Origin: Rhodanobacter fulvus Jip2
GTDB taxonomy: Bacteria; Pseudomonadota; Gammaproteobacteria; Xanthomonadales; Rhodanobacteraceae
DNA length: 64,000 nt
Assembly (NCBI RefSeq): GCF_000264315.1
Contig: NZ_AJXU01000028.1
Location: forward strand, 310,001-374,000
Direction: 5' to 3'
Positions 1 to 64,000 of this stretch are shown one piece after another (within the stretch, counting starts at the first letter, position 1; each line of letters begins with the position of its first letter). The position numbers and the translations under genes are program-made. Below the pieces are notes generated by a model. The model made no database searches, was not told the origin of the DNA, and saw only the letters and a program-made list of their open reading frames with translations.

Positions 1-797
1 TAGTACGCGGTCACCAGCAGCGGCTTGCGTTGGGGTGGCCAGATAATGGCCACGTCGTTGGTCTCGCCCTGGCTACCACTGCCGGTCTTGTCGCCGGCCG
101 TCCACTCTTTGGGCAGGCCTGCGCGCAGGGCGTCGAGACCGGTGGTGCATTCGCGCAGCCATTGAAGCAGCAGGCCTCGCGATGCGAGGGAAAGCCGGTC
201 GCCCAGCAGAACGCGGTGCAGATCGGACAGCATGGCATCCGGCGTGGTGGTGTCGCGGATATCGCCCGGACGGCCCAGGTTGAGTTCGGGCTCGATGCGA
301 TCGAGCCGGGTGGTTTCATCACCCAGGCTGCGCGCGAATGCGGTGATCGCGGTTGGGCCACCCAGGCTGGCGAGCAGGAGGTTGGCGGCGGTGTTATCGC
401 TCAAGGTCACCGCGGCCGCGCAGAGGTCGGCCACGCTCAGGCCCGGTGCGCCCACGTGCTTGCTGGTGATCGGCGCGTAACTCAGCAACACGTCCTTGCC
501 ATAGACCACGCGACGATCGAGTCGCTCCTTGCCGCTATCCACCCGCGCCAGCACGGCGGCAGCGGCGAGCCACTTGAACGTGCTGCACATCAGGAAACGC
601 TCGCCAGCGCGATGCTGGATGCGGTGGCCGCTCTGCGTGTCGAGGATGGAAACACCGAGCCGGCCGCCATGCTTGCGCTCCAGTGCGGTGAACTGTGTGG
701 TGGCCTGGTCAGCGGTTGCTGCCCAGGCCAAGCCGGGGCGGAGGGTCAGCGCGAATGCGCCCATCAAGGTGTTTTTTAGCAGGTCGCGTCGATTCAC
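1..797 (-). CDS. bla: class A beta-lactamase, L2-like, truncated by window edge
   Basis: A periplasmic serine beta-lactamase that hydrolyses penicillins and cephalosporins. Read from a GTG at 797 it gives 265 residues and is still open at base 1, so the C-terminus lies outside. All class A hallmarks are visible: S-T-F-K at 72-75 with the nucleophile Ser72, S-D-N at 133-135, R-I-E-P-E-L-N of the omega loop with general base Glu169, and K-T-G at 237-239. The N-terminus starts M-N-R-R-D-L-L-K, a twin-arginine export signal followed by a hydrophobic stretch, as in the chromosomal L2 enzymes of Stenotrophomonas. A Cys directly precedes the catalytic Ser. No ampR-like regulator is seen next to it. 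The family is certain; the substrate spectrum cannot be read from sequence. Confidence 0.93.
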   Translation of the reverse strand, partial: MNRRDLLKNTLMGAFALTLRPGLAWAATADQATTQFTALERKHGGRLGVSILDTQSGHRIQHRAGERFLMCSTFKWLAAAAVLARVDSGKERLDRRVVYGKDVLLSYAPITSKHVGAPGLSVADLCAAAVTLSDNTAANLLLASLGGPTAITAFARSLGDETTRLDRIEPELNLGRPGDIRDTTTPDAMLSDLHRVLLGDRLSLASRGLLLQWLRECTTGLDALRAGLPKEWTAGDKTGSGSQGETNDVAIIWPPQRKPLLVTAY

Positions 798-931
798 GGG
801 ATGACCTTTCGCAGCGGTTATGAAGACGCCAATGGTGGCTGAGGCGGCCGCCCATTCGCGGCGCAAACCATGGCATTGCCGTGGCAGCGCAACCTGGTCA
901 CGATTCCCTTCTCATGATGGTGTGGATGGCG

Positions 932-974
932 CTTCGACTCCGCCCGCTGCGCGGGCTACGCTCAGCGCGAACGG
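932..974. repeat. short palindromic repeat of Xanthomonadales type
   Basis: Lies between the beta-lactamase start and the next small ORF. It contains a GC-rich hairpin (GCCCGCTGCGCGGGC) followed by GCTACGCTCAGCGCGAACGG. Sequences of this sort, ending in CAGCGCGAACGG and starting GCTTCGACTCCG, recur intergenically in Xanthomonad genomes. Only this copy is seen in the window, so the family assignment rests on memory. Confidence 0.4.
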
Positions 975-1035
975 CTGGGGATCGGGCGGGTGGTCATCGC
1001 GCTGCCGACCCTCGCAAGCAAGTCGGCTCGGTCCG

Positions 1036-1236
1036 TCATTGATCGCTCGAACGGATATGGTCCAGCCCGTCCGGGCTCAGTTCGAACCGTTGGCGATCGA
1101 CCTTGTCGCGACCGGTCTGCACCAGAAGCCCCGCTGCCAGCAGACGGGCGCTGACGTCGGCGGGCACCATCGCTGCCCTGCCCTCGGCCACCCAGGTGAG
1201 ATAGTCCAGATCGGTCGGATCGCGTTGTTCTGTCAT
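1036..1236 (-). CDS. small hypothetical protein, 66 aa
   Basis: Unrecognised small cytoplasmic protein beginning M-T-E-Q-R-D-P. It has no signal peptide or membrane segment. A helical stretch (V-P-A-D-V-S-A-R-L-L-A-A-G-L-L) followed by a basic segment and F-E-L-S-P-D-G resembles the recognition part and wing of a small winged helix, but this is only an impression. I chose the ATG at 1236; a GTG two codons upstream (1242) would add two residues. It is oriented like the beta-lactamase but separated by a repeat, so there is no evidence of an operon. The reading frame has good codon use, which is why I prefer it to the longer overlapping ORF in another frame. Confidence 0.6.
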   Translation of the reverse strand: MTEQRDPTDLDYLTWVAEGRAAMVPADVSARLLAAGLLVQTGRDKVDRQRFELSPDGLDHIRSSDQ

Positions 1237-1338
1237 TGGCACGTGTTCCGTTGCTTTGGTGCATGCAGCTTGCCCGCTGCATGGCGACGATGGCGTCGAC
1301 GCATCAACCGGCGAAGACGTTGAACCGCGGCGCCGCGT

Positions 1339-1719
1339 TTACCGATACACCCAATGGCGTGAAACGACGAAGCTGATGACGGCAAGACAGGCCTCGACCG
1401 CGGGCTTTGCCAGCCATGCCATCTGCAAGCCGAGTTTCGCTTCCACCGCCGTGACCAAAAGGGTGCTGAGCGCGGTCAACGGCAGCCACATGGCCAGGAA
1501 GCGCAGAAACCGGTGGGGGCCGAGCCGGGTGTCGGGTGTGCCGAACGTGAAGCGGCCATTCGCCCAGAAACCCAGCAGCGCACCGGTTATGCGGCCAAGA
1601 ACATTGGCCACCGGGGCCGGCGTGCCAAGCGCCGTCAACACCACGAACACCGCCCAGTCGGCGGTCAACAGACCGAGTCCGACCATCAAGAAGCTGACTC
1701 CCTGTCGCGCCAAGCTCAT
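1339..1719 (-). CDS. GtrA-family membrane protein
   Basis: A 126-residue integral membrane protein with four hydrophobic segments, matching the GtrA family (flippase-like proteins thought to move polyprenyl-linked sugars across the inner membrane). Characteristic features are the R-Q-G-V-S-F-L-M-V-G-L opening, A-N-V-L-G-R-I-T-G in the second helix, the W-A-N-G-R-F-T-F-G loop, and a C-terminus ending in S-R-H-W-V-Y-R. The frame stays open much further upstream, but the ATG at 1719 has a GGAG box five bases before it and gives the usual family length. No glycosyltransferase partner lies next to it, so the sugar and acceptor are unknown. Confidence 0.82.
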   Translation of the reverse strand: MSLARQGVSFLMVGLGLLTADWAVFVVLTALGTPAPVANVLGRITGALLGFWANGRFTFGTPDTRLGPHRFLRFLAMWLPLTALSTLLVTAVEAKLGLQMAWLAKPAVEACLAVISFVVSRHWVYR

Positions 1720-2026
1720 TGAATCTCCGCTGGGTTGCCGTGTGCATGGCAGCAAAGTCTCGCGTACTTGGCGCGGGGGTGGAAGCGCGGCGGTGCGTTC
1801 CGTCATCGCATGGCACATGGCAATGCGCATCGACAGCGGGGGAAGCTCCTGACGGCGATGCCATCGGCGGCGTTCCAGCGGGCGTCGACAAGCTTGCCGA
1901 AAACGCAATCCAACTTTGCGGTGAATGGTGTGGTTGCGGCATGTGCAAACGCAGACACTCTGCTTGCGCTGCGCCACACGGGAAACCCGGCGCCCCTCCA
2001 CCACCCCACCCACCAAGGCCAACCTC

Positions 2027-2722
2027 ATGAAGTTCTACTACCACCCGTCTCCCAACCCCTCCAAGGTCGCCCTGTTTCTCGAAGAATCCGGGCTTGATTA
2101 CCAGATGGTGCCGGTCGACACGGCCAGAGGCGAGCAGCACGGCGCCGCCTACCGCGCCATCAACCCCAATGGCAAAACCCCGGCCCTGGTCGACGGCGAT
2201 GCCGTGGTCTTCGACAGCACGGCGATCCTGCTTTATCTCGCGGTGAAGCACGGCAAGTTCCTGCCCGAGAACACGCCGGAAGTTCGCAGCCGGATGTATT
2301 CGTGGCTGATGTTCATCGCCACCGGCATCGGTCCGTTCTCCGGCCAGGCGGTGCATTTCAGGCACTTCGCCCCCGAGCCCAAGGCCTACGCGCTCCATCG
2401 CTACGACTTCGAAGCGCGGCGCCACTGGCGGATTCTCGATGAGCACTTGGCCACCCGCACGTTCATGGTCAACGAGGAATACACCATCGTCGACATGGCC
2501 TTGTGGGGCTGGGCGCGCGCCCTGCCCTTCATGTTTGGCGAACAGGGCTGGGGCGACTTTCCGCACGTCAAACGTTTCCTCGACCGCGTCAATGCGCGCC
2601 CGGCCGCCCAGCGCGCCGAAGCGTTGAAGGATGCGCACACGTTCAAGACGGAGATGGACCAGGAATACCTCGACGCGATGTATCCCCACAACGCGGATCG
2701 CGCGGCGACGGCTGCCGTCTGA
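2027..2722 (+). CDS. glutathione S-transferase family protein
   Basis: A 231-residue soluble GST. The N-terminal thioredoxin-like domain (about 1-80) opens M-K-F-Y-Y-H-P-S-P-N-P-S-K-V and holds the glutathione-binding cis-proline region N-G-K-T-P-A-L-V and the D-S-T-A-I motif. The helical C-terminal domain has the N-capping-type segment E-E-Y-T-I-V-D-M-A-L-W-G-W. The layout resembles bacterial YghU/Ure2p- and beta-type enzymes. The open frame extends upstream but the ATG at 2027 starts the fold exactly. It is divergent from the GtrA gene. The substrate is not deducible. Confidence 0.9.
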   Translation: MKFYYHPSPNPSKVALFLEESGLDYQMVPVDTARGEQHGAAYRAINPNGKTPALVDGDAVVFDSTAILLYLAVKHGKFLPENTPEVRSRMYSWLMFIATGIGPFSGQAVHFRHFAPEPKAYALHRYDFEARRHWRILDEHLATRTFMVNEEYTIVDMALWGWARALPFMFGEQGWGDFPHVKRFLDRVNARPAAQRAEALKDAHTFKTEMDQEYLDAMYPHNADRAATAAV

Positions 2723-2782
2723 CTCACCGGTGCCGTGGTGGCTCCATGGCCGCCACGGCGTCCCTTTTTCTCCGCGCCCGAA

Positions 2783-3247
2783 TCAGCGTGGCGTCGTCGC
2801 CGGCGCGGCCTGTGCCGGCGGCGGGCCGTAGGTGGGTGTGTCGCGGTATTGCGCCGGCACATCCCACATGCGCCCGGCGTAGAAGACCGCCCAGGCCACC
2901 ACAAACAGGCACATCACCCACACCCATACCGGGATCGACGAACGCGCCTCGGCACGCCGCGGGTCGAAGGGATCGTCGGTGCTGAAGGCATCCACGGTCA
3001 GGTGCAACTCGCCGCGCCGGGTCGAGCCCGGGCGCAAGCCCGACACGATGATGCCGGGGCCGTTCTGCACGTGGAACGGGATTTCCTCCACACCTTCGGC
3101 GCCGCTGTGATCCTCGGCGCGGATGATCAGCCGATGCGGGCCGTCGGCCAGCTTGCGGGTATCGAGGGTCAGCGCGGTCGGCAGTTCGTGGTCCACCACC
3201 GGCTGCAGATCGTCGTCGAGGTAGACGCGTACGTGGGACTTGGACAT
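2783..3247 (-). CDS. oxidase-operon protein: Ig-like domain plus C-terminal membrane anchor
   Basis: Last gene of the cbb3-type oxidase operon, 154 residues from an ATG at 3247. Residues about 1-90 look like a beta-sandwich: alternating strands around L-D-T-R-K-L-A-D-G-P-H-R-L-I-I-R-A-E-D resemble bacterial Ig-like domains such as the one at the end of FixG. A single hydrophobic helix (about 115-135, V-W-V-W-V-M-C-L-F-V-V-A-W-A-V-F-Y) follows, then a Pro/Ala-rich tail. There is no CXXCH, so it is not a cytochrome. By position it may be an assembly or stabilising factor of the oxidase. That role is inference. Eleven bases separate it from the preceding small gene. Confidence 0.72.
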   Translation of the reverse strand: MSKSHVRVYLDDDLQPVVDHELPTALTLDTRKLADGPHRLIIRAEDHSGAEGVEEIPFHVQNGPGIIVSGLRPGSTRRGELHLTVDAFSTDDPFDPRRAEARSSIPVWVWVMCLFVVAWAVFYAGRMWDVPAQYRDTPTYGPPPAQAAPATTPR

Positions 3248-3258
3248 GGCGGATTTCC

Positions 3259-3423
3259 TCAACGGTCCTTGCGCAGGATTTCGTACTTGGCGTGATGCGG
3301 GTCTTTCTCGCCGGGCCGGAAGATCATCCAGAACATCGCGACGAAACAACCGATGGTGATCGCGCCGGCGATCGCGATGATGGCGACGTTGCCCCAGAAC
3401 GGCCCGAGAAAAGCATGATGCAT
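3259..3423 (-). CDS. ccoQ: CcoQ-like small membrane subunit of cbb3-type oxidase
   Basis: A 54-residue protein with one transmembrane helix (about 11-34: W-G-N-V-A-I-I-A-I-A-G-A and following) and a charged tail, the size and topology of CcoQ/FixQ, which stabilises the cbb3 oxidase complex. The ATG at 3423 is preceded by a GGAG box seven bases upstream; the frame is open further but nothing upstream is protein-like. It sits 13 bases after the cytochrome c subunit, inside the operon. Sequence identity to known CcoQ cannot be judged by eye, so the name rests on size, topology and place. Confidence 0.65.
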   Translation of the reverse strand: MHHAFLGPFWGNVAIIAIAGAITIGCFVAMFWMIFRPGEKDPHHAKYEILRKDR

Positions 3424-3436
3424 GACGATCTCCTGC

Positions 3437-4420
3437 TCACGGGCCCTTGGCGCGCACGGCAGCCACGTCGGCCGCGGTCGCCGGCTTGGCGTGGTTGCCC
3501 CACGAGCTGCGCTCGTAGTTGACGATGTTGGCGATGTCCGCATCGCTCAACTGATCGGCGAACGGCGGCATCACGCTGCTGTAGGCCACGCCGCCGATGG
3601 TGACGCCGTGCGCACCTTGCAGCACGGTGTGGATGTGCAGGGTCGGATTGTCCGCATCCACCGCGGCGTTGCCCTTGAGCGGCGGGAACGCGCCGGGGAT
3701 GCCTTCGCCGGTGGCCTGGTGGCAGGCGGAACAGTTGGCCATGAACAGGCTCTGGCCCTTGGCGGCGTCGTAGCTGTAGCCACCGCTGGCAGCCGCGGTT
3801 GGTGCCGGTGCCGCTGCGGGCGCCGCCGAGGTCATGCCGCCCATGCCGCCGTTCATGGCGTAGCCCGGCATCGGCGTCTGTTTCAGCGACAACAGGTAGG
3901 CCACCAGCGCCTTGGCCTGCCGGGTCGGGATCACCTCGCCCTGCTTCGGCGCAAACGCGGCCGGCACCGGCACGGCCGTCTCGCCGGGCGGCACGGTGGT
4001 CACCACATGGAACAGGAACTTGAAGTTAGGCATCACCGACTCGGGCACCACCGCGCGCGGGTCGAACAGGTGGATGTACTGCCACACGTCACTGGGTTTG
4101 CTGCTGCCGATAGTGGAGAGATCCGGCCCGGTACGCTCGGAGCCGAGCAGCTCCGGTGTCTGGTAGGCGAAATCGCCCGGCGCGGATGGACGGCCAAACA
4201 CCTTGTCCTCGGCCAGCGGACGCACCTGCTGAGTGTGGCAATACGCGCAACCGTTGGCGGCGTACACCGCGCTGCCTTCCGCCTGCAAGGCCGTCAACGG
4301 CTTCACGCCCGGGCCCGGCGGGGTTTTCGACAGGTCGATGGCCGGGATCACCGCAATTCCCATCACGATGACGATGTAGACAAGCAGTGCGCCGCCGGCA
4401 ATCTGCAGCAACTTTTTCAT
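3437..4420 (-). CDS. ccoO: CcoO-type cytochrome c subunit fused to a second cytochrome c domain
   Basis: A 327-residue membrane-anchored dihaem cytochrome of the cbb3-type oxidase. An N-terminal helix (about 5-25) anchors a CcoO-like domain with haem site C58-A-Y-C-H62, the T-Q-Q-V-R-P segment and the ligand Met130 in S-V-M-P-N-F. A Gly/Ala/Pro linker (about 190-214) leads to a second cytochrome c domain with C230-S-A-C-H234 and M-P-P-F-A-D-Q carrying the axial Met. In standard operons the extra haem domains sit in a separate CcoP; here one is fused on and no separate CcoP is present. The ATG overlaps the ccoN stop by four bases. Confidence 0.88.
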   Translation of the reverse strand: MKKLLQIAGGALLVYIVIVMGIAVIPAIDLSKTPPGPGVKPLTALQAEGSAVYAANGCAYCHTQQVRPLAEDKVFGRPSAPGDFAYQTPELLGSERTGPDLSTIGSSKPSDVWQYIHLFDPRAVVPESVMPNFKFLFHVVTTVPPGETAVPVPAAFAPKQGEVIPTRQAKALVAYLLSLKQTPMPGYAMNGGMGGMTSAAPAAAPAPTAAASGGYSYDAAKGQSLFMANCSACHQATGEGIPGAFPPLKGNAAVDADNPTLHIHTVLQGAHGVTIGGVAYSSVMPPFADQLSDADIANIVNYERSSWGNHAKPATAADVAAVRAKGP

Positions 4421-5832
4421 GCGGCGGCCCCCTCGGTGCGAGCCAGGATGGGCGAGCCGGCATTACCGGTCTGCCCCGACGTCATCCGCCACACGTTCCA
4501 TGCAAACACGATGTGGGACAGGAACATCAGCAAGCCGCCGGCGCCGCGCCAGACCCAATACGGCGCCATGTCCGTCACCGACTGAATGAAGGGCCGCTGG
4601 TGCAGCCAGTCCAGCCCCTGGATGGTGCCGCCGATGGACAGCGCGATGACGTAGATGAAACTGCCCACCAGCGCCATCCAGAAATGCAGCGCAATGCCCA
4701 GCCGGCCGGGACTCTTGTGCGTAGCCAGCGGCAGCAGCGCATAGATGCCGCCCCACACCGCAAACGTGACGAAGCCATACATGGTCAGGTGCGAATGCCC
4801 GACGGTGAAGTTGGTGAGATGCCAGATCGCCTGCATCGAGCGGAACGCCTCGACCGTGCCCTGGGTCGAGCCGAACAGATAGCCGATCACGGCCACGAAA
4901 ATGAACATCAACGGATACGAGTGCGTCATGTCGCGGTAACGCCCGCGCATCGTCAGCAGGTAATTCGCGCTGCCGCCCCACACCGGCACCAGCATCGCCA
5001 CGCTGAACACGATCGCGGTGGTCTGCAACCACCACGGCAGCGGGCTGAACAGGAAATGGTGTCCGCCCAGCAGCGGGTAGAACAGCAGGTTGGTCCAGAA
5101 CGCGAACACGCCCAGCGCATAGGAATAGATCGGGCGGCTGAGGATCTTCGGAATCGCGTAATAGAAGACGCCCAACGCCAGCGGCGTAAACCACATGCCT
5201 ACCGCGTTGTGCATGTAGAAGCCGGAAATGGCGACCTGCCCCAGCCCATGCTGGTACCACGGCAGCGTGGCGACGATCGCGATCACGCAGGTCCACAGCA
5301 CCCCGCATACCGTGTACCAGTTGGAAAGATAGATGTCTTCGGTGGTGCGTCGCGCCACCGTGCCGATCAGATTCCAGCCGGTCACCAGCAGCGCGGCCAG
5401 GAATACCAGCCGGATCGGCCACGGCCACTCGCGGTACTCCAGGTCGCCCCAGTTGTAACCCAGCTCCAGCGCGATGGTGCCGGCGACGGCGGCGAGGTTG
5501 AACAGCGCCAGGCCGATCCAGGCCAGCTTGATGCTGTACAGCTTCGTGCCGCTACTGCGCGCGGCCACGTAATACGCCAGCCCGACCAGGCCGATGCTGG
5601 CCCAGCCATAGAACGTGTCGTTGGTGTGGATCGGCCGCAATCGCCCGAAAGTCAGGTACTTCGCCGCCCAGAAATCCGGCGCACCGAATTTGAAGGCCAG
5701 CAGCAACCCCACCGCCGTGGCAAACAGCAGCCAGCAGGTGGCCGAAACGGTGTATGCCGAGAACACGGCGGCCAATGCGCGATCATCTTCCGCGCTCACC
5801 GCCGAATGCTGTGCCGTGACAGTTGCCTGCAT
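4417..5832 (-). CDS. ccoN: cbb3-type cytochrome c oxidase subunit I
   Basis: Catalytic subunit of a C-family haem-copper oxidase that reduces oxygen to water and pumps protons in the inner membrane; 471 residues with about 12 hydrophobic helices. From the ATG at 5832 the metal ligands fall at places matching classical CcoN: low-spin haem His69, copper ligands His208, His258 and His259, the candidate cross-linked Tyr252 six residues before them, and His346/His348 in G-H-S-H. The N-terminal half diverges from textbook CcoN (R-P-I-H-T-N-D-T-F-Y-G-W). The frame is open to 5910, but that start would lie beside the FNR-type box; 5832 leaves room for a promoter. First gene of the operon. Confidence 0.9.
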   Translation of the reverse strand: MQATVTAQHSAVSAEDDRALAAVFSAYTVSATCWLLFATAVGLLLAFKFGAPDFWAAKYLTFGRLRPIHTNDTFYGWASIGLVGLAYYVAARSSGTKLYSIKLAWIGLALFNLAAVAGTIALELGYNWGDLEYREWPWPIRLVFLAALLVTGWNLIGTVARRTTEDIYLSNWYTVCGVLWTCVIAIVATLPWYQHGLGQVAISGFYMHNAVGMWFTPLALGVFYYAIPKILSRPIYSYALGVFAFWTNLLFYPLLGGHHFLFSPLPWWLQTTAIVFSVAMLVPVWGGSANYLLTMRGRYRDMTHSYPLMFIFVAVIGYLFGSTQGTVEAFRSMQAIWHLTNFTVGHSHLTMYGFVTFAVWGGIYALLPLATHKSPGRLGIALHFWMALVGSFIYVIALSIGGTIQGLDWLHQRPFIQSVTDMAPYWVWRGAGGLLMFLSHIVFAWNVWRMTSGQTGNAGSPILARTEGAAA

Positions 5833-5912
5833 CGTCCATCCCATCGCACGTGGTACGGCGTCCACGCGGGCGTCGGGGTCTGCGACCGTATACCCGTACG
5901 GAACACGCACCC

Positions 5913-5926
5913 ATGATCTGGATCAG
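5913..5926 (-). promoter_or_regulatory. FNR/Anr-type box upstream of ccoN
   Basis: The sequence ATGATCTGGATCAG contains the perfectly symmetrical core TGAT-N4-ATCA and matches the FNR/Anr consensus in eight of ten half-site positions. It lies 80 bases upstream of the chosen ccoN start, a usual distance for activation of a low-oxygen oxidase. Regulation by an FNR homologue is inferred; no such gene is in the window. Confidence 0.55.
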
Positions 5927-6170
5927 GAAATGCCAGGCCGCGCTCGGCACAGGCAGTGTCGAGCAGACATCTTGCGCGATCGCCTCGTCGTCATCTGGCA
6001 GACAATGGACGGCGCCGCTCGGCAGCAACCCGCATGTGCCACGACGGAAAAAACAAAACTTCGGGAGCGCCTCGGTTGCTCCTGCCACCGCGGGTTGGTC
6101 GGCCGCCATTGCCGCGGGAACGCGCGTGCGTGGCCCGCGTCGATCCACACGCGCGCCGTTCGTCGACATG

Positions 6171-6326
6171 GAGTAGGAGTGGAATGGCACTGACTCAAGC
6201 TCGTCATCCCCGCGAAAGCGGGGATCCAGCGTCTCTGGCAGCTTGAAGTCACTGGATTCCCGCTTTCGCGGGAATGACGAAAAGTGAGGCTTTTGCGTTC
6301 AAGTCAGTGCCATTCGAGTAGGAGTG
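6171..6326. mobile_element. 134-bp MITE-like element with 11-bp target duplication
   Basis: The element proper is 6182-6315. Its ends are perfect 14-bp inverted repeats (GAATGGCACTGACT at 6182 and its complement at 6302-6315). Directly outside, GAGTAGGAGTG occurs at 6171-6181 and again at 6316-6326, an 11-bp direct repeat that looks like a target-site duplication. Inside is a second inverted pair built on CGTCAT-CCCGCGAAAGCGGG, a repeat widespread in Proteobacteria. It contains no gene and sits just upstream of the VOC gene at 6358, so it was probably mobilised by an enzyme encoded elsewhere. Confidence 0.82.
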
Positions 6327-6357
6327 CTTTCCGCCGCTTTCGACCCGGAGAACCCGC

Positions 6358-6837
6358 ATGACCAGCAAGAACACCATTTGCCTTTGGTACGACGGCACCG
6401 CCCTGGACGCCGCCACCTTCTACGCCAAAACATTTCCGGACAGCGCCGTGGGCGCCGTGCATCACGCGCCGGGAGATTACCCGGCAGGCAAGCAGGGCGA
6501 TATCCTGACGGTCGAATTCAATGTCATGGGCATTCCGTGCCTGGGCTTGAATGGTGGCCCGGCATTCCGGCACAACGAGGCGTTTTCATTCCAGGTGGCC
6601 ACCGACGACCAGGCTGAAACCGACCACCTGTGGAACGCCATCATCGACAACGGAGGCCAGGCCAGCGAGTGCGGCTGGTGCAAGGACAAATGGGGCCTGT
6701 CGTGGCAGATCACCCCGCGCGCCCTGACCGCCGCGGTCACCGACCCCGACCCTGCCGCCGCCAGGCGTGCGTTCGACGCGATGATGACGATGACGAAGAT
6801 CGACATCGCGGCGATCGAGGCCGCCCGCCGCGGCTGA
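6358..6837 (+). CDS. VOC-family (PhnB / 3-demethylubiquinone methyltransferase-like) protein
   Basis: A 159-residue soluble protein of the vicinal-oxygen-chelate fold as found in PhnB-like proteins. It begins N-T-I-C-L-W-Y-D-G-T-A-L-D-A-A-T-F-Y, and contains the family signatures G-I-P-C-L-G-L-N-G-G-P, F-S-F-Q-V-A-T-D-D-Q, C-G-W-C-K-D-K-W-G-L-S-W-Q-I and a C-terminal M-M-T-M-T-K-I-D-I. Members are often annotated as 3-demethylubiquinone-9 3-methyltransferase, but the fold has no methyltransferase site and the true substrate is unknown. A GGAG box precedes the ATG by eight bases. The mobile element immediately upstream probably displaced or replaced its original promoter. Confidence 0.88.
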   Translation: MTSKNTICLWYDGTALDAATFYAKTFPDSAVGAVHHAPGDYPAGKQGDILTVEFNVMGIPCLGLNGGPAFRHNEAFSFQVATDDQAETDHLWNAIIDNGGQASECGWCKDKWGLSWQITPRALTAAVTDPDPAAARRAFDAMMTMTKIDIAAIEAARRG

Positions 6838-6858
6838 TCGCGGCCACATCACACCAGC

Positions 6859-6912
6859 TTCTTTCCCCCGCTCCGCGGGGAACGTGCCGAAGGCGGAAGG
6901 GCGCTCTTGCTC
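6859..6912. repeat. decayed copy of palindromic repeat family 2
   Basis: CCCCCGCTCCGCGGGG followed by a spacer and GGGCGCTCTTGCTC matches, with substitutions, the repeat at 44221-44274 (hairpin, then GTGCCCGA...GGGCGCTCTTGCTC). It fills the gap between the VOC gene and the secreted protein at 7081. Confidence 0.55.
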
Positions 6913-7080
6913 CTGATCCTTTGCGCCCTCACGCCCGCCCCTTGGCACGCGCACACAGCCATGACTCGGAGTACCGTCCCCGCCCCTGGGGCTCGAGAAG
7001 GAAGCATCCCCGGCATGTATGGGGGTTTCAGCGATTCGAGTAGATCCCGGCCGTGGTATCAATCAATGCGAGGGCTTGCG

Positions 7081-7860
7081 ATGAAAAGATTGATGAACAA
7101 CATGTTGGTGCTGACCGCCTTGCTGCTGCCGTTTCCGTTGATGGCAGCGAGTGCATTCGATGGCACATGGAAGATCGATGTCAGCAAGATCCACGGCTCC
7201 GGAACAGCGGAGGTGATGACGCTCAAGGACGGCTTGTACACCTGCAATTGCGCGCCGCCCATCCACATCAAGGCCGACGGCACTGACCAGCCCATCAGCG
7301 GGCGACCGGACATGGACCACATGGCCGTGAAGGTCGTCAACGACCACGTCGTCGAGCAGACTGCCAAGAAGGACGGCAAGGTCGTCTTCACCCGCACCTA
7401 TACGGTGGCCCCGGACGGCAAGACCGCCACCTTCGTGGCCACGTCCGATCGCGGCAAGCACGCGACGTTCCATGGAACCCTGACGCGCGTGGGCGACGGG
7501 GCACCGGGTTCGAACGCCCTGGCCGGCTCCTGGCAGATTGCGAGCTACCAGAGCGCCTCGGAGAACAGGCTGACCTCCACCTACAAGGTCGACGGCGACA
7601 CGGTGACCATGTCCAACAAGCTGGGTGAATCCTACACAGCCAAGCTCGGCGGCAAGCCGGTCGCTGTAGCGGGCGACCCGGACCATGACACCGTCGCGGT
7701 AAAAATGGTGGGGGATGCCCTGCAGGAGACCAACTACCGGGACGGCAAGCTCACTTCGATATCGAAGATGACGGTGTCGCCGGACGGCAAGCAGATGACC
7801 ACCGTGTCCACCTACAAACCCACCAACCGCGGCATCACGCTGGTGGCCAACAAGCAATAG
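7081..7860 (+). CDS. secreted hypothetical protein, two similar halves
   Basis: A 259-residue exported protein of unknown function. The N-terminus is a typical Sec signal (M-K-R-L-M-N-N then a hydrophobic core ending A-A-S-A-F-D-G-T-W). The mature part reads as two related beta-rich modules: each carries a W-K/Q-I opening, a D-H-x-A-V-K-x-V motif and a V-x-P-D-G-K segment (T-Y-T-V-A-P-D-G-K in the first half, K-M-T-V-S-P-D-G-K in the second). C-N-C-A-P-P in the first half is the only cysteine cluster. The fold may be lipocalin-like. The longer frame starting at 6907 adds repeat-derived sequence and is rejected. Confidence 0.75.
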   Translation: MKRLMNNMLVLTALLLPFPLMAASAFDGTWKIDVSKIHGSGTAEVMTLKDGLYTCNCAPPIHIKADGTDQPISGRPDMDHMAVKVVNDHVVEQTAKKDGKVVFTRTYTVAPDGKTATFVATSDRGKHATFHGTLTRVGDGAPGSNALAGSWQIASYQSASENRLTSTYKVDGDTVTMSNKLGESYTAKLGGKPVAVAGDPDHDTVAVKMVGDALQETNYRDGKLTSISKMTVSPDGKQMTTVSTYKPTNRGITLVANKQ

Positions 7861-7884
7861 CGGAAAGCGTTCGTCGTTCCACCG

Positions 7885-7915
7885 GCGAAAGTCAGGCCAG
7901 TTGCCTGGCTTTCGC
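7885..7915 (+). terminator. hairpin after the secreted protein gene
   Basis: Stem GCGAAAGTCAGGC with GCCTGGCTTTCGC (12 of 13 pairs) and a five-base loop, 24 bases after the stop at 7860. There is no clear U tract, so termination is likely but not certain. Confidence 0.5.
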
Positions 7916-8026
7916 TCGGAATCAGTGCTGCAAATCGAAACCCGCAAGCTCCATGTCGATCCAGCGCGCTCGTTCGTCGATACAAGAAATCGGCCCCACC
8001 GCCCGCCGTAACCCAAGGAGGCAGCC

Positions 8027-8383
8027 ATGTCCTACATCGACGGTTTCATCATCGCCGTGCCCAACGCCAAGCGCGAAGCATTCACCACGCACGCCACCAC
8101 GTTCGACACCATCCTCATGGAATTCGGCGCCACGCGCGTCATGGAGTGCTGGGGGGATGACGTACCCGACGGCAAACTCACCGACTTCCGGCGCGCCGTG
8201 CAGGCCACGGAGGATGAGTCGGTGGTGTTCTCGTGGATCGAGTGGCCTGACAAGGCCACCCGCGATGCCGGCATGGCAAAGTTCATGAAAGATCCCCGGC
8301 TGGAAGGCGCCAGCGACATGCCGTTCGACGGCAAGCGGATGATCTTTGGCGGCTTCGTGCCGGTGGTCAGCTTGCCCGGTTAG
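8027..8383 (+). CDS. DUF1428 family protein (YbaA-like)
   Basis: A 118-residue soluble protein with the DUF1428 pattern: M-S-Y-I-D-G-F-I-I-A-V-P at the start, F-G-A-T-R-V-M-E-C-W-G-D-D-V-P-D-G-K in the middle, then V-V-F-S-W-I-E-W-P-D-K and the C-terminal M-P-F-D-G-K-R-M-I-F-G-G-F. Members form a dimeric alpha/beta-barrel-type fold and have no agreed function. A textbook AGGAGG box lies six bases before the ATG. It stands alone between a hairpin and the convergent kinase gene. Confidence 0.9.
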   Translation: MSYIDGFIIAVPNAKREAFTTHATTFDTILMEFGATRVMECWGDDVPDGKLTDFRRAVQATEDESVVFSWIEWPDKATRDAGMAKFMKDPRLEGASDMPFDGKRMIFGGFVPVVSLPG

Positions 8384-8396
8384 CTCGCGCGACGCC

Positions 8397-10733
8397 CTAT
8401 GCCAGCAACTGCGAGATCGTCTGCACCAGGGCATCCCCGCTATACGGTTTGAGCAGGACCTTGGTTCGCGAATCCAGCAGATCGGCATCCCCGTCGAAGC
8501 GACCGGTGGTGAAGACCACGGGCAACTCCGCGGTGGTTTTCCGGAGGGTCTTCATCAGATCGATACCGGAGGAACCCGGAAGCCTCAGGTCCGCGACCAG
8601 CAGATCGATCCGCTCGCGCCGATGCTTCTCGATGGCGGTTTCTGCCGAGCCCGCTTCCACGACGGCATACCCCCTCGATTCCAGCATGTCCTTGACCGTG
8701 GAGCGAATGGACACGTCGTCTTCGCACAGCAGGATCCTCGACCGTCCCGCATGGGTGGCGCGCGATGGCCGGGGCTGCGCGGAAAGCACCGTGTCGGCGG
8801 GCCGTCGCGTCGTCCGTGCGGAAAGCACCTCGCGCAGTTTCAGAGCCAACGCTTCCTGCGTATAAGGCTTGCTCAACAGCTCCACGCCCTCGTCGAGTCG
8901 GCCGGCGTGAACGATGGCGTTTTCGGTGTAGCCCGAGGTAAACAGCACAGCGAGATCCGGCATGCGCTCGCGCGCCTTGATGGCCAGCTCGGGGCTTCGC
9001 ATCGTTCCGGGCATCACCACGTCGGTGAACAGCAGATCCAGCGCCACACCGCTTTCGACGATCGACAGCGCGCTGCGGGCATCGGGCGCCTGCAGGACGC
9101 GATAGCCGAGGTTGCGCAGCAGCGAGACAGCCGTCTCCCGCACCGCTTCGTCATCCTCCACCACCAGGATCGACTCGGTGCCCCCGCGCATCAGGTCCGG
9201 CGCGCTCGTGCCCTGCGCTTCCTCCGCCTGCATGCTGCGCGGGAGATAGATCTTCACGGTGGTGCCATAGCCCACTTCGCTGTAGATCTGGACATGCCCG
9301 CCCGACTGCTTGACGAACCCGTAAACCATCGACAGGCCGAGCCCCGTGCCGCTTCCTTCCGGCTTGGTGGAAAAGAACGGCTCGAACACCTTCTCCAGCA
9401 GATCCGCCGGCACGCCGCAGCCGGTATCCGTCACCGCAATGAGCACGTATTGTCCGGCCTTCACTTCATGTTGGCGACGGACGTATTGATCGTCGAGATA
9501 GGCATTGCCCGCCTCGATGGTCAGCCGGCCGCTGCCGTCCATCGCATCGCGCGCGTTGATGGCGAGATTCAGGATGGCGTTTTCCAGATTCGTCCGGTCG
9601 ACGGACGTGTTCCAGAGCCCGCCACTGATGACGGTTTCGATCTCGATACCCTCCCCCAGCGTGTGCCGCAACAGGTCGTCCATGTCACGGACGAGCTTGC
9701 CGGGGTTCATGACCTTGGGCGTCAGCGGTTGGCGACGACCGAACGCCAGCAACTGCGAGGACAGTTTCGATCCGCGCGCCACGCTGGCCATGGCATTGGC
9801 AATCCGCCGCCTTGCCCGATCGTTGTCCGCAACGTCATCGTTGAGGAGTTGCAGGTTGCCGCTGATGACCTGCAGAAGATTGTTGAAGTCGTGCGCCACG
9901 CCGCCGGTCAGCTGGCCGATCGCCTCCATCTTTTGCGCCCGATGGAACGCCCGCCGCATCTCCTCCAGCGCCTCCTCGGCCCGTAGGCTTTCGGTCGCGT
10001 CGCGGGTGATTTTCGCAAAGCCGATCGGGTTGCCGTCGTTGTCGTCGACCCGGTCGATCACCACATGCGCCCAGAACAGGGAGCCATCCTTGCGCACGCG
10101 CCAGGCCTTGTTCTCGAAGCGACCGTGTTCCAGCGCATGCGCCAGGCCCCGCGCGGGTTCGCCGGCAGCCCGGTCGGACTCCGTATAGAACGTCGAGAAG
10201 TGCCGCCCGATGATCTCCTGTTCCCGGTAGCCCTTGATGCGCTCGGCACCCGTATTCCAGGAGTGAACATTGCCTTCCAGATCGAGCATGTAGATGGCGT
10301 AGTCGATGACCCCCTGCACCAGGCGGCGGAATTGTTCCTCGGTGAACTCGTGCGCATCGGCATCGGCGTTTTGCTGGGAAAGATCGTGCACGACCTCCCA
10401 CCACCCCAGCAGCGTGCCGGTGGCATCGCACACCGGCTGGACCGTGATGGAAGCCGCAACGAACGAGCCATCCTTGCAGCGAAGCTCGCCCACGATCTTC
10501 CGACCGTCTACGCCGTTCTGGCACGCCGACCTGGCGTCCGACAACACCGCCATGTGCTGTTCGTGCGGATAGAGCGCCGTTACCGGCATGCCGACCGCAT
10601 CCTGCCGCGAATAGCCGGTCAACCGTTCGGCGCCGCGGTTCCAGCTTTCGATGCGCCCCTCGGCGTCCACCATGTAAACAGCAACGTCTTCGAGCGATTC
10701 GACAAGGAGCCGATAGCGATCACCAATATCCAC
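8397..10733 (-). CDS. hybrid sensor histidine kinase, PAS-PAS-HisKA-HATPase-REC-REC
   Basis: A 778-residue cytoplasmic hybrid kinase with no membrane segment. Two PAS domains (about 8-118 and 133-245; I-E-S-W-N-R-G-A-E and V-H-S-W-N-T-G-A-E) sense an unknown signal. The dimerisation box V-A-H-D-F-N-N-L-L holds the phosphorylated His near 282, followed by an ATPase with N box N-L-A-I-N-A-R-D-A and G box G-S-G-T-G-L-G-L. Two receiver domains follow (about 520-635 and 665-778) with phospho-Asp in F-T-D-V-V-M-P-G and V-A-D-L-R-L-P-G and Lys in S-K-P-Y and L-K-P-Y. There is no output domain, so it probably passes phosphate to a separate regulator. It is divergent from the MarR gene. Confidence 0.92.
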
Positions 10734-10883
10734 GAATTCTTCCCTCAGCGATCACACACGTCAGTTCGACTCTGCCTCCGCCTGAGCCACGGGGCGGTAC
10801 GGCATGGGCTGACCGAAACCCAGACGATACAACGCGTGGGGACGATACGGACAGATTTGACCGTACCCCCGTCGCAGGAATGC

Positions 10884-10928
10884 TTGACATCATGTTTCCA
10901 TGGAAACCATCATGGGTTCCACGGAAAC
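10884..10928 (+). promoter_or_regulatory. promoter with two operator palindromes for the marR operon
   Basis: A TTGACA -35 element (10884-10889) is followed 18 bases later by a weak -10 (CATCAT). Overlapping them is a perfect 14-bp palindrome GTTTCCATGGAAAC (10894-10907), and 21 bases further, two helical turns, a second copy GGTTCCACGGAAAC (10915-10928) differing at two positions. The arrangement fits autorepression by the MarR-type protein encoded from 10946; the pairing is inference. Confidence 0.6.
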
Positions 10929-10945
10929 CATGGGCAGGACCGAAG

Positions 10946-11419
10946 ATGAAGGAACAGGCAAGCCGTGCGGTACCGGACAAGCCCCTCGAAATCCACCTGG
11001 GTTACTGGCTTCGACTTGTTTCCAATCATGTCTCGGGAAGCTTCGCCAGCGCCCTCCAGGTCAGGCAGCTTTCCGTCGCGGAGTGGGTGGCGCTGAACCA
11101 TATCGAACGTCGCGCTGACATCACGGCGGCCAATCTGGCTGACGCCATGCACATGACCCGCGGCGCTATCTCGAAAATCGTCGACAAACTGGCGAGGAAA
11201 CAGTGCATCGTGCGTGTGTCGAGTCCGCGGGACAATCGCGCACAACTGCTTTCGCTTACCCCGTCCGGAAAGCGCACCCTGCCGCGATTGCGGGCGATGG
11301 CCGACGACAACGACGAGCACTTCTTCGGCCGACTCGATACCGCCGAAAGGATCGAGTTGCGGCGACTGCTTCAAAAGCTGGCGGATGTTCACGCGATAGA
11401 CACTGTACCGGTCGACTAG
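10946..11419 (+). CDS. MarR-family transcriptional regulator
   Basis: A 157-residue winged-helix dimeric regulator. The DNA-binding domain runs about 45-115 with the recognition helix in M-H-M-T-R-G-A-I-S-K-I-V-D-K-L and the wing containing S-P-R-D-N-R-A-Q-L-L-S-L-T-P-S-G-K, the classic MarR pattern. The frame is open from 10880, but those codons overlap the operators; the ATG at 10946 has an AGGA box and starts the protein. It is followed 55 bases later by a DUF1398 gene in the same direction, which it probably co-regulates with itself. Confidence 0.9.
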   Translation: MKEQASRAVPDKPLEIHLGYWLRLVSNHVSGSFASALQVRQLSVAEWVALNHIERRADITAANLADAMHMTRGAISKIVDKLARKQCIVRVSSPRDNRAQLLSLTPSGKRTLPRLRAMADDNDEHFFGRLDTAERIELRRLLQKLADVHAIDTVPVD

Positions 11420-11474
11420 GCGGCGCCCCCAGCGTCACGGCTCGATCCCTTGCAACACACCCGGGAGGTACACG

Positions 11475-11897
11475 ATGAGTGAGGCTATTTCCAACCTGCA
11501 GGTCGCACAGGAACGGGCGATGGCTGGACGTCCGCGTGTGGGCGGGTTCCCCTACCTGGCCGAAACCCTCAGGCGCGCCGGCGTAACGCGAAACGTGTGG
11601 CATTTGCCCGCATGCGCGAGCCTGTATCTGACGCAACTCGGCAGCGTGATGCAACAAGGCACGCCGCTGATGTCGGGGAGTTTCGACGTGCCGCCCTTTG
11701 ACGAACAGGCGCTGGTGGCCGCGATCCGTGCGGATCAGGCTGGGGAAAGCACGTTTCCGCAATTCCTGCTGGCCGCCTGGCAGGCGGGCGTGATCCGCTA
11801 TGAAGTCGATTTCGTCGAACGCCACGTGACCTATGAAGGCAGCCACGGGGAGTCGTACGTCGAGCGCTATCCCGCCCCACCGCCGGCGATCGGTTAG
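11475..11897 (+). CDS. DUF1398 family protein (YbcV-like)
   Basis: A 140-residue soluble protein with the DUF1398 signature S-T-F-P-Q-F-L-L-A-A-W-Q-A-G-V followed by Y-E-V-D-F-V-E-R-H-V-T-Y and Y-V-E-R-Y-P at the C-terminus, as in E. coli YbcV/YcgX. The function of the family is unknown. A GGGAGG box lies eight bases before the ATG. Its place behind a MarR gene suggests a response to some small molecule. Confidence 0.87.
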   Translation: MSEAISNLQVAQERAMAGRPRVGGFPYLAETLRRAGVTRNVWHLPACASLYLTQLGSVMQQGTPLMSGSFDVPPFDEQALVAAIRADQAGESTFPQFLLAAWQAGVIRYEVDFVERHVTYEGSHGESYVERYPAPPPAIG

Positions 11898-12013
11898 CGC
11901 CCGCTCCTCCGTCCGGCAGGCATTGCCTGCCAGCGCACGGTGGCGCAGGCCTCATCGTTCGAGCCGGTGCCGCCGATCATTTCCGAAACCAGCAGCCCGG
12001 GATTGCCCTGTCG

Positions 12014-13921
12014 TCATTCCCGCAACGCGGCATCGCCCCAGGTAACCACCAACGGCAGGTCGCTGCTGCTGGCATCGTTGCGCGCGACGAGCTCGACGAT
12101 CTTCACGTTGGCGAGGTCGGCGGTCAGCGGTTGCGCCGCCTGCCCATAAGCCGCCGTCGCCTGCGCCAGCAGGTGGCCATCACCGAAAACCTGGAACACG
12201 ACCTTGTCTTTCAGGTTGCGGGTGGAATCATCCACGCCCACCTTTGCCTCGAAGTGGCTGAAGCCGGCGGCTTTCACTTCCATGCGCGAATTGGCCAGGA
12301 TGCCGATGCCGGAGGTGAAGACTGTTCCATCCACGGTCAACGCCTGGTCGTACGGTGTGGCATCGGCGCGGGCGCCGCCCCAGCCGCCGTAGCTCGGGCG
12401 CTCGCCACCATTGGTGGTGGCGCCCCACGGGTTGCTCATGCGATGGACGATCGGATCGGGCAAGGGTACGGCCACGCCATCGCGGGCGATGTTGATGGCG
12501 CCGGGTATTTCCGACAGGTACATGCCATCGGCAAGCTGCCGTTTTCCCTTCGCCTCGAATACGCGCGATTCGCGCGGCTGCAAGGTGAATGTCTGCTCGC
12601 CGCCCGTGAGCGTCATGGTCTTTTTCGACCACAGGTCGGTGAGCGCCACATCGCCCACCATCTTCAGCTGCGCGGGCGTGAGCGTGATCTCGGCGGGTCC
12701 CGAGCCGCGGTTGAGCAGCAGCACGGCCTTGGTGCCGGAATCGCTGAGCGTCTTGACGAAGATCTGCACGTCGTCCGAGTCGTAGGCCAGTACCGCCTGG
12801 TGGCCGCCGCGGTCCTGGTTGACCCGCACGATGTCCTTGTTTGACCAGATGCTCATCAGCGCCGGTGGCGCATTGCGCAGGTCGTAGCCGATGATCAGCG
12901 GGGCGTTGATCATGGCCCACAGCGAGAAATGCGTGCGCGCTTCGGTGAGGTGGTGCACGTCGAAATCGCCGTGGCCGACGAACAGCATGTCCGGGTCGTT
13001 CCAGTGCCCGGGGCCGGCGTACAGCGCGCGCGTCGAGGCGCTGTCGAAGGTGTGCAGCATGCGCCCCCACTGCGGCGTGATATCGCCGCTGGTACGCCAC
13101 AGGTTGCCCACGTCCTTGCCCCACGACCGCACGTCGGCGGCGCCCCAGGCGCAGATGGAATAGACGTAGTCGCCATCGGGATTGCTGGCGGCCAGGGCAT
13201 CGGCCACTTGCTGGTATAGCGCACGCACGGCCGGGATATCCGTGCGGTTGATGCTGGCCTGGTCAATCAGCGGCGGGTACACGTTGTACTTGTGCTGTTT
13301 CACCACAGGGCTGTCCGCCCCGTACACGTTGATGCCGCAGGCGTCGACCTTGATGTAGTCGAAGCCCCAATCGGCGAAATACAGTTTGATGTCCTGCTGC
13401 ACATGGCCACGCAGGCCGATCTGCCGTTCGGCGGTGGTGCCCTCGGGCAGGTTGGGCGAATGCAGGTCGTACGCCTGCGAGCAGGAATTGCCGCCGATGT
13501 CGGTGTAGATGCCGGCCTTCAGCCCCATGCGGTGCAGTTTGTCGGTGAAGGGACGGAAGCTGGATGTCTCGCTGCCGCCAACCTTCGCCGACGGGAAGAT
13601 CGCCGTGCGCACCTGCATGCGCCCGTCACTGGTGCGCCGCTTCAGCCACCAGCCGTCGTCGATGTTCACGTAGATGTAGCCCAGATCGCGCAGCCCGCTG
13701 TCGACCAGCACTTTCGCCGTGCCCATCACCTTGGCCTCGTCGACGTCGGTACGGAACGCGTTCCACGAATTCCAGCCCATCGGCGGCGTGGCGGCGCGCC
13801 CTGCCGTGGCGCCGGTCCAATGGCCTGCGGGAGCGAGTGGATCGGCGACGGGTTGAGCCGCCGTCGCGGACAGCGCGGTAACGGCAAACAGGGTGAAAGC
13901 GAGAAGCGTGGCCTTGAGCAT
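12014..13921 (-). CDS. alpha-galactosidase, GH27, with C-terminal NPCBM domain
   Basis: A 635-residue exported glycosidase that removes alpha-linked galactose. A Sec signal (about 1-22, ending T-A-A-Q) precedes a (beta/alpha)8 barrel opening P-P-M-G-W-N-S-W-N-A-F. The nucleophile is Asp193 in Y-I-K-V-D-A-C-G and the acid/base Asp280 in R-T-S-G-D-I, both as in GH27. After the barrel comes an all-beta domain, then an NPCBM-type carbohydrate-binding module (about 495-635; W-G-G-A-R-A-D, G-I-G-I-L-A-N-S, V-G-V-D-D-S-T). The frame runs upstream to 14431 without a stop, but the ATG at 13921 begins the signal peptide. No sugar transporter or regulator is adjacent. Confidence 0.92.
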   Translation of the reverse strand: MLKATLLAFTLFAVTALSATAAQPVADPLAPAGHWTGATAGRAATPPMGWNSWNAFRTDVDEAKVMGTAKVLVDSGLRDLGYIYVNIDDGWWLKRRTSDGRMQVRTAIFPSAKVGGSETSSFRPFTDKLHRMGLKAGIYTDIGGNSCSQAYDLHSPNLPEGTTAERQIGLRGHVQQDIKLYFADWGFDYIKVDACGINVYGADSPVVKQHKYNVYPPLIDQASINRTDIPAVRALYQQVADALAASNPDGDYVYSICAWGAADVRSWGKDVGNLWRTSGDITPQWGRMLHTFDSASTRALYAGPGHWNDPDMLFVGHGDFDVHHLTEARTHFSLWAMINAPLIIGYDLRNAPPALMSIWSNKDIVRVNQDRGGHQAVLAYDSDDVQIFVKTLSDSGTKAVLLLNRGSGPAEITLTPAQLKMVGDVALTDLWSKKTMTLTGGEQTFTLQPRESRVFEAKGKRQLADGMYLSEIPGAINIARDGVAVPLPDPIVHRMSNPWGATTNGGERPSYGGWGGARADATPYDQALTVDGTVFTSGIGILANSRMEVKAAGFSHFEAKVGVDDSTRNLKDKVVFQVFGDGHLLAQATAAYGQAAQPLTADLANVKIVELVARNDASSSDLPLVVTWGDAALRE

Positions 13922-14066
13922 GGGTCGTCTGTTTCCCTGATGGATTCGCGGCGAACGTTTGGGTTGTTTCATCAAACCTGGAGCAACGGATGATTGTACC
14001 CAGCCCTGCGGGATCAACCGGGATGGCGGTTGCAGATCGGCGCCGCCGACGTGAAGCAGCGCAACG

Positions 14067-14459
14067 CTAGTCCTCGTGCCGGCCTGTGTGCTCGCGATCG
14101 CGCGGGTAGTGATGCGCCAGCGCAAACGGCGGCAGCCAGTGTTCGCGGCGGATGGTCCAGTTCTCGTAGGTCGGTACCAGTTGATCGGGCGCATCCAGCG
14201 TCCCCAGGTGCACCTCGATCTCGTCGTCGAAGCGGGCGAAAACCGACGAGCCGCAGCGGGGGCAAAAGTGCCGCCCGGCGTAATCGTGCGTTTCGCCTTC
14301 GATGGCCACCGCGTCCTGTGGAAAGATCGCCGCCGCGTAGAAAAGCGCCCCATGGTGCTTGCGGCAATCGAGGCAGTGGCACAGCCCCACCCGGTAAGGT
14401 TGGCCCGTGGCGCGCAGGCGTACGTCGCCACACAGACAGCCGCCCGTGAATGCAGTCAT
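14067..14459 (-). CDS. GFA-family (glutathione-dependent formaldehyde-activating-like) protein
   Basis: A 130-residue zinc protein of the GFA/CENP-V fold. The metal-binding cysteines are visible: G-G-C-L-C-G near residue 8, C-H-C-L-D-C-R near 28-33 and F-C-P-R-C-G-S near 67. In most members these hold two zinc ions; only a few are proven to act on glutathione-formaldehyde adducts, so the substrate here is open. It begins M-T-A-F-T-G-G-C and is complete. It lies upstream of, and on the same strand as, the galactosidase with a 145-bp gap, and is divergent from the stator operon. Confidence 0.88.
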   Translation of the reverse strand: MTAFTGGCLCGDVRLRATGQPYRVGLCHCLDCRKHHGALFYAAAIFPQDAVAIEGETHDYAGRHFCPRCGSSVFARFDDEIEVHLGTLDAPDQLVPTYENWTIRREHWLPPFALAHHYPRDREHTGRHED

Positions 14460-14608
14460 GGCGCAACTCCTCTTCTTCGAATGCCGATGGACGGCGAGTA
14501 TCCGAAATTGCCGGTCGCTTCGCCGTACAGGCCGGTCACGCCCGATAACACAAGGTCAACCGCCGACAGCCCCGGCCGGGTTAAACTGCCCGATTTGCCC
14601 CGGAAAAC

Positions 14609-15259
14609 ATGGCCCAAGCAGCACTCCGTCCGCCGGTTCGCGGGCCCACCTTCATCCGCCTGCTGGCACGCCTGGCCGAAACCGATCTGGCACCCGCCCG
14701 CCCGTCGCTGCCCGACCGGCTGGGCCAATGGCTGGATTGGAAGCACGCGTTGGCGCTGGCTGCCGCGCTCGACGCCCGGCCGGCCGAGCCCGCGATCGCC
14801 GCCGTGGCGCCGGACGACCTGCACGCCGAGTGCGCGCGGGCACGCGAGGTGCTGACGGCGGCGGTCGAGGATGCCCCGCTGCTGGCGCCTGCGGCGCCCG
14901 CCGAAGCGGACTACGCCGCGTTCCGCCAGCTCTGCCTCAGCCGCCAGCGCGCCACGCAGGCCGCCGTGGGTCGCCTGCGCGGCAAGCTGCGCGACGCGCT
15001 CGCGGCGTCACCCGGGATGGGCCAGCTGGCCGAAGTGGACGCCGCGATGGAGGTGGCGATCACCCCGCGCGAGCACACCTTGCTGGCCAAGGTGCCCGAG
15101 CTGCTGGGCCAACGCTTCGAACGCTTGCGTACCGCGGCGGACACCTCAACCACCTGGCTCGACAGCTTCCGCCGCGACATGCGCAGCGTGTTGCTGGCCG
15201 AGCTGGATCTTCGTTTCCAACCGGTGGACGCGCTGCTCGCGGCGCTACGCACCTCCTGA
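14609..15259 (+). CDS. DUF3348 family protein, first gene of stator operon
   Basis: A 216-residue, Ala/Arg-rich helical protein with no signal or membrane helix. It reads as DUF3348: G-P-T-F-I-R-L-L-A-R-L near the start, L-G-Q-W-L-D-W-K-H-A-L-A-L, then R-Q-L-C-L-S-R-Q-R and a C-terminal F-R-R-D-M-R-S-V-L-L-A-E-L-D. Function is unknown. The ATG is preceded by a CCGGAAAA sequence as a weak ribosome site. Eleven bases separate it from the DUF802 gene, and the same four-gene order occurs in other proteobacteria, so it is probably a cytoplasmic partner of the motor-like complex. Confidence 0.82.
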   Translation: MAQAALRPPVRGPTFIRLLARLAETDLAPARPSLPDRLGQWLDWKHALALAAALDARPAEPAIAAVAPDDLHAECARAREVLTAAVEDAPLLAPAAPAEADYAAFRQLCLSRQRATQAAVGRLRGKLRDALAASPGMGQLAEVDAAMEVAITPREHTLLAKVPELLGQRFERLRTAADTSTTWLDSFRRDMRSVLLAELDLRFQPVDALLAALRTS

Positions 15260-15270
15260 CCCGGTACACC

Positions 15271-17367
15271 ATGTTCAAACGATTGCTTCTTCTTTCCGTG
15301 TTCACGCTGGGCCTCGCCGCCATCGGCTGGATCGTCATCGGCTACGTCGGCAACAACCCATTGGGCACGGCCATCGCCGTGCTGATCGGCGCCGGCTATC
15401 TCGCCGGCGCGTTCGAGCTGTTCCGCTACCGGCAGGCCACCGCCACGCTGCATCAGGCGGTGGATGAACTGACCGAGCCACCTACCGAGCTCGGCCCTTG
15501 GCTGGAACGCCTGCATCCCAACCTGCGCCACGCCGTGCGCCTGCGCGTGGAAGGCGAGCGCAGCGCGCTGCCGGCGCCGGCGATGACGCCGTACCTGGTC
15601 GGCCTGCTGGTGTTGCTGGGCATGCTCGGCACCCTGCTCGGCATGATGGCCACGCTGCGCGGCACCGGCACGGCGCTGGGCAGCGCCAGCGACCTGCAGG
15701 CGATCCGCGGCTCGCTGGCCGCGCCGGTCAACGGCCTGGCGTTCGCCTTCGGCACCTCCATCGCCGGCGTCGCCAGCTCGGCCATGCTCGGCCTGCTCTC
15801 GGCGCTGGTCCGCCGCGAGCGGCTGGAAACGGTGCAAGCGCTGGATGCCCGCATAGCCACCACCTTGCGCATCCACTCGCAGGCACACCAGCGCGAGGCC
15901 TCCTTCCGCCTGCTGCAACAACAGGCCGCCGCCATGCCCGCCCTGGTCGAGCGCCTGCAGGCGATGGCCGCGACGCTGGAGCAGCAAGGCGCCGCCGCCC
16001 ACGAGCGCCAGCACGCCGACCGCGAAGCTTTCCATCGCCATACCGAAGAGGCGTACACGCGACTGGCCCGCTCGGTCGAGCAGTCGCTGCAGACAAGCGT
16101 GGTCGACAGCGCGCGTACCGCCGCCAGCGTGTTGCAGCCGGTGGTCGAATCCACGCTGGCCAGCCTGGCCCGCGAGAGCACCGCCATCCAGGCCAGCGTG
16201 GGCGACGCCGTGCAGCGCCAGCTCGATGGCCTCACCACCGGTTTCGATACCACTGCGCGCACCGTCACCGGCATCTGGAACGACGCGCTCGCCCAGCACC
16301 GGCAGACCAACGAGGCCCATGCAAAGGATCTTGGCAACGCCCTCGCCCGCTTTGCCGACACCTTCGAGCAGCGCTCGTCCACCTTGCTGGACGGCGTCGC
16401 CACCCGCCTGGACGCCAGCGCCGACCGCGCGGCCGACGCCTGGCAAAACGCCCTGTCGAAACAGGACGCGGTCCACGCCGAACTGGCCGAAGGCAACCGA
16501 CAGGCACTGGCCGCCGCCAGCGAAACCTTCGAGTCGCACGCGGCCGCACTGGTGCAGGCGGTCGACCGTTCGCATGCGGAATTGCAGGCGGCGCTTGAGA
16601 GCCGTGACGGCGAACGCCTGGCCGCCTGGGCGCAGAAACTCGACGCCCTCAGCACCGAACTGGGCACTCGGTGGGAAGCGGCCGGCGACGCTACTGCCAG
16701 CCATCAACAAGCCATCTGCGACACGCTGGAACAAACCGCCGGCGCCATCGCCACGCAAACTGAAGCCGCCGCCAGCAAGACTCTCGCGGAAATCGCCCGC
16801 CTGGTCGAAGCAGCCTCCGAAGCGCCGCGCGTGGCCGCCGAAGTCGTCGGCGAGCTGCGCCAGAAACTCTCCGACAGCATGGTCCGCGACACCGCCATGC
16901 TGGAAGAGCGCAGCCGCCTGCTGGCCACGCTGGAAACCCTGCTCGACGCCGTCAACCACGCCTCCACCGAACAACGCAGCGCCGTCGACGCCCTGGTCAG
17001 CACCTCGGCCGATCTGCTCGACCGCGTGGGCACCCGCTTCGCCGCCCAGATCGAAACCGAAACCGGCAAGCTCGACACCGCCGCCGCACAAGTCACCGCC
17101 AGCGCCGTCGAAGTCGCCAGCCTGGGTGAAGCGTTCGGCGCCGGCGTGGCGCAATTCGGCCAGGCGAACGACGCGCTGATGGAACGCCTGCAACAGATCG
17201 CCGGCGCCCTCGACAACTCGCTCACGCGCAGCGACGAGCAACTCGCCTACTACGTGGCCCAGGCGAAGGAAGTGGTCGAGCTCAGCGTGCTCTCGCAACA
17301 ACAGATCATCGCCGACATGCAGCAGCTCGCCGACCAGCGTGCGCCGGGCAAGGCGGCGAAGGCATGA
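15271..17367 (+). CDS. DUF802 protein: MotA/TolQ/ZorA-like inner-membrane stator with long tail
   Basis: A 698-residue inner-membrane protein. Two hydrophobic helices lie at about 3-27 and 30-50, and two more (about 105-130, Y-L-V-G-L-L-V-L-L-G-M-L-G-T-L-L-G-M-M, and 150-185, F-A-F-G-T-S-I-A-G-V-A-S-S-A-M-L-G-L-L) have the small-residue pattern of the MotA/ExbB channel helices. From about 190 to 698 it is an Ala/Gln/Glu-rich, heptad-like helical tail without prolines in long stretches, much as in ZorA of Zorya defence systems. Its ATG (15271) follows the DUF3348 stop closely and its end overlaps the next ATG by four bases. The long frame upstream of 15271 is chance. Confidence 0.85.
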   Translation: MFKRLLLLSVFTLGLAAIGWIVIGYVGNNPLGTAIAVLIGAGYLAGAFELFRYRQATATLHQAVDELTEPPTELGPWLERLHPNLRHAVRLRVEGERSALPAPAMTPYLVGLLVLLGMLGTLLGMMATLRGTGTALGSASDLQAIRGSLAAPVNGLAFAFGTSIAGVASSAMLGLLSALVRRERLETVQALDARIATTLRIHSQAHQREASFRLLQQQAAAMPALVERLQAMAATLEQQGAAAHERQHADREAFHRHTEEAYTRLARSVEQSLQTSVVDSARTAASVLQPVVESTLASLARESTAIQASVGDAVQRQLDGLTTGFDTTARTVTGIWNDALAQHRQTNEAHAKDLGNALARFADTFEQRSSTLLDGVATRLDASADRAADAWQNALSKQDAVHAELAEGNRQALAAASETFESHAAALVQAVDRSHAELQAALESRDGERLAAWAQKLDALSTELGTRWEAAGDATASHQQAICDTLEQTAGAIATQTEAAASKTLAEIARLVEAASEAPRVAAEVVGELRQKLSDSMVRDTAMLEERSRLLATLETLLDAVNHASTEQRSAVDALVSTSADLLDRVGTRFAAQIETETGKLDTAAAQVTASAVEVASLGEAFGAGVAQFGQANDALMERLQQIAGALDNSLTRSDEQLAYYVAQAKEVVELSVLSQQQIIADMQQLADQRAPGKAAKA

Positions 17368-18029
17368 GCGACGACGTCGAAGCCGACGCCGAATCCACCG
17401 CCCCCATCTGGGCCTTCGGCGACCTGATGTCGGTGCTGCTGGGCGCGTTCGTGCTGATCCTGGTTGGCGTGATCGGCGTGCAGTTGCAGCTGTCGCACAA
17501 ACTTGAAGTCGCCGAGCAGCAACGCCAGGCCGAACTGCAACGCCGCACCACGCTGGAACAGGCGCTGGCCACGCCGCTGGCGCAAGGCCGCGTGACCCTG
17601 GTGAACGGCCGCATCGGCATCCGCGGCAACCTGCTGTTTGCACTCAACTCCGACCAGTTGCAGCCGGACGGCCGCCAGCTCATCCAGAGCCTCGCCACAC
17701 CGTTGGCGCAGTACCTGCAATCACGCGACGAATTGCTGATGGTCAGCGGCTTCACCGACGACCAGCCCGTGCACGGCGACAACCGCCAGTTTGCCGACAA
17801 CTGGGAGCTTTCCGCCCAGCGCGCCCTCACCGTCGCCCGCGCGCTGATCGCCGCCGGCGTACCCGCCAACGCCGTGTTCGCTGCCGCCTTCGGCGCGCAG
17901 CAACCGGTCAGCGCCAACACCGACGAAGCCGGCCGCGCAAAAAACCGCCGCGTGGAAATCGCCCCGATCCCCCGCTCCTCGGCCGCCAACGTCGCGCCGG
18001 AAGACGCCGATACCGGCCATGCCCGCTGA
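17364..18029 (+). CDS. OmpA/MotB/ZorB-like stator partner
   Basis: A 221-residue inner-membrane protein with one helix (about 14-36) and a periplasmic OmpA-type peptidoglycan-binding domain (about 85-205). The helix reads W-A-F-G-D-L-M-S-V-L-L-G-A-F-V-L, placing an Asp (residue 20) where MotB and ZorB have the proton-carrying Asp. The OmpA domain shows G-F-T-D-D, R-A-L-T-V-A-R-A-L, G-A-Q-Q-P and K-N-R-R-V-E-I. With the DUF802 protein it should form a proton-driven stator fixed to the cell wall. The start overlaps the previous stop (ATGA) and its end overlaps the following gene by 11 bases. Confidence 0.9.
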   Translation: MSDDVEADAESTAPIWAFGDLMSVLLGAFVLILVGVIGVQLQLSHKLEVAEQQRQAELQRRTTLEQALATPLAQGRVTLVNGRIGIRGNLLFALNSDQLQPDGRQLIQSLATPLAQYLQSRDELLMVSGFTDDQPVHGDNRQFADNWELSAQRALTVARALIAAGVPANAVFAAAFGAQQPVSANTDEAGRAKNRRVEIAPIPRSSAANVAPEDADTGHAR

Positions 18030-18540
18030 CACCACCTCGGCCATCCACGCGCAGCTGATTGCCGCCATGGAACAGCGCGCCGCCAACCTTGGCGGCGAAG
18101 CGCGCCGCGCCCTGGAAACGCGATTGGCCGAGCTGCGCGCAGCCGACACCGCCGCGCTCGACAAAACACCGCCCGCCCCGTCGCAGCCAGGCCTGCGCGA
18201 CCTCGTCGCGGATCTCGCCCGCGAACCCTCACCACAAACCGCTGCGTATCCGGACATCCCTGCCCTCGCCGATTTCCGCCAGCTCTGGTCCACCCTCCGC
18301 GCCGACAGCCAGCTGCAGCAGTCCGTCGCCCACACCGCCACCGACGCCGGCCCGCTCAACTCCACCGCGCTGGCCAGTCGCGCCATCGCACTCATGCGCG
18401 AACTGTCACCCGCCTACCTGCGCGCTTTTCTGGCCTACGTCGATGACCTCGCCTGGCTGGAGCAGATGGAGCACCCAGGCACCAGTGCAGGGTCTGTTAC
18501 CACCCGGAAGAGGCGCGCCCGACGCAAGCCTCGGGACTGA
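18019..18540 (+). CDS. DUF2894 family protein, last gene of stator operon
   Basis: A 173-residue soluble protein of the DUF2894 type. The N-terminal half is Ala/Arg-rich and helical (R-A-A-N-L-G-G-E-A-R-R-A-L-E-T-R-L), followed by a Pro-rich link and a C-terminal helical domain with F-R-Q-L-W-S-T-L-R and L-S-P-A-Y-L-R-A-F-L-A-Y-V-D-D-L-A-W-L-E, ending in a very basic tail (K-R-R-A-R-R-K). The function is unknown. It overlaps the OmpA-type gene, so translation is coupled. The basic tail could contact nucleic acid or acidic lipid; that is speculation. Confidence 0.82.
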   Translation: MPADTTSAIHAQLIAAMEQRAANLGGEARRALETRLAELRAADTAALDKTPPAPSQPGLRDLVADLAREPSPQTAAYPDIPALADFRQLWSTLRADSQLQQSVAHTATDAGPLNSTALASRAIALMRELSPAYLRAFLAYVDDLAWLEQMEHPGTSAGSVTTRKRRARRKPRD

Positions 18541-18578
18541 GCACCCGTCATCGACAGACCCGCCTGGCGTCGCTGAAT

Positions 18579-18600
18579 TTATACAGTTGCACTGTACAAT
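18579..18600 (+). promoter_or_regulatory. operator-like palindrome before the SnoaL-like gene
   Basis: TACAGT-TGC-ACTGTA (18582-18596) is a perfect inverted repeat, and the flanks continue the symmetry (ATTTA on the left, CAATT on the right, nine of eleven positions per arm). It lies 33 bases before the ATG at 18630 in an unusually AT-rich patch, so it fits an operator over the promoter. A MarR-type gene lies convergently just downstream and is the obvious but untested candidate binder. Confidence 0.5.
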
Positions 18601-18629
18601 TTGAACCAGCGAACAAACAGGAGCGTGCG

Positions 18630-19040
18630 ATGTCGTCCGATGCCATCAAGGCCGTGGTGCGACGGTTCAATGAAGAAGTGATCGCCAAGGGCGACCGTGC
18701 GTCGTTCGATGCGTTGATCCACCCGGATTTCGTCAACCGGTCGGCCCCAGCGGGTGCGCCGGATGGGCCGGAAAGCCTGTGGAACACGTTCGAGCACGTG
18801 CTGCGCCCGGCGCTGGGCGAGCTGCGCGTAACCATCCACGATCAGGTCGCCGAGGGCGACAAGGTCACCACGCGCAAGACCGTGAGCGGCACCCACGTCG
18901 GCACGCTGTTGGGCATGGAGGCGACTTGGCGGGCGGTCGCGATCGACGTGATCGACATTGTTCGTGTCGTCGACGGACGCTACGCCGAGCATTGGGGGTT
19001 GAACACGCTGGCGGCGGTACTGGCGCAGTTGAAAAACTGA
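18630..19040 (+). CDS. SnoaL-like / ester cyclase family protein
   Basis: A 136-residue soluble protein of the NTF2-like SnoaL fold. It shows the usual pattern V-V-R-R-F-N-E-E-V at the start, F-D-A-L-I-H-P-D-F-V-N, V-A-E-G-D-K-V-T-T-R with H-V-G-T-L, and a C-terminal I-D-I-V-R-V-V-D-G-R-Y-A-E-H-W. Family members include polyketide cyclases and many small enzymes of unknown substrate. A GGAG box is nine bases before the ATG. Its stop is five bases from the end of the convergent MarR gene. Confidence 0.87.
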   Translation: MSSDAIKAVVRRFNEEVIAKGDRASFDALIHPDFVNRSAPAGAPDGPESLWNTFEHVLRPALGELRVTIHDQVAEGDKVTTRKTVSGTHVGTLLGMEATWRAVAIDVIDIVRVVDGRYAEHWGLNTLAAVLAQLKN

Positions 19041-19045
19041 CCGGC

Positions 19046-19504
19046 TCAGTCGTCCGCGGCGGCGCTGATCCGGTTGAGCAGTTCGATCGATGCACGCAGC
19101 CGCTGCTGCTCCGCCGCCGAGAGCGTGGCTTCGACAAGCTGGCCGATCCGCGCGGCGCGGGCGTCGCGATCACGGCGTACCCGGGTGCGGCCCTTGCCGG
19201 ACAGCGACAACAACCAGCTGCGCCGATCATCCGGATCCGGTCTGCGCTCGATCAATCCATCCGCCACCAGTTGCGCCGCCGCGACACGCATCGACTGATG
19301 CGTCACATTGCGCCGTTGCGCCAGGGCCGCCACGTTCATCGCCCCCTCGCGCTCAAGCAGGCCAAGCACGTCGGATTGCGCGGATTTTTCGGTAGCCGTC
19401 CTTTTGCGAATCGCCCGCACGAACGTACCGACGGCGTGTCGCAGCTCCTCGGCCAGGGCCGCGGGATCGGTGGAGGGAGGGTTTTCAGTTTTTCGTGCGG
19501 CCAT
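19046..19504 (-). CDS. MarR-family transcriptional regulator
   Basis: A 152-residue winged-helix regulator. The DNA-binding part (about 45-115) shows A-Q-S-D-V-L-G-L-L-E-R-E-G, the recognition helix R-N-V-T-H-Q-S-M-R-V-A-A-A-Q-L and the wing R-R-P-D-P-D-D-R-R-S-W-L-L-S-L-S-G-K-G, which is the MarR signature. The ATG at 19504 starts the protein; the frame beyond it is not protein-like. It converges on the SnoaL-like gene and is divergent from the ThuA gene. Confidence 0.87.
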   Translation of the reverse strand: MAARKTENPPSTDPAALAEELRHAVGTFVRAIRKRTATEKSAQSDVLGLLEREGAMNVAALAQRRNVTHQSMRVAAAQLVADGLIERRPDPDDRRSWLLSLSGKGRTRVRRDRDARAARIGQLVEATLSAAEQQRLRASIELLNRISAAADD

Positions 19505-19621
19505 GGCTTGTCTGCGGTATTCCCTGACCCGGTACCGTAATGGACGTCGATACCCGGCGTCCTCTGTTCCGGCGCATGACGGTGAAGTGCATCCGGCGCC
19601 AAAGCAAGTCACACTCGACGC

Positions 19622-20398
19622 ATGAAAACCATCCCCGCGCTGCTCATCACCCTGCTACTGGCCATGGCCCTGCTGCCCGGCTGCACATCACCGGCCACCG
19701 ACGCGCTCGGCAAGACAAGCGCCAGCGCGACGCCCGCGGAAACCCCGCACATCCTGGTGTTCACCCGCACAGCCGGCTACCACCACGAGTCGATTCCCAC
19801 CGGCGTGCAGACGCTGCGCGAACTGGGGCAAGCGGAGGGCATCGAAGTGACGCAAAGCGATGACCCGTCCCTGTTCAACGACGCCAGCCTGGCCCGCTTC
19901 GATGCGGTGGTGTTTCTCAGCACCACCGGTGATGTGCTCGACGATACCCAGCAGGCGGCGTTCGAGCGCTACATCGGCAAGGGCGGCGGTTACATGGGCG
20001 TGCACGCCGCGGCTGACACCGAGTACGACTGGCCCTGGTACGGCCGCCTCGTCGGCGCCTGGTTCCATAGCCATCCCAAGGGGCTGCAGACCACCCTGGT
20101 GCGGTTCGAGGGCGACGAAGCCGCGCTGGCACCTGACTGGCAAACCACCGACGAGCTGTACAACTACCGCAGCAACCCGCGCGCCGACGTCAACGTGATC
20201 GCCACCGTGGACGAAAGCCGTTACCAGGGCGGCACGATGGGCGCCGACCACCCGATCGCCTGGTGCTCGAACCGCCTGGGTGGACGTGCCTGGTACACCG
20301 GCCTCGGGCACACCGACGCGCAATACGCCGATGCCGTCTTCCGCGCGCACCTGTTGCGTGGCTTGCGCTACGCGATCGGCCGCGCGAACGCCTGCTGA
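19622..20398 (+). CDS. ThuA-domain lipoprotein
   Basis: A 258-residue exported lipoprotein. The signal peptide ends in the lipobox L-P-G-C (Cys at 20). The rest is a ThuA-like, class I glutamine-amidotransferase-type fold: I-L-V-F-T-R-T-A-G-Y-H-H-E-S-I-P, then F-D-A-V-V-F-L-S-T-T-G-D-V-L, G-G-G-Y-M-G-V-H-A-A-A-D-T, and P-I-A-W plus W-Y-T-G-L-G-H-T near the end. ThuA proteins are linked to trehalose and other sugar use; the true reaction is unknown. It precedes, in the same direction, a PQQ-type sugar dehydrogenase, which supports a periplasmic sugar role. Confidence 0.88.
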   Translation: MKTIPALLITLLLAMALLPGCTSPATDALGKTSASATPAETPHILVFTRTAGYHHESIPTGVQTLRELGQAEGIEVTQSDDPSLFNDASLARFDAVVFLSTTGDVLDDTQQAAFERYIGKGGGYMGVHAAADTEYDWPWYGRLVGAWFHSHPKGLQTTLVRFEGDEAALAPDWQTTDELYNYRSNPRADVNVIATVDESRYQGGTMGADHPIAWCSNRLGGRAWYTGLGHTDAQYADAVFRAHLLRGLRYAIGRANAC

Positions 20399-20530
20399 TG
20401 GCCTGCCGATAGGGGCAGTTTCGACCCGGTACCGGAAAATGCACACTGCCCCGCGCTTTCGCCGGGTCGAGGCGTCGCCGCGGACAACCCCACCCCATTA
20501 AGATGTTCGATCATCCGGACGCAAGGACAT

Positions 20531-21757
20531 ATGCAAATGATGAAGCTGGCGAACGCGGTCTTTCTTGCGGCTCTGCTCACAAGCACGGCCCACGCGCAGA
20601 CCAACGCAGGCGAGCAGCCCGCCGATCCCAACCTCCCCTTCACCATCACCAAGGTGGCAAGCTTCGACCTGCCCTGGCGGATCGCCTTCCTGCCCGATGG
20701 CCGCATGCTGGTGACCGAGAAAGTCGGCCGCGTCCAGCTGGTCACGCCGCAGGGCGACAAGACCGAACTCAAGGGCGTTCCGGCCAGCTGGTTCCAGGGC
20801 CAGAACGGCATGCTGGGCGTCTATCTCTCGCCCCATTACGCCAAGGACCACAACGTGTACCTCACCTATGTCGCACCGGGTGAGTACGGCGGCGGCCTGG
20901 CGCTGGGCCGTGGCCAGCTGGTGCTGGATGACAAGCAACCCCGACTGGACAACTTCCAGGTGCTGTGGCACCAGATGCCCACCGGCAAGGGCGGCCAGGC
21001 GGGCGCCGCGGTGGCGTTCTCGCCGGATGGCAAATACCTCTTCCTCACCGTGGGCGACCGCCAGCGCTTCACCCCCGCGCAGGATCCCGACCAGCCGGTC
21101 GGCAAGATCCTGCGGCTGACGCTGGACGGCAAACCCGCGCCCGGCAACCCGTGGGCCGGCAAGGTCGGTGCCCGCAGCATCCCGCTGATCGATCCGCCGG
21201 CCGACACCGAAGCGGCCAAGAAAGCGCCGGTGGTCAGCACCTATACCTTCCCCGGCCCCAACCTCACGCCCGCCGAGACCTGGAGCACCGGCCACCGCAC
21301 ACCTTATGGTCTTGCTTTCGGACCGGATGGCCGGCTGTGGGAACTCGAGCATGGCCCGCGCGGCGGCGACGAGCTGAACCTGATCAAGCGTGGCAAGAAC
21401 TACGGCTGGCCATTGGTCTCGTATGGCGTCAACTACGACGGCGTACCCATCCCCAGCCCCGACACGCGCCCCGATCTCGTCAAACCCGTGATCTATTGGG
21501 TACCGATCATCGCGCCGGGCAACATCATGTTCTACAAGGGCAGCATGTTCCCGCAATGGAACGGCAGCGCCCTGATCAGCGGCCTTGCCAGCGAAACCAT
21601 CATCCGCGTCACCTTCGACGCCAAGGGCGGCGCCACCGCCACCAACCGCTGGGACGTCGGCAAACGCGTCCGCGATATCGAAGAAGCGCCGGATGGCTCG
21701 CTGTGGATGGTGGAGGACGCCAAACCGGGCGGGTTGTATCGGCTTACGCCGAGGTGA
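20531..21757 (+). CDS. PQQ-dependent sugar dehydrogenase (GSDH family)
   Basis: A 408-residue exported beta-propeller of the soluble aldose dehydrogenase type, which oxidises sugars with PQQ in the periplasm. A Sec signal (about 1-22, T-A-H-A-Q) precedes six-bladed propeller motifs: L-P-W-R-I-A-F-L-P-D-G-R-M-L-V-T-E, Q-N-G-M-L-G-V-Y-L-S-P, G-H-R-T-P-Y-G-L-A-F-G-P-D-G, E-H-G-P-R-G-G-D-E-L-N and N-Y-G-W-P-L-V-S. The E-H-G-P-R-G-G-D-E-L-N stretch is the calcium/PQQ-binding hallmark. Whether this strain makes PQQ cannot be told from the window. It ends just before a strong bidirectional terminator. Confidence 0.92.
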   Translation: MQMMKLANAVFLAALLTSTAHAQTNAGEQPADPNLPFTITKVASFDLPWRIAFLPDGRMLVTEKVGRVQLVTPQGDKTELKGVPASWFQGQNGMLGVYLSPHYAKDHNVYLTYVAPGEYGGGLALGRGQLVLDDKQPRLDNFQVLWHQMPTGKGGQAGAAVAFSPDGKYLFLTVGDRQRFTPAQDPDQPVGKILRLTLDGKPAPGNPWAGKVGARSIPLIDPPADTEAAKKAPVVSTYTFPGPNLTPAETWSTGHRTPYGLAFGPDGRLWELEHGPRGGDELNLIKRGKNYGWPLVSYGVNYDGVPIPSPDTRPDLVKPVIYWVPIIAPGNIMFYKGSMFPQWNGSALISGLASETIIRVTFDAKGGATATNRWDVGKRVRDIEEAPDGSLWMVEDAKPGGLYRLTPR

Positions 21758-21786
21758 TTTGAGGGGAGTGGTCGGCGCTGAATGAA

Positions 21787-21826
21787 GGGCAGGTTCATTC
21801 TCTAATTCGAATGAACCTGCCCTTTT
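21787..21826. terminator. strong bidirectional terminator
   Basis: A perfect 14-bp stem (GGGCAGGTTCATTC with its complement at 21809-21822), loop of eight, followed by TTTT. It lies between the convergent sugar dehydrogenase gene and the orphan gene at 21834; on the minus strand the stem is followed by TTCATT, so it can serve both. Confidence 0.9.
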
Positions 21827-21833
21827 CTGTTCG

Positions 21834-23024
21834 CTACGGGTTACCCTCATAGTAAAAAGGACTATATCCAGCCGCCGACACCTTGTCGGGATCAGCTTGG
21901 TCAGTAACCTCGCTATCCCCCATCAACGCGGCTCTACGACGCATTTCGGCTACGAACGATTTATCCAGGAGGACGTGCGCGGGCACCGTCTCATTCAGCA
22001 GAAGGTCTCGCGGACCAAGGTAGAGATACGCGTCAACCATTGTTGCGAACGCCCGACCATTGGCTACGGAGGCAACACTGGTGATCATCTTGTCATCCTC
22101 ACCAAGACGCATCTTTGTTACAACACCCGCCGACTCCGTCTTGTCCAGGATGTCGGCCAGCCATGAGCCTGCCAGATGGGTCGTCACTGATGGCACCGGC
22201 CAGGACGACATGCGCTGCTCCAGCTCATTATTGAAACGCTCGTAAGGCGTACCGTTTCCGAATCCCGTGTGATCGGCAATTACGAACGTGATTCCGGGAT
22301 ATTTGCGCTCATAGCGTCCTACCGCACCAAGCGCATCGGCATCCCCGACCGATCCGTGGTAGAGGTGGTCGATGCCAAAAAGCATCAGTGCCTTGCGGTG
22401 CTTTGACAGGATTTCCTTTTCCATGATTGTTGCGATGCTTCCGTCACGGTCTTGAGGTGCTTGCATCAAATCATCACGGGTCCGCACACGATTCCAGTCG
22501 ATCGGAACGTCTCCCGCTATGACACGGACCCTCTTTTCCGGAGCCAGCCTCTGGTTTAGCCGACGTATCAGCGGAAATAGCTGCTCATAGAAGCTCGACA
22601 CTGCGCACATGGGTTGCGAGGTATTTCGCCATACTCGCTGTATTTCGGAAGCCTCGACTTTCCCGCCCGCGATATAGCGATCCAACGAGGGCTGATACAG
22701 AGAATTCCCGCACTCGACGACTATGTCTTGAATACGCCCCGGGAAATGGTTGTCGATCAGTAAGCTGTAGATGAACTGATCCATGTTCTGGTTACCATGC
22801 CCGGCCTCCATGGTGACCACTTCATATTTCGAGTAGGCGGCGTAGATCGACTGTATCGCTGGCACTGGGCCAGGATCGCCGCCCCGAATCACGGGCTTCT
22901 CGACATGCATGGTCGCGACCGGCGGTGGCGGTGGCGGCGGTAAATCTTGCGGAGATCCCTTCGCCCCCAGGGACGCCACGCCCAGAACGGACAACACGAA
23001 ACTCTGTGCGATTAGTTTTTTCAC
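21834..23024 (-). CDS. secreted hypothetical protein, possible erythromycin-esterase/ChaN-like fold
   Basis: A 396-residue exported protein that I do not recognise firmly. It has a Sec signal (M-K-K-L-I-A-Q then hydrophobic to about 20), a run of seven prolines just after it, and then a conserved-looking core: V-T-M-E-A-G-H-G-N-Q-N, D-I-V-V-E-C-G-N-S-L-Y-Q, V-R-V-I-A-G-D-V-P-I-D-W, A-L-M-L-F-G-I-D-H-L-Y-H and V-I-A-D-H-T-G. The paired E-x-G/H motifs recall erythromycin esterase and ChaN/TIKI-type proteins, but this is tentative. Its base composition is clearly less GC-rich than its neighbours, suggesting acquisition. A GTG at 23024 starts the signal best; a GTG at 23036 is possible. Confidence 0.7.
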   Translation of the reverse strand: MKKLIAQSFVLSVLGVASLGAKGSPQDLPPPPPPPVATMHVEKPVIRGGDPGPVPAIQSIYAAYSKYEVVTMEAGHGNQNMDQFIYSLLIDNHFPGRIQDIVVECGNSLYQPSLDRYIAGGKVEASEIQRVWRNTSQPMCAVSSFYEQLFPLIRRLNQRLAPEKRVRVIAGDVPIDWNRVRTRDDLMQAPQDRDGSIATIMEKEILSKHRKALMLFGIDHLYHGSVGDADALGAVGRYERKYPGITFVIADHTGFGNGTPYERFNNELEQRMSSWPVPSVTTHLAGSWLADILDKTESAGVVTKMRLGEDDKMITSVASVANGRAFATMVDAYLYLGPRDLLLNETVPAHVLLDKSFVAEMRRRAALMGDSEVTDQADPDKVSAAGYSPFYYEGNP

Positions 23025-23266
23025 GCTTGTTCCCACTTTCAGAGAATGGCGGCGACAGCGCTTATCCGTTTACAGCCTCCGCGTGACGATATCACCCGCC
23101 CCGCAACGATATCCTCCCGGCAAATACCCGCACCAGGGTGCATGTAACGAATCGCATGGGCTGAGCGAATACCCCTCAGCAGCCGCGCCGCAGCCAGCGC
23201 CCTCCGCCACCTTGCGACACGGCAACGCCAGCGAATGGCGTTCGCAGACATGCCCAGGAGTCGAAC

Positions 23267-24352
23267 ATGCACGATCCCGCACCACTCCATGTGCCGCCCC
23301 GCCGAATCGGCGCGTGGAGCCTGATCATCGGCGCCGTCGCCATTGTCGCCGTAGCGTTCGGCTACGTTGGCGGCTGGCTCGCACCGCATCGGCTCACGCC
23401 GAAGAAGCTGGTGAACCAGTTGCAGCACGACGCCGGTACGTTCGCCGGCTATCGCCGCAACCATGCGAAAGGCGTGTGCGTGGTCGGCCACTTCGACAGC
23501 AGCGGCCAGGCGCAGGCGTATTCCGTCGCGGAGGTGTTCGCGCCGGGGCAGCGCACGCCGGTGGTTGGGCGCTTCGCGATACCTGGCGGCAACCCGTATG
23601 CGCCGGATTCCAGCGTGCCGATCCGCAGCATGGCGCTGCGTTTCACGCTGGCGAACGGGCAGCAATGGCGTACCGGGATGAACAGCATGCCGGTGTTCCC
23701 GGTCGCTACGCCGCAGGCGTTTTACGCGCAACTGCAGGCGAAGCAACCGGACCCGGTCACCGGCAAGCCGGATCCGGCGAAAATCGCTGCATTCTTTGCA
23801 GCCCACCCGGAAACCGCAGCGTTCCGCGCCTGGGCGAAAACGGCCAAGCCGTCGGCAAGCTTCGCCACGGAGAGTTACTGGGGCCTCAATGCCTTCGTGT
23901 TCGTCGACGCGGCCGGCCAGCACCATCCGGTGCGCTGGCGCATGGTGCCCGAGGCGAGTGATGTCGGCAGCGTCGCGAATACGCCGGGCGGCGCGAATTA
24001 CCTTGCAGCCGACCTCACCGAACGCCTCGCCCATGGCCCGCAACGCTGGCAGTTGCAGGTGACCCTGGCCAAGCCGGGCGACCCGACCAACGACGCGACG
24101 AAGACCTGGCCGGACGACCGCCGCACGATCGACGCGGGGACGCTGGTGCTGGAACGCAGCGCGCCGCAAGCCAGCGGCCCGTGCCGCGACATCAACTACG
24201 ACCCGCTGGTGCTGCCGGCCGGCATCGAGGCTTCCGACGATCCGCTGTTGCCCGCCCGCTCCGCCGCCTACGCGGACTCGTACCTGCGCCGCACCAGCGA
24301 GGAAGCCCACCTGCCCGGCACCGCCGCGCCCAAGCCGGAGACGAGCCGATGA
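23267..24352 (+). CDS. small catalase-family (SrpA-like) haem peroxidase, membrane-anchored
   Basis: A 361-residue catalase-related protein, much shorter than true catalases. An N-terminal helix (about 14-38) tethers or exports it. The core has the distal His in R-R-N-H-A-K-G-V-C-V-V-G-H-F, the V-P-I-R-S-M-A-L-R-F segment, and a proximal haem ligand Tyr in A-R-S-A-A-Y-A-D-S-Y near the end. Members degrade peroxides or organic peroxides in the periplasm. The stop overlaps the ATG of a cytochrome b561, which probably feeds it electrons. A possible ECF-type promoter (TGTAAC at 23143, 17 bases, CGAATA) lies 95 bases upstream, noted with low confidence. Confidence 0.87.
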   Translation: MHDPAPLHVPPRRIGAWSLIIGAVAIVAVAFGYVGGWLAPHRLTPKKLVNQLQHDAGTFAGYRRNHAKGVCVVGHFDSSGQAQAYSVAEVFAPGQRTPVVGRFAIPGGNPYAPDSSVPIRSMALRFTLANGQQWRTGMNSMPVFPVATPQAFYAQLQAKQPDPVTGKPDPAKIAAFFAAHPETAAFRAWAKTAKPSASFATESYWGLNAFVFVDAAGQHHPVRWRMVPEASDVGSVANTPGGANYLAADLTERLAHGPQRWQLQVTLAKPGDPTNDATKTWPDDRRTIDAGTLVLERSAPQASGPCRDINYDPLVLPAGIEASDDPLLPARSAAYADSYLRRTSEEAHLPGTAAPKPETSR

Positions 24353-24963
24353 ACGCCGCCCCCGACCGGTTCACACTTGCCGCGCGCGCCTTGCACTGGC
24401 TGATGGCAGTGATGATCGTGGCGATGCTGTTCATCGGCGTCGGCATGGTCGCCACCGTCTCCGCGCGGCACGAATGGCTGCTCGCCATCCACAAGCCGCT
24501 CGGCATCGCGATCCTGCTCTTGGCGGTGATCCGGCTGGCTGTGCGCGTGCGCCATCCGCCACCGCCGTTGCCGGCCGACCTGCCCGCGCTGCAGAAACTC
24601 GCGGCGCTGGCCTCGCACTGGCTGCTGTACTTCCTGATGCTGGCGATGCCGCTGATCGGCTGGGCAATGCTATCGGCCGGCGGCTATCCGGTGATGCTCG
24701 GCGACGCGTTGCGGTTGCCACCGATCTTCCCCACCAGCCCGGTCGCCTTCGCCGTGCTGCGCCACCTGCACGGCGCATTCGCGATGCTGCTGTTCCTCAC
24801 CTTCCTGGCGCACATGGGAGCGGCGCTTTACCACGGGCTGATCCGCCGCGATGGGGTATTCGCGTCGATGTTGCCTGCTGCGTCACGATCGATAGATGGC
24901 GACCGCGAAGAAGTCGATGCCGACAAGGCGGATCGTCCCTCCGCTGCTCGTCAAAACGACTGA
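24349..24963 (+). CDS. cytochrome b561
   Basis: A 204-residue inner-membrane dihaem b-type cytochrome with four helices. Haem-ligand histidines are visible in A-R-A-L-H-W-L-M-A-V (helix 1), A-I-H-K-P-L-G-I (helix 2), A-S-H-W-L-L-Y-F-L-M (helix 3) and L-R-H-L-H-G-A-F (helix 4). Such proteins move electrons from quinol to periplasmic partners. Its start overlaps the catalase-like gene by four bases, so the two form one transcriptional and probably functional unit. The C-terminal 35 residues are a charged soluble tail. The longer upstream frame is a shadow of the catalase gene. Confidence 0.9.
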   Translation: MNAAPDRFTLAARALHWLMAVMIVAMLFIGVGMVATVSARHEWLLAIHKPLGIAILLLAVIRLAVRVRHPPPPLPADLPALQKLAALASHWLLYFLMLAMPLIGWAMLSAGGYPVMLGDALRLPPIFPTSPVAFAVLRHLHGAFAMLLFLTFLAHMGAALYHGLIRRDGVFASMLPAASRSIDGDREEVDADKADRPSAARQND

Positions 24964-24966
24964 CCG

Positions 24967-25045
24967 AAAAGGGGGACGGAGCCAACAAGAGCTCAAAGAA
25001 TGATTACACCGTTTTTTGCGGCTGCTCTGCCTCGCCCCCTTTTTT
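24967..25045. repeat. inverted-repeat footprint (RAYT/REP-like)
   Basis: AAAAGGGGGACGGAGCC at 24967-24983 is partly complementary to GGCTGC...GCCCCCTTTTTT at 25020-25045. Similar AAAAGGGG-ACGGAG ends flank REP-associated transposase genes in other Proteobacteria; here no transposase remains. It fills the gap between cytochrome b561 and arr. Confidence 0.4.
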
Positions 25046-25057
25046 CGCCCCATCCTC

Positions 25058-25489
25058 TCAGTTGATGATCTCTCCCATGCCGCCTTCGACGCGGCGCCTC
25101 AGTTCCAGCACGAACTCCACCTCGTAGGGCTCCCAGCTTTCGAGCTCGCCCACGATCCTCAGCGGCAATCCGCTGCGATACGACCGCGTGGGGTTGCCGC
25201 GAAACTTCTTGTTCGTGACGTTCGGGTCGTCTTCAAACGCTGCGATCGGCGTGACGACATAGACCCGCGGCCTTCCCTCGCCTCGCGACATCTCCGCGGC
25301 AAGACCGGCCCCTTTGGGCACGGTAGTGAAATAGACATGGTTCATCACGACGCGACCGTCGTAATTGGAGGTGAACCCGGCAGTCAGCAAATCACCGACC
25401 GAAAGATCCGCCCTGGTCCCGTGATAGAACGGCCCGTCCACCCGGTCGCAATTCTCACTGGTAACCGGAACCCACTCGTCGTCATGCAT
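25058..25489 (-). CDS. arr: NAD+-dependent rifampin ADP-ribosyltransferase
   Basis: A 143-residue cytoplasmic enzyme that inactivates rifamycins by ADP-ribosylating the ansa chain. The Arr pattern is clear: G-P-F-Y-H-G-T-R-A-D-L-S-V-G-D-L-L near the start, V-Y-F-T-T in the middle, then F-E-D-D-P-N-V-T-N-K-K-F-R-G-N-P-T-R-S-Y-R and L-R-I-V-G-E. The His, Tyr and Asp used for NAD binding and catalysis in Arr are in place. The ATG at 25489 fits the family length exactly. It lies alone among inverted-repeat footprints in the accessory stretch, which suggests horizontal arrival. Confidence 0.94.
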   Translation of the reverse strand: MHDDEWVPVTSENCDRVDGPFYHGTRADLSVGDLLTAGFTSNYDGRVVMNHVYFTTVPKGAGLAAEMSRGEGRPRVYVVTPIAAFEDDPNVTNKKFRGNPTRSYRSGLPLRIVGELESWEPYEVEFVLELRRRVEGGMGEIIN

Positions 25490-25555
25490 CGCCCGGCGCG
25501 CCTCATGCTTGCTGCCCGATCGGCAGGCCGGCGATCTTAGGTGACGCGGCGAGCC

Positions 25556-25620
25556 TTGCCGCAAGCCCCGGTGGCTGATATAAATTCATGGTGGGAGGCG
25601 CGGTGCGCCTCCCTTTTTTT
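25556..25620 (+). promoter_or_regulatory. sigma-70-like promoter running straight into a terminator
   Basis: TTGCCG (25556-25561), a 17-base spacer and TATAAA (25579-25584) form a good promoter. Transcription would start at about 25591, where a perfect 9-bp hairpin (GGGAGGCGC, loop GGT, complement to 25613) and seven T residues follow. No gene reads from it. It could be an attenuated promoter, a minimal RNA, or part of an old mobile element end. Confidence 0.5.
25593..25620 (+). terminator. rho-independent terminator
   Basis: Stem GGGAGGCGC/GCGCCTCCC with a three-base loop followed by TTTTTTT. It is one of the clearest terminators in the window but has no gene on its plus-strand side. Confidence 0.85.
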
Positions 25621-25700
25621 GCGGAAAAATGGGTGTTGGCGCAATGCCAACGACGCGAGATCAAAGCGGGTCGCAGCCGAACGAATGGTGTCGAAAGAAT

Positions 25701-25763
25701 GGTGTCAGTGACACTTTTTCATGGGTTCCGTTGCCGCCTCGAAATTGTCCCTGACACCTTTTT
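25701..25763. repeat. inverted-repeat footprint with GGTGTCAG ends
   Basis: GGTGTCAGTGAC at 25701 pairs with GTCCCTGACACC at 25747-25758 (10 of 12 positions), each followed by a T run on its own strand. A second GAATGGTGTC lies just upstream at 25683. Such ends are common around REP-type transposons in Xanthomonads. Confidence 0.45.
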
Positions 25764-25775
25764 CCTGCACTGCGC

Positions 25776-26066
25776 TCATAGCCATCGGGCAACGCCTCCA
25801 TGATGAGAGCAGGTGCCGCGGTGGCTCATGCTGAAGCTGAACGATCCGTCCCGACATTGTGCAGTTGCACCCGATGGAATCGCCCCCGTGGTCGTATGGG
25901 CCGGGCGATGAACGTCGAACCCCTCGCGGTTCGTATAGCTGCCCTTCTCCACCAGCGTCGCCACACCGACGGCGTCAGCATGTGACGTTGAAGGCTCATG
26001 CTTCTGCGCCAGCGACAGGCCGGGGATGATGCCAAGCATGAGAATCAACGGCACTAGCCTAAGCAT
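25776..26066 (-). CDS. small secreted DUF3761 family protein
   Basis: A 96-residue exported protein. The signal peptide (about 1-20, ending S-L-A-Q) is followed by a short mature part with the DUF3761 signature: V-H-R-P, then A-T-A-Q-C-R-D-G-S-F-S-F-S and R-G-T-C-S-H-H-G-G-V-A-R-W-L at the end. The two cysteines probably form a disulphide. The function of the family is unknown. The next 560 bases upstream contain no gene, only the 21-bp repeat array. Confidence 0.85.
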   Translation of the reverse strand: MLRLVPLILMLGIIPGLSLAQKHEPSTSHADAVGVATLVEKGSYTNREGFDVHRPAHTTTGAIPSGATAQCRDGSFSFSMSHRGTCSHHGGVARWL

Positions 26067-26216
26067 GGAGCGACCTGGGGCAATTCAACCTGGCCAAGCA
26101 AGCAACAGGCCTGCCAGAACTCGGTAGGCAATCCCGGCAGGCCGGAAGATTCTCCGAACGCGCTGGCGTAAGCGCTCGGCTGCTGGCGTAACCGGCTGCA
26201 TCGACCGAGATCATTT

Positions 26217-26491
26217 CTCGGCGGACCGAGCAAATAGCCCGGCAGGCAGGGCTCAGGTAGCCGGCGGGCCGGTAAAGAAACTCGGCCGGTGGCTAAAAGA
26301 ACTCGGCGTCCCGGGTAAAACGCTCGACAGCTCGAGCAAATGACTCGGCGCGCCGGCTGCGGGTGCTCGGCGCGCCGGGCAAAAGGCTCGGCGGGTGGAG
26401 AAAAAAGCCCGGACGGCGGAGCAAATAGCTCGGTGAGTCGGGAAAGGATCCCGGTGGGTCGAGCAAGTTGGCTGGTGGGCGGCACGGCAAG
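26217..26491. repeat. degenerate 21-bp tandem repeat array, about 13 units
   Basis: Units mostly 21 bases long follow each other without gaps. Each starts CTCGG or CCCGG, has a GC-rich middle often G-G-Y-S-G-G-G, and ends in an A-rich triplet or quartet (for example 26281, 26302, 26323, 26366, 26387, 26408, 26429 and 26450). One unit at 26344 is 22 bases, and those at 26238 and 26261 are 23 and 20. More degenerate copies may extend upstream to about 26175. Because 21 is a multiple of three, several minus-strand frames stay open and give proline/leucine heptads, but with an internal length shift and no start or ribosome site I do not call a gene. Confidence 0.75.
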
Positions 26492-26547
26492 TCGGGCCAG
26501 CGCGCCGATCCGGCGCTCGCGGTGGGCGCATGGCGTGGCGCCGGCAC

Positions 26548-26592
26548 AAAAAAGGCCCGGTGCATGAGGTGGTTCGTCTCATGCGCCGGGCC
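26548..26592 (-). terminator. terminator of the conserved hypothetical gene at 26627
   Basis: On the minus strand a 15-bp stem (26592-26578 with 26568-26554, one G-T pair) is followed by TTTTTT (26553-26548). It lies 35 bases after the stop of the gene it serves. Confidence 0.88.
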
Positions 26593-26626
26593 GCGTGGTC
26601 ACCCTGTTACATGTTGCGCTGGATCA

Positions 26627-27106
26627 TCAGGCGGTGGCGGACGCCGACTCGGGCGTGGTGCGCGCCGCGCCGCGAGCGAAGCGGGCGCCCAGGTCGCGGC
26701 GCAGGTCTTCCAGGCCCTGGTTCTTGCCGCTGACCTTCAGCAGACCGTAGCCCTCCAGCGCAAAACTCATCAGGTCGCTGCCCAGCGCAGTCGAGGTGTC
26801 CTCGGCGCGCTCGCTGAGCCGGGTCAGGCGCAGCAGGAAGCTGCCGATCTGGTCGAACGCAACCAGGTCCGCCGCCGCCTCAGCCACGTCGAGGCTGGGC
26901 GGCACTACTTGCGGGTTCTGCTGCAGCAGCTTCAGCGCCTGCCGGCAAAATACCTCCGACTTGTCGCCCATCTTGGTCAGCGACCGACGCTGCGCCGGCT
27001 GCAGCGCGATCAGCCCGGCGAGGTTCTCTTCCAGCGTGGCCAGCGCGCCCTCCACGGCCGTCAGCTGGTCGGCCGTCAAGGCCAGCGAAATCAGGTTCTG
27101 TGACAT
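26627..27106 (-). CDS. conserved hypothetical helical protein
   Basis: A 159-residue soluble, almost wholly helical protein starting M-S-Q-N-L-I-S-L-A-L-T. Features that make it recognisable as a recurring hypothetical family are R-R-S-L-T-K-M-G-D-K-S-E-V-F-C-R-Q-A-L, N-P-Q-V-V-P-P-S-L-D-V, and A-L-E-G-Y-G-L-L-K-V-S-G-K-N-Q-G-L. I know no function for it; the helical, Ala/Leu-rich make-up is phasin-like but no granule gene is near. The ATG at 27106 is preceded by GGAG-like sequence and the frame beyond it is not protein-like. It ends in a Thr/Ala-rich tail and a good terminator. Confidence 0.8.
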   Translation of the reverse strand: MSQNLISLALTADQLTAVEGALATLEENLAGLIALQPAQRRSLTKMGDKSEVFCRQALKLLQQNPQVVPPSLDVAEAAADLVAFDQIGSFLLRLTRLSERAEDTSTALGSDLMSFALEGYGLLKVSGKNQGLEDLRRDLGARFARGAARTTPESASATA

Positions 27107-27501
27107 CACGATCTCCGTATCGGTTGATGGGGCCGCCTGCGCTTCGCGCAAGCTCCGTTGCGTGGACAGGTGGCCGGTGGTGCCCGCGACATCTAGCGGC
27201 TCATTGCCGAGAGTGGGGGCGCGGGAACGATGCCAGAGGTGGTAGCGGTTGGCTGTCGGTGCGAGGGATGTTGTGGTGTAGAGGTTGGCTGACGCGAAGG
27301 TGGATACCAGTCGTCAAGGGTGGAAAAGCGTGGAGCGGAGAAGCGCGAGAGTTGCTGAAATGGAATGGCTACAACCGCCTACGTAATTGCCTACCGTACG
27401 TTCGGAGATGGCGATTTCAGCTTTGATGGTCAAAAATTAACCAACACCTAAAACTACCCTTCATTAAAAGCAACGCCGAACTGAAGCCCACTCCGTCTTT
27501 T
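27107..27501. other. intergenic stretch without a recognisable gene
   Basis: About 400 bases upstream of the helical protein gene. An imperfect direct repeat (GGTTGGCTG at 27247 and 27282 with similar flanks) is visible. Base composition falls from GC-rich to AT-rich towards 27420-27500, just before the DnaA boxes. The plus-strand open frame here is tryptophan- and arginine-rich and not protein-like. Confidence 0.5.
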
Positions 27502-27531
27502 TTATCCACAACAATGCACAGCTTATCCACA
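27502..27531 (+). promoter_or_regulatory. two perfect DnaA boxes in tandem
   Basis: TTATCCACA occurs at 27502-27510 and again at 27523-27531 in the same orientation, 21 bases apart start to start, so on the same face of the helix. Both match the strongest DnaA consensus in all nine positions. An AT-rich stretch (27425-27480) lies upstream. No replication gene is near, so this may be a DnaA-binding regulatory cluster, a relic origin, or chance. Confidence 0.65.
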
Positions 27532-27575
27532 GACTTGTTGTCTCGCTTGGTGAGATGTATGCCGTTATGATGGGG

Positions 27576-27634
27576 CCGAGTTCACAAAAAAAGCGCCGGT
27601 CAGTTAGTCGCTGATCGGCGCTTGGTGAACTCGG
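27576..27634. repeat. nested double hairpin
   Basis: An outer perfect 10-bp inverted repeat (CCGAGTTCAC at 27576, complement at 27625-27634) encloses seven A residues and an inner 11-bp hairpin (GCGCCGGTCAG with 27611-27621, one G-T pair). The left arm with its GGGG prefix (27572-27585) recurs exactly at 29011-29024. It lies upstream of the DUF2188 gene and could be a structured RNA leader or a mobile element end. Confidence 0.65.
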
Positions 27635-27752
27635 AAGCGCCACGGAAGTCCGCAGTCAGTCCCGAGTGCTACAGCAAGCGAACGGTACTGATGAAGCGGG
27701 CGTTGTGTCAAACGGCACGACGTGGCAGTCACCTACCGTAAGCGAGGTTCAT

Positions 27753-27977
27753 ATGAAGAACTATCACATCACCAAAGACAGTGATGGCTGGAAGCTCAAG
27801 GGACAAGGTGCTGAGCGCGCCACGATCAGAGCTGACACCAAGGCTGAGATCGTTCACAAAACCAGTGAATTTATGAACGACAAAGTGGGGTCCGTAAAAA
27901 TCCACAAGGAAGACGGGAAGATTCAGGAGGAACGGACTTACCAGCGTAAGGACGATCCAACTAAATCGAAAGGTTGA
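27753..27977 (+). CDS. DUF2188 family small protein
   Basis: A 74-residue basic, soluble protein with the DUF2188 pattern: Y-H-I-T-K-D-S-D-G-W-K-L-K-G-Q-G-A-E-R-A, then T-K-A-E-I and the C-terminal V-K-I-H-K-E-D-G-K-I-Q-E-E-R-T-Y. Members are thought to bind nucleic acid, but evidence is thin. The ATG at 27753 follows a GCGAGG site; the earlier start in the same frame adds sequence that is not protein-like. Codon use is less GC-biased than the core genes. A clean terminator follows. Confidence 0.85.
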   Translation: MKNYHITKDSDGWKLKGQGAERATIRADTKAEIVHKTSEFMNDKVGSVKIHKEDGKIQEERTYQRKDDPTKSKG

Positions 27978-27996
27978 TGTATCTAGTGCTATGAAG

Positions 27997-28022
27997 GGCC
28001 GGGCGAAAGCCCGGCCTTTCTT
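27997..28022 (+). terminator. terminator after DUF2188 gene
   Basis: Stem GGCCGGGC, loop GAAA, stem GCCCGGCC, then TTTCTTT; 20 bases after the stop at 27977. Confidence 0.9.
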
Positions 28023-28045
28023 TGCGAGGCTAATCTCTGGAACGG

Positions 28046-28975
28046 TCAGAACGAAAAGAAGGTACGTCGTTCCTCTTCAGAGTGAAGGTTGTATTTCGCG
28101 ACATGATAATAGGCGGCGGCAACTTTCTCTGATCGCAAGACAAACGGAATATTGTCGAAACAAAATTCCGCTATAACTGCAGAGAAGTCCTTTTCGTAAC
28201 AATCCTGCAGGATTTTCAGACGCGTGGATGGGAAACTGTCCTTAAATTCGACATTGAACTCCGGCTGGAAGTAGCGAATCATCGCCGCTTCATATAGAGC
28301 CACCCTCTCCCGTTCACTCGTTCCGAATAATTTGTCGAGCCCCGCCTGGATTCTAGACCCATCATGATCTAGTTCATCCGCGTGAGGACTGAGAACAGTC
28401 ACAAGCTGATTGTTGGGCTGGACCTCCACTAAAATCAGAGCGATCTGATGTCCCGGAGGAGCTTGCCGTAGAGCGATCTTTTGAAGCGTTTCGTGACTGA
28501 GAAGCCTGTCGAGTGCTGAGCGAGAGCCATCTCGGCCGAAGGATTGACCTATGTATCTGACGTCAAATTCCAAGGGAGCATGTTGTTGACTTAGACGGAC
28601 GAGAATCTGGTCGTCGGTGGGTGCATAGCGTTGACCATCTTGGCCCTCTACGAACCAAAATCCGTCAACTTTTCTAAGGCAAGCTCCTTCGGGAAATTCC
28701 CAACTAACTGATCTGCGTTCACCGAGACAATCCAAGTGGATCGAAACTGTTCGATCATGCTGTTCTGAATCCGACACCAAAACGCGCGGTAGATAGCCAA
28801 TGAAGTATATGTGGCAGGACTCGATGGTTTCCGCAAACGGCCGAAGAGCCTCCACGTCGTAGAGTCCCACTGCTGGGAGGTTCACGTAGCTATACGCGTA
28901 CATGCTGAGTGCGTGCTCGACATCGAAGCGATTTGCACGGAATAGATCAGCACGCTCCTTCTCGTCAGTCATCAA
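28046..28975 (-). CDS. orphan hypothetical protein with a YIG-like motif
   Basis: A 309-residue soluble protein I cannot name. Residues about 135-175 read F-D-V-R-Y-I-G-Q-S-F-G, then A-L-D-R-L-L-S-H-E-T-L-Q-K-I, and later A-L-Y-E-A-A-M-I-R-Y-F-Q-P-E-F-N with a following K. The order YIG, Arg, His, and Y-E-A-x-x-I-R-Y-F-x-P-x-F-N is reminiscent of GIY-YIG-type nuclease domains (where the last part is often L-I-x-Y-F-x-P-x-Y-N), but the N-terminal 130 residues match nothing I know. Its GC content is visibly below that of neighbours and it lies between inverted-repeat footprints, so it was probably acquired. Confidence 0.75.
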   Translation of the reverse strand: MMTDEKERADLFRANRFDVEHALSMYAYSYVNLPAVGLYDVEALRPFAETIESCHIYFIGYLPRVLVSDSEQHDRTVSIHLDCLGERRSVSWEFPEGACLRKVDGFWFVEGQDGQRYAPTDDQILVRLSQQHAPLEFDVRYIGQSFGRDGSRSALDRLLSHETLQKIALRQAPPGHQIALILVEVQPNNQLVTVLSPHADELDHDGSRIQAGLDKLFGTSERERVALYEAAMIRYFQPEFNVEFKDSFPSTRLKILQDCYEKDFSAVIAEFCFDNIPFVLRSEKVAAAYYHVAKYNLHSEEERRTFFSF

Positions 28976-29010
28976 CTAATCCGCCAATTTCAGAAGAACG
29001 GTTAGAGGAA

Positions 29011-29055
29011 GGGGCCGAGTTCACTTACATCATCTCCCAAAGTGAACCTGACCCC
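29011..29055. repeat. inverted-repeat footprint with GGGG..GTTCAC ends
   Basis: GGGGCCGAGTTCAC (29011-29024) faces GTGAACCTGACCCC (29042-29055); the arms pair at 11 of 14 positions. The left arm is identical to 27572-27585. It lies between the orphan gene start and the desaturase gene end. Confidence 0.55.
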
Positions 29056-29130
29056 GTTTTTTGCCTCCGTCCCGATTTCGATTTCGTACGATCTCGTCCG
29101 CTTTGCCTGTCCCGGTTTCGCGGCCGCAGA

Positions 29131-29853
29131 CTAGCCAATTGTGCGGAACAGTCGATCCATGGCCCGAGACGTAAATCCGTAATTTACGTTACCGCGCGTG
29201 TGGTGCAGTCGATGGTAGCCCGGGTCATCGACAAGGCGTTTGATCCAATTTCCGTCTGGGCAATTGGGCATCAGATCATAATTGCAGTGGATGCAGGTCG
29301 TGAACAACATGCCCAAAGCGTGCAGCAGAAAAGCGGTGCCAATACCCAGCGGTACGACCAGCATGAACAACGGCAGCGTCGCGCCGATGATGACGGCCTC
29401 AACTGGATGCACGCTGTAGCCGGACCACGGTGTAACTCGTACGGAGTGATGGTGCACTCGGTGGATGCGAATCAACTGACGAGAGTGCAACATCCGATGG
29501 GTCGCGTACGAGTACACGTTGTTGAACACCACGAACGCCGTGATTTGTAGCAACCCCATTGGCCAGGATGCCGGCCACAGTCCCGTGCAAAGTGCGCGGT
29601 AACTCAGGCTGATGACGCCGAAGACCAAGCAGGCAACGATGCCGTTGCGAATTTCACCCATCACCTGTTTGGGACGAGGCGGATGGGTGTCAATGGTCTG
29701 ACCCAAGTGCAACCGGGGCCACAGGTTTGATGTGAAGTAGCTGCCCAGACCAGCGCCCGCAAAATAGATAGTCATGTGCACACAAGTCGCCATGACTAGG
29801 GCGATTGCCCAAGGCGCCTGAAGCCAGTACGACAGCAGTTCATTCACCCACAT
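29131..29853 (-). CDS. sterol desaturase / fatty acid hydroxylase family protein
   Basis: A 240-residue integral membrane di-iron oxygenase. The histidine-box set is present: H-R-M-L-H (about 132-136), H-R-V-H-H-H (about 145-150), a further His in H-C-N-Y-D, and H-R-L-H-H-T near the C-terminus. Several hydrophobic helices surround them. The family hydroxylates or desaturates lipids; the substrate is unknown. The ATG at 29853 has a GGAG box seven bases before it. It overlaps the end of the DUF4166 gene by 14 bases, so they are translated together. Confidence 0.9.
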   Translation of the reverse strand: MWVNELLSYWLQAPWAIALVMATCVHMTIYFAGAGLGSYFTSNLWPRLHLGQTIDTHPPRPKQVMGEIRNGIVACLVFGVISLSYRALCTGLWPASWPMGLLQITAFVVFNNVYSYATHRMLHSRQLIRIHRVHHHSVRVTPWSGYSVHPVEAVIIGATLPLFMLVVPLGIGTAFLLHALGMLFTTCIHCNYDLMPNCPDGNWIKRLVDDPGYHRLHHTRGNVNYGFTSRAMDRLFRTIG

Positions 29854-30442
29854 GATGCGGCTCTCCGAGTCGTTCGGCATCAAGCAAACCACCGTAGGCC
29901 AGTATCGTGCCCAACCATGGCAACGAAAATTGCACCTGGAAACGGTACCGGCCGTTCTCGGTGCGTTTCCAGGCCGCGGTGGTCGGAAGCAGGTGCCGTG
30001 GAAGTGGCACGCCGCAAAAACGTGCCTGCCGCAATCGCCAATACCAACCGCCGTCGATGATCTCCACCGCAAGCCGCAATTGCACGGCGCCGGTTTGCTC
30101 AATCCAGTAACCATTGGGCCACGCGCCCACCGGTTCGAACACCGACAGCATGCGCGCATCCCCAGCGAATGTGCGCCGCCAGAACATCTGTTTGTCGTTG
30201 CTGCCGATCTGGACCTCAAAGGCACATCGCTCGCAACTCTCTGGAATACCGAGAGAGCGCGCCAGTCGGCGACCAAACCAGCCCGCCAAGCCTGAGCCGG
30301 TTCGGACTTCTACTGGGCCAGACAACGTCCCACCACGTCGGTGCAATTGCTGGAGCAGCGGATGCAGTTGCGAAAACGCATCGCCAAACCACGTCTCGAC
30401 CAGGCCGTGGACGGATGTGCTGCGGGGGAGTGTGTGCTTCAC
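29840..30442 (-). CDS. DUF4166 family protein
   Basis: A 200-residue protein of the DUF4166 type: L-H-P-L-L-Q-Q-L-H-R-R-G-G-T-L-S-G, W-F-G-R-R-L-A-R-S-L-G-I-P, then W-R-R-T-F, G-Y-W-I-E-Q-T-G-A-V and a C-terminal F-S-L-P-W-L-G-T-I-L-A-Y-G-G-L-L. The function is unknown; members often lie next to lipid or oxidoreductase genes, and here it precedes a lipid hydroxylase-type gene. No signal peptide is obvious. Its start lies 18 bases after the hutU stop on the same strand. Confidence 0.85.
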   Translation of the reverse strand: MKHTLPRSTSVHGLVETWFGDAFSQLHPLLQQLHRRGGTLSGPVEVRTGSGLAGWFGRRLARSLGIPESCERCAFEVQIGSNDKQMFWRRTFAGDARMLSVFEPVGAWPNGYWIEQTGAVQLRLAVEIIDGGWYWRLRQARFCGVPLPRHLLPTTAAWKRTENGRYRFQVQFSLPWLGTILAYGGLLDAERLGEPHHVGE

Positions 30443-30460
30443 AGTCCTGGCGCGTTGGGT

Positions 30461-32149
<1,689 letters not shown>

Positions 32150-32286
32150 CGATGGGCCTCCGTACGAAGACAAAGCAGTATAGGTCACGCACTGAAGCGC
32201 GAGCCGTCACCGGGGGCTTGCTCGGACGTGAATCGACGGTCACCTGGTGCTATGTACACTCGGTCGCCTCATCGGAGAACCCGGAC

Positions 32287-33021
32287 ATGCCCACGGTGAC
32301 GCAATTGGCGGAGGAACTGCGCATCGCGAACGATGCGTTGGCGGCGGCAAACAGGAAACTGGCCGACGCCGATGCGCGACACGAGACCATGATCGGCGAA
32401 CTCAACCACCGCGTGCGCAACATGCTGGCGGTGGTCAGCGCCGTGGCGAACCAGACCCTGGCGAAAGCGGTCGATGAGGACGTGCTGGACGCGTTCCAGG
32501 ACCGGCTGCAGGCCATGGCGCGCACCTACAAGCTGCTGACGGAAGCGGGTTGGTCGCATCTGCCGTTCCAGGAGCTGGTGCGCGAAGCCCTGGCCGCCCA
32601 CGCCGATCCATCGCGGTTCTCGCTGGACGGGCCGACGTTGAATCTCACCCCGCGCGAAGCGTTGGCGCTGGGCATGGTCATCCACGAGCTGGCGGCGAAC
32701 GCGCTGAAACACGGTGCGCTGTCCACTGCGAACGGGCATGTGCAGGTGTGCTGGGAAAACCCTGCCGGCCAGGCTGATGCCATCGACATCCGCTGGACCG
32801 AATCCAGCGGGCCGCCCGTGGTCGCGCCACAGCATCGGGGTTTCGGCATGCTGATGGTGGAGCGCCAACTGGCGTACGAGCTGCAGGGTCACAGCACTGT
32901 CACCTACGCGCGTGGAGGATTGCGGGCCACGCTGCACCTGCCCCCACGGCAGGCGCCCCAGGAGCACGAGCATGAACGCGGCACATCCCGATGGCCCGGT
33001 CGTCATGGTGGTGGAGGATGA
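32287..33021 (+). CDS. HWE/HisKA_2-type histidine kinase without sensor domain
   Basis: A 244-residue cytoplasmic kinase. It starts with a short coiled coil (about 3-35) and goes straight to the HWE-type phosphorylation box G-E-L-N-H-R-V-R-N-M-L-A-V-V (His near 40). The ATPase part has the N box G-M-V-I-H-E-L-A-A-N-A-L-K-H-G-A-L-S and G-F-G-M-L-M-V. No PAS, GAF or membrane part exists, so the signal must come from a partner. The C-terminal tail is Gly/Arg-rich and overlaps the next gene by 50 bases. It is divergent from hutU. Confidence 0.88.
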   Translation: MPTVTQLAEELRIANDALAAANRKLADADARHETMIGELNHRVRNMLAVVSAVANQTLAKAVDEDVLDAFQDRLQAMARTYKLLTEAGWSHLPFQELVREALAAHADPSRFSLDGPTLNLTPREALALGMVIHELAANALKHGALSTANGHVQVCWENPAGQADAIDIRWTESSGPPVVAPQHRGFGMLMVERQLAYELQGHSTVTYARGGLRATLHLPPRQAPQEHEHERGTSRWPGRHGGGG

Positions 33022-33337
33022 ACTGCTGGTTGCCGCCACGCTCGAAGCCGCGCTGGAAGACGGTGGCTATCACGTGCTGGGACCGGTCGCGACCGTGTCG
33101 GCGGCCATCGGCCTGCTGCGGACGTCGCAGCCGGACGTGGCGCTGATCGATTATCGCCTGGCCACAACCACCACCGAAACGCTGTTGCCCTCGCTGAAAT
33201 CGCGGCACATACCGGTTTGCGTGCTGACCGGCTACGGCGCCAGTCAGCTTCCGGCCGCGTACGCCGGGCTGACGGTGCTGGAAAAGCCGTTCCGCATCCA
33301 CACCTTGATGGCCGCGCTGAACAAGATAACCATCTGA
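32972..33337 (+). CDS. single-domain response regulator
   Basis: A 121-residue lone receiver domain. The acidic pair is V-V-E-D-E-L, the phospho-acceptor Asp is in A-L-I-D-Y-R-L, the Thr in V-L-T-G-Y-G and the Lys in E-K-P-F. There is no output domain. Its ATG at 32972 lies inside the end of the kinase gene, 50 bases before the kinase stop, and has an AGGAG-like site (CAGGAGCACGAGC). It is the likely direct phosphate acceptor of the kinase. Confidence 0.88.
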   Translation: MNAAHPDGPVVMVVEDELLVAATLEAALEDGGYHVLGPVATVSAAIGLLRTSQPDVALIDYRLATTTTETLLPSLKSRHIPVCVLTGYGASQLPAAYAGLTVLEKPFRIHTLMAALNKITI

Positions 33338-33443
33338 TTGCGCTGGGGTGCGGGCGGCTGTGGGGTGGCTGGCACACGGCGCCGCCGCTGCGTATGCTGG
33401 ATCTCCCCAGGGGAATGCCGCCAGCGCGGCAGAGGGCGCTCAA

Positions 33444-33839
33444 ATGGACATGACAGGGTTGCGCGTCATGGTTTTCGAGGACGATTTTCTGCTCGCCGGC
33501 ACGCTTGCCGACGTGCTGGCGCGGTTGGGCTGCATAGTAGTTCGCTGCATCGCCACGTTCGACCTGGCGATGGAAGCAGCGGACACGGAAAGCTTCGATG
33601 TCGCCGTGGTCGACCTGCAATTGCAGGGCATCACGGCATTCCCGTTGCTGGACCGCCTGGCCGAGCGCGGCATTCCCGGCATCATCGCCAGTTGCCGCTC
33701 CAGGGTGGAGATTCCACCACGCTACACGTCGATCCCGGCGATCTCCAAGCCCTACACCGCGAACGAACTGCGCCGCGCGATCGACGTCGCTTGTGGTGCC
33801 GAATCCGCGCGCGAATCCGCGGGCGATTCGCTCGACTGA
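33444..33839 (+). CDS. second single-domain response regulator
   Basis: A 131-residue lone receiver: M-V-F-E-D-D-F-L-L, phospho-Asp in V-V-D-L-Q-L-Q-G, I-I-A-S and Lys in S-K-P-Y. A short tail rich in Ala/Glu/Ser follows. It is 106 bases after the first receiver in the same direction, so it is probably in the same unit. The ATG at 33444 is preceded by GAGGGCG. Two lone receivers next to one input-less kinase suggest a phosphate-sink or relay arrangement. Confidence 0.86.
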   Translation: MDMTGLRVMVFEDDFLLAGTLADVLARLGCIVVRCIATFDLAMEAADTESFDVAVVDLQLQGITAFPLLDRLAERGIPGIIASCRSRVEIPPRYTSIPAISKPYTANELRRAIDVACGAESARESAGDSLD

Positions 33840-33903
33840 ACCGCGCCGCATTGATGTCCGAAAACGGCGAGTCTGCACCGGTGCGCGGTGCTAGCCTGCG
33901 CAC

Positions 33904-35406
33904 ATGGACATCACCTCATCCCTGCCCGACCCGCACATCTGCGAACAGGCCCGGCTCAGCCGCGACGCGCGTTTCGACGGGCTGTTTTTCACTGCCGTCA
34001 GCAGCACCGGCATCTATTGCCGACCGGTATGCCCGGCGCCCGTGCCGAAGCGGGCGAACGTGCGCTATTACGCGAATGCAGCCGCGGCCGAAGCGGCCGG
34101 GTTCCGTCCCTGTCTGCGTTGCCGGCCGGAGCTTTCGCCGGGCAACGATCAATGGCAGCGCGGCGACCACGTTGTGGCGCGTGCGCTGAAGCTGATCGAA
34201 AGCGGCGCGCTGGAGGAAAGCTCGCTGCCGCAACTGGCCACCCACGTCGGCGTCGGTGCGCGTCAATTGCGGCGGCTGTTCGTGGAGCGCGTCGGTGCGC
34301 CGCCGATCAGCGTGCACACCACGCGGCGGTTGTTGTTCGCGAAGCAATTGCTGACGGAAACCGCGCTGCCGGTAACCGAGGTGGCGTTGGCGTCGGGTTT
34401 CCGCAGCCTGCGCCGCTTCAACGCCGCGTTCGCCCAGGCGAACCGCATCGCGCCACGCGAACTGCGCCGCCACCCACGCGCGGCCGCCGGCGACGCGCTG
34501 GTGCTGCGGCTGGGCTACCGGCCACCGTACGCGTTCGGTGAGCTGCTGGCGTTCCTGCGCACGCGCGCCATGCCCGGCGTGGAGCGCGTGGATGACGACA
34601 GCTATGCGCGCGTGTTCGGCCCGGCTGACGCGCCGGGCTGGCTGCGGCTCAGTGCGTGGCCGGGCGAGCATGCGCTGCGCTTGCAACTGCATTGCCCGCA
34701 ATCGAGCCAGTTGCTTGGCGTGGTGACCACGCTGCGGCGGATGTTCGACCTGGACGCGAACCCGCAAGTCATCGCCGATACGCTGCGTGACGACGCCATC
34801 CTCGGCCCGCTGCTGGCACGCCGGCCAGGCCTGCGCCTGCCCGGCGGCTGGGATGGTTTCGAGATTGCGGTGCGCGCGATCCTGGGTCAGCAGATCAGCG
34901 TGGCGGCGGCGCGCACGCTGGCCACACGCATCGTGCAGCGCTGGGGCCAGCCCCTGGCGGAAGCGCCGATGCCGGGGTTGGAGCGATTGTTCCCCACGCC
35001 GGAAGTGCTGGCGCAGGCGGAGCTGCGCGAAGTCGGCCTCACCACCGCGCGCGCCGCCACCGTGCGCGGCATGGCGCAGGCCTTGCTGGACGGGCGCGTG
35101 GACTTTCGTGCGGATCAGTCGCTGGACGAATTCGTGGCCCGCTGGGTTGCCCTGCCCGGCATCGGCGAATGGACGGCGCACTACATGGCCATGCGCGCAC
35201 TGAGCGAACCGGACGCGTTCCCTGCCGCCGACCTGATCCTGCGCCGCGCCGCCACCACCGACCCGACCCCGCTGAGCACGAAAGCGCTCAGCCAGCGCGC
35301 CGAGGCGTGGCGACCCTGGCGCGCGTACACCGTGATCCACCTGTGGCGCGGCACGACGGATGCGCCGCCCGCGCTGCGTTCGAAGAAATCGGAGAAAACC
35401 CCATGA
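33904..35406 (+). CDS. alkA: Ada-like regulator domain fused to AlkA DNA glycosylase
   Basis: A 500-residue repair protein. Residues about 10-80 are the Ada zinc domain that in Ada accepts methyl groups from phosphotriesters (Cys39, Cys43, Cys70, Cys73). An AraC-type double helix-turn-helix follows (about 90-185; [16 protein letters not shown]). The rest is AlkA: N-terminal beta part, then [10 protein letters not shown], the hairpin L-P-G-I-G-E-W-T near 417-424 and the catalytic Asp443 in P-A-A-D-L. It excises alkylated bases and probably senses damage to induce itself. The stop overlaps the ogt ATG by four bases. Confidence 0.94.
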
Positions 35407-35930
35407 AAACCCCGACCGACACGATTCACCACGACGAGATGACCAGCCCGGTCGGTCGCCTGCAACTGGTGGCGGACGCCGATGGGCTGCGCGGCATCTG
35501 GTTCGAGCACGAGCGTGATCCACTGGTTATCCCGCCGCACTGGATCCGCGTAACCGCGGCACACGCCTCGACGCCGATCGCCATGGCTCGCGCGCAGCTG
35601 ACGGAATACTTCGCCGGCAAACGCCGCCGGTTCGACCTGCCGCTGCATCCGATAGGCACCCCGTTCCAGCTTGAGGTGTGGGAGGAACTGGCGCGCATCC
35701 CCTACGGCGTCACGATCAGCTACGCGGACCTGGCCACCCGCATCGGCCGGCCTCGCGCCATGCGGGCGGTAGGCGCCGCGAACGGCCGCAACCCGTTGCC
35801 GATCATCGTGCCGTGTCACCGCGTCATCGGCCGCGATGGCAGCCTCACCGGCTTCAGCGGCGGGGTGGAAATCAAGCGTCTGTTGCTGGACCACGAACGC
35901 GCGGCGCCGGCTGGCGATTTGTTCGCGTAG
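35403..35930 (+). CDS. ogt: methylated-DNA--protein-cysteine methyltransferase
   Basis: A 175-residue suicide repair protein that transfers the alkyl group from O6-alkylguanine to its own Cys138. The active site I-V-P-C-H-R-V-I-G, the helix-turn-helix segment [21 protein letters not shown] and the C-terminal [12 protein letters not shown]-x-L-L are complete. It begins at the ATG overlapping the alkA stop, so the two are translationally coupled. Together they carry the functions that E. coli Ada and AlkA divide differently. Confidence 0.95.
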
Positions 35931-35948
35931 CTTCTTGCGGGAGCGGCT

Positions 35949-36398
35949 TCACCCGCCGCTGTTTGCCGGCGCTGGCGCCGGCGGCGGCACCGGCACGCCC
36001 CAGTAGCGATCGATCAGGCTTTGCTGCTGAGCGCGATCACGGTCGCGTCGCGCATCGTCCGCACGGTCGAACTGCCGGCCGGCGGACGGGTTGTTCGCAT
36101 AGGGCTGCCGGGCCACGTCCGACACGCTCTGCTGCAGTTGCCCGCGCAGCTGGCTTTGCTGGAACTCCTTGCGCAGTTGCTGTTGCTGCACCTGCTGCTG
36201 GAATTGCAGATTGGGCCGCGGCGGGATGGGTGCTACCCGCAGCGGCGGCGCGGTTCTGGGAACAGGTGGCGTGGTCGGTTTGTGCTGCACGGCTTGTTGC
36301 GGCGCGGCCAGAGCCATACCCAGCGGCAGCGCCAGGCCGAGGCCGGCGAGCCAGCGGATACGTGCATCAAGACGGGTGTGTAGCCATGTCATGGTCAT
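35949..36398 (-). CDS. secreted Gln/Pro-rich hypothetical protein
   Basis: A 149-residue exported protein of low complexity. The signal peptide (about 1-31, ending A-L-A-A-P) is followed by a Pro-rich stretch, a Gln-rich stretch (F-Q-Q-Q-V-Q-Q-Q-Q-L-R-K-E-F-Q-Q) predicted helical, and a Pro/Ala tail. I recognise no family. An ATG two codons inside (36392) is an equal candidate start. It is divergent from the pyrophosphatase-like gene with 52 bases between. A single decayed copy of repeat family 3 (GGGAGCGGCTTCA) lies at its 3' end. Confidence 0.65.
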   Translation of the reverse strand: MTMTWLHTRLDARIRWLAGLGLALPLGMALAAPQQAVQHKPTTPPVPRTAPPLRVAPIPPRPNLQFQQQVQQQQLRKEFQQSQLRGQLQQSVSDVARQPYANNPSAGRQFDRADDARRDRDRAQQQSLIDRYWGVPVPPPAPAPANSGG

Positions 36399-36450
36399 GC
36401 ATCTGCGCGATCATGGAGGAATCGTTCCGCTCCATTTTCAGGCATTGCAC

Positions 36451-37719
36451 ATGAACATCCTGTTTCGCCTGCTGTGCGCGCTGCTGCTGGCGCTCGGCGC
36501 CGGCTGCGCCACGCAGCCGCCCAGCGCGGACAAAACCGCCAGTGCGCATCCGCTCCTGCTGATCTCGATCGACGGCTACCGTCCCGACTACCTCACGCGC
36601 GGCCTGAGCCCGACGCTGGCGATGCTGGCGCGCGATGGCGTGCGCGCGCAGTCGATGCAGCCCTCGTTTCCGTCGCTGACGTTTCCCAACCACTACACGC
36701 TGGTCACCGGCTTGCGCCCGGATCACCACGGCGTGGTCAACAACACCATGTTCGATCCCCAATTGGGCAAGTTTTCGCTGGGCAACCGGCAGGCGGTGAG
36801 CGACGGCCGCTGGTGGGATCAGGGCACACCGATCTGGGAGACCGCCGACCGCCACGGCCTGCGCACCGCCACCATGTTCTGGCCCGGTTCGGAAGCGGAT
36901 ATCCACGGCCACCATCCGGATTACTGGAAGCCGTACGACGGCGCCGTCACACCCGACCAGCGCGTGGATCAGGTGCTGGCATGGCTGGATCTGCCCGCGA
37001 ACCAGCGGCCAGGTTTTCTCACCCTGTATTTCGATGGCGTTGACCACGCCGGCCACCGTTACGGCCCGGATTCACCGCAGGTGGACGACGCGCTGCGCGG
37101 TACCGATGCCGCGCTGGCGCGCTTGGTGAAGGGTCTGCGGCAGCGCGGCCTGTTCAACCGCGTCAACCTGATCGTGCTGTCCGACCACGGCATGGCCAGC
37201 GTGCCGCTGCAGAACAGCGTGCTGATCGACAAGCTGATCCCGCTGGACCAGGTGCAAACCGTGAGCCTCGGCGTGCTGGCCGGCTTCAATGCGTTGTCCG
37301 ATTCGCCTGCCGCGCAGGCCGCGTTCGCCCGTATCGAGACGAAGCTGGAACAACCTCAACCGAACATGGATTGCTGGGACAAGACGCGCGTACCGGCACG
37401 GCTGGCCTATGGCCACAACGCCCGCGTGCCGCAGCTGCTGTGTTCGGCGCACGTGGGCTGGCGCATCACCACCACCGCGTACCTGGCCAGCCACAAGGGC
37501 CGCGTCAGCGTGGGCGAGCACGGCTACGACAATGCCGCGCCCGCGATGCAGGCATTGTTCGTGGCGCACGGGCCGGATTTCCGCCCTGGCATCACCACGG
37601 CGCCGTTCGCGAACGTCGACGTCTATCCGCTGATGGCGCATCTGCTGGGTCTTCCGGCGTTGCCGAACGACGGCGACTATGCGGCGGTGCAAGACATGTT
37701 ACGCCCCGCAGCGCGCTGA
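36451..37719 (+). CDS. ectonucleotide pyrophosphatase/phosphodiesterase-family lipoprotein
   Basis: A 422-residue lipoprotein (lipobox L-G-A-G-C, Cys 20) of the alkaline-phosphatase superfamily. Metal and nucleophile motifs of the NPP branch are visible: L-I-S-I-D-G-Y-R-P-D-Y near 40, the nucleophile Thr in F-P-S-L-T-F-P-N-H-Y, F-D-G-V-D-H-A-G-H near 195, S-D-H-G-M and G-E-H-G-Y-D-N. Such enzymes cleave nucleotide or lipid phosphodiesters in the periplasm. The ATG at 36451 starts the signal; the upstream open frame is a shadow of the opposite gene. Confidence 0.92.
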   Translation: MNILFRLLCALLLALGAGCATQPPSADKTASAHPLLLISIDGYRPDYLTRGLSPTLAMLARDGVRAQSMQPSFPSLTFPNHYTLVTGLRPDHHGVVNNTMFDPQLGKFSLGNRQAVSDGRWWDQGTPIWETADRHGLRTATMFWPGSEADIHGHHPDYWKPYDGAVTPDQRVDQVLAWLDLPANQRPGFLTLYFDGVDHAGHRYGPDSPQVDDALRGTDAALARLVKGLRQRGLFNRVNLIVLSDHGMASVPLQNSVLIDKLIPLDQVQTVSLGVLAGFNALSDSPAAQAAFARIETKLEQPQPNMDCWDKTRVPARLAYGHNARVPQLLCSAHVGWRITTTAYLASHKGRVSVGEHGYDNAAPAMQALFVAHGPDFRPGITTAPFANVDVYPLMAHLLGLPALPNDGDYAAVQDMLRPAAR

Positions 37720-37826
37720 ACGGATCGCGCGGCACGCTACACTTGCACGCTTGTCTCCACGCATCGCCGCGCGTGCGGGCGTGCCCGCGTCACCGGGCAC
37801 GCTGACGCCAGCGGCAAGATTCTTCT

Positions 37827-40800
37827 ATGTCGAAAGCCCTGCCGCACCCGCCCCTGCCTACCACGCCGAAACAGCGCCGCTACTGGACGCCGCCGGATGG
37901 CTCGGCGCGCGCCCTGCTGATCGCCGAAACGGCGCGCTCGCACACCGGCCTGGTGGTGGCGGTAACCCGCGACACCCAGCGCGCCCGGGCGCTGGAAGAC
38001 GAGCTGCGCATATTCGGCGGCGCGCTGCCGGTGCTGCATTTCCCCGACTGGGAAACCCTGCCCTACGACGCGTTCAGCCCGCATCCGGAAATCGTGTCGC
38101 AGCGCATCGCCACGCTGTACCAGCTGCCATCCACCCAGCGCGGCGTGCTGGTGGTACCGGTGGCCACGCTGATGCAGCGCATCGCGCCGCGCAGCCACAT
38201 CACCGGCGCTGGCCTGGTGCTGGACAAGGGCCAGAAGCTGGACCTGGCGCACGAGCAGCGGCGGCTGGAAGCGTCCGGCTACCGCCACGTGCCGCAGGTG
38301 GCCGAACCGGGCGATTTCGCGGTGCGTGGCGCGCTGATCGACATCTACCCGATGGGCAGCGACGAGCCGTACCGTATCGAGCTGTTCGATGACGAAGTGG
38401 AATCGATCCGCAGCTTCGACCCCGAGAGCCAGCGCTCGCAACAGCAGGTGGAAAGGATCGAACTGCTGCCCGCGCGCGAATTCCCGCTCACCGAGGAATC
38501 GGCCAAGACGTTCCGCAGCAACCTGCGCGAGCGCTTCCCCATCGACGTGCGCCGCTGCCCGCTGTACCAGGACATCAAGGAAGGCGTGACGCCCGGCGGC
38601 ATCGAGTACTACCTGCCGCTGTTTTTCGAACAAACCGCCACCTTGTTCGACTACCTCGCCGACGATGCGTTGTTCGTGCTGGGTGAAGGCGTGGGCGAAG
38701 CCGCCGACCAGTTCTGGGCGCAGACCGCCGAGCGCTACGACCAGCGCGCCCACGACATCGAACGTCCGGTATTGCCGCCGGCCGAGCTGTACCTGCCGCC
38801 GGAGCAATGGCGCGCCCAGCTCAACAAGCGGCTGCGGGTGGAAGTGGTCGAACCGGGGCACGAGCATGCCGTGGCCGTGGGCACGCAGCCCGCGCCGGAT
38901 GTGCCGCTCAATCGCAAGGGCGAGGAACCGGGCACGTCGCTGCGGCATTTCCTGGCCAGCTACAAGGGCCGCGTGCTGATCGCCGCCGATTCGGCGGGGC
39001 GGCGCGAGGCGTTGATCGAGACGCTGGCTGCTGCGGGGTTGAAGCCGCAGAATGTGGAAAGCTGGGCTGACTTTCTCCTCCCCCTGCCTGCAGGGGGAGG
39101 TCGGGAGGGGGTTGCCCGCGCTGGCGGGGAAGCTGAAGCAAAATCAAAAGCACCCCTCCCCAGCCCTCCCCTGCAAGCAGGAGAGGGAGCCAATGTCGCC
39201 ACCGCTGAGGCGGGAGCGAAGTTCGCCATCACCATTGCCGGGCTCGAGCAGGGTTTCGCACTTACCAAGCCCGCCATCACCGTGCTCACCGAGCGCGAGC
39301 TCTACGGCGAACGCGTTCGCAGCGAGCGCGACCGCAAGCGCCGCCGCGGCACCGCGCGCGATCCGGAAAGCATCATCCGCGATCTCACCGAGCTCACCAT
39401 CGGCGCGCCGATCGTGCACGTCGATCACGGCGTGGGCCGCTACCAGGGCCTGGTGTCAATGGATGTGGGCGGCATGGATGGCGAGTTCCTCACCATCGAA
39501 TACGCCAAGGGCGACAAGCTGTACGTGCCGGTGGCGCAACTGGGCCTGGTCAGCCGCTACTCCGGCACCGCGCCGGAGCTGGCACCGCTGCATTCGCTGG
39601 GCGGCGATGCGTGGGAGCGCGCGCGCAAGAAAGCCGCCGAAAAAGTGCGCGACGTGGCCGCCGAGTTGCTGGCGATCTACGCTCAGCGCGAGGCGCGCGG
39701 CGGCGAGTCGCTACCGATCGACCGGCAGTTGGTGGAGGAATTCGGCCGCGCGTTCCCGTTCGAGGAAACGCCCGACCAGGAAAGTGCGATCGAAGCCGTG
39801 CTGAATGATCTGGCCGCGCCGCGCGCGATGGACCGGGTGATCTGCGGCGACGTGGGTTTCGGCAAAACCGAAGTCGCCCTGCGCGCTGCGTTCGCCGCCG
39901 CCACCGCCGGCCGCCAGGTGGCCGTGCTGGTGCCCACCACGCTGCTGGCGCAGCAGCATTACCGCAACTTCGCCGACCGCTTCGCCGACTGGCCCGTGCG
40001 CGTGGACGTGCTGTCGCGCTTCAAGTCCACCAAGGAAGTGAACGAGGCGCTGAAGCGGCTGGCCGACGGCCAGATCGACGTAATCGTGGGCACGCACAAG
40101 CTGCTGATGCCCGACGTGAAGTTCAAGAATCTCGGCCTGGTGATCGTGGACGAGGAGCAGCGTTTCGGCGTGCGCCAGAAGGAACAGCTGAAAAAGCTGC
40201 GCGCCGAAGTCGACCTGCTGACGATGACCGCCACGCCGATCCCGCGCACCTTGAACATGGCCATGGCCGGCCTGCGCGATCTGTCGTTGATCGCCACCCC
40301 GCCCGCGCACCGCACCGCCGTGCGCACCTTCATCGCGGCGTGGGACCCGGCCACCATCCGCGAGGCGTTGCAGCGCGAGCTGTCGCGCGGCGGCCAGGTG
40401 TATTTCCTGCATAACGAGGTGCAGAGCATCGAACGCAGCGTGCGCGAGCTGGAGGAGCTGGTGCCCGAGGCGCGCATCCGCATCGCCCACGGCCAGATGC
40501 CCGAGCGCGAGCTGGAAAGCGTGATGGCCGATTTCCACCGCCAGCGCTTCAACGTGCTGGTGTGCACCACGATCATCGAAACCGGCATCGACATTCCCAC
40601 CGCCAACACCATCATCATCGACCGCGCCGACCGTTTCGGTTTGGCGCAATTGCACCAATTGCGCGGCCGCGTGGGCCGCTCGCACCATCGCGCCTATGCC
40701 TACCTGGTGGTGCCCGACCGCAAGTCGATCACCGCCGACGCGCAGAAGCGGCTGGAAGCGCTGGCCTCGCTGGAAGAACTGGGCGCGGGCTTCACCCTGG

Positions 40801-41411
40801 CCACGCACGACCTGGAAATCCGCGGCGCGGGCGAGCTGCTGGGCGACGAACAATCCGGCCAGATCCAGGAGATCGGTTTCGGCCTGTACACCGAATTGCT
40901 GGACCGCGCGGTGCGCGCGCTGAAGTCGGGCAAGATCCCCGATTTCGATCTCAGCAGCGAACACGAAACCGAAGTGGAACTGCACCTGCCGGTGCTGATC
41001 CCCGACGACTACCTGCCCGACGTGCACACCCGCCTGACCCTGTACAAGCGCATCGCCAGCGCCCGCAACGACGCCGACCTGCGCGATCTGCAAGTGGAAA
41101 TGATCGACCGCTTCGGCCTGTTGCCGCCGCCCACCAAGCAGCTGTTCGCGGTGGCCACGCTGAAACTCATGGCCACGCCGCTGGGCATCCGCAAGCTGGA
41201 TCTGGGCGCGGCCGGCGGGCGCATCGTGTTCCGCGAAAAACCCGAAGTGGACCCGATGACCATCATCAACCTGATCCAGCGCCAGCCGCGCATCTACAAG
41301 CTGGATGGACAGGACAAGCTGAAGATCATCATGGATCTGCCGGGCGCGACGGAACGTGCGCGGGCTGCGCAGGATCTGCTGGTGACATTGGGTGCGCGGC
41401 GGCCGGGCTGA
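37827..41411 (+). CDS. mfd: transcription-repair coupling factor Mfd, with in-frame repeat insertion
   Basis: A 1194-residue ATPase that removes stalled RNA polymerase and recruits UvrA. The UvrB-like N-terminal region (about 1-350), the RNA-polymerase-interacting domain (V-H-V-D-H-G-V-G-R-Y-Q-G-L near 530), Walker A G-D-V-G-F-G-K-T (about 673), the V-D-E-E-Q-R-F-G box, R-G-R-V-G-R-S and the C-terminal TRCF domain are all present. Between about residues 415 and 457 sits a Gly/Pro-rich stretch encoded by a palindromic repeat pair (39076-39189), about 40 residues absent from ordinary Mfd. The frame is kept. Start by first ATG with family-like sequence. Confidence 0.96.
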   Translation: MSKALPHPPLPTTPKQRRYWTPPDGSARALLIAETARSHTGLVVAVTRDTQRARALEDELRIFGGALPVLHFPDWETLPYDAFSPHPEIVSQRIATLYQLPSTQRGVLVVPVATLMQRIAPRSHITGAGLVLDKGQKLDLAHEQRRLEASGYRHVPQVAEPGDFAVRGALIDIYPMGSDEPYRIELFDDEVESIRSFDPESQRSQQQVERIELLPAREFPLTEESAKTFRSNLRERFPIDVRRCPLYQDIKEGVTPGGIEYYLPLFFEQTATLFDYLADDALFVLGEGVGEAADQFWAQTAERYDQRAHDIERPVLPPAELYLPPEQWRAQLNKRLRVEVVEPGHEHAVAVGTQPAPDVPLNRKGEEPGTSLRHFLASYKGRVLIAADSAGRREALIETLAAAGLKPQNVESWADFLLPLPAGGGREGVARAGGEAEAKSKAPLPSPPLQAGEGANVATAEAGAKFAITIAGLEQGFALTKPAITVLTERELYGERVRSERDRKRRRGTARDPESIIRDLTELTIGAPIVHVDHGVGRYQGLVSMDVGGMDGEFLTIEYAKGDKLYVPVAQLGLVSRYSGTAPELAPLHSLGGDAWERARKKAAEKVRDVAAELLAIYAQREARGGESLPIDRQLVEEFGRAFPFEETPDQESAIEAVLNDLAAPRAMDRVICGDVGFGKTEVALRAAFAAATAGRQVAVLVPTTLLAQQHYRNFADRFADWPVRVDVLSRFKSTKEVNEALKRLADGQIDVIVGTHKLLMPDVKFKNLGLVIVDEEQRFGVRQKEQLKKLRAEVDLLTMTATPIPRTLNMAMAGLRDLSLIATPPAHRTAVRTFIAAWDPATIREALQRELSRGGQVYFLHNEVQSIERSVRELEELVPEARIRIAHGQMPERELESVMADFHRQRFNVLVCTTIIETGIDIPTANTIIIDRADRFGLAQLHQLRGRVGRSHHRAYAYLVVPDRKSITADAQKRLEALASLEELGAGFTLATHDLEIRGAGELLGDEQSGQIQEIGFGLYTELLDRAVRALKSGKIPDFDLSSEHETEVELHLPVLIPDDYLPDVHTRLTLYKRIASARNDADLRDLQVEMIDRFGLLPPPTKQLFAVATLKLMATPLGIRKLDLGAAGGRIVFREKPEVDPMTIINLIQRQPRIYKLDGQDKLKIIMDLPGATERARAAQDLLVTLGARRPG
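39076..39189. repeat. REP-like doublet (family 1) inside mfd
   Basis: Left unit: CTCCTCCCCCTGCC-TGCAGGGGGAGG followed by TCGGGAGGGGG. Right unit is the inverted form, CACCCCTCCCCAGCCC then CTCCCCTGCAAGCAGGAGAGGG. The two face each other about 40 bases apart. The same doublet, with the same tails, is intergenic at 53935-54041. Confidence 0.8.
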
Positions 41412-41440
41412 ATCGCACCGACAACGGTGCCGCCCCATGT

Positions 41441-41514
41441 GCGAGCGACTTCAGTCGCGATGCTCTCGGCTTGTCGCCTGGAGGCAAGAGCATCGCGGCT
41501 GAAGCCGCTCCCAC
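41441..41514. repeat. REP-like doublet (family 3) after mfd
   Basis: GCGAGCGACTTCAGTCGCGATGCTCT... on the left faces AGAGCATCGCGGCTGAAGCCGCTCCCAC on the right as an imperfect inverted pair (given here in parts: GAGCGACTTCAGTCGC, GCGGCTGAAGCCGCTC). The GAGCGGCTTCA-type palindrome is common between genes in Pseudomonads and Xanthomonads. It fills the gap between mfd and the convergent HAD gene. Confidence 0.7.
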
Positions 41515-41587
41515 AGGTGCAAATGCATGGGCGACGGTTCGGGAAGGCAAGAAGCCACGGCGATCTGCACTTCTGCCGCTCAGACTC

Positions 41588-42247
41588 CTAGGGTTCGGCA
41601 ATCGTCGCCGCCGGCGCGAGCAAGCCAGCCAGTTCGTTCGGGTCGGCCGCGATCGCCGTCGCGCCGGCCAGCGTCAACTCCTCGCGGCTGCCGAAACCCC
41701 ACAGCACGCCGAGGCCGCGAACCCCGTTCGCTACCGCCCCTTCCATGTCGAAACGGCGGTCGCCGATCATCACCGCGTGTTCCGGCACGCAGCGGAAATC
41801 GGCCAGCGCGGCACCGATCATCGACGCCTTCTCGCAATGCGGGTTGCCCGGCTCGGGGCCGTAGACGTGCTGGAACGCATCGCCGAACGGAAGGCTCTCG
41901 ACGATCGGCAAAGCGTGCAGCCGCGGCTTGCTGGTGACCACCGCCAGCGTGTGGCCGGCGGCCTGCAGGCCATCGATCAAGCGCGCCACGTCGGGATACA
42001 CCGCGTGTTCGCGCCAGCCGATCGCCTTGAAGCGGTCGTGGTAGTGATCGATGGCGAGCGCGACTTTCGCCGCGTCGTTGTCCATCAGCGCGGCAAAGCC
42101 CTGGTGCAGCGGTGGGCCGATCCAGTCGCGCAATACCTCGGGCGTGGGCGCGGTCACGTCCATCTGCGCCAGCGCGTGCCGGATGCAGCTGAAGATGCCC
42201 AGCTCGGAATCGATCAGGGTGCCGTCGAGGTCGAACAGGCAAAGCAT
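41588..42247 (-). CDS. HAD-superfamily hydrolase, phosphoglycolate-phosphatase-like
   Basis: A 219-residue soluble phosphatase. The nucleophile motif L-F-D-L-D-G-T-L-I-D-S is at the start (Asp6, Asp8), V-V-T-S-K-P-R gives motifs II, and I-G-D-R-R-F-D-M is motif IV. The helical cap lies between about 15 and 85. It resembles Gph/PNPase-type members of the family; the substrate is unknown. Its ATG shares a base with the pgk stop (TAATG), so it is translated after pgk and may act on a side product of glycolysis; that link is inference. Confidence 0.88.
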   Translation of the reverse strand: MLCLFDLDGTLIDSELGIFSCIRHALAQMDVTAPTPEVLRDWIGPPLHQGFAALMDNDAAKVALAIDHYHDRFKAIGWREHAVYPDVARLIDGLQAAGHTLAVVTSKPRLHALPIVESLPFGDAFQHVYGPEPGNPHCEKASMIGAALADFRCVPEHAVMIGDRRFDMEGAVANGVRGLGVLWGFGSREELTLAGATAIAADPNELAGLLAPAATIAEP

Positions 42248-43425
42248 TACTTGGCGGCCCGCGCCTTCAGGGCGGTGACCGCCGGCAGTTCCTTGCCCTC
42301 CAGGAATTCCAGGAACGCGCCGCCGCCGGTGGAGATGTAGGAGACGTCGTCGGCGATGCCGTACTTGTCCACCGCGGCCAGCGTGTCGCCGCCGCCAGCG
42401 ATGGAGAACGCGGGCGAGGCGGCGATGGCGCGCGCCAGGGTTTCGGTACCCTTGCCGAACGCATCGAACTCGAACACGCCGACCGGCCCGTTCCACACCA
42501 CCGTGCCCGCCTTCGCGATCAGGCCGGCGTAGATTTCCGCCGTGCGCGGGCCGATGTCCAGGATCATCTCGTCATCGTTGACCGCGTCGACCGCCTTCAC
42601 CGTGGCCGGCGCCTGCGCGGAGAACGTGGGCGCCACCACCACGTCGACCGGCATCGGTACTTCGGCGCCACGCGCCTTGGCGTCGGCCAGCACCTTTTTG
42701 GCGGCGTCGATCAGGTCGGGCTCGTACAGCGAGTTACCGATCGGCAGGCCCATCGCCGCGATGAAGGTGTTGGCGATGCCGCCGCCCACGATGAGCTGGT
42801 CGACCTTGCCGATGAGGTTGTCCAGCAAGGTCAGCTTGGTGGAAACCTTGGAGCCGGCCACGATTGCCAGCAGCGGCCGCGCGGGCTCCTGCAGCGCCTT
42901 GCCCAGCGCGTCGAGTTCCGCCGACAGCAACGGGCCGGCCGCGGCGACCGGGGCAAACTTGATCACGCCATGGGTGGAAGCCTGGGCGCGATGCGCGGTG
43001 CCGAACGCGTCCATCACGAAGATGTCGCACAACGCGGCATATTTCTGCGCCAGCGCGTCGTCGTCCTTGCCCTCGCCCACGTTCATGCGGCAGTTTTCCA
43101 GCACCACCACTTCGCCGGCCGCCACGTCCACGCCATCGAGGTAATCGGTCACCAGCCGCACCGGCGAGCCAAGCTGCTCGCCCAGCCAGGCGGCCACTGG
43201 CGCCAGCGAAGAGTCGGCATCGAACTGGCCTTCCTTCGGACGGCCCAGATGCGACAGCACCAGCACCCTGGCGCCGGCATCGCGCGCGGCGCGGATCGTG
43301 GGCAGGGCCGCGTCCAGGCGCTGGGTGGAGGTGATGTGGCCGTTGTCGATCGGCACGTTCAGGTCTTCGCGGATCAATACGCGCTTGTCGCGCAGATCGA
43401 GATCGCTCATGCGGGTGACGGACAC
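42247..43425 (-). CDS. pgk: phosphoglycerate kinase
   Basis: A 392-residue cytosolic glycolytic enzyme making ATP from 1,3-bisphosphoglycerate. The N-domain substrate-binding segments [20 protein letters not shown] and D-A-F-G-T-A-H-R, and the C-domain nucleotide site G-G-G-D-T-L-A-A and T-G-G-G-A-F-L-E are intact. I prefer the GTG at 43425, which has GGAG seven bases upstream; the ATG five codons later (43410) has no ribosome site. It is divergent from maiA and leads a two-gene unit with the HAD phosphatase. Confidence 0.96.
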
Positions 43426-43557
43426 GGCAGGACTCCAGTGATATGTTTGGATGACCGCCCGGGCCAGGGCGGCCGGGCAGGAACCGCCTATTGTCCGGCG
43501 CGGCCCGCGCTGACGCAAACCGGGGCACCCTTCCGGACCACCTGCAGGAGACGCGCC

Positions 43558-44214
43558 TTGAGCCCTACCCTGACCCTGTACGGTTACTGGCGCTCCAGCG
43601 CCGTCTACCGCGTACGCATCGCGCTGAACCTCAAGGCGCTGGATTACCACTACCAGCCGCTGCACCTGCTGCGCGACGGCGGCGAGCAGCATGGCGCCGA
43701 TTACCGCGCCTTGAACCCGCAACAACTGATCCCCTGCCTGCTCGACGGCGACCGCGCCATCACCCAGTCGCTGGCGATCATGGAATACCTGGACGAGACC
43801 TTCCCCGAACCGGCCCTGCTGCCATCCGACAGCCGCGGCCGCGCGCGGGTGCGCGAGCTGGCGATGGCGGTGGCCTGCGACATCCATCCGCTGGGCAACC
43901 TGCGTGTGCTGCAACGCCTGGAAGCGCAGTTCGGTGCCGACGACGTGCAACGCGCGGAATGGTCGCGGCACTGGATCGCGACGGGGTTCGACGCGCTGGA
44001 AGCGATGCTGGCCGACAACCCCGCCACCGGCCGTTTCTGCCACGGCGACACCCCCGGCCTGGCCGACGCCTGCCTGGTTCCCCAGTTCTACAACGCCTTG
44101 CGCTGGAAGCTGCCGCTGGAAAACTACCCCACGTTGCAACGCATCCACGCCGCCTGCAACGAGCTGGAGGCGTTCCAGCGAGCCGCGCCGGAAAGGCAGC
44201 CGGACGCCGTTTGA
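43558..44214 (+). CDS. maiA: maleylacetoacetate isomerase (zeta-class GST)
   Basis: A 218-residue cytosolic enzyme of tyrosine/phenylalanine breakdown that isomerises maleylacetoacetate with glutathione. The zeta signature [17 protein letters not shown] near the start carries the active-site S-S-x-x-x-[10 protein letters not shown] and Q-S-L-A-I-M-E-Y-L form the glutathione site. The only good start is a TTG at 43558 with GCAGGAG eight bases before it; no ATG or GTG fits. Fumarylacetoacetase is not adjacent. It is divergent from pgk. Confidence 0.92.
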
Positions 44215-44220
44215 CGATCC

Positions 44221-44411
44221 CTTCTCCCGCTCGCGGGAGAAGGTGCCCGACAGGGCGGATGAGGGCGCTCTTGCTCGACGCCCGCGAAAAGCTCCCCCTC
44301 AGCCCTTCGGGCAGCTCCCCCGCGAGCGGGGGAGCAAGAGCGTTTTCGGCGACCCTCCCGCGGGCGGGGGAGCAACAGCGTTTTCGGCAGCTCTCCCGCG
44401 TACGGGGAGCA
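44221..44411. repeat. cluster of palindromic repeats (family 2) with tandem tail
   Basis: A hairpin CTTCTCCCGC/GCGGGAGAAG (44221-44242) with tail GTGCCCGACAGGGCGGATGA is followed by an inverted copy (44291-44334, ending CGAGCGGGGGAGC). Two further half-units of about 39 bases, each starting AGCGTTTTCGGC (44340 and 44379), end in a hairpin and GGGGAGCAA. It fills the whole gap between maiA and the convergent stress protein. Confidence 0.75.
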
Positions 44412-44414
44412 AGA

Positions 44415-45293
44415 TCACTGTTGCGCCCGCACCAGCAGCACGTCGCTGGGCACGGCCGGCACAATGCGCCGCGAGGTGCCGCCCACCAGCAGATGAAAGG
44501 CCAGGCCGCGGCGGAAAGCGCTGATCACCACCAGATCCGCCTCTTCCCGCACGACATGGTCGCGCAACACGATTTCCGGGTGGCCGTGTTCGATCATCGG
44601 CACGACGCGCTCCCTCACCTCGGCGGCGAGCGGCGTGTCGTCGAGGAACGAGCGCATCGTGGCCATTTCCATGCGGGCCAGGTCGCTGCTGTGGTCCGCG
44701 TCCAGCCACAACGAGGTGTACGGGATATCCAGCACGTGCATCAACGCCAGTCGGGCCGCGGGAAACCACTGGGCGGCGGTGGTCAGGCCGACGCGGGATT
44801 CGGCGGTGAAATCGGTACCGACCACCACGTTGGCGTAGGCGTCGTGTGGCCGGCTCTTGACCACCAGCAACGAGGCTGGCGACTTGCGCAGCAATTGCTC
44901 GGTGACGCGCCCCAGCGCACTGGGTGAGGACGGCTCGGACGCGCCCAGCACGATCAGGTCGCAGCCCTGTTGCGCGGCGGTGTCGAGAATGGCGTCGGCC
45001 GGGTTGCCATCGGCCACGTGGATGGTGAGGTCGGCGATCTCCTGGCGCAGATCGCGGCGGATCTGGCGCTCCACCAGGACCGGGCTGGCGTGGCCCTGTC
45101 GCCACGATGGCTGGTTGATCGGCGACAACTCGTCCTCGACGGGACACGACTGCACGTGCACGACATGCAGCGGCACCTGCCACTGTCGGGCCAGTTGCGC
45201 GGCGCGATCCAGGGCGCGGTCGCCGTGGCTGCGCAGATCCGTCGCCAGCAGTATTTTTTGCGGTGGCGCGAGGCTTGAAGCGATCGCGGTCAT
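44415..45293 (-). CDS. tandem universal stress protein
   Basis: A 292-residue cytosolic protein of two Usp domains (about 14-150 and 157-290), like UspE. Domain 1 begins K-I-L-L-A-T-D-L-R-S and ends G-A-S-E-P-S-S...S-L-L-V-V-K. Domain 2 begins V-V-V-G-T-D-F-T and ends G-G-T-S-R-R-I...S-D-V-L-L-V. The ATP-loop G-x2-G-x9-G-S/T is altered in both domains, so nucleotide binding is doubtful. The ATG at 45293 fits the domain start. It is divergent from the Mrp operon. Confidence 0.9.
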   Translation of the reverse strand: MTAIASSLAPPQKILLATDLRSHGDRALDRAAQLARQWQVPLHVVHVQSCPVEDELSPINQPSWRQGHASPVLVERQIRRDLRQEIADLTIHVADGNPADAILDTAAQQGCDLIVLGASEPSSPSALGRVTEQLLRKSPASLLVVKSRPHDAYANVVVGTDFTAESRVGLTTAAQWFPAARLALMHVLDIPYTSLWLDADHSSDLARMEMATMRSFLDDTPLAAEVRERVVPMIEHGHPEIVLRDHVVREEADLVVISAFRRGLAFHLLVGGTSRRIVPAVPSDVLLVRAQQ

Positions 45294-45517
45294 GCGCGCT
45301 CTCCGTGGTCCCGACAGGTTGACATGATGGTGCGCCCGGCCGGTTCGACGCCGAAAGCGCACAACGACTATAGAGCTTTGCGAGTAGATCGACGCGGCCT
45401 GTAGACTCGGGAAATGGCGCCCGTTTTCGCGACTCATGCCTTCCGTCCGCGGAAGCGCGTGGCGATGCGTGCGCTGCGCGACCGGTGCTGCCGGCGTATT
45501 CCCCGAACGGTGGCCCG

Positions 45518-48412
45518 ATGCCTTACGACTCCGCTGCACTCGCCATGCTCAGCCTGCCCTTTCTGGCCAGCGTGGTCGTGCTCATGGTGCGTGGGCGGCA
45601 GTGGGCAACATGGCTGATGATCGCCACCGCGGCGGCGTGCCTGCTGCTGGCGGTGGGCATCTATCCGGCGATGGATGGCGGCCACGCGCTGCGCCACGTC
45701 ATCCATTGGGTGCCGTCGCTGGGACTGGATCTGGTGCTGCGCGTGGACGGCTTCAGCTGGCTGTTCCTGATGCTGATCTGCGGCATCGGTCTGCTGGTGG
45801 GCGTGTATGCCCGCTACTACATGCCGCCGGACGATCCGCTGGACCGCTTCTGCGCGCTGTTGCTGGCGTTCATGGGCTCGATGCTGGGCATCGTGATGTC
45901 CGGCAACGTGATCCAGCTGGTGTTTTTCTGGGAGCTGACCAGCATCTTCTCGTTCCTGCTGATCGGCTACTGGAACCAGGGTGCGTCGGCGCGCGAGGGT
46001 GCGCGCATGGCGTTGATCGTCACCGCCGGTGGCGGCTTGTGCCTGTTCGCGGGAATGATGCTGCTGGGGCACATCGTGGGCAGCTATGACCTGGATGTGA
46101 TCCTGGCGGCCGGCGAGCGGGTGCGCGCCGATGCGTTGTACACACCGATGCTGGTGCTGGTGCTGCTGGGTGCATTGACCAAGAGCGCGCAGTTCCCGTT
46201 CCATTTCTGGCTGCCGCAGGCGATGTCGGCGCCGACGCCGGTGTCAGCGTTCCTCCATTCGGCCACCATGGTCAAGGCGGGTGTGTTCCTGCTGCTGCGC
46301 TTCTGGCCGGTGCTGTCGGGTACCGACGCCTGGTTCTGGCTAGTGGGCGGCACCGGCCTGCTGACCCTGCTGCTGGGCGCCACCGCGGCCGTGTTCCAGC
46401 AGGATCTGAAAGCGGTGCTGGCCTATTCGACGATCAGCCATCTCGGCCTCATCACCATGCTGATCGGCCTGGGCAGCACGCTGGGCGCGGTGGCGGCGAT
46501 CTTCCACATCGTCAACCACGCGACGTTCAAGGCCTCGCTGTTCATGGCCGCCGGCGCGGTGGATCACGAGGCCGGCACGCGCGACTTGCGGCGGCTGGGC
46601 GGCTTGCGTCATTTCATGCCGATCACGGCCACGCTGGCGGTGATCGCCAGCGCCGCGATGGCTGGCGTGCCGTTGCTCAACGGCTTCCTGTCCAAGGAAA
46701 TGTTCTTCGCGGTGGCGCTGACCACCCATCGCGGCCCCGCGGTAGACATGGCCGCCGCCGCGATCGCCGTGCTGGCCAGCGCTTTCAGCGTGGTTTATTC
46801 ACTGCGCTTCGCCGTGGGCGTGTTCTTCGGTCCCGCGCGCGACGATTACCCCCGCCAGCCCCACGAGCCGCCGCGCTGGATGCGCCTGCCGATCGGCCTG
46901 CTGGCGCTGGCCTGCGTGCTGGTGGGCATGCTGCCGGCGCGGGTGATCGGGCCGCCGCTGCGGGCGGCCGCGTATTCAGTGCTGGGCGAGGACACACCCA
47001 CGTTCAGCCTGGCGGTGTGGCATGGGCTGACCCCACCGCTGTTCATGAGCGCGATCGCGCTGGTGGCCGGATGCGTCGTCTATGTGGTGCTGCGCGGTTA
47101 TTTCGCGGGGCGTGAAACGCTGCCGCTGCTCGGCCGGTTCAGCGGCCGGCGGATGTTCGAGTGGGTGCTGACGCTGCTCACCGCCACGTTGCCGGCGGCA
47201 TTGGAGGGTGCGTTCCCCAGCCGCCGGCTGCAACCGCAATTGCTGTTGATCGTGCTGGCCGCGTCGCTGGCGGCGGGCACGGCGATGTGGGGTTCGTCGC
47301 TGCCGCTGTCGTTGCATGGGTCCGGTGTCGACCCCGCGTTTGCACTGCTGTGGCTGCTCGGTGGCGCCTGCGCGGTGGGCGCCGCGACGCAGGCGAAATT
47401 CCATCGACTCGCCGCGCTGCTGCTCACCGGCGGCGCCGGCCTGGTGTCGTGCATCAGTTTCGTGTGGTTGTCGGCGCCGGATCTGGCGGCGACCCAGCTG
47501 CTGGTCGAGGTGGTCACCGCGATCGTGATCCTGCTCGGCCTGCGCTGGCTGCCCAAGCGCATCAGCGGCATGGCGCCGGATACGCGCCGTGCCCGCCTGC
47601 GCCGCCACCGCGACATGGTGATTGCCGCCGGCGTGGGGTTGGGGCTGGCGACGTTGGCCTATGCGGCCATGCTGCATCCGGTGGCGGATTCGATCTCGCA
47701 CTTTTTCCTGGAGCGCGCGTACACCGAGGGCGGCGGCCACAACGTGGTCAACGTGATCCTGGTCGATTTCCGCGGCTTCGACACCATGGGCGAAATCAGC
47801 GTGCTGGCGATCGTGGCGCTGACGGTGTTCGCCCTGCTGCGCCGCTTCCGTCCGGCGATCGAAAGCGTGGACGCGCCCGCACAGCAACGGTTGCAGGCGG
47901 CTTTCGAGGCTTCCGACAACGGTGCCACCACGTCGGTGGTGGCCGATTACCTGCGCATCCCGGGGTTGATCGTGCAGCTGATGGCACCGGTGATCGTGCT
48001 GTTCGGCCTGCATCTGTTCCTGCGCGGACACGACCTGCCCGGTGGCGGATTTGCCGCCGGCATCACCGTGTCGGTGGCGCTGGTGCTGCTGTACATGGCG
48101 CGCGGCGCGCGCTGGGTGGAGGTGCGCCTGCGGGTGGCGCCGTTGCGCTGGATCGGCGCCGGTCTGCTGCTGGCGGTGAGCACGGGCCTGGGCTCGATCG
48201 CGTTCGGCTACCCGTTCCTCACCTCGCACTCGCGCCACGCCGAGGTGCCGCTGCTGGGCGAACTGCCGCTGGCCACGGCGATGCTGTTCGACCTGGGCGT
48301 GTTCTGCGTGGTGGTGGGCGCCACCTCGTTGATGCTGGTGGCACTGGCGCACCAGTCGCTGCGGCGGCCGCGGGTGCTGGAAATGGCTGCTGAAAGCGGG
48401 GAGGAGCGCTGA
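45518..48412 (+). CDS. mrpA: Mrp-type Na+/H+ antiporter subunit A fused to subunit B domain
   Basis: A 964-residue inner-membrane protein, the largest subunit of the multi-part cation/proton antiporter related to complex I. About 20 hydrophobic helices; the proton-channel core has L-V-F-F-W-E-L-T-S-I-F-S-F-L-L-I-G, the T-K-S-A-Q-F-P-F-H-F-W-L-P-Q-A-M segment and L-A-Y-S-T-I-S-H-L-G. From about 810 on the sequence is MrpB-like (G-H-D-L-P-G-G-G-F-A-A-G-I). This A-B fusion defines the group 2 (Pha-type) layout. The ATG at 45518 follows a GGTGG site. First gene of six. Confidence 0.94.
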   Translation: MPYDSAALAMLSLPFLASVVVLMVRGRQWATWLMIATAAACLLLAVGIYPAMDGGHALRHVIHWVPSLGLDLVLRVDGFSWLFLMLICGIGLLVGVYARYYMPPDDPLDRFCALLLAFMGSMLGIVMSGNVIQLVFFWELTSIFSFLLIGYWNQGASAREGARMALIVTAGGGLCLFAGMMLLGHIVGSYDLDVILAAGERVRADALYTPMLVLVLLGALTKSAQFPFHFWLPQAMSAPTPVSAFLHSATMVKAGVFLLLRFWPVLSGTDAWFWLVGGTGLLTLLLGATAAVFQQDLKAVLAYSTISHLGLITMLIGLGSTLGAVAAIFHIVNHATFKASLFMAAGAVDHEAGTRDLRRLGGLRHFMPITATLAVIASAAMAGVPLLNGFLSKEMFFAVALTTHRGPAVDMAAAAIAVLASAFSVVYSLRFAVGVFFGPARDDYPRQPHEPPRWMRLPIGLLALACVLVGMLPARVIGPPLRAAAYSVLGEDTPTFSLAVWHGLTPPLFMSAIALVAGCVVYVVLRGYFAGRETLPLLGRFSGRRMFEWVLTLLTATLPAALEGAFPSRRLQPQLLLIVLAASLAAGTAMWGSSLPLSLHGSGVDPAFALLWLLGGACAVGAATQAKFHRLAALLLTGGAGLVSCISFVWLSAPDLAATQLLVEVVTAIVILLGLRWLPKRISGMAPDTRRARLRRHRDMVIAAGVGLGLATLAYAAMLHPVADSISHFFLERAYTEGGGHNVVNVILVDFRGFDTMGEISVLAIVALTVFALLRRFRPAIESVDAPAQQRLQAAFEASDNGATTSVVADYLRIPGLIVQLMAPVIVLFGLHLFLRGHDLPGGGFAAGITVSVALVLLYMARGARWVEVRLRVAPLRWIGAGLLLAVSTGLGSIAFGYPFLTSHSRHAEVPLLGELPLATAMLFDLGVFCVVVGATSLMLVALAHQSLRRPRVLEMAAESGEER

Positions 48413-48750
48413 TGGAGCTGGTACTGGCGCTGGCAATCGGTGTGCTTGCGGCCTCGGGCGTGTGGCTGCTGCTGCGCCCGCGCACGTTCCAGGTGATCAT
48501 CGGCCTCACCCTGATTTCCTACGCGGTGAACCTGTTCATCTTCTGCATCGGCGGCTTGCGCACGGGTGCCGACCCGGTGTTGCGCGAGGGCGCCGACATC
48601 GCGCAATACACCGATCCGCTGCCACAGGCGCTGGTGCTGACGGCGATCGTGATCAGCTTTGCCACCACCGCGTTGTTCCTGGTGGTGCTGCTGGCCTCGC
48701 GCGGCCTCACCGGCAACGACCACGTCGACGGCAAGGACGGCACGCCATGA
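48412..48750 (+). CDS. mrpC: Mrp antiporter subunit C (NuoK-like)
   Basis: A 112-residue, three-helix inner-membrane protein homologous to NuoK. It begins M-E-L-V-L-A-L-A-I-G and carries the typical R-P-R-T-F-Q-V-I-I-G-L-T-L-I-S-Y-A-V-N-L, D-P-L-P-Q-A-L-V-L-T-A-I-V-I-S-F-A. Its ATG shares one base with the mrpA stop and its stop overlaps the mrpD ATG by four bases. Confidence 0.94.
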   Translation: MELVLALAIGVLAASGVWLLLRPRTFQVIIGLTLISYAVNLFIFCIGGLRTGADPVLREGADIAQYTDPLPQALVLTAIVISFATTALFLVVLLASRGLTGNDHVDGKDGTP

Positions 48751-50315
48751 GCGCGCATCTGTTGGTGTTGCCGATCGTGCTGCCGCTGCTGGTGGCCGGG
48801 CTGCAACTATTGCTGGGGGAGCGGCGACGACGGCTTGTGGCCACGTTGAGCGTGGCCTCCTGCGTGGCGCTGGTGTTGCTGGCCGCCGCGCTGCTGATGG
48901 GCGTGAGTGGCGCATCAGCCGGCGACGGCCTGACGGCGGTCTACCGTATCGGCGACTGGCCGGCGCGCTTCGGCATCGTGCTGGTGGCCGACCGGCTGTC
49001 GGTGCTGATGCTGCTGCTTACGGCGGTGCTGGCGCTGGCCCTGCTGCCGTGTGCGCTGGACCGCTGGCAACAGCCCGGCGGCCCGGTGCAGCCGATGTTC
49101 CAGTTCCTGCTGATGGGCTTGAACGGCACCTTCCTCACCGGCGACCTGTTCAATCTGTTCGTGTTCTTCGAGGTGCTGCTGGCGGCCACGTATGGCCTGG
49201 CGCTGCATCGGCCGGGTGCGCGTCGGGTCAGCGCCGGCTTGCACTACATCGCGGTCAACCTGCTTGCCTCGATGCTGTTCCTGGTGGGCGTCAGCCTGAT
49301 CTTCGGGGTCACCGGCACGCTCAACATGGCGGCGCTGGCCCAACTGATTCCCACCGTACCGGACAACACGCGCGCCTTGCTGCATGCCGGCGCCGCGATC
49401 CTGGGCGTGGCCTTCCTGGTGAAGGCGGCGATGTGGCCGCTGGGGTTCTGGCTGCCGCGCACCTATGCCGCGGCGACGTCGCCGGTGGCGGCCATGTTCG
49501 CGATCATGACCAAGGTGGGCATCTACGTGCTGCTGCGGTTGAGCCTGCTGCTGTTCGGCAGCGGCGCGGGCCCGGCCTCGGCCGATTTTGGCGACACCTG
49601 GCTGTTGTGGGGCGGCATGGCGACCGTGGTGGTCGGGGTGGTCGGCATGCTGGGCGCGCGCGACCTGGGCAAGCTGGCCGGCTACAACGTGCTCATTTCC
49701 TCGGGCACCCTGCTCGGCGCGATCGGCCTGCAGCATCCGGCGGTCACCGCCGGTGCGCTGGCTTACCTGGTGATCTCCACCCTGGCGATTGCCGCGTTCT
49801 TCCTGCTGGCCGGCATGCTGGCGCCGGACGACGAAACCGAGGCGACAGCCTTGCTGGAACCGTACGACCCGACCGGTGAGGCGCTGTACGCGGACGAAGA
49901 CGAGCACCGCGCCACGCTGCCGGCGCCGGTGGCACTGCTGGGCATGTGTTTCCTGGTCTGCGCGCTGGTGCTGGCCGGGTTGCCGCCGTTGTCCGGCTTC
50001 CTGGCCAAATTCGCCCTGCTGGCGCCGATGCTGGAAACCGGCGCGGGACGCGGTGCGACAGCTTTGTTCACGCTGGTAGTGGTGGCGGGTTTCTGCACGG
50101 TGATCGCGATGTGCCGCACCGGCATCCAGATCTTCTGGGCCGATGAGGATTGGGCCTTCCCTCCCATTCGCCTGGGTGAAGCCGTGTCGGTGCTGCTCCT
50201 GCTGGGATCCTGCCTGGCCTTGAGCGTCTGGGCCGACGCGCCGCTGCGCTACCTGGCGGCCACCGCCGAGCAGTTGCACGCGCCGGCCCATTACATCCGC
50301 GCGGTGTTCCCGTGA
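48747..50315 (+). CDS. mrpD: Mrp antiporter subunit D
   Basis: A 522-residue inner-membrane proton-channel subunit with about 14 helices, homologous to NuoM/N. Visible family segments are G-D-L-F-N-L-F-V-F-F-E-V-L-L, the essential Lys in F-L-V-K-A-A-M-W-P-L-G-F-W-L-P, and Y-N-V-L-I-S-S-G-T. A charged loop of about 35 residues (D-D-E-T-E-A, Y-A-D-E-D-E-H-R) sits between late helices, as in Pha-type MrpD. It overlaps its neighbours by four bases on both sides. Confidence 0.95.
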   Translation: MSAHLLVLPIVLPLLVAGLQLLLGERRRRLVATLSVASCVALVLLAAALLMGVSGASAGDGLTAVYRIGDWPARFGIVLVADRLSVLMLLLTAVLALALLPCALDRWQQPGGPVQPMFQFLLMGLNGTFLTGDLFNLFVFFEVLLAATYGLALHRPGARRVSAGLHYIAVNLLASMLFLVGVSLIFGVTGTLNMAALAQLIPTVPDNTRALLHAGAAILGVAFLVKAAMWPLGFWLPRTYAAATSPVAAMFAIMTKVGIYVLLRLSLLLFGSGAGPASADFGDTWLLWGGMATVVVGVVGMLGARDLGKLAGYNVLISSGTLLGAIGLQHPAVTAGALAYLVISTLAIAAFFLLAGMLAPDDETEATALLEPYDPTGEALYADEDEHRATLPAPVALLGMCFLVCALVLAGLPPLSGFLAKFALLAPMLETGAGRGATALFTLVVVAGFCTVIAMCRTGIQIFWADEDWAFPPIRLGEAVSVLLLLGSCLALSVWADAPLRYLAATAEQLHAPAHYIRAVFP

Positions 50316-50797
50316 GGCGCTGGCTGCGACATCCGCTGATGGCCGGCTTCCTGCTGCTGGCCTGGCTGCTGCTGCGGCAGAGCCTGGCGCCGGCCACGGT
50401 GGTCAGCGGCGTGGTGATCGCGCTGGGGTTGGCGTGGGCGTTCGGCAAGCTGCGCCCGCCGCGGGCGCGGGTGCGTCACTACCCGCTGCTGGGCAAGCTG
50501 CTGCTGCGGGTCGTGCGCGACATCGTGCGCTCCAACCTGGCGGTGGCGTGGATCGTGCTGCGCCGGCGCGGGCGGTTCACTTCGGGCTTCGTCGCGATCC
50601 CGCTTGAACTCACCGATCATTACGGCCTGGCGGTGCTGGCCTGCATCATCACCTCGACACCGGGCACGATCTGGGTCGATCACGACTCGGCCCGCAACGT
50701 GTTGCTGATCCACGTGCTGGACCTGGTCGACGAGGCAAGCTGGATCGACACCATCAAGCAGCGCTACGAGCGGCCCCTGCTGGAGATCTTCCAATGA
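50312..50797 (+). CDS. mrpE: Mrp antiporter subunit E
   Basis: A 161-residue protein with two or three N-terminal helices and a soluble C-terminal part. The family segment D-I-V-R-S-N-L-A-V-A-W-I-V-L and the C-terminal T-P-G-T-I-W-V-D-H-D-S-A-R-N-V-L-L-I-H-V-L-D are clear. The start is a GTG overlapping the mrpD stop (GTGA). Confidence 0.93.
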   Translation: MRRWLRHPLMAGFLLLAWLLLRQSLAPATVVSGVVIALGLAWAFGKLRPPRARVRHYPLLGKLLLRVVRDIVRSNLAVAWIVLRRRGRFTSGFVAIPLELTDHYGLAVLACIITSTPGTIWVDHDSARNVLLIHVLDLVDEASWIDTIKQRYERPLLEIFQ

Positions 50798-50825
50798 GCC
50801 CCCTACCGATGAGAGGCTCATGCCC

Positions 50826-51107
50826 ATGAGCCACGACTTCCTCGCGTTCGCCATCGTGGCGGCGCAATACCTGCTGCTGCTGGCAATGGCCTTCTCGATC
50901 ATCCGCATGGTGCGCGGCCCGCGCGCGCAGGACCGCGTGCTGGCGCTGGACGCGCTGTACGTGAACGCGATGCTGTTGCTGCTGAGCATCGGCATCCGCA
51001 CCGGCAGCGAGCTGTACGTGGAGGCCGGCCTGATCATCGCCCTGCTGGGCTTTGCCGGCACGCTGGCGTTTTCCAAGTTCCTGCTGCGCGGCGAGGTGAT
51101 CGAATGA
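50826..51107 (+). CDS. mrpF: Mrp antiporter subunit F
   Basis: A 93-residue three-helix membrane subunit: the signature I-R-M-V-R-G-P-R-A-Q-D-R-V-L-A-L-D, and a C-terminal K-F-L-L-R-G-E-V-I-E. An ATG two codons upstream (50820) is possible, but the AGAGG box is better spaced for 50826. It is the only place in the operon with a real gap (28 bases after mrpE). Confidence 0.93.
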   Translation: MSHDFLAFAIVAAQYLLLLAMAFSIIRMVRGPRAQDRVLALDALYVNAMLLLLSIGIRTGSELYVEAGLIIALLGFAGTLAFSKFLLRGEVIE

Positions 51108-51457
51108 ACCATCTCGACGCCTTGCCGCCGTGGGCTGCCGTACTGGTCGGCGTGCTGGTATTGCTGGGATCGGGCTTCGCCTTCACCGGCTCACTGGGCC
51201 TGCTGCGCCTCAAGGATTTTTACAAGCGCGTGCATGCGCCCACGCTGGGCACCACCCTCGGCGCGTTCTTCATGCTGGCCGGCTCGATCCTCTGCTTCTC
51301 GGTGGTGCACGGGCGGCCGATTTTCTACGAGATCCTGATCGGCGTGTTCCTCACCCTGACCACGCCGATCACGCTGATGATGCTGGTGCGCGCGGCGCTG
51401 TATCGCAATCGGGTGGAGGAAGCACAGGAGCCGCCCCGGCGCACCACGCTGGAATGA
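51104..51457 (+). CDS. mrpG: Mrp antiporter subunit G
   Basis: A 117-residue three-helix membrane subunit ending the operon. Family marks are G-S-L-G-L-L-R-L-K-D-F-Y-K-R-V-H-A-P-T-L-G-T-T in the first loop and F-L-T-L-T-T-P-I-T-L-M-M-L-V-R-A-A in the last helix (quoted in parts). The ATG overlaps the mrpF stop. The tail is charged. It converges on the pilU remnant 50 bases away, with no clear terminator between. Confidence 0.93.
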   Translation: MNHLDALPPWAAVLVGVLVLLGSGFAFTGSLGLLRLKDFYKRVHAPTLGTTLGAFFMLAGSILCFSVVHGRPIFYEILIGVFLTLTTPITLMMLVRAALYRNRVEEAQEPPRRTTLE

Positions 51458-51508
51458 GGCGCGGACGTTGTCCTTTGTGGGCGCCCGTTTAGAGAGCCGC
51501 CCGAGGAA

Positions 51509-52617
51509 TCAGAAACCCATCCCGTAAGGGTCGTTGCCCGCCAGCTCCGCGTTGCTGCCGCCTTCGGCCAGGCGGATTTTCAGGGCCAGGCCGTCGCGTG
51601 AATCGGACTTGTTGAGCGCTTCCTCCAGATCCACGCGGCCTTCCTTGTACAGCCGGTAGAGCGACTGGTCGAAGGTCTGCATGCCTTCCTGCAGGCTGCG
51701 ATCCATCGCCTCCTTGATCTCGTGGGTCTGGCCACGGCGGATCATGTCGCGGATCAGCGGGGTGTTCAGCAGCACCTCGGCGGCGGGAATGCGCCGGCCG
51801 TCCTTGCCGATCACCAGGCGCTGGCTGATCACCGCGCGCAGGTTCAGCGCCAGGTTCATCAGCACGTTCTTGTGCGCCGACTCGGGGAAGAAGTTGAGGA
51901 TGCGTTCCAGCGTCTGGTCGGCGTTGTTGGAGTGCAGCGTGGCCAGGCACAGGTGTCCGGTTTCGGAGAACGCGATCGCCGCCTCCATCGTGTCGGTGTC
52001 ACGGATCTCGCCGATCATGATCACGTCGGGCGCCTCACGCATCGCGTTCTTCAGCGCCTCGTGGTAGCTGTGCGTATCCAGCCCCACCTCGCGCTGATTG
52101 ACGATGGATTTCTTGTGCCGGTGCAGGTATTCGATCGGATCCTCGATGGTGAGGATGTGGCCCGACGAATGGGTGTTGCGCTGGTCCAGCATCGCCGCCA
52201 GCGTGGTCGACTTGCCCGAACCGGTGGCACCCACCACCAGGATCAGGCCACGCGGCTCCATGATCAGGTCGCGGAAAATCGGCGGCAGCTGCAGCTGGTC
52301 GATGCTGGGGATCTCGCTCTTGATCGCGCGGATCACATGCCCACTTCGCCGCGCTGCTTGAACACGTTGATGCGGAAACGGCCGGCGTCCTTCACCGCCA
52401 GCGCCATGTTCAGCTCCAGGTCGCGCTCGAACTGCGGCACCTGGCCTTCGTCCATCAGCGAATAGGCGATCTTCTTGACCATGCCATTGGGCAGGCCGGT
52501 ATTGCCCAAGGGATAAAGCTTGCCCTCCACCTTGATGTTCACGGGGGCGCCTGTCGACAGGAACATGTCGGACGCGCCCTTGTCTACCATGAGCTTCAGG
52601 AAGTAACCGATGTCCAC
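51509..52617 (-). pseudogene. pilU: pilU, type IV pilus retraction ATPase, broken by a one-base frameshift
   Basis: PilU is a hexameric ATPase that helps retract type IV pili. Reading from a GTG at 52617 (AGGGG six bases upstream) the first frame gives D-I-G-Y-F-L-K-L-M and runs to Q-R-G-E-V-G-M, then meets TGA at 52335-52333. The rest continues in another frame from I-R-A-I-K-S to the natural end at 51509, with Walker A G-A-T-G-S-G-K-S-T, the Asp and His boxes and Walker B intact. A single missing C (plus strand) at about 52336, in what should be ATCACCATG, explains it. It may be a sequencing error or a true mutation. No pilT lies beside it. Confidence 0.87.
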
Positions 52618-52698
52618 GTATGACCCCTGTAACAGTGTGCGTTGCAATGAAGGATTATGCCTGCACACAATACGCTTCAAAACTCGATCAGGAATGTG

Positions 52699-53280
52699 AT
52701 GGTGCACATCTTTTTTCAGCCGGCGCGGGCCTCCCGCCGACTTTTTGCGATGGCGACCGCCCTGGGCGTGGCGCTGGTTGTCGGCGGTTGCGCCAGCGTG
52801 CCGCCACCGGACAATGCGATGAACCTGGCGCAGAACCAGTTGCAGGCCGCACGCGACGCCGATGCGGCCGATTACGCGCCGGTCGACCTGGGGTTTGCGC
52901 AGGACAAGTTCCAGCAGGCACAGAACGCCATGGCACAGCGCAAGTATGCCGACGCCGCCAACCTGGCCGATGAATCGCGGGCCGACGCCGAACTGGCCAG
53001 GGCCAAGGCGCGACTGGGTGCGGCGCGCGCGCAGATCCAGGCCAAGGTGCAGGAGAACGCCCGACTGCGCCAGCAGGGTGAACAGGACGCGTCATCCCCC
53101 GCCCCGGCGGAGAACGACGCACCCACCGAGAATGCCGCCCCGCAACTCGACGACATGCCGGCACCGGCGGCCTCGGCACTCACCGCACCGGCGCCGGGCG
53201 AAGGTTTCCAGACCGTACCCAGCACCCCGACCCAGCCTGACCAGACTCCCGATCCCACTGCGCAGGGGAGCCAGCCATGA
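52699..53280 (+). CDS. DUF4398-type lipoprotein
   Basis: A 193-residue envelope protein. The signal peptide ends in V-V-G-G-C-A-S, a lipobox. The mature part is a helical DUF4398 region (about 35-130): A-M-N-L-A-Q-N-Q-L-Q-A-A-R-D-A-D, Y-A-P-V-D-L-G-F-A-Q-D-K-F, then a long Ala/Arg-rich helix, and a Pro/Thr-rich tail. The ATG at 52699 has AGGA five bases upstream. The stop overlaps the next ATG by four bases. In other proteobacteria such proteins often sit beside an OmpA-type gene; none is here. Confidence 0.8.
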   Translation: MVHIFFQPARASRRLFAMATALGVALVVGGCASVPPPDNAMNLAQNQLQAARDADAADYAPVDLGFAQDKFQQAQNAMAQRKYADAANLADESRADAELARAKARLGAARAQIQAKVQENARLRQQGEQDASSPAPAENDAPTENAAPQLDDMPAPAASALTAPAPGEGFQTVPSTPTQPDQTPDPTAQGSQP

Positions 53281-53915
53281 AACGTTTTCCGACCCTTTTC
53301 GCCGGCGCATTGCTGGCACTGGCCGGCGCACAAGCCGTGCATGCGGCGCAGGACGACATCGACGTCAACCGCCTCAACAACAGCCTCGACCAGCTGGCCA
53401 ACGATCCCACGCTGGGCAATTACGCCCAGGCCGAACAGGGACGCGCCCACGATGCGATCAACCGGCTGGCGCAGGCGCGTTCGCGCGACCGCGCACATGA
53501 GCTGTACCTGGCCGAGCGCCGGGTGGATCTGGCCAAGGCCTCGGCGCAGTTGCAGGACGCCCAGCTCAAGCTGACCCAGCTCGATCGCGAGCATGACCAG
53601 ATCCTGCTCGACAACAGCCGCCGCGAGGCCGACCGGGCACGCCGCGAGCTGGAGCGCCAGCGCATGCAATACCAGATGGCGCAGGAAGAAACCGCTCGTC
53701 TGCAACAGCAGGGCGAAGCGTATTCGCAAGCCGCCGAGCAGGCCCGCAACGAGGCCGCAAAAGCCAAGCGGCTCGCCGCCGCCCAGAGCAAGGTCGCCAG
53801 GGCCGCGCGGCGCGAAGCCGAGCTGGCGACCAAGGTGGCCAAGGCGATGCGTTCGCAGATGCAAAGCGGCGAGGAAGCGCCCGCGGCACCCGCGAAGGAA
53901 CCCAAGAAACCGTAA
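53277..53915 (+). CDS. secreted coiled-coil protein paired with the DUF4398 lipoprotein
   Basis: A 212-residue exported protein. The Sec signal (about 1-23, ending V-H-A-A) is followed by N-N-S-L-D-Q-L-A-N-D-P-T-L-G-N-Y-A and then an almost unbroken helix rich in Gln, Arg and Ala (about 55-190), strongly coiled-coil in pattern, with a Lys/Pro tail. The first part resembles DUF4398. Function is unknown; the overlap with the preceding gene means the two are made together and probably act together in the periplasm. Confidence 0.75.
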   Translation: MKRFPTLFAGALLALAGAQAVHAAQDDIDVNRLNNSLDQLANDPTLGNYAQAEQGRAHDAINRLAQARSRDRAHELYLAERRVDLAKASAQLQDAQLKLTQLDREHDQILLDNSRREADRARRELERQRMQYQMAQEETARLQQQGEAYSQAAEQARNEAAKAKRLAAAQSKVARAARREAELATKVAKAMRSQMQSGEEAPAAPAKEPKKP

Positions 53916-53934
53916 CCGCTGCGAGCTGTGCCGT

Positions 53935-54041
53935 TGCTCCCTCCCCTGCTCGCAGGGGAGGGTTGGGAGGGGTCGCTCTTGATCGTCCTCGCGAACCCGG
54001 GCACCCCCTCCCAGCCTCCCCCTGCGAGCAGGGGGAGGAGC
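53935..54041. repeat. REP-like doublet (family 1), intergenic copy
   Basis: Left unit CTCCCCTGCTCGCAGGGGAG with tail GGTTGGGAGGGG; right unit inverted, CCCCTCCCAGCC then TCCCCCTGCGAGCAGGGGGA. It matches the doublet inside mfd (39076-39189) in order, spacing and tails. It follows the coiled-coil protein stop by about 20 bases. Confidence 0.82.
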
Positions 54042-54365
54042 AAAAAGCGGCGCTGCAACGCGCGATCGCCCGATCCATCCAACCTGAACGCAAAAGCCTG
54101 TTTCGACAGGTTTTTTCCTTTAATTTGACCGCGTTCAAACAAGCCGTGAAACCCGCTTGCTAACCCCTTCGGGCCGGTGTAGGGTCAAAGTCCCATGGGC
54201 ACCCTGACCCATGGGTCACTGACCTGAATTCATGCCCATCAGCGTTCACATCCCCACCCGCGATTCCGGAGTCCCGGCGCGGGTCGTTGGTGCGCGCATG
54301 CGTTCATACGTCTGCGGGCGACCGCAATCAGGCGCCCGCCAGCCCACTCGCGAGGAGGTCGGATC
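54042..54365. other. intergenic stretch before DUF465 gene
   Basis: No gene is seen. A weak hairpin AGCCTG-TTTCGA-CAGGTT with T run (54095-54117) could terminate the upstream pair. Two copies of the palindrome CCCATGGG (54192-54199 and 54208-54215) lie 16 bases apart and may be a regulatory site. The rest is unremarkable. Confidence 0.5.
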
Positions 54366-54593
54366 ATGTTTGAAAACCAGCAGCGTGACGATGTCGAGGC
54401 TTTGATGAAGGCGGATGCCGAATTCCGCCGGCTTTATCAACGACACAAGCAACTCGACAGCAAAGTCCACGATGCCGACATCGGCGTACTCCCCATCGAT
54501 AACCTCACCCTCAACAGCATGAAGAAGGAAAAGCTGCAGGCCAAGGCTCGGCTCGAACGGATGTGGGAAAGTCGCAGAACCCTCACGCATTAA
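54366..54593 (+). CDS. DUF465 (YdcH-like) protein
   Basis: A 75-residue charged helical hairpin protein. The DUF465 pattern is clear: F-R-R-L-Y-Q-R-H-K-Q-L-D-S-K-V, then L-K/N-S-M-K-K-E-K-L-Q-A-K and a short C-terminus. Function is unknown. A GAGGAGG box precedes the ATG. A GC-rich 9-bp hairpin (GGCCCCGGC at 54618 with 54645-54653) follows the stop and may end transcription. Confidence 0.88.
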   Translation: MFENQQRDDVEALMKADAEFRRLYQRHKQLDSKVHDADIGVLPIDNLTLNSMKKEKLQAKARLERMWESRRTLTH

Positions 54594-54762
54594 CCTGCCC
54601 GGTTTGACATGACACGCGGCCCCGGCCTCCTTCGAAAGACGGATGCCGGGGCCGCCGCCGTTCTGGCGTAGCGCGCGCACCGGAATCGCCCATCTGCTCG
54701 GCTATCATTGACGTCTGTCACGCGGCGCATGGCGCCCGACCCCTTCTTGCAACGGAGCAACC

Positions 54763-56133
54763 ATGACGATTCACCAAAGCGTCCTGGAACTGATTGGAAA
54801 CACCCCGATGGTGCGTGCGCAGCACCTCGACACGGGCGTCTGCGAGCTGTTCCTGAAGCTGGAGAACGCGAACCCCGGCGGCTCGGTGAAGGACCGCATC
54901 GGCCTGTCGATGATCGAGGGCGCCGAGCGTGCGGGCAAGATCAAGCCCGGCGACACGCTGGTGGAAGGCACCGCCGGCAACACCGGCCTCGGGCTGGCGC
55001 TGGTGGCGCAACAGAAGGGCTATCGGCTGGTGCTGGTGGTGCCCGACAAGATGAGCCGCGAGAAAATCTTCAACCTCAAGGCGATGGGTGCCGAAGTGGT
55101 GCTGACGCGCTCGGATGTGGCCAAGGGCCATCCCGAGTATTACCAGGACATGGCCGAGCGCATTGCCAACGAAACGCCCGGCGCCTATTTCATCAACCAG
55201 TTCGGCAACCCGGACAACCCCGCCGCGCACATCCAGTCCACCGGCCCGGAAATCCTCGCCCAGATGGATGGCAGGGTGGACGTCATCGTGGTCGGCTGCG
55301 GCTCCTCGGGCACGCTGACCGGGCTGTCGCAATACTTCGCCGAGCACTCGCCAGCCACCGAGATCATCCTGGCCGATCCGGTCGGCTCGATCCTCTGCCA
55401 GTACATCAATGAAGGCACGCTCTCGACCAAATCCGCCAGCTGGATGGTCGAGGGCATCGGCGAGGATTTCCTGCCGTTGATCAGCGATTTCTCCCGCGTG
55501 CGCAAGGCCTATGCGATTTCCGACAAGGAGAGCTTCCTCACCGCGCGCGAGCTGCTGGCGAAGGAAGGCGTGCTGGGTGGTTCGTCCACCGGCACGCTGG
55601 TTGCCGCCGCGCTGAAGTACTGCCGCGAGCAGACCGAGCCGAAACGCGTGGTGACGCTGGTGTGCGACACCGGCAACAAGTACCTGTCCAAGATGTACAA
55701 CGACTACTGGATGCTCGACAACGGTTTTCTGGAGCGCGAACAGCACGGCGACCTGCGCGACCTGCTGCTACGGCCGTTTGCCGAGCGCGACACGGTGGTG
55801 GTCGGCCCGAACGAACTGCTGGTCACCGCCTATACCCGCATGAAACTCTACGATGTGTCGCAGTTGCCGGTGATGGATGGCGACAAGCTGGTGGGTATCG
55901 TCGACGAGTCGGACGTGCTGATGCATGTGCACACCGACGAGACACGGTTCCGCGACGCCGTTTCCGTGGCGATGATCAGCGACCTGCAGATGCTGGACAT
56001 GCGTGAACCGATAACGGCGTTGCTGCCGGTGTTCGAGCGCGGGCACGTGGCTATCGTGGTCGACGGTGACGATTTTCTCGGCCTGATCACGCGCATCGAC
56101 CTGCTGAATTACCTGCGGCGCAAGGTCAACTGA
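54763..56133 (+). CDS. cystathionine beta-synthase with CBS pair
   Basis: A 456-residue PLP enzyme joining serine (or O-acetylserine) with homocysteine in transsulphuration. The PLP lysine is in G-G-S-V-K-D-R, the substrate loop T-A-G-N-T-G-L and the phosphate loop G-S-S-T-G-T near the end of the catalytic domain. Two CBS domains (about 335-395 and 400-456) form a regulatory pair, as in bacterial Cbs. Cysteine synthase proper lacks this tail, which favours Cbs. The partner gamma-lyase is not in the window. It begins at the ATG after an ACGGAG box. Confidence 0.92.
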   Translation: MTIHQSVLELIGNTPMVRAQHLDTGVCELFLKLENANPGGSVKDRIGLSMIEGAERAGKIKPGDTLVEGTAGNTGLGLALVAQQKGYRLVLVVPDKMSREKIFNLKAMGAEVVLTRSDVAKGHPEYYQDMAERIANETPGAYFINQFGNPDNPAAHIQSTGPEILAQMDGRVDVIVVGCGSSGTLTGLSQYFAEHSPATEIILADPVGSILCQYINEGTLSTKSASWMVEGIGEDFLPLISDFSRVRKAYAISDKESFLTARELLAKEGVLGGSSTGTLVAAALKYCREQTEPKRVVTLVCDTGNKYLSKMYNDYWMLDNGFLEREQHGDLRDLLLRPFAERDTVVVGPNELLVTAYTRMKLYDVSQLPVMDGDKLVGIVDESDVLMHVHTDETRFRDAVSVAMISDLQMLDMREPITALLPVFERGHVAIVVDGDDFLGLITRIDLLNYLRRKVN

Positions 56134-56188
56134 CCACTTCCGGCGCGTCACCGCGACCCGCCGCCTACCAATCCAAAGGATCTTCCCG

Positions 56189-58018
<1,830 letters not shown>

Positions 58019-58035
58019 ACCGGGCGAACCCGCGC

Positions 58036-58054
58036 GGGCGGCAACACGCCGCCC
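58036..58054. terminator. hairpin between convergent glmS and selO
   Basis: Stem GGGCGGC, loop AACAC, stem GCCGCCC, 18 bases after the glmS stop and just before the selO stop. No long T run on either side, so a terminator role is plausible but unproven. Confidence 0.45.
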
Positions 58055-58057
58055 GTC

Positions 58058-59617
58058 TCAGGAGCTGCACGAAAGCATCGAACAGCCCGCCTTGTGCCGC
58101 GCCCAGTCAGGGCGCTTCTGCGCGAACGCCTCGCGCCCCGGCTGGTCGTCGTAAGGCCACCGCATCACGTCGAGCAGTTCGTGGATGCCGCCGGCATCGC
58201 CGGCCTGGGCCTGGTCGATCGCGTTCTGCACCAGGTAATTGCGCAAGACATAGCGGGGATTGACCGCGCGCATGCGCTTGCGGCGTTGGGCGACGGTCTG
58301 CGGATCGTCAGCCAGGCGTGCGGCATAACGCTTCAGCCAGTCGTCCAGCAGCCGCTCCGCTTCACGCCGCTTCAACGCGTCGTAGAACGCGTCGTCCATG
58401 GCCGCCAGCGTGGGCGCTTCCGGGTCGACGTCGCCCAATCCGCGAAACCACAACGTCATGTCCACTTCCGCCTGCGCCAACAGCGCGTGCAGCGACTGCA
58501 TCAACGCCACGTCGTCATCGCGGCATTCGAGCAGACCCAGCTTGGCGGCGATGTTGGCGCGGTCAGCGGCGGCATAGGTGGCCGCGTAGCGATCCAGCCC
58601 GGCCTGCAGCGGTTCGACACCGGAAAACAGCGGTGCCAGCGCGCCGGCGAGCCGGCTCAGATTCCACCAGGCCACGTCCGGCTGCTGGCCGAAGCGGTAA
58701 CGGCGGCGCTGCGCGTCGGTGGTGTTGGGTGTCCAGTCCGGGTCGAAATTGTCGATCCAGCCATAGGGACCGTAATCGATGGTGAGGCCCAGGATGGACA
58801 TGTTGTCGGTGTTCATCACGCCATGCACGAAGCCCACGCGCATCCAGTGCGCCACCATGCGCGCGGTGCGTTCGCACACCTGCCCGAACCACTCGCCATA
58901 CAGCGCCTCGCCCTGCCCGCCAAGCTCGGGAAAATCGCGGCGGATGGTGAAGTCGACCAGCTGCCGCAGCAGCGCGGTATCGCCCCGCGACGCCGGCAGT
59001 TCGAAGTTGCCGAAGCGGATGAACGACGGCGCCACACGGCACACGATGGCGCCCGGTTCCGGCGCGGCATGGCCGTCGTAGAACATGTCGCGCAGTACCG
59101 GCTCACCGGTATCGATCAGGCTTAGCGCGCGCGTGGTCGGCACGCCCAGGTGGTGCATGGCCTCGCTGCACAGGAATTCGCGGATCGACGAACGCAGCAC
59201 GGCGCGCCCGTCGGCGCTGCGCGAATACGGCGTGCGGCCGGCGCCCTTCAATTGCAGTTCCCAGCGCTCGCCGGCCGCATTGATCACCTCGCCCAGCGAG
59301 AGCGCGCGTCCGTCGCCCAACTGACCGACCCAATTGCCGAACTGGTGGCCGCCGTAGTTGGCCGCGAACGGCTGCATGCCCGGCAAAAGCGCGTTGCCGC
59401 CGAATACCCGGGCGAACGCCAGCGTGGTGATGTCCGTCGCGCGGATACCCAGCAGGGCCGCGGTTTCGGCCGAGTACGCCAGCAACCGCGGCGCGGCCAC
59501 CGGCGTGGGCTCGACCAGCGAATACAGGGCGCCTTCGACCTGGCGCAAGCGCGCGCCCCGCTCGGGGTCGGCGGGCAGTTCGCGGACAAACGCATTGTCG
59601 AAACGCAGCTTGAGCAT
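58058..59617 (-). CDS. selO: protein adenylyltransferase SelO (YdiU family)
   Basis: A 519-residue pseudokinase-fold enzyme that transfers AMP to proteins and is tied to redox stress. Visible motifs are [12 protein letters not shown], the [11 protein letters not shown] region with the nucleotide-binding Lys and Arg, M-N-T-D-N-M-S and the metal Asp in I-D-Y-G-P-Y-G-W. The C-terminus ends M-L-S-C-S-S, with Cys at the third-last place where eukaryotic SelO has selenocysteine. Length is normal. It starts at the ATG at 59617 and is divergent from the DUF1415 gene. Confidence 0.94.
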
Positions 59618-59747
59618 GCGGAGGTCGATCGGCAGGAGAGACCCATCCTATATCCGGCCGGCGACGATGCCTTGCAAGGCATCATCGCCGCCGAGCCGCA
59701 CCCCCATCCGGCTATAGTCCGCCACACCGACATCCGCGGAAGCGCCC

Positions 59748-60335
59748 ATGCCCGATACATCCAGCCTCAACGCCGACGCCCTGCCCGAGGACGCGCCCTA
59801 TATCGCCGATACCACGCGCTGGGTGGAGCGCGCCGTGATCGGCTTGAACCTCTGCCCGTTCGCCCGCGCGCCACATGTGCAGGGCAAGCTGCGCATGCGC
59901 GTCAGCCATGCGCGCGACACCGACGCACTGCTCGATGATCTCTGCGGCGAACTGCAATCGCTGAATGCGCTGACGCCCGAAGCGTGCGAAACCGGCCTGT
60001 TGATCCACCCGTTCGTGCTCACCGATTTCCTGGATTACAACGACTTCCTCGACGTGGCCGACGCGGCGTTGCAGACGCTGGGACTGGAAGGCGTCTGGCA
60101 GGTGGCCAGCTTCCATCCGGACTACCAGTTTGCCGACAGCAGTCCCGACGACATCACCAATTTCAGCAACCGCTCGCCCTGGCCCACGCTGCACCTGCTG
60201 CGTGAGGCGAGCGTGGAGCGGGCGATGGAATCGATGAGTGACACCGATGCCATCTACCGCAACAACATCGCCACCCTGGAGCGGCTGGGCCATGCAGGCT
60301 GGCAGGCGCTGTGGCGCGACGACAAAAAAGGCTGA
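59748..60335 (+). CDS. DUF1415 family protein
   Basis: A 195-residue soluble protein: W-V-E-R-A-V-I-G-L-N-L-C-P-F-A-R near 27, a segment T-G-L-L-I-H-P-F-V-L-T-D-F-L-D-Y-N-D-F-L, then Q-V-A-S-F-H-P-D-Y-Q-F and F-S-N-R-S-P-W-P-T-L-H-L-L-R, all DUF1415 hallmarks. The conserved C-P-F-A and H-P-x-Y-x-F may form an active site, but no function is known. A short spacer separates it from tdh, in the same direction. Confidence 0.9.
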   Translation: MPDTSSLNADALPEDAPYIADTTRWVERAVIGLNLCPFARAPHVQGKLRMRVSHARDTDALLDDLCGELQSLNALTPEACETGLLIHPFVLTDFLDYNDFLDVADAALQTLGLEGVWQVASFHPDYQFADSSPDDITNFSNRSPWPTLHLLREASVERAMESMSDTDAIYRNNIATLERLGHAGWQALWRDDKKG

Positions 60336-60443
60336 ACGCATCGCGTCATCAACGGCGTCGCGTGACTTTCGGCAGGCGGCCCTTTTCGGCCCGGTCCTAT
60401 AATCGGAGCATGCGCGAGAGCGCGCGCCGATCATGGAACCGTG

Positions 60444-61478
60444 ATGCCCAAGATGATGAAGGCGCTGGTCAAGCGCAAGCCCGAGCAGGGCATCTGGATG
60501 GAAGAAGTCCCGGTGCCGCAGATCGGCCCCAACGAGGTGCTGATCAAGATCGAGAAAACCGCGATCTGCGGCACCGACCTGCACATCTACAAATGGGATG
60601 AATGGAGCCAACGCACGATCAAGCCCGGCCTCACCATCGGCCATGAATTCGTGGGACGCATCGTGGAGATCGGCCCCGGCGTCACCGGCTACAAGATCGG
60701 CGACCGGGTCTCGGCCGAAGGCCACATCGTCTGCGGCCACTGCCGCAACTGCCGCGCCGGTCGCCAGCATCTGTGCCCCCACACTGTCGGCATCGGCGTG
60801 AACCGCAACGGCGCGTTCGCCGAATACATGAGCATGCCCGCCTCCAACCTGTGGCCGATCCCCGACCAGATTTCGTCCGAGCTGGCCGCGTTCTTCGACC
60901 CGTACGGCAACGCCGCGCATTGCGCGCTGGAGTTCGACCTGATCGGTGAGGACGTGCTGATCACCGGTGCCGGCCCCATCGGCATCATTGCCGCCGGCAT
61001 CTGCAAGCACGTGGGCGCGCGCAACGTGGTGGTTTCCGACGTCAACGACTACCGGCTGAAACTCGCCGCCGACATGGGCGCCACGCGGGTGGTCAACGTG
61101 GCCAACCAGTCGCTGGGCGACGTGGTGAAGGACCTGCACATCGAAGGTTTCGACGTGGGCCTGGAAATGAGCGGCAACCCGCGCGCGTTCAACGACATGC
61201 TCGACTGCATGTACCACGGCGGCAAGATCGCCATGCTCGGCATCATGCCGCGCGGCGCCGGCATCGACTGGGACAAGGTGATCTTCAAGGGCCTCACCCT
61301 GCAAGGCATCTACGGCCGCAGGATGTACGAGACCTGGTACAAGATGACGCAAATGGTGCTGACCGGCTTTCCGCTGCAGAAAGTGCTGACCCACCAGATC
61401 GCCATCGACGATTTCCAGCGCGGCTTCGACCTGATGGACGCGGGCCAGTGCGGCAAGATCGTCTGCTCCTGGAGCTGA
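60444..61478 (+). CDS. tdh: L-threonine 3-dehydrogenase
   Basis: A 344-residue zinc-dependent, NAD-linked dehydrogenase that oxidises threonine to 2-amino-3-ketobutyrate. Catalytic zinc ligands are in C-G-T-D-L-H-I and G-H-E-F-V-G; the structural zinc cluster is C-G-H-C-R-N-C near 100 with a later Cys; NAD binding is G-A-G-P-I-G near 176. A GTG one codon earlier (60441) could also serve. The partner 2-amino-3-ketobutyrate ligase (kbl) is not adjacent. Confidence 0.95.
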
Positions 61479-61614
61479 AGATTGCGGCCCATCACCGGCA
61501 CCCGTCGGCGCCGGCATCACGGTATCTGCGTAAACTTCCCATAGCCGGTCGCCATCGGCTGCAGGGAAGGCCCGGCAGGCTGTTGCCGGCCCATGACGCC
61601 ACCGGAAAGTTCGC

Positions 61615-64000
61615 ATGAATGCCCTTCGCTCCATGGCAGGTGCCCGCCTGGCGACAACCCGCGACAAGGCCCGGCAGTTGTACCAGTCGCATCGCGCGCG
61701 CAAGGTCGCACTGATCGCCGCCATCGTGCTGGTGGTGTTCGGCCTGCTGGGTTTCCTCGCCGCGCCGCCGATCATCCGCGGCCAGATCGAGAAGCGCGCC
61801 AGCACCGCCCTGTCACGGCCGGTGACGCTGAGCGCGGTGCACTTCAACCCGTTCACCCTGCGCCTGCAGCTGGATCGGCTGCACATCGCCGACCACGATG
61901 GTCGCACGCCGTTCGTGGACGTCGACGAGGCCGTGATCAACGCCTCATGGACCTCGCTGTTCCGCCGCGCGCCGGTGCTGGACGAGCTGCGCCTGCAGCA
62001 CCCGCGAATCCACATCGTGCGCACGGCCGACGGGCGCTTCAACTTCACCGACCTGCTGGACCGCTACGCTTCCGGGCCCGCAGACCCGAAAGCGTCGCCG
62101 GCGCGTTTCTCGCTTTCCAACATCGGCGTGCATGCGGGCGACATCCAGTTCGATGACCAGCTGACCAAGGCCAACCATCACATCGAGCAACTGGAGTTGG
62201 GCATCCCCTTCATCGCCAACCTGCCCAGTGACACCGACGTGTTCGTGCAGCCGCTGTTGTCGCTGCGGGTGGATGGCAGTCCGTTGCGCATCGACGGCCA
62301 CAGCAAACCCTTCACGGATACCCGCGAAGCGGTAATGCACTTCCAACTCGACCAGCTGGACCTGCCGCGCTACCTGGCCTACGTTCCCGTGCGGCTGCCG
62401 GTGGCCGTGCCCAAGGGGCGGCTCAGCGGCGACCTGGAGCTGCATTTTGCGCAAACCAGGCCGACGCCCGAACTGCAACTGACCGGCCACCTGCAACTGG
62501 ACGACTTTGCGCTCGCCAGCAACCACGGCGAGCCGATCCTCGGACTCGGCCACGGCCGCGCCGAACTGACCGACGTGCAACCGCTGCTGTCGCGCTATCA
62601 CCTGGGTGCGCTGCAACTGGATCGCGCACAGTTGCACTACACCCAAGGGGCCAGCGGTCACAGCAACTTCGACAGCCTGACCACCAACTCAGCACCAGCC
62701 GCACCCGATGCGACGCCGACCGATCTGCGTATCGCCTCGCTGGCGCTGACCGGCAGCGCCCTCCACTACACCGACGCCACCAGGCACAAGCTCGACCTGG
62801 ATGACTTGCACGGCACGCTGCAGGGCCTGAGCCTGCTACCTGCCCCTGCTGGCCGGATCGATCTGGCCGCCCGGCTCGGCGGCGGTGCGCTCTCGACCAA
62901 AGGCACGCTGGATCTGGCCGCCGGACGGCTGGCGTCCCGACTCGGCATCAAGCAGGTGGATGTGGCCCCGTTGCAAGCCATGGCGCCGGCCATGGCCGCG
63001 CAGGTGACCAAGGGCAAGCTCGACGCCGACGGTCAGTTGCAGCTCGACTGGGGCAAGGCGTTCAACGCGCACCTGTCCGATGCGCACGTCACGGTAAGTG
63101 GCTTCGCGCTTGAAGCGCCGTCGAAGGAACACGGCACGCCACTGGCCTGGGGCAAGCTGCAGGCGGAACTGCGCCTGCTCGACCTGGCCAGCCGCCAGGC
63201 GCAATTGGGCACGGTCACCGTCAGCAAACTCGACCTGAAATTGCAGCGCCAGCACAACGGTGACCTCAGTCTGCTGGAACTGCTGGCACCGCCGACCGGC
63301 CAGCGAAAGGCTGCTGTCGCGACAGAACACGACCAACCGTGGCACTGGAGCGTCGCCCACCTCAGCCTCGACGACGGCGCACTCGCCTTCACCGACTTCG
63401 CCGCTGGCGCCAAGCCGGTCAGCCTGCAGCTGAAATCGCTCAAGGGCGGCATCGACAACCTGGACGACAAGCTGGGCGAGGCGCGTCCGTTCAAGCTGCA
63501 GGGGGCTCTCGATCGCGGCACGTTCGCCGCCTCCGGCAAGCTGCGTCCCTCGCCTCTGGGCGCCGACCTGCAGTTGGAGACCAGGCGGTTGGATATCGCC
63601 CGCTTCGAGCCGTACATCAGCGTGCCGCTGAACGTGACCGTGGCCGCCGCCCGGCTCACCAGCAACGGCAAGCTGCATTACGACGGTCGCGGCGATACAT
63701 CAAAACTGCGCTACCAGGGCAACGCCGCGCTGGAACGCGTGCGCGTGCAGGACAAGCTTACCGGCGACGACTTCCTGCGCTGGCGCACGCTCAGCGCCGC
63801 GAACCTCGACGCCAGCATCGGCGAGGAGGCGCCACGCATACACATCGGCGCCCTCGCGCTCACCTCGTTCTACGCCCGCATGATCGTCAATGCGGACGGC
63901 AAGCTGAACCTGGCCGACGTGGTTGCCTCGCCCGAAGCCGCGCCGGTGTCGGTGACCCGCGCCGCCGGCACCACGCCGAACGCACCACCGCCACCGCGAG
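61615..64000 (+). CDS. DUF748/AsmA-like envelope protein, runs off the window
   Basis: From the ATG at 61615 an uninterrupted frame of 795 codons continues to base 64000, so the end is missing. After a basic N-terminus comes one membrane helix (about 30-52: A-L-I-A-A-I-V-L-V-V-F-G-L-L-G-F), then a long periplasmic beta-rich region of the AsmA/DUF748 type with repeated motifs such as L-R-L-D-R-L-H-I-A, L-D-L-P-R-Y-L-A-Y-V-P, L-S-G-D-L-E-L, L-A-S-R-L-G-I-K-Q-V-D. Such long proteins are thought to bridge inner and outer membranes in lipid transport. The gene follows tdh by 136 bases. Confidence 0.88.
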   Translation, partial: MNALRSMAGARLATTRDKARQLYQSHRARKVALIAAIVLVVFGLLGFLAAPPIIRGQIEKRASTALSRPVTLSAVHFNPFTLRLQLDRLHIADHDGRTPFVDVDEAVINASWTSLFRRAPVLDELRLQHPRIHIVRTADGRFNFTDLLDRYASGPADPKASPARFSLSNIGVHAGDIQFDDQLTKANHHIEQLELGIPFIANLPSDTDVFVQPLLSLRVDGSPLRIDGHSKPFTDTREAVMHFQLDQLDLPRYLAYVPVRLPVAVPKGRLSGDLELHFAQTRPTPELQLTGHLQLDDFALASNHGEPILGLGHGRAELTDVQPLLSRYHLGALQLDRAQLHYTQGASGHSNFDSLTTNSAPAAPDATPTDLRIASLALTGSALHYTDATRHKLDLDDLHGTLQGLSLLPAPAGRIDLAARLGGGALSTKGTLDLAAGRLASRLGIKQVDVAPLQAMAPAMAAQVTKGKLDADGQLQLDWGKAFNAHLSDAHVTVSGFALEAPSKEHGTPLAWGKLQAELRLLDLASRQAQLGTVTVSKLDLKLQRQHNGDLSLLELLAPPTGQRKAAVATEHDQPWHWSVAHLSLDDGALAFTDFAAGAKPVSLQLKSLKGGIDNLDDKLGEARPFKLQGALDRGTFAASGKLRPSPLGADLQLETRRLDIARFEPYISVPLNVTVAAARLTSNGKLHYDGRGDTSKLRYQGNAALERVRVQDKLTGDDFLRWRTLSAANLDASIGEEAPRIHIGALALTSFYARMIVNADGKLNLADVVASPEAAPVSVTRAAGTTPNAPPPPR

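What the first reader, a model, noticed from the sequence alone, without database searches (positions are those of the whole stretch)
14609..18540. ZorAB/MotAB-like proton-driven stator operon with two unassigned partners
Seen: a MotA/ExbB-like four-helix protein with a tail of about 500 residues (DUF802), and an OmpA-domain protein whose single helix carries an Asp where MotB and ZorB have the proton-binding Asp, overlapping by four bases. They are flanked in one operon by DUF3348 and DUF2894 proteins. Known: ZorA has exactly a MotA-like head with a long helical tail, and ZorB a MotB-like helix plus OmpA domain, in Zorya anti-phage systems. Inference: this is a stator-type motor using its tail to signal to the two soluble partners, with a role (defence, envelope or motility) not yet assigned. 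No ZorC, ZorD or ZorE is present.
Basis: partly seen in the sequence, partly recalled or inferred. Interest (0 to 1): 0.75.

Follow-up and report, generated by a model that had tools for sequence, protein, structure and literature searches.

The report
Zorya type III phage-defence operon
The four genes are a complete copy of Zorya type III, an anti-phage membrane motor system published in 2021, so the operon is real but its role was not unassigned; how its two small partner proteins work is still open.

Summary
Window 14609-18540 encodes DUF3348 (216 aa), a 698-aa ZorA-like protein with two DUF802 repeats, a 221-aa ZorB-like OmpA protein with membrane Asp20, and DUF2894 (173 aa). 'Role not yet assigned' is wrong: all four match PADLOC's Zorya type III models (E 7e-73, 0, 2e-110, 5e-47), a type defined in 2021 and shown to reduce phage plating in E. 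coli (PMC8565338, passages). Added here: same gene order in 40 of 40 family loci I chose to fetch; in 398 Pseudomonadota genomes DUF802 and DUF3348 pass cut-off in the same 19, DUF2894 in those plus one borderline fragment; 15 of 45 genomes of the genus have it; one Rhodanobacter lineage is rejected (p-AU 1.9e-5). Most of the ZorA tail repeats every 11/3 residues and its distal segment 506-585 is nearly as conserved as the pore. Against a defence island: no clear excess of defence genes nearby. Verdict: known kind; how this Zorya acts without a recognisable nuclease is open.

The parts
14609..15259 (+). DUF3348 protein (ZorF in the 2021 paper's text; 'ZorG3' in PADLOC-DB v2), 216 aa, no membrane stretch, predicted all helical
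   Evidence: Pfam PF11828 E 1.2e-63; PADLOC PDLC00658 E 6.6e-73; AlphaFold2 pLDDT 86, pTM 0.81
15271..17367 (+). ZorA type III: four membrane helices then a ~500-residue tail, 698 aa
   Evidence: PADLOC ZorA3 PDLC00650 1140.6 bits, E 0; hydropathy
15631..15633 (+). ZorA Thr121 in membrane helix 3, candidate ring residue facing the ZorB Asp
   Evidence: Thr in 79 of 79 ZorA; aligns with the Thr of VIGTFMG in one ZorA1 (L193)
15754..15759 (+). ZorA Thr162-Ser163 in membrane helix 4
   Evidence: invariant in 79 of 79; aligns with Thr-Ser of one ZorA1
16231..16389 (+). DUF802 repeat 1 (ZorA 321-373)
   Evidence: PF05650 70.9 bits
16396..16554 (+). DUF802 repeat 2 (ZorA 376-428), 55 residues downstream of repeat 1
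   Evidence: PF05650 54.3 bits
16786..17025 (+). conserved distal tail segment of ZorA (506-585), candidate docking site
   Evidence: mean consensus frequency 0.91 in 79 ZorA, against at most 0.73 for 80-residue windows of the coil before it
17221..17310 (+). second conserved distal segment of ZorA (651-680)
   Evidence: mean consensus frequency 0.91
17364..18029 (+). ZorB type III: N-terminal membrane helix plus OmpA-like domain, 221 aa
   Evidence: PADLOC ZorB3 PDLC00651 E 1.7e-110; OmpA E 2.4e-18; NCBIfam NF006547 'hypothetical protein' 365.8 vs cut-off 194 bits
17421..17423 (+). ZorB Asp20, ion-binding Asp
   Evidence: Asp in 79 of 79 relatives
18019..18540 (+). DUF2894 protein (ZorG in the 2021 paper's text; 'ZorF3' in PADLOC-DB v2), 173 aa, no membrane stretch, predicted helical, basic C-terminus
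   Evidence: Pfam PF11445 E 1e-35; PADLOC PDLC00652 E 4.9e-47; pLDDT 75.8, pTM 0.35
18463..18537 (+). basic C-terminal 25 residues of DUF2894 (net +6)
   Evidence: net charge of the last 25 residues at least +5 in 68 of 79 relatives

Best explanation
A complete Zorya type III anti-phage operon. ZorA and ZorB form an inner-membrane ion-driven motor anchored to peptidoglycan by the ZorB OmpA domain; ion flow past ZorB Asp20 and the ZorA Thr/Ser ring turns or strains the ZorA ring, and a long coiled tail carries this into the cytoplasm. The conserved end of the tail most likely engages the DUF3348 and DUF2894 proteins, which replace ZorC/D/E of types I and II as sensor, regulator or effector, to stop phage growth. 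Shown here: family membership, gene order, invariant ion-path residues, tail periodicity, conserved tail end, close co-occurrence. Shown in print for a relative: phage protection. Inferred: 5:2 assembly, rotation, docking at the tail end, and what the two small proteins do.
For: All four proteins hit PADLOC type III models, far above types I and II (ZorA3 1140.6 bits vs ZorA1 44.9). Published definition and plaque assays of a Stenotrophomonas relative. Same order in 40 of 40 chosen family loci and in 73 of 73 fully callable named loci, of 80. DUF802 and DUF3348 above cut-off in the same 19 of 398 genomes, DUF2894 in those 19 plus one borderline fragment. Asp20, Thr121, Thr162, Ser163 invariant in 79 of 79. 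Tail period 3.665 residues, mean power 20.6 over 79 ZorA; none of 2000 shuffles of the window's tail reached its value. Distal tail conservation 0.91 against 0.64-0.73 in the coil. Patchy presence: 68 of 197 in the family, 15 of 45 in the genus; one Rhodanobacter clade rejected, p-AU 1.9e-5.
Against: No defence island: 0 of 36 other window genes scanned hit PADLOC at 1e-10, and 147 flanking genes from other loci gave about as few PADLOC families as 133 control genes. No phage assay on this operon. A PDB profile search with ZorA found only generic coiled coils, and NCBIfam's ZorA model scored 34 bits against a cut-off of 100. The 11/3 period does not hold in the conserved distal part, where it is about 3.58. 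5:2 assembly and docking were not modelled. DUF2894 also rings above cut-off in one control genome outside the phylum, Corynebacterium glutamicum (not followed up). In B. cenocepacia only the first one or two genes of the Zorya III operon changed on phage infection, and the authors did not list it among the transcriptionally active systems.
Confidence: 0.82

Rival explanations
1. A housekeeping envelope or motility stator (MotAB, TolQR or AglRS-like) that blocks phage only when overexpressed in E. coli.
For: Flanks are mostly metabolic or regulatory genes without clear excess of defence families; the published test used plasmid expression in a foreign host.
Against: Patchy within genus and family; no neighbour family in more than 18 of 80 loci, and that one (LysR-like) at scattered positions; tree not following genera; MotA_ExbB and MotB models below their cut-offs. 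Patchiness does not by itself prove defence.
Confidence: 0.13
2. The motor itself is the effector: DUF3348 and DUF2894 only gate ZorAB, and on infection an opened ion path collapses the membrane potential (abortive infection). This is a sub-case of the best explanation, so the odds overlap.
For: No nuclease or helicase family matched either small protein; the 2021 paper proposes ZorF and ZorG as regulators of ZorAB and cites the older proton-channel idea.
Against: In type II the effector is the ZorE nickase (abstract of PMC11890865); no direct data for type III.
Confidence: 0.25
3. A type I or II Zorya that has lost ZorC/D/E.
For: ZorA and ZorB match type I and II models weakly.
Against: For ZorA the type III model scores about 25 times the bits of the best type I model, and the DUF3348/DUF2894 pair goes with DUF802 in 19 of 19 genomes.
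Confidence: 0.02

Closest known systems
Zorya type III (ZorA, ZorB, DUF3348, DUF2894; PADLOC 2021, PMC8565338)
   Same: All four proteins, order and compactness; these models score above every other PADLOC model
   Different: Nothing found beyond sequence divergence; the window's DUF2894 (173 aa) is shorter than the median of 79 relatives (217 aa)
Zorya type I and II (PMC11890865)
   Same: MotA-like head with Thr/Ser ring, long helical tail, ZorB Asp and OmpA domain; whole tails of two ZorA1 have a period of 3.635-3.645 residues, near but not at 11/3
   Different: No ZorC/D/E found; the far end of the tail is conserved in type III (0.91) but only 0.24-0.29 identical between the two ZorA1 compared, whose heads are 0.46-0.58 identical at best (two sequences only)
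Flagellar MotAB stator
   Same: Membrane Asp, OmpA domain, MotA-like helices
   Different: MotA_ExbB below Pfam cut-off, MotB/MotD models below NCBIfam cut-offs; 500-residue tail

Membership tests
Zorya type III | ZorA of type III | tested here: met
   PDLC00650/00649 1140.6/1100.1 bits
Zorya type III | ZorB of type III | tested here: met
   PDLC00651 E 1.7e-110
Zorya type III | DUF3348 protein in the operon | tested here: met
   PF11828 E 1.2e-63; PDLC00658 E 6.6e-73
Zorya type III | DUF2894 protein in the operon | tested here: met
   PF11445 E 1e-35; PDLC00652 E 4.9e-47
Zorya type III | four adjacent co-directional genes, DUF genes flanking zorAB | tested here: met
   window; relatives
Zorya type III | ion-path Asp in ZorB and Thr/Ser in ZorA | tested here: met
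Zorya type III | ZorA5B2 assembly and ion-driven rotation | not testable with these tools
   no complex prediction offered; the paper section seen reports structures for types I and II
Zorya type III | anti-phage activity of this operon | not testable with these tools
   reported for a Stenotrophomonas relative
Zorya type I or II | ZorC and ZorD, or ZorE, beside zorAB | tested here: not met
   0 of 36 other window genes scanned match any PADLOC model at 1e-10 (gene list not complete)
Zorya type I or II | NCBIfam ZorA model NF033915 above cut-off | tested here: not met
   34 vs 100 bits
Flagellar MotAB | MotA and MotB family models above cut-off | tested here: not met
   MotA_ExbB 16.4 vs 22.9 bits; best flagellar model listed, MotD, 97 vs 283 bits (25 of 41 matches shown)

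The most novel reading that the evidence does not exclude
Zorya type III is a nuclease-free branch of Zorya: the conserved far end of the ZorA tail (residues 506-585 and 651-680) is a dedicated coupling for the DUF3348 helical protein and the basic-tailed DUF2894 protein, which transmit motor motion to an effector step unlike the helicase and nickase parts of types I and II.
Probability: 0.4. Interest if true: 0.6.

Novelty: already known. Interest (0 to 1): 0.25.

Why it matters
The locus is ordinary as a member of a published defence type. Type III is the least described Zorya in what I could see: of five held papers that name it I saw passages of four and found neither a type III structure nor a mechanism for its two partners there; the fifth (PMC13064858) was seen in the listing only, and the 2025 Nature paper on Zorya is not held. 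The conserved tail end and the close co-occurrence of the three DUF families give a concrete site and pair to test.

Tried and rejected
Fold search: DUF3348 (pLDDT 86) had no Foldseek match at E 0.001 or better in PDB; the second look gave helical-bundle rows such as vinculin tail, Z 9.3, rmsd 4.9, 134 aligned, over residues 64-216, which for helical bundles may be only a common arrangement. DUF2894 is a poor model (pTM 0.35) and its four listed Foldseek matches had E 4.4 or worse. Profile searches of PDB sequences gave best E 1.1 and 0.26 for the two families. Profile comparison of the two DUF families: probability 5%.

Defence-island idea: PADLOC at 1e-15 over 147 flanking genes matched 12 models: mad2 in 3 genes, AriA 2, mad3 2, and one each for DpdJ, MzaA, AbiLi, JukA (three models), PD-T4-2_B, mad8 and a second AriA model. 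Over 133 control genes from the window's own contig it matched 17 models under nine names: mad3 in 2 genes, and QatA, PDC-S20, E1-E2, PifA, pVip, Csa3, PD-Lambda-2_B and LeoBC. The tool does not give the number of distinct genes hit. Counting only E below 1e-40, flanks have four names (DpdJ, MzaA, AbiLi, JukA) and the control one (QatA): too few to call an enrichment, but in that direction. The flank set was 148 picked of 269 (of 311, 42 dropped by length), minus one that was a DUF3348 gene itself. The control comes from one genome only.

Empty-site test: failed. The downstream ThuA-like gene occurs in 4 of 45 genus genomes; in the two of these that lack Zorya III (G126, G155) the 19.5 kb fetched around it matched nothing else of window 1-40000 under my length cut-offs.

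Tail insertions as multiples of 11 residues: only 3 of 12 larger events, so no length rule is claimed. Dropped before counts: two of 80 ZorA with a wrongly picked start; DUF3348 not callable in six of 80 loci, ZorB and DUF2894 in one (contig end), by my start rule.

Clade test: the Rhodanobacter set, with the window counted in by me, was tested after I had seen the tree, on a quick tree without bootstraps.

Promoter scan of 14380-18700 found no sigma-70-type site. DUF3348 against 50,697 phage records: no match. ZorA against 72,556 plasmid records at 1e-20: 27 records, mostly large Burkholderiaceae replicons.

Full report
What is there. The stretch 14609-18540 holds four co-directional genes: DUF3348 (14609-15259), a 698-aa ZorA-like protein with two DUF802 repeats (15271-17367), a 221-aa ZorB-like OmpA protein (17364-18029) and DUF2894 (18019-18540). 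Pfam's MotA_ExbB falls below its cut-off (16.4 vs 22.9 bits), so 'MotA-like' rests on the more specific models. A 910-aa open frame on the other strand over ZorA is most likely a by-product of high G+C (inference).

What it is. PADLOC-DB assigns all four to Zorya type III: ZorG3 for DUF3348 (E 6.6e-73), ZorA3 (1140.6 bits), ZorB3 (E 1.7e-110), ZorF3 for DUF2894 (E 4.9e-47); types I and II score far lower. NCBIfam's ZorA model is not reached (34 vs 100 bits) and its best ZorB match is a 'hypothetical protein' family. The PADLOC paper (PMC8565338, passages seen) reports 6,401 such gene pairs (its text says 'zorBC' there, later ZorA, ZorB, ZorF and ZorG), names them Zorya type III, and shows that one from Stenotrophomonas nitritireducens lowers plating of at least one phage and protects liquid cultures against one phage at low multiplicity in E. 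coli BL21-AI. A 2025 structural paper (PMC11890865; [quoted passage not shown] the section seen reports ZorA5B2 structures of types I and II. The paper's text and the database name the small proteins in opposite ways.

How general. Of 197 genomes of the window's family 68 have DUF802; of 45 of its genus 15 have this ZorB at 1e-50. In one sample of 398 Pseudomonadota genomes DUF3348 and DUF802 each exceed the Pfam cut-off in the same 19 genomes, and DUF2894 in those 19 plus one genome by a fragment with a stop, right at the cut-off. Below the cut-off there was one further DUF3348 and two further DUF2894 matches. Among 14 control genomes DUF2894 rings above cut-off in Corynebacterium glutamicum, which I did not follow up. 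In the sample the families thus behave like one module, but DUF2894 may have relatives outside it. In 40 family loci of my choosing all four genes stand in the same order; in 80 named loci all four could be called in 73, all in that order. Among 874 neighbour genes from a simple caller the commonest family (LysR-like by its letters) is in 18 of 80 loci, at most 6 at one position. The tree of ZorA ends plus ZorB (78 rows, quick, no bootstraps) does not follow genera: the window sits with one Rhodanobacter and with Frateuria and Dyella rows, while six of the eight other Rhodanobacter rows form a separate group. One Rhodanobacter lineage is rejected (p-AU 1.9e-5; the set was named after the tree was seen). 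This fits transfer, but duplication and loss are not excluded.

How it likely works. ZorA Thr121, Thr162 and Ser163 are invariant in 79 of 79 ZorA and the Asp in 79 of 79 ZorB; the 2025 paper describes such an Asp packed against Ser/Thr in types I and II. From residue 216 on the tail has a hydrophobic period of 3.665 residues, which is 11/3, with almost no signal at 7/2 (79 ZorA). In the window this holds for about 301-520; the stretch before is nearer 3.70, and the conserved end (466-685) nearer 3.58, with little signal at 11/3. The two DUF802 repeats start 55 residues apart, five times eleven. An 11-residue coil is expected to be right-handed (general knowledge). Two ZorA1 tails show 3.635 and 3.645. 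In 79 ZorA the third and fourth membrane helices (0.93) and two segments near the end of the tail, 506-585 and 651-680 (0.91 each), are conserved, while the coil between is not (0.64-0.73) and takes 10 of 16 length changes. ZorA is exactly 698 aa in 44 of 79. Between two ZorA1 the tail end is not conserved, but two sequences prove little. I infer that the type III tail end docks the two small proteins. DUF3348 is predicted as helical with good confidence and DUF2894 as helices of unsure arrangement; neither gave a significant fold match, which is weak evidence only. DUF2894 ends in a basic stretch (net +5 or more in 68 of 79), which could touch nucleic acid or membrane; untested.

Against. 0 of 36 other window genes scanned match PADLOC at 1e-10 (the list came from a simple caller plus hand-picked frames and is not complete), and flanking genes elsewhere show no clear excess of defence families over control (strong hits four names against one). 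So island context gives little support; the case for defence rests on the published assay and on patchy presence. In Burkholderia cenocepacia only the first one or two genes of the Zorya III operon changed during phage infection, and it is not among the systems that the authors call transcriptionally active (PMC12584637, passage seen).

Verdict. Already known system; interest low for the locus, moderate for the open mechanism of type III.

Noticed in passing
PADLOC-DB labels against PMC8565338 text: ZorF and ZorG are swapped between the 2021 paper's text (DUF3348 = ZorF) and PADLOC-DB v2 model names (DUF3348 = ZorG3), which may confuse annotation.
   Followed up: partly
ZorA of 79 loci (window 15271-17367): ZorA is exactly 698 aa in 44 of 79 sequences, from Xanthomonadales and Burkholderiales, although the coil tolerates large insertions; the tail seems to have a preferred length.
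   Followed up: partly
G153:C11:80710-81393: One relative shows five DUF802 matches in one ZorA frame instead of the usual one or two.
   Followed up: no
Corynebacterium glutamicum control genome: DUF2894 rings above the Pfam cut-off in a control genome outside the phylum; possible relative without ZorAB, or a chance match.
   Followed up: no
window 12014-13981 and 18630-20398: Flanks of the operon are an alpha-galactosidase with NPCBM domain, a GFA protein, a SnoaL-like and a ThuA-like protein; among 45 genus genomes only G189 has both the first and the last at 94-96% identity.
   Followed up: partly
window 33904-35403 and 45485-50312: A protein with Ada and AlkA domains, and Mrp-type cation/proton antiporter subunits, one frame joining several subunit domains.
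   Followed up: no
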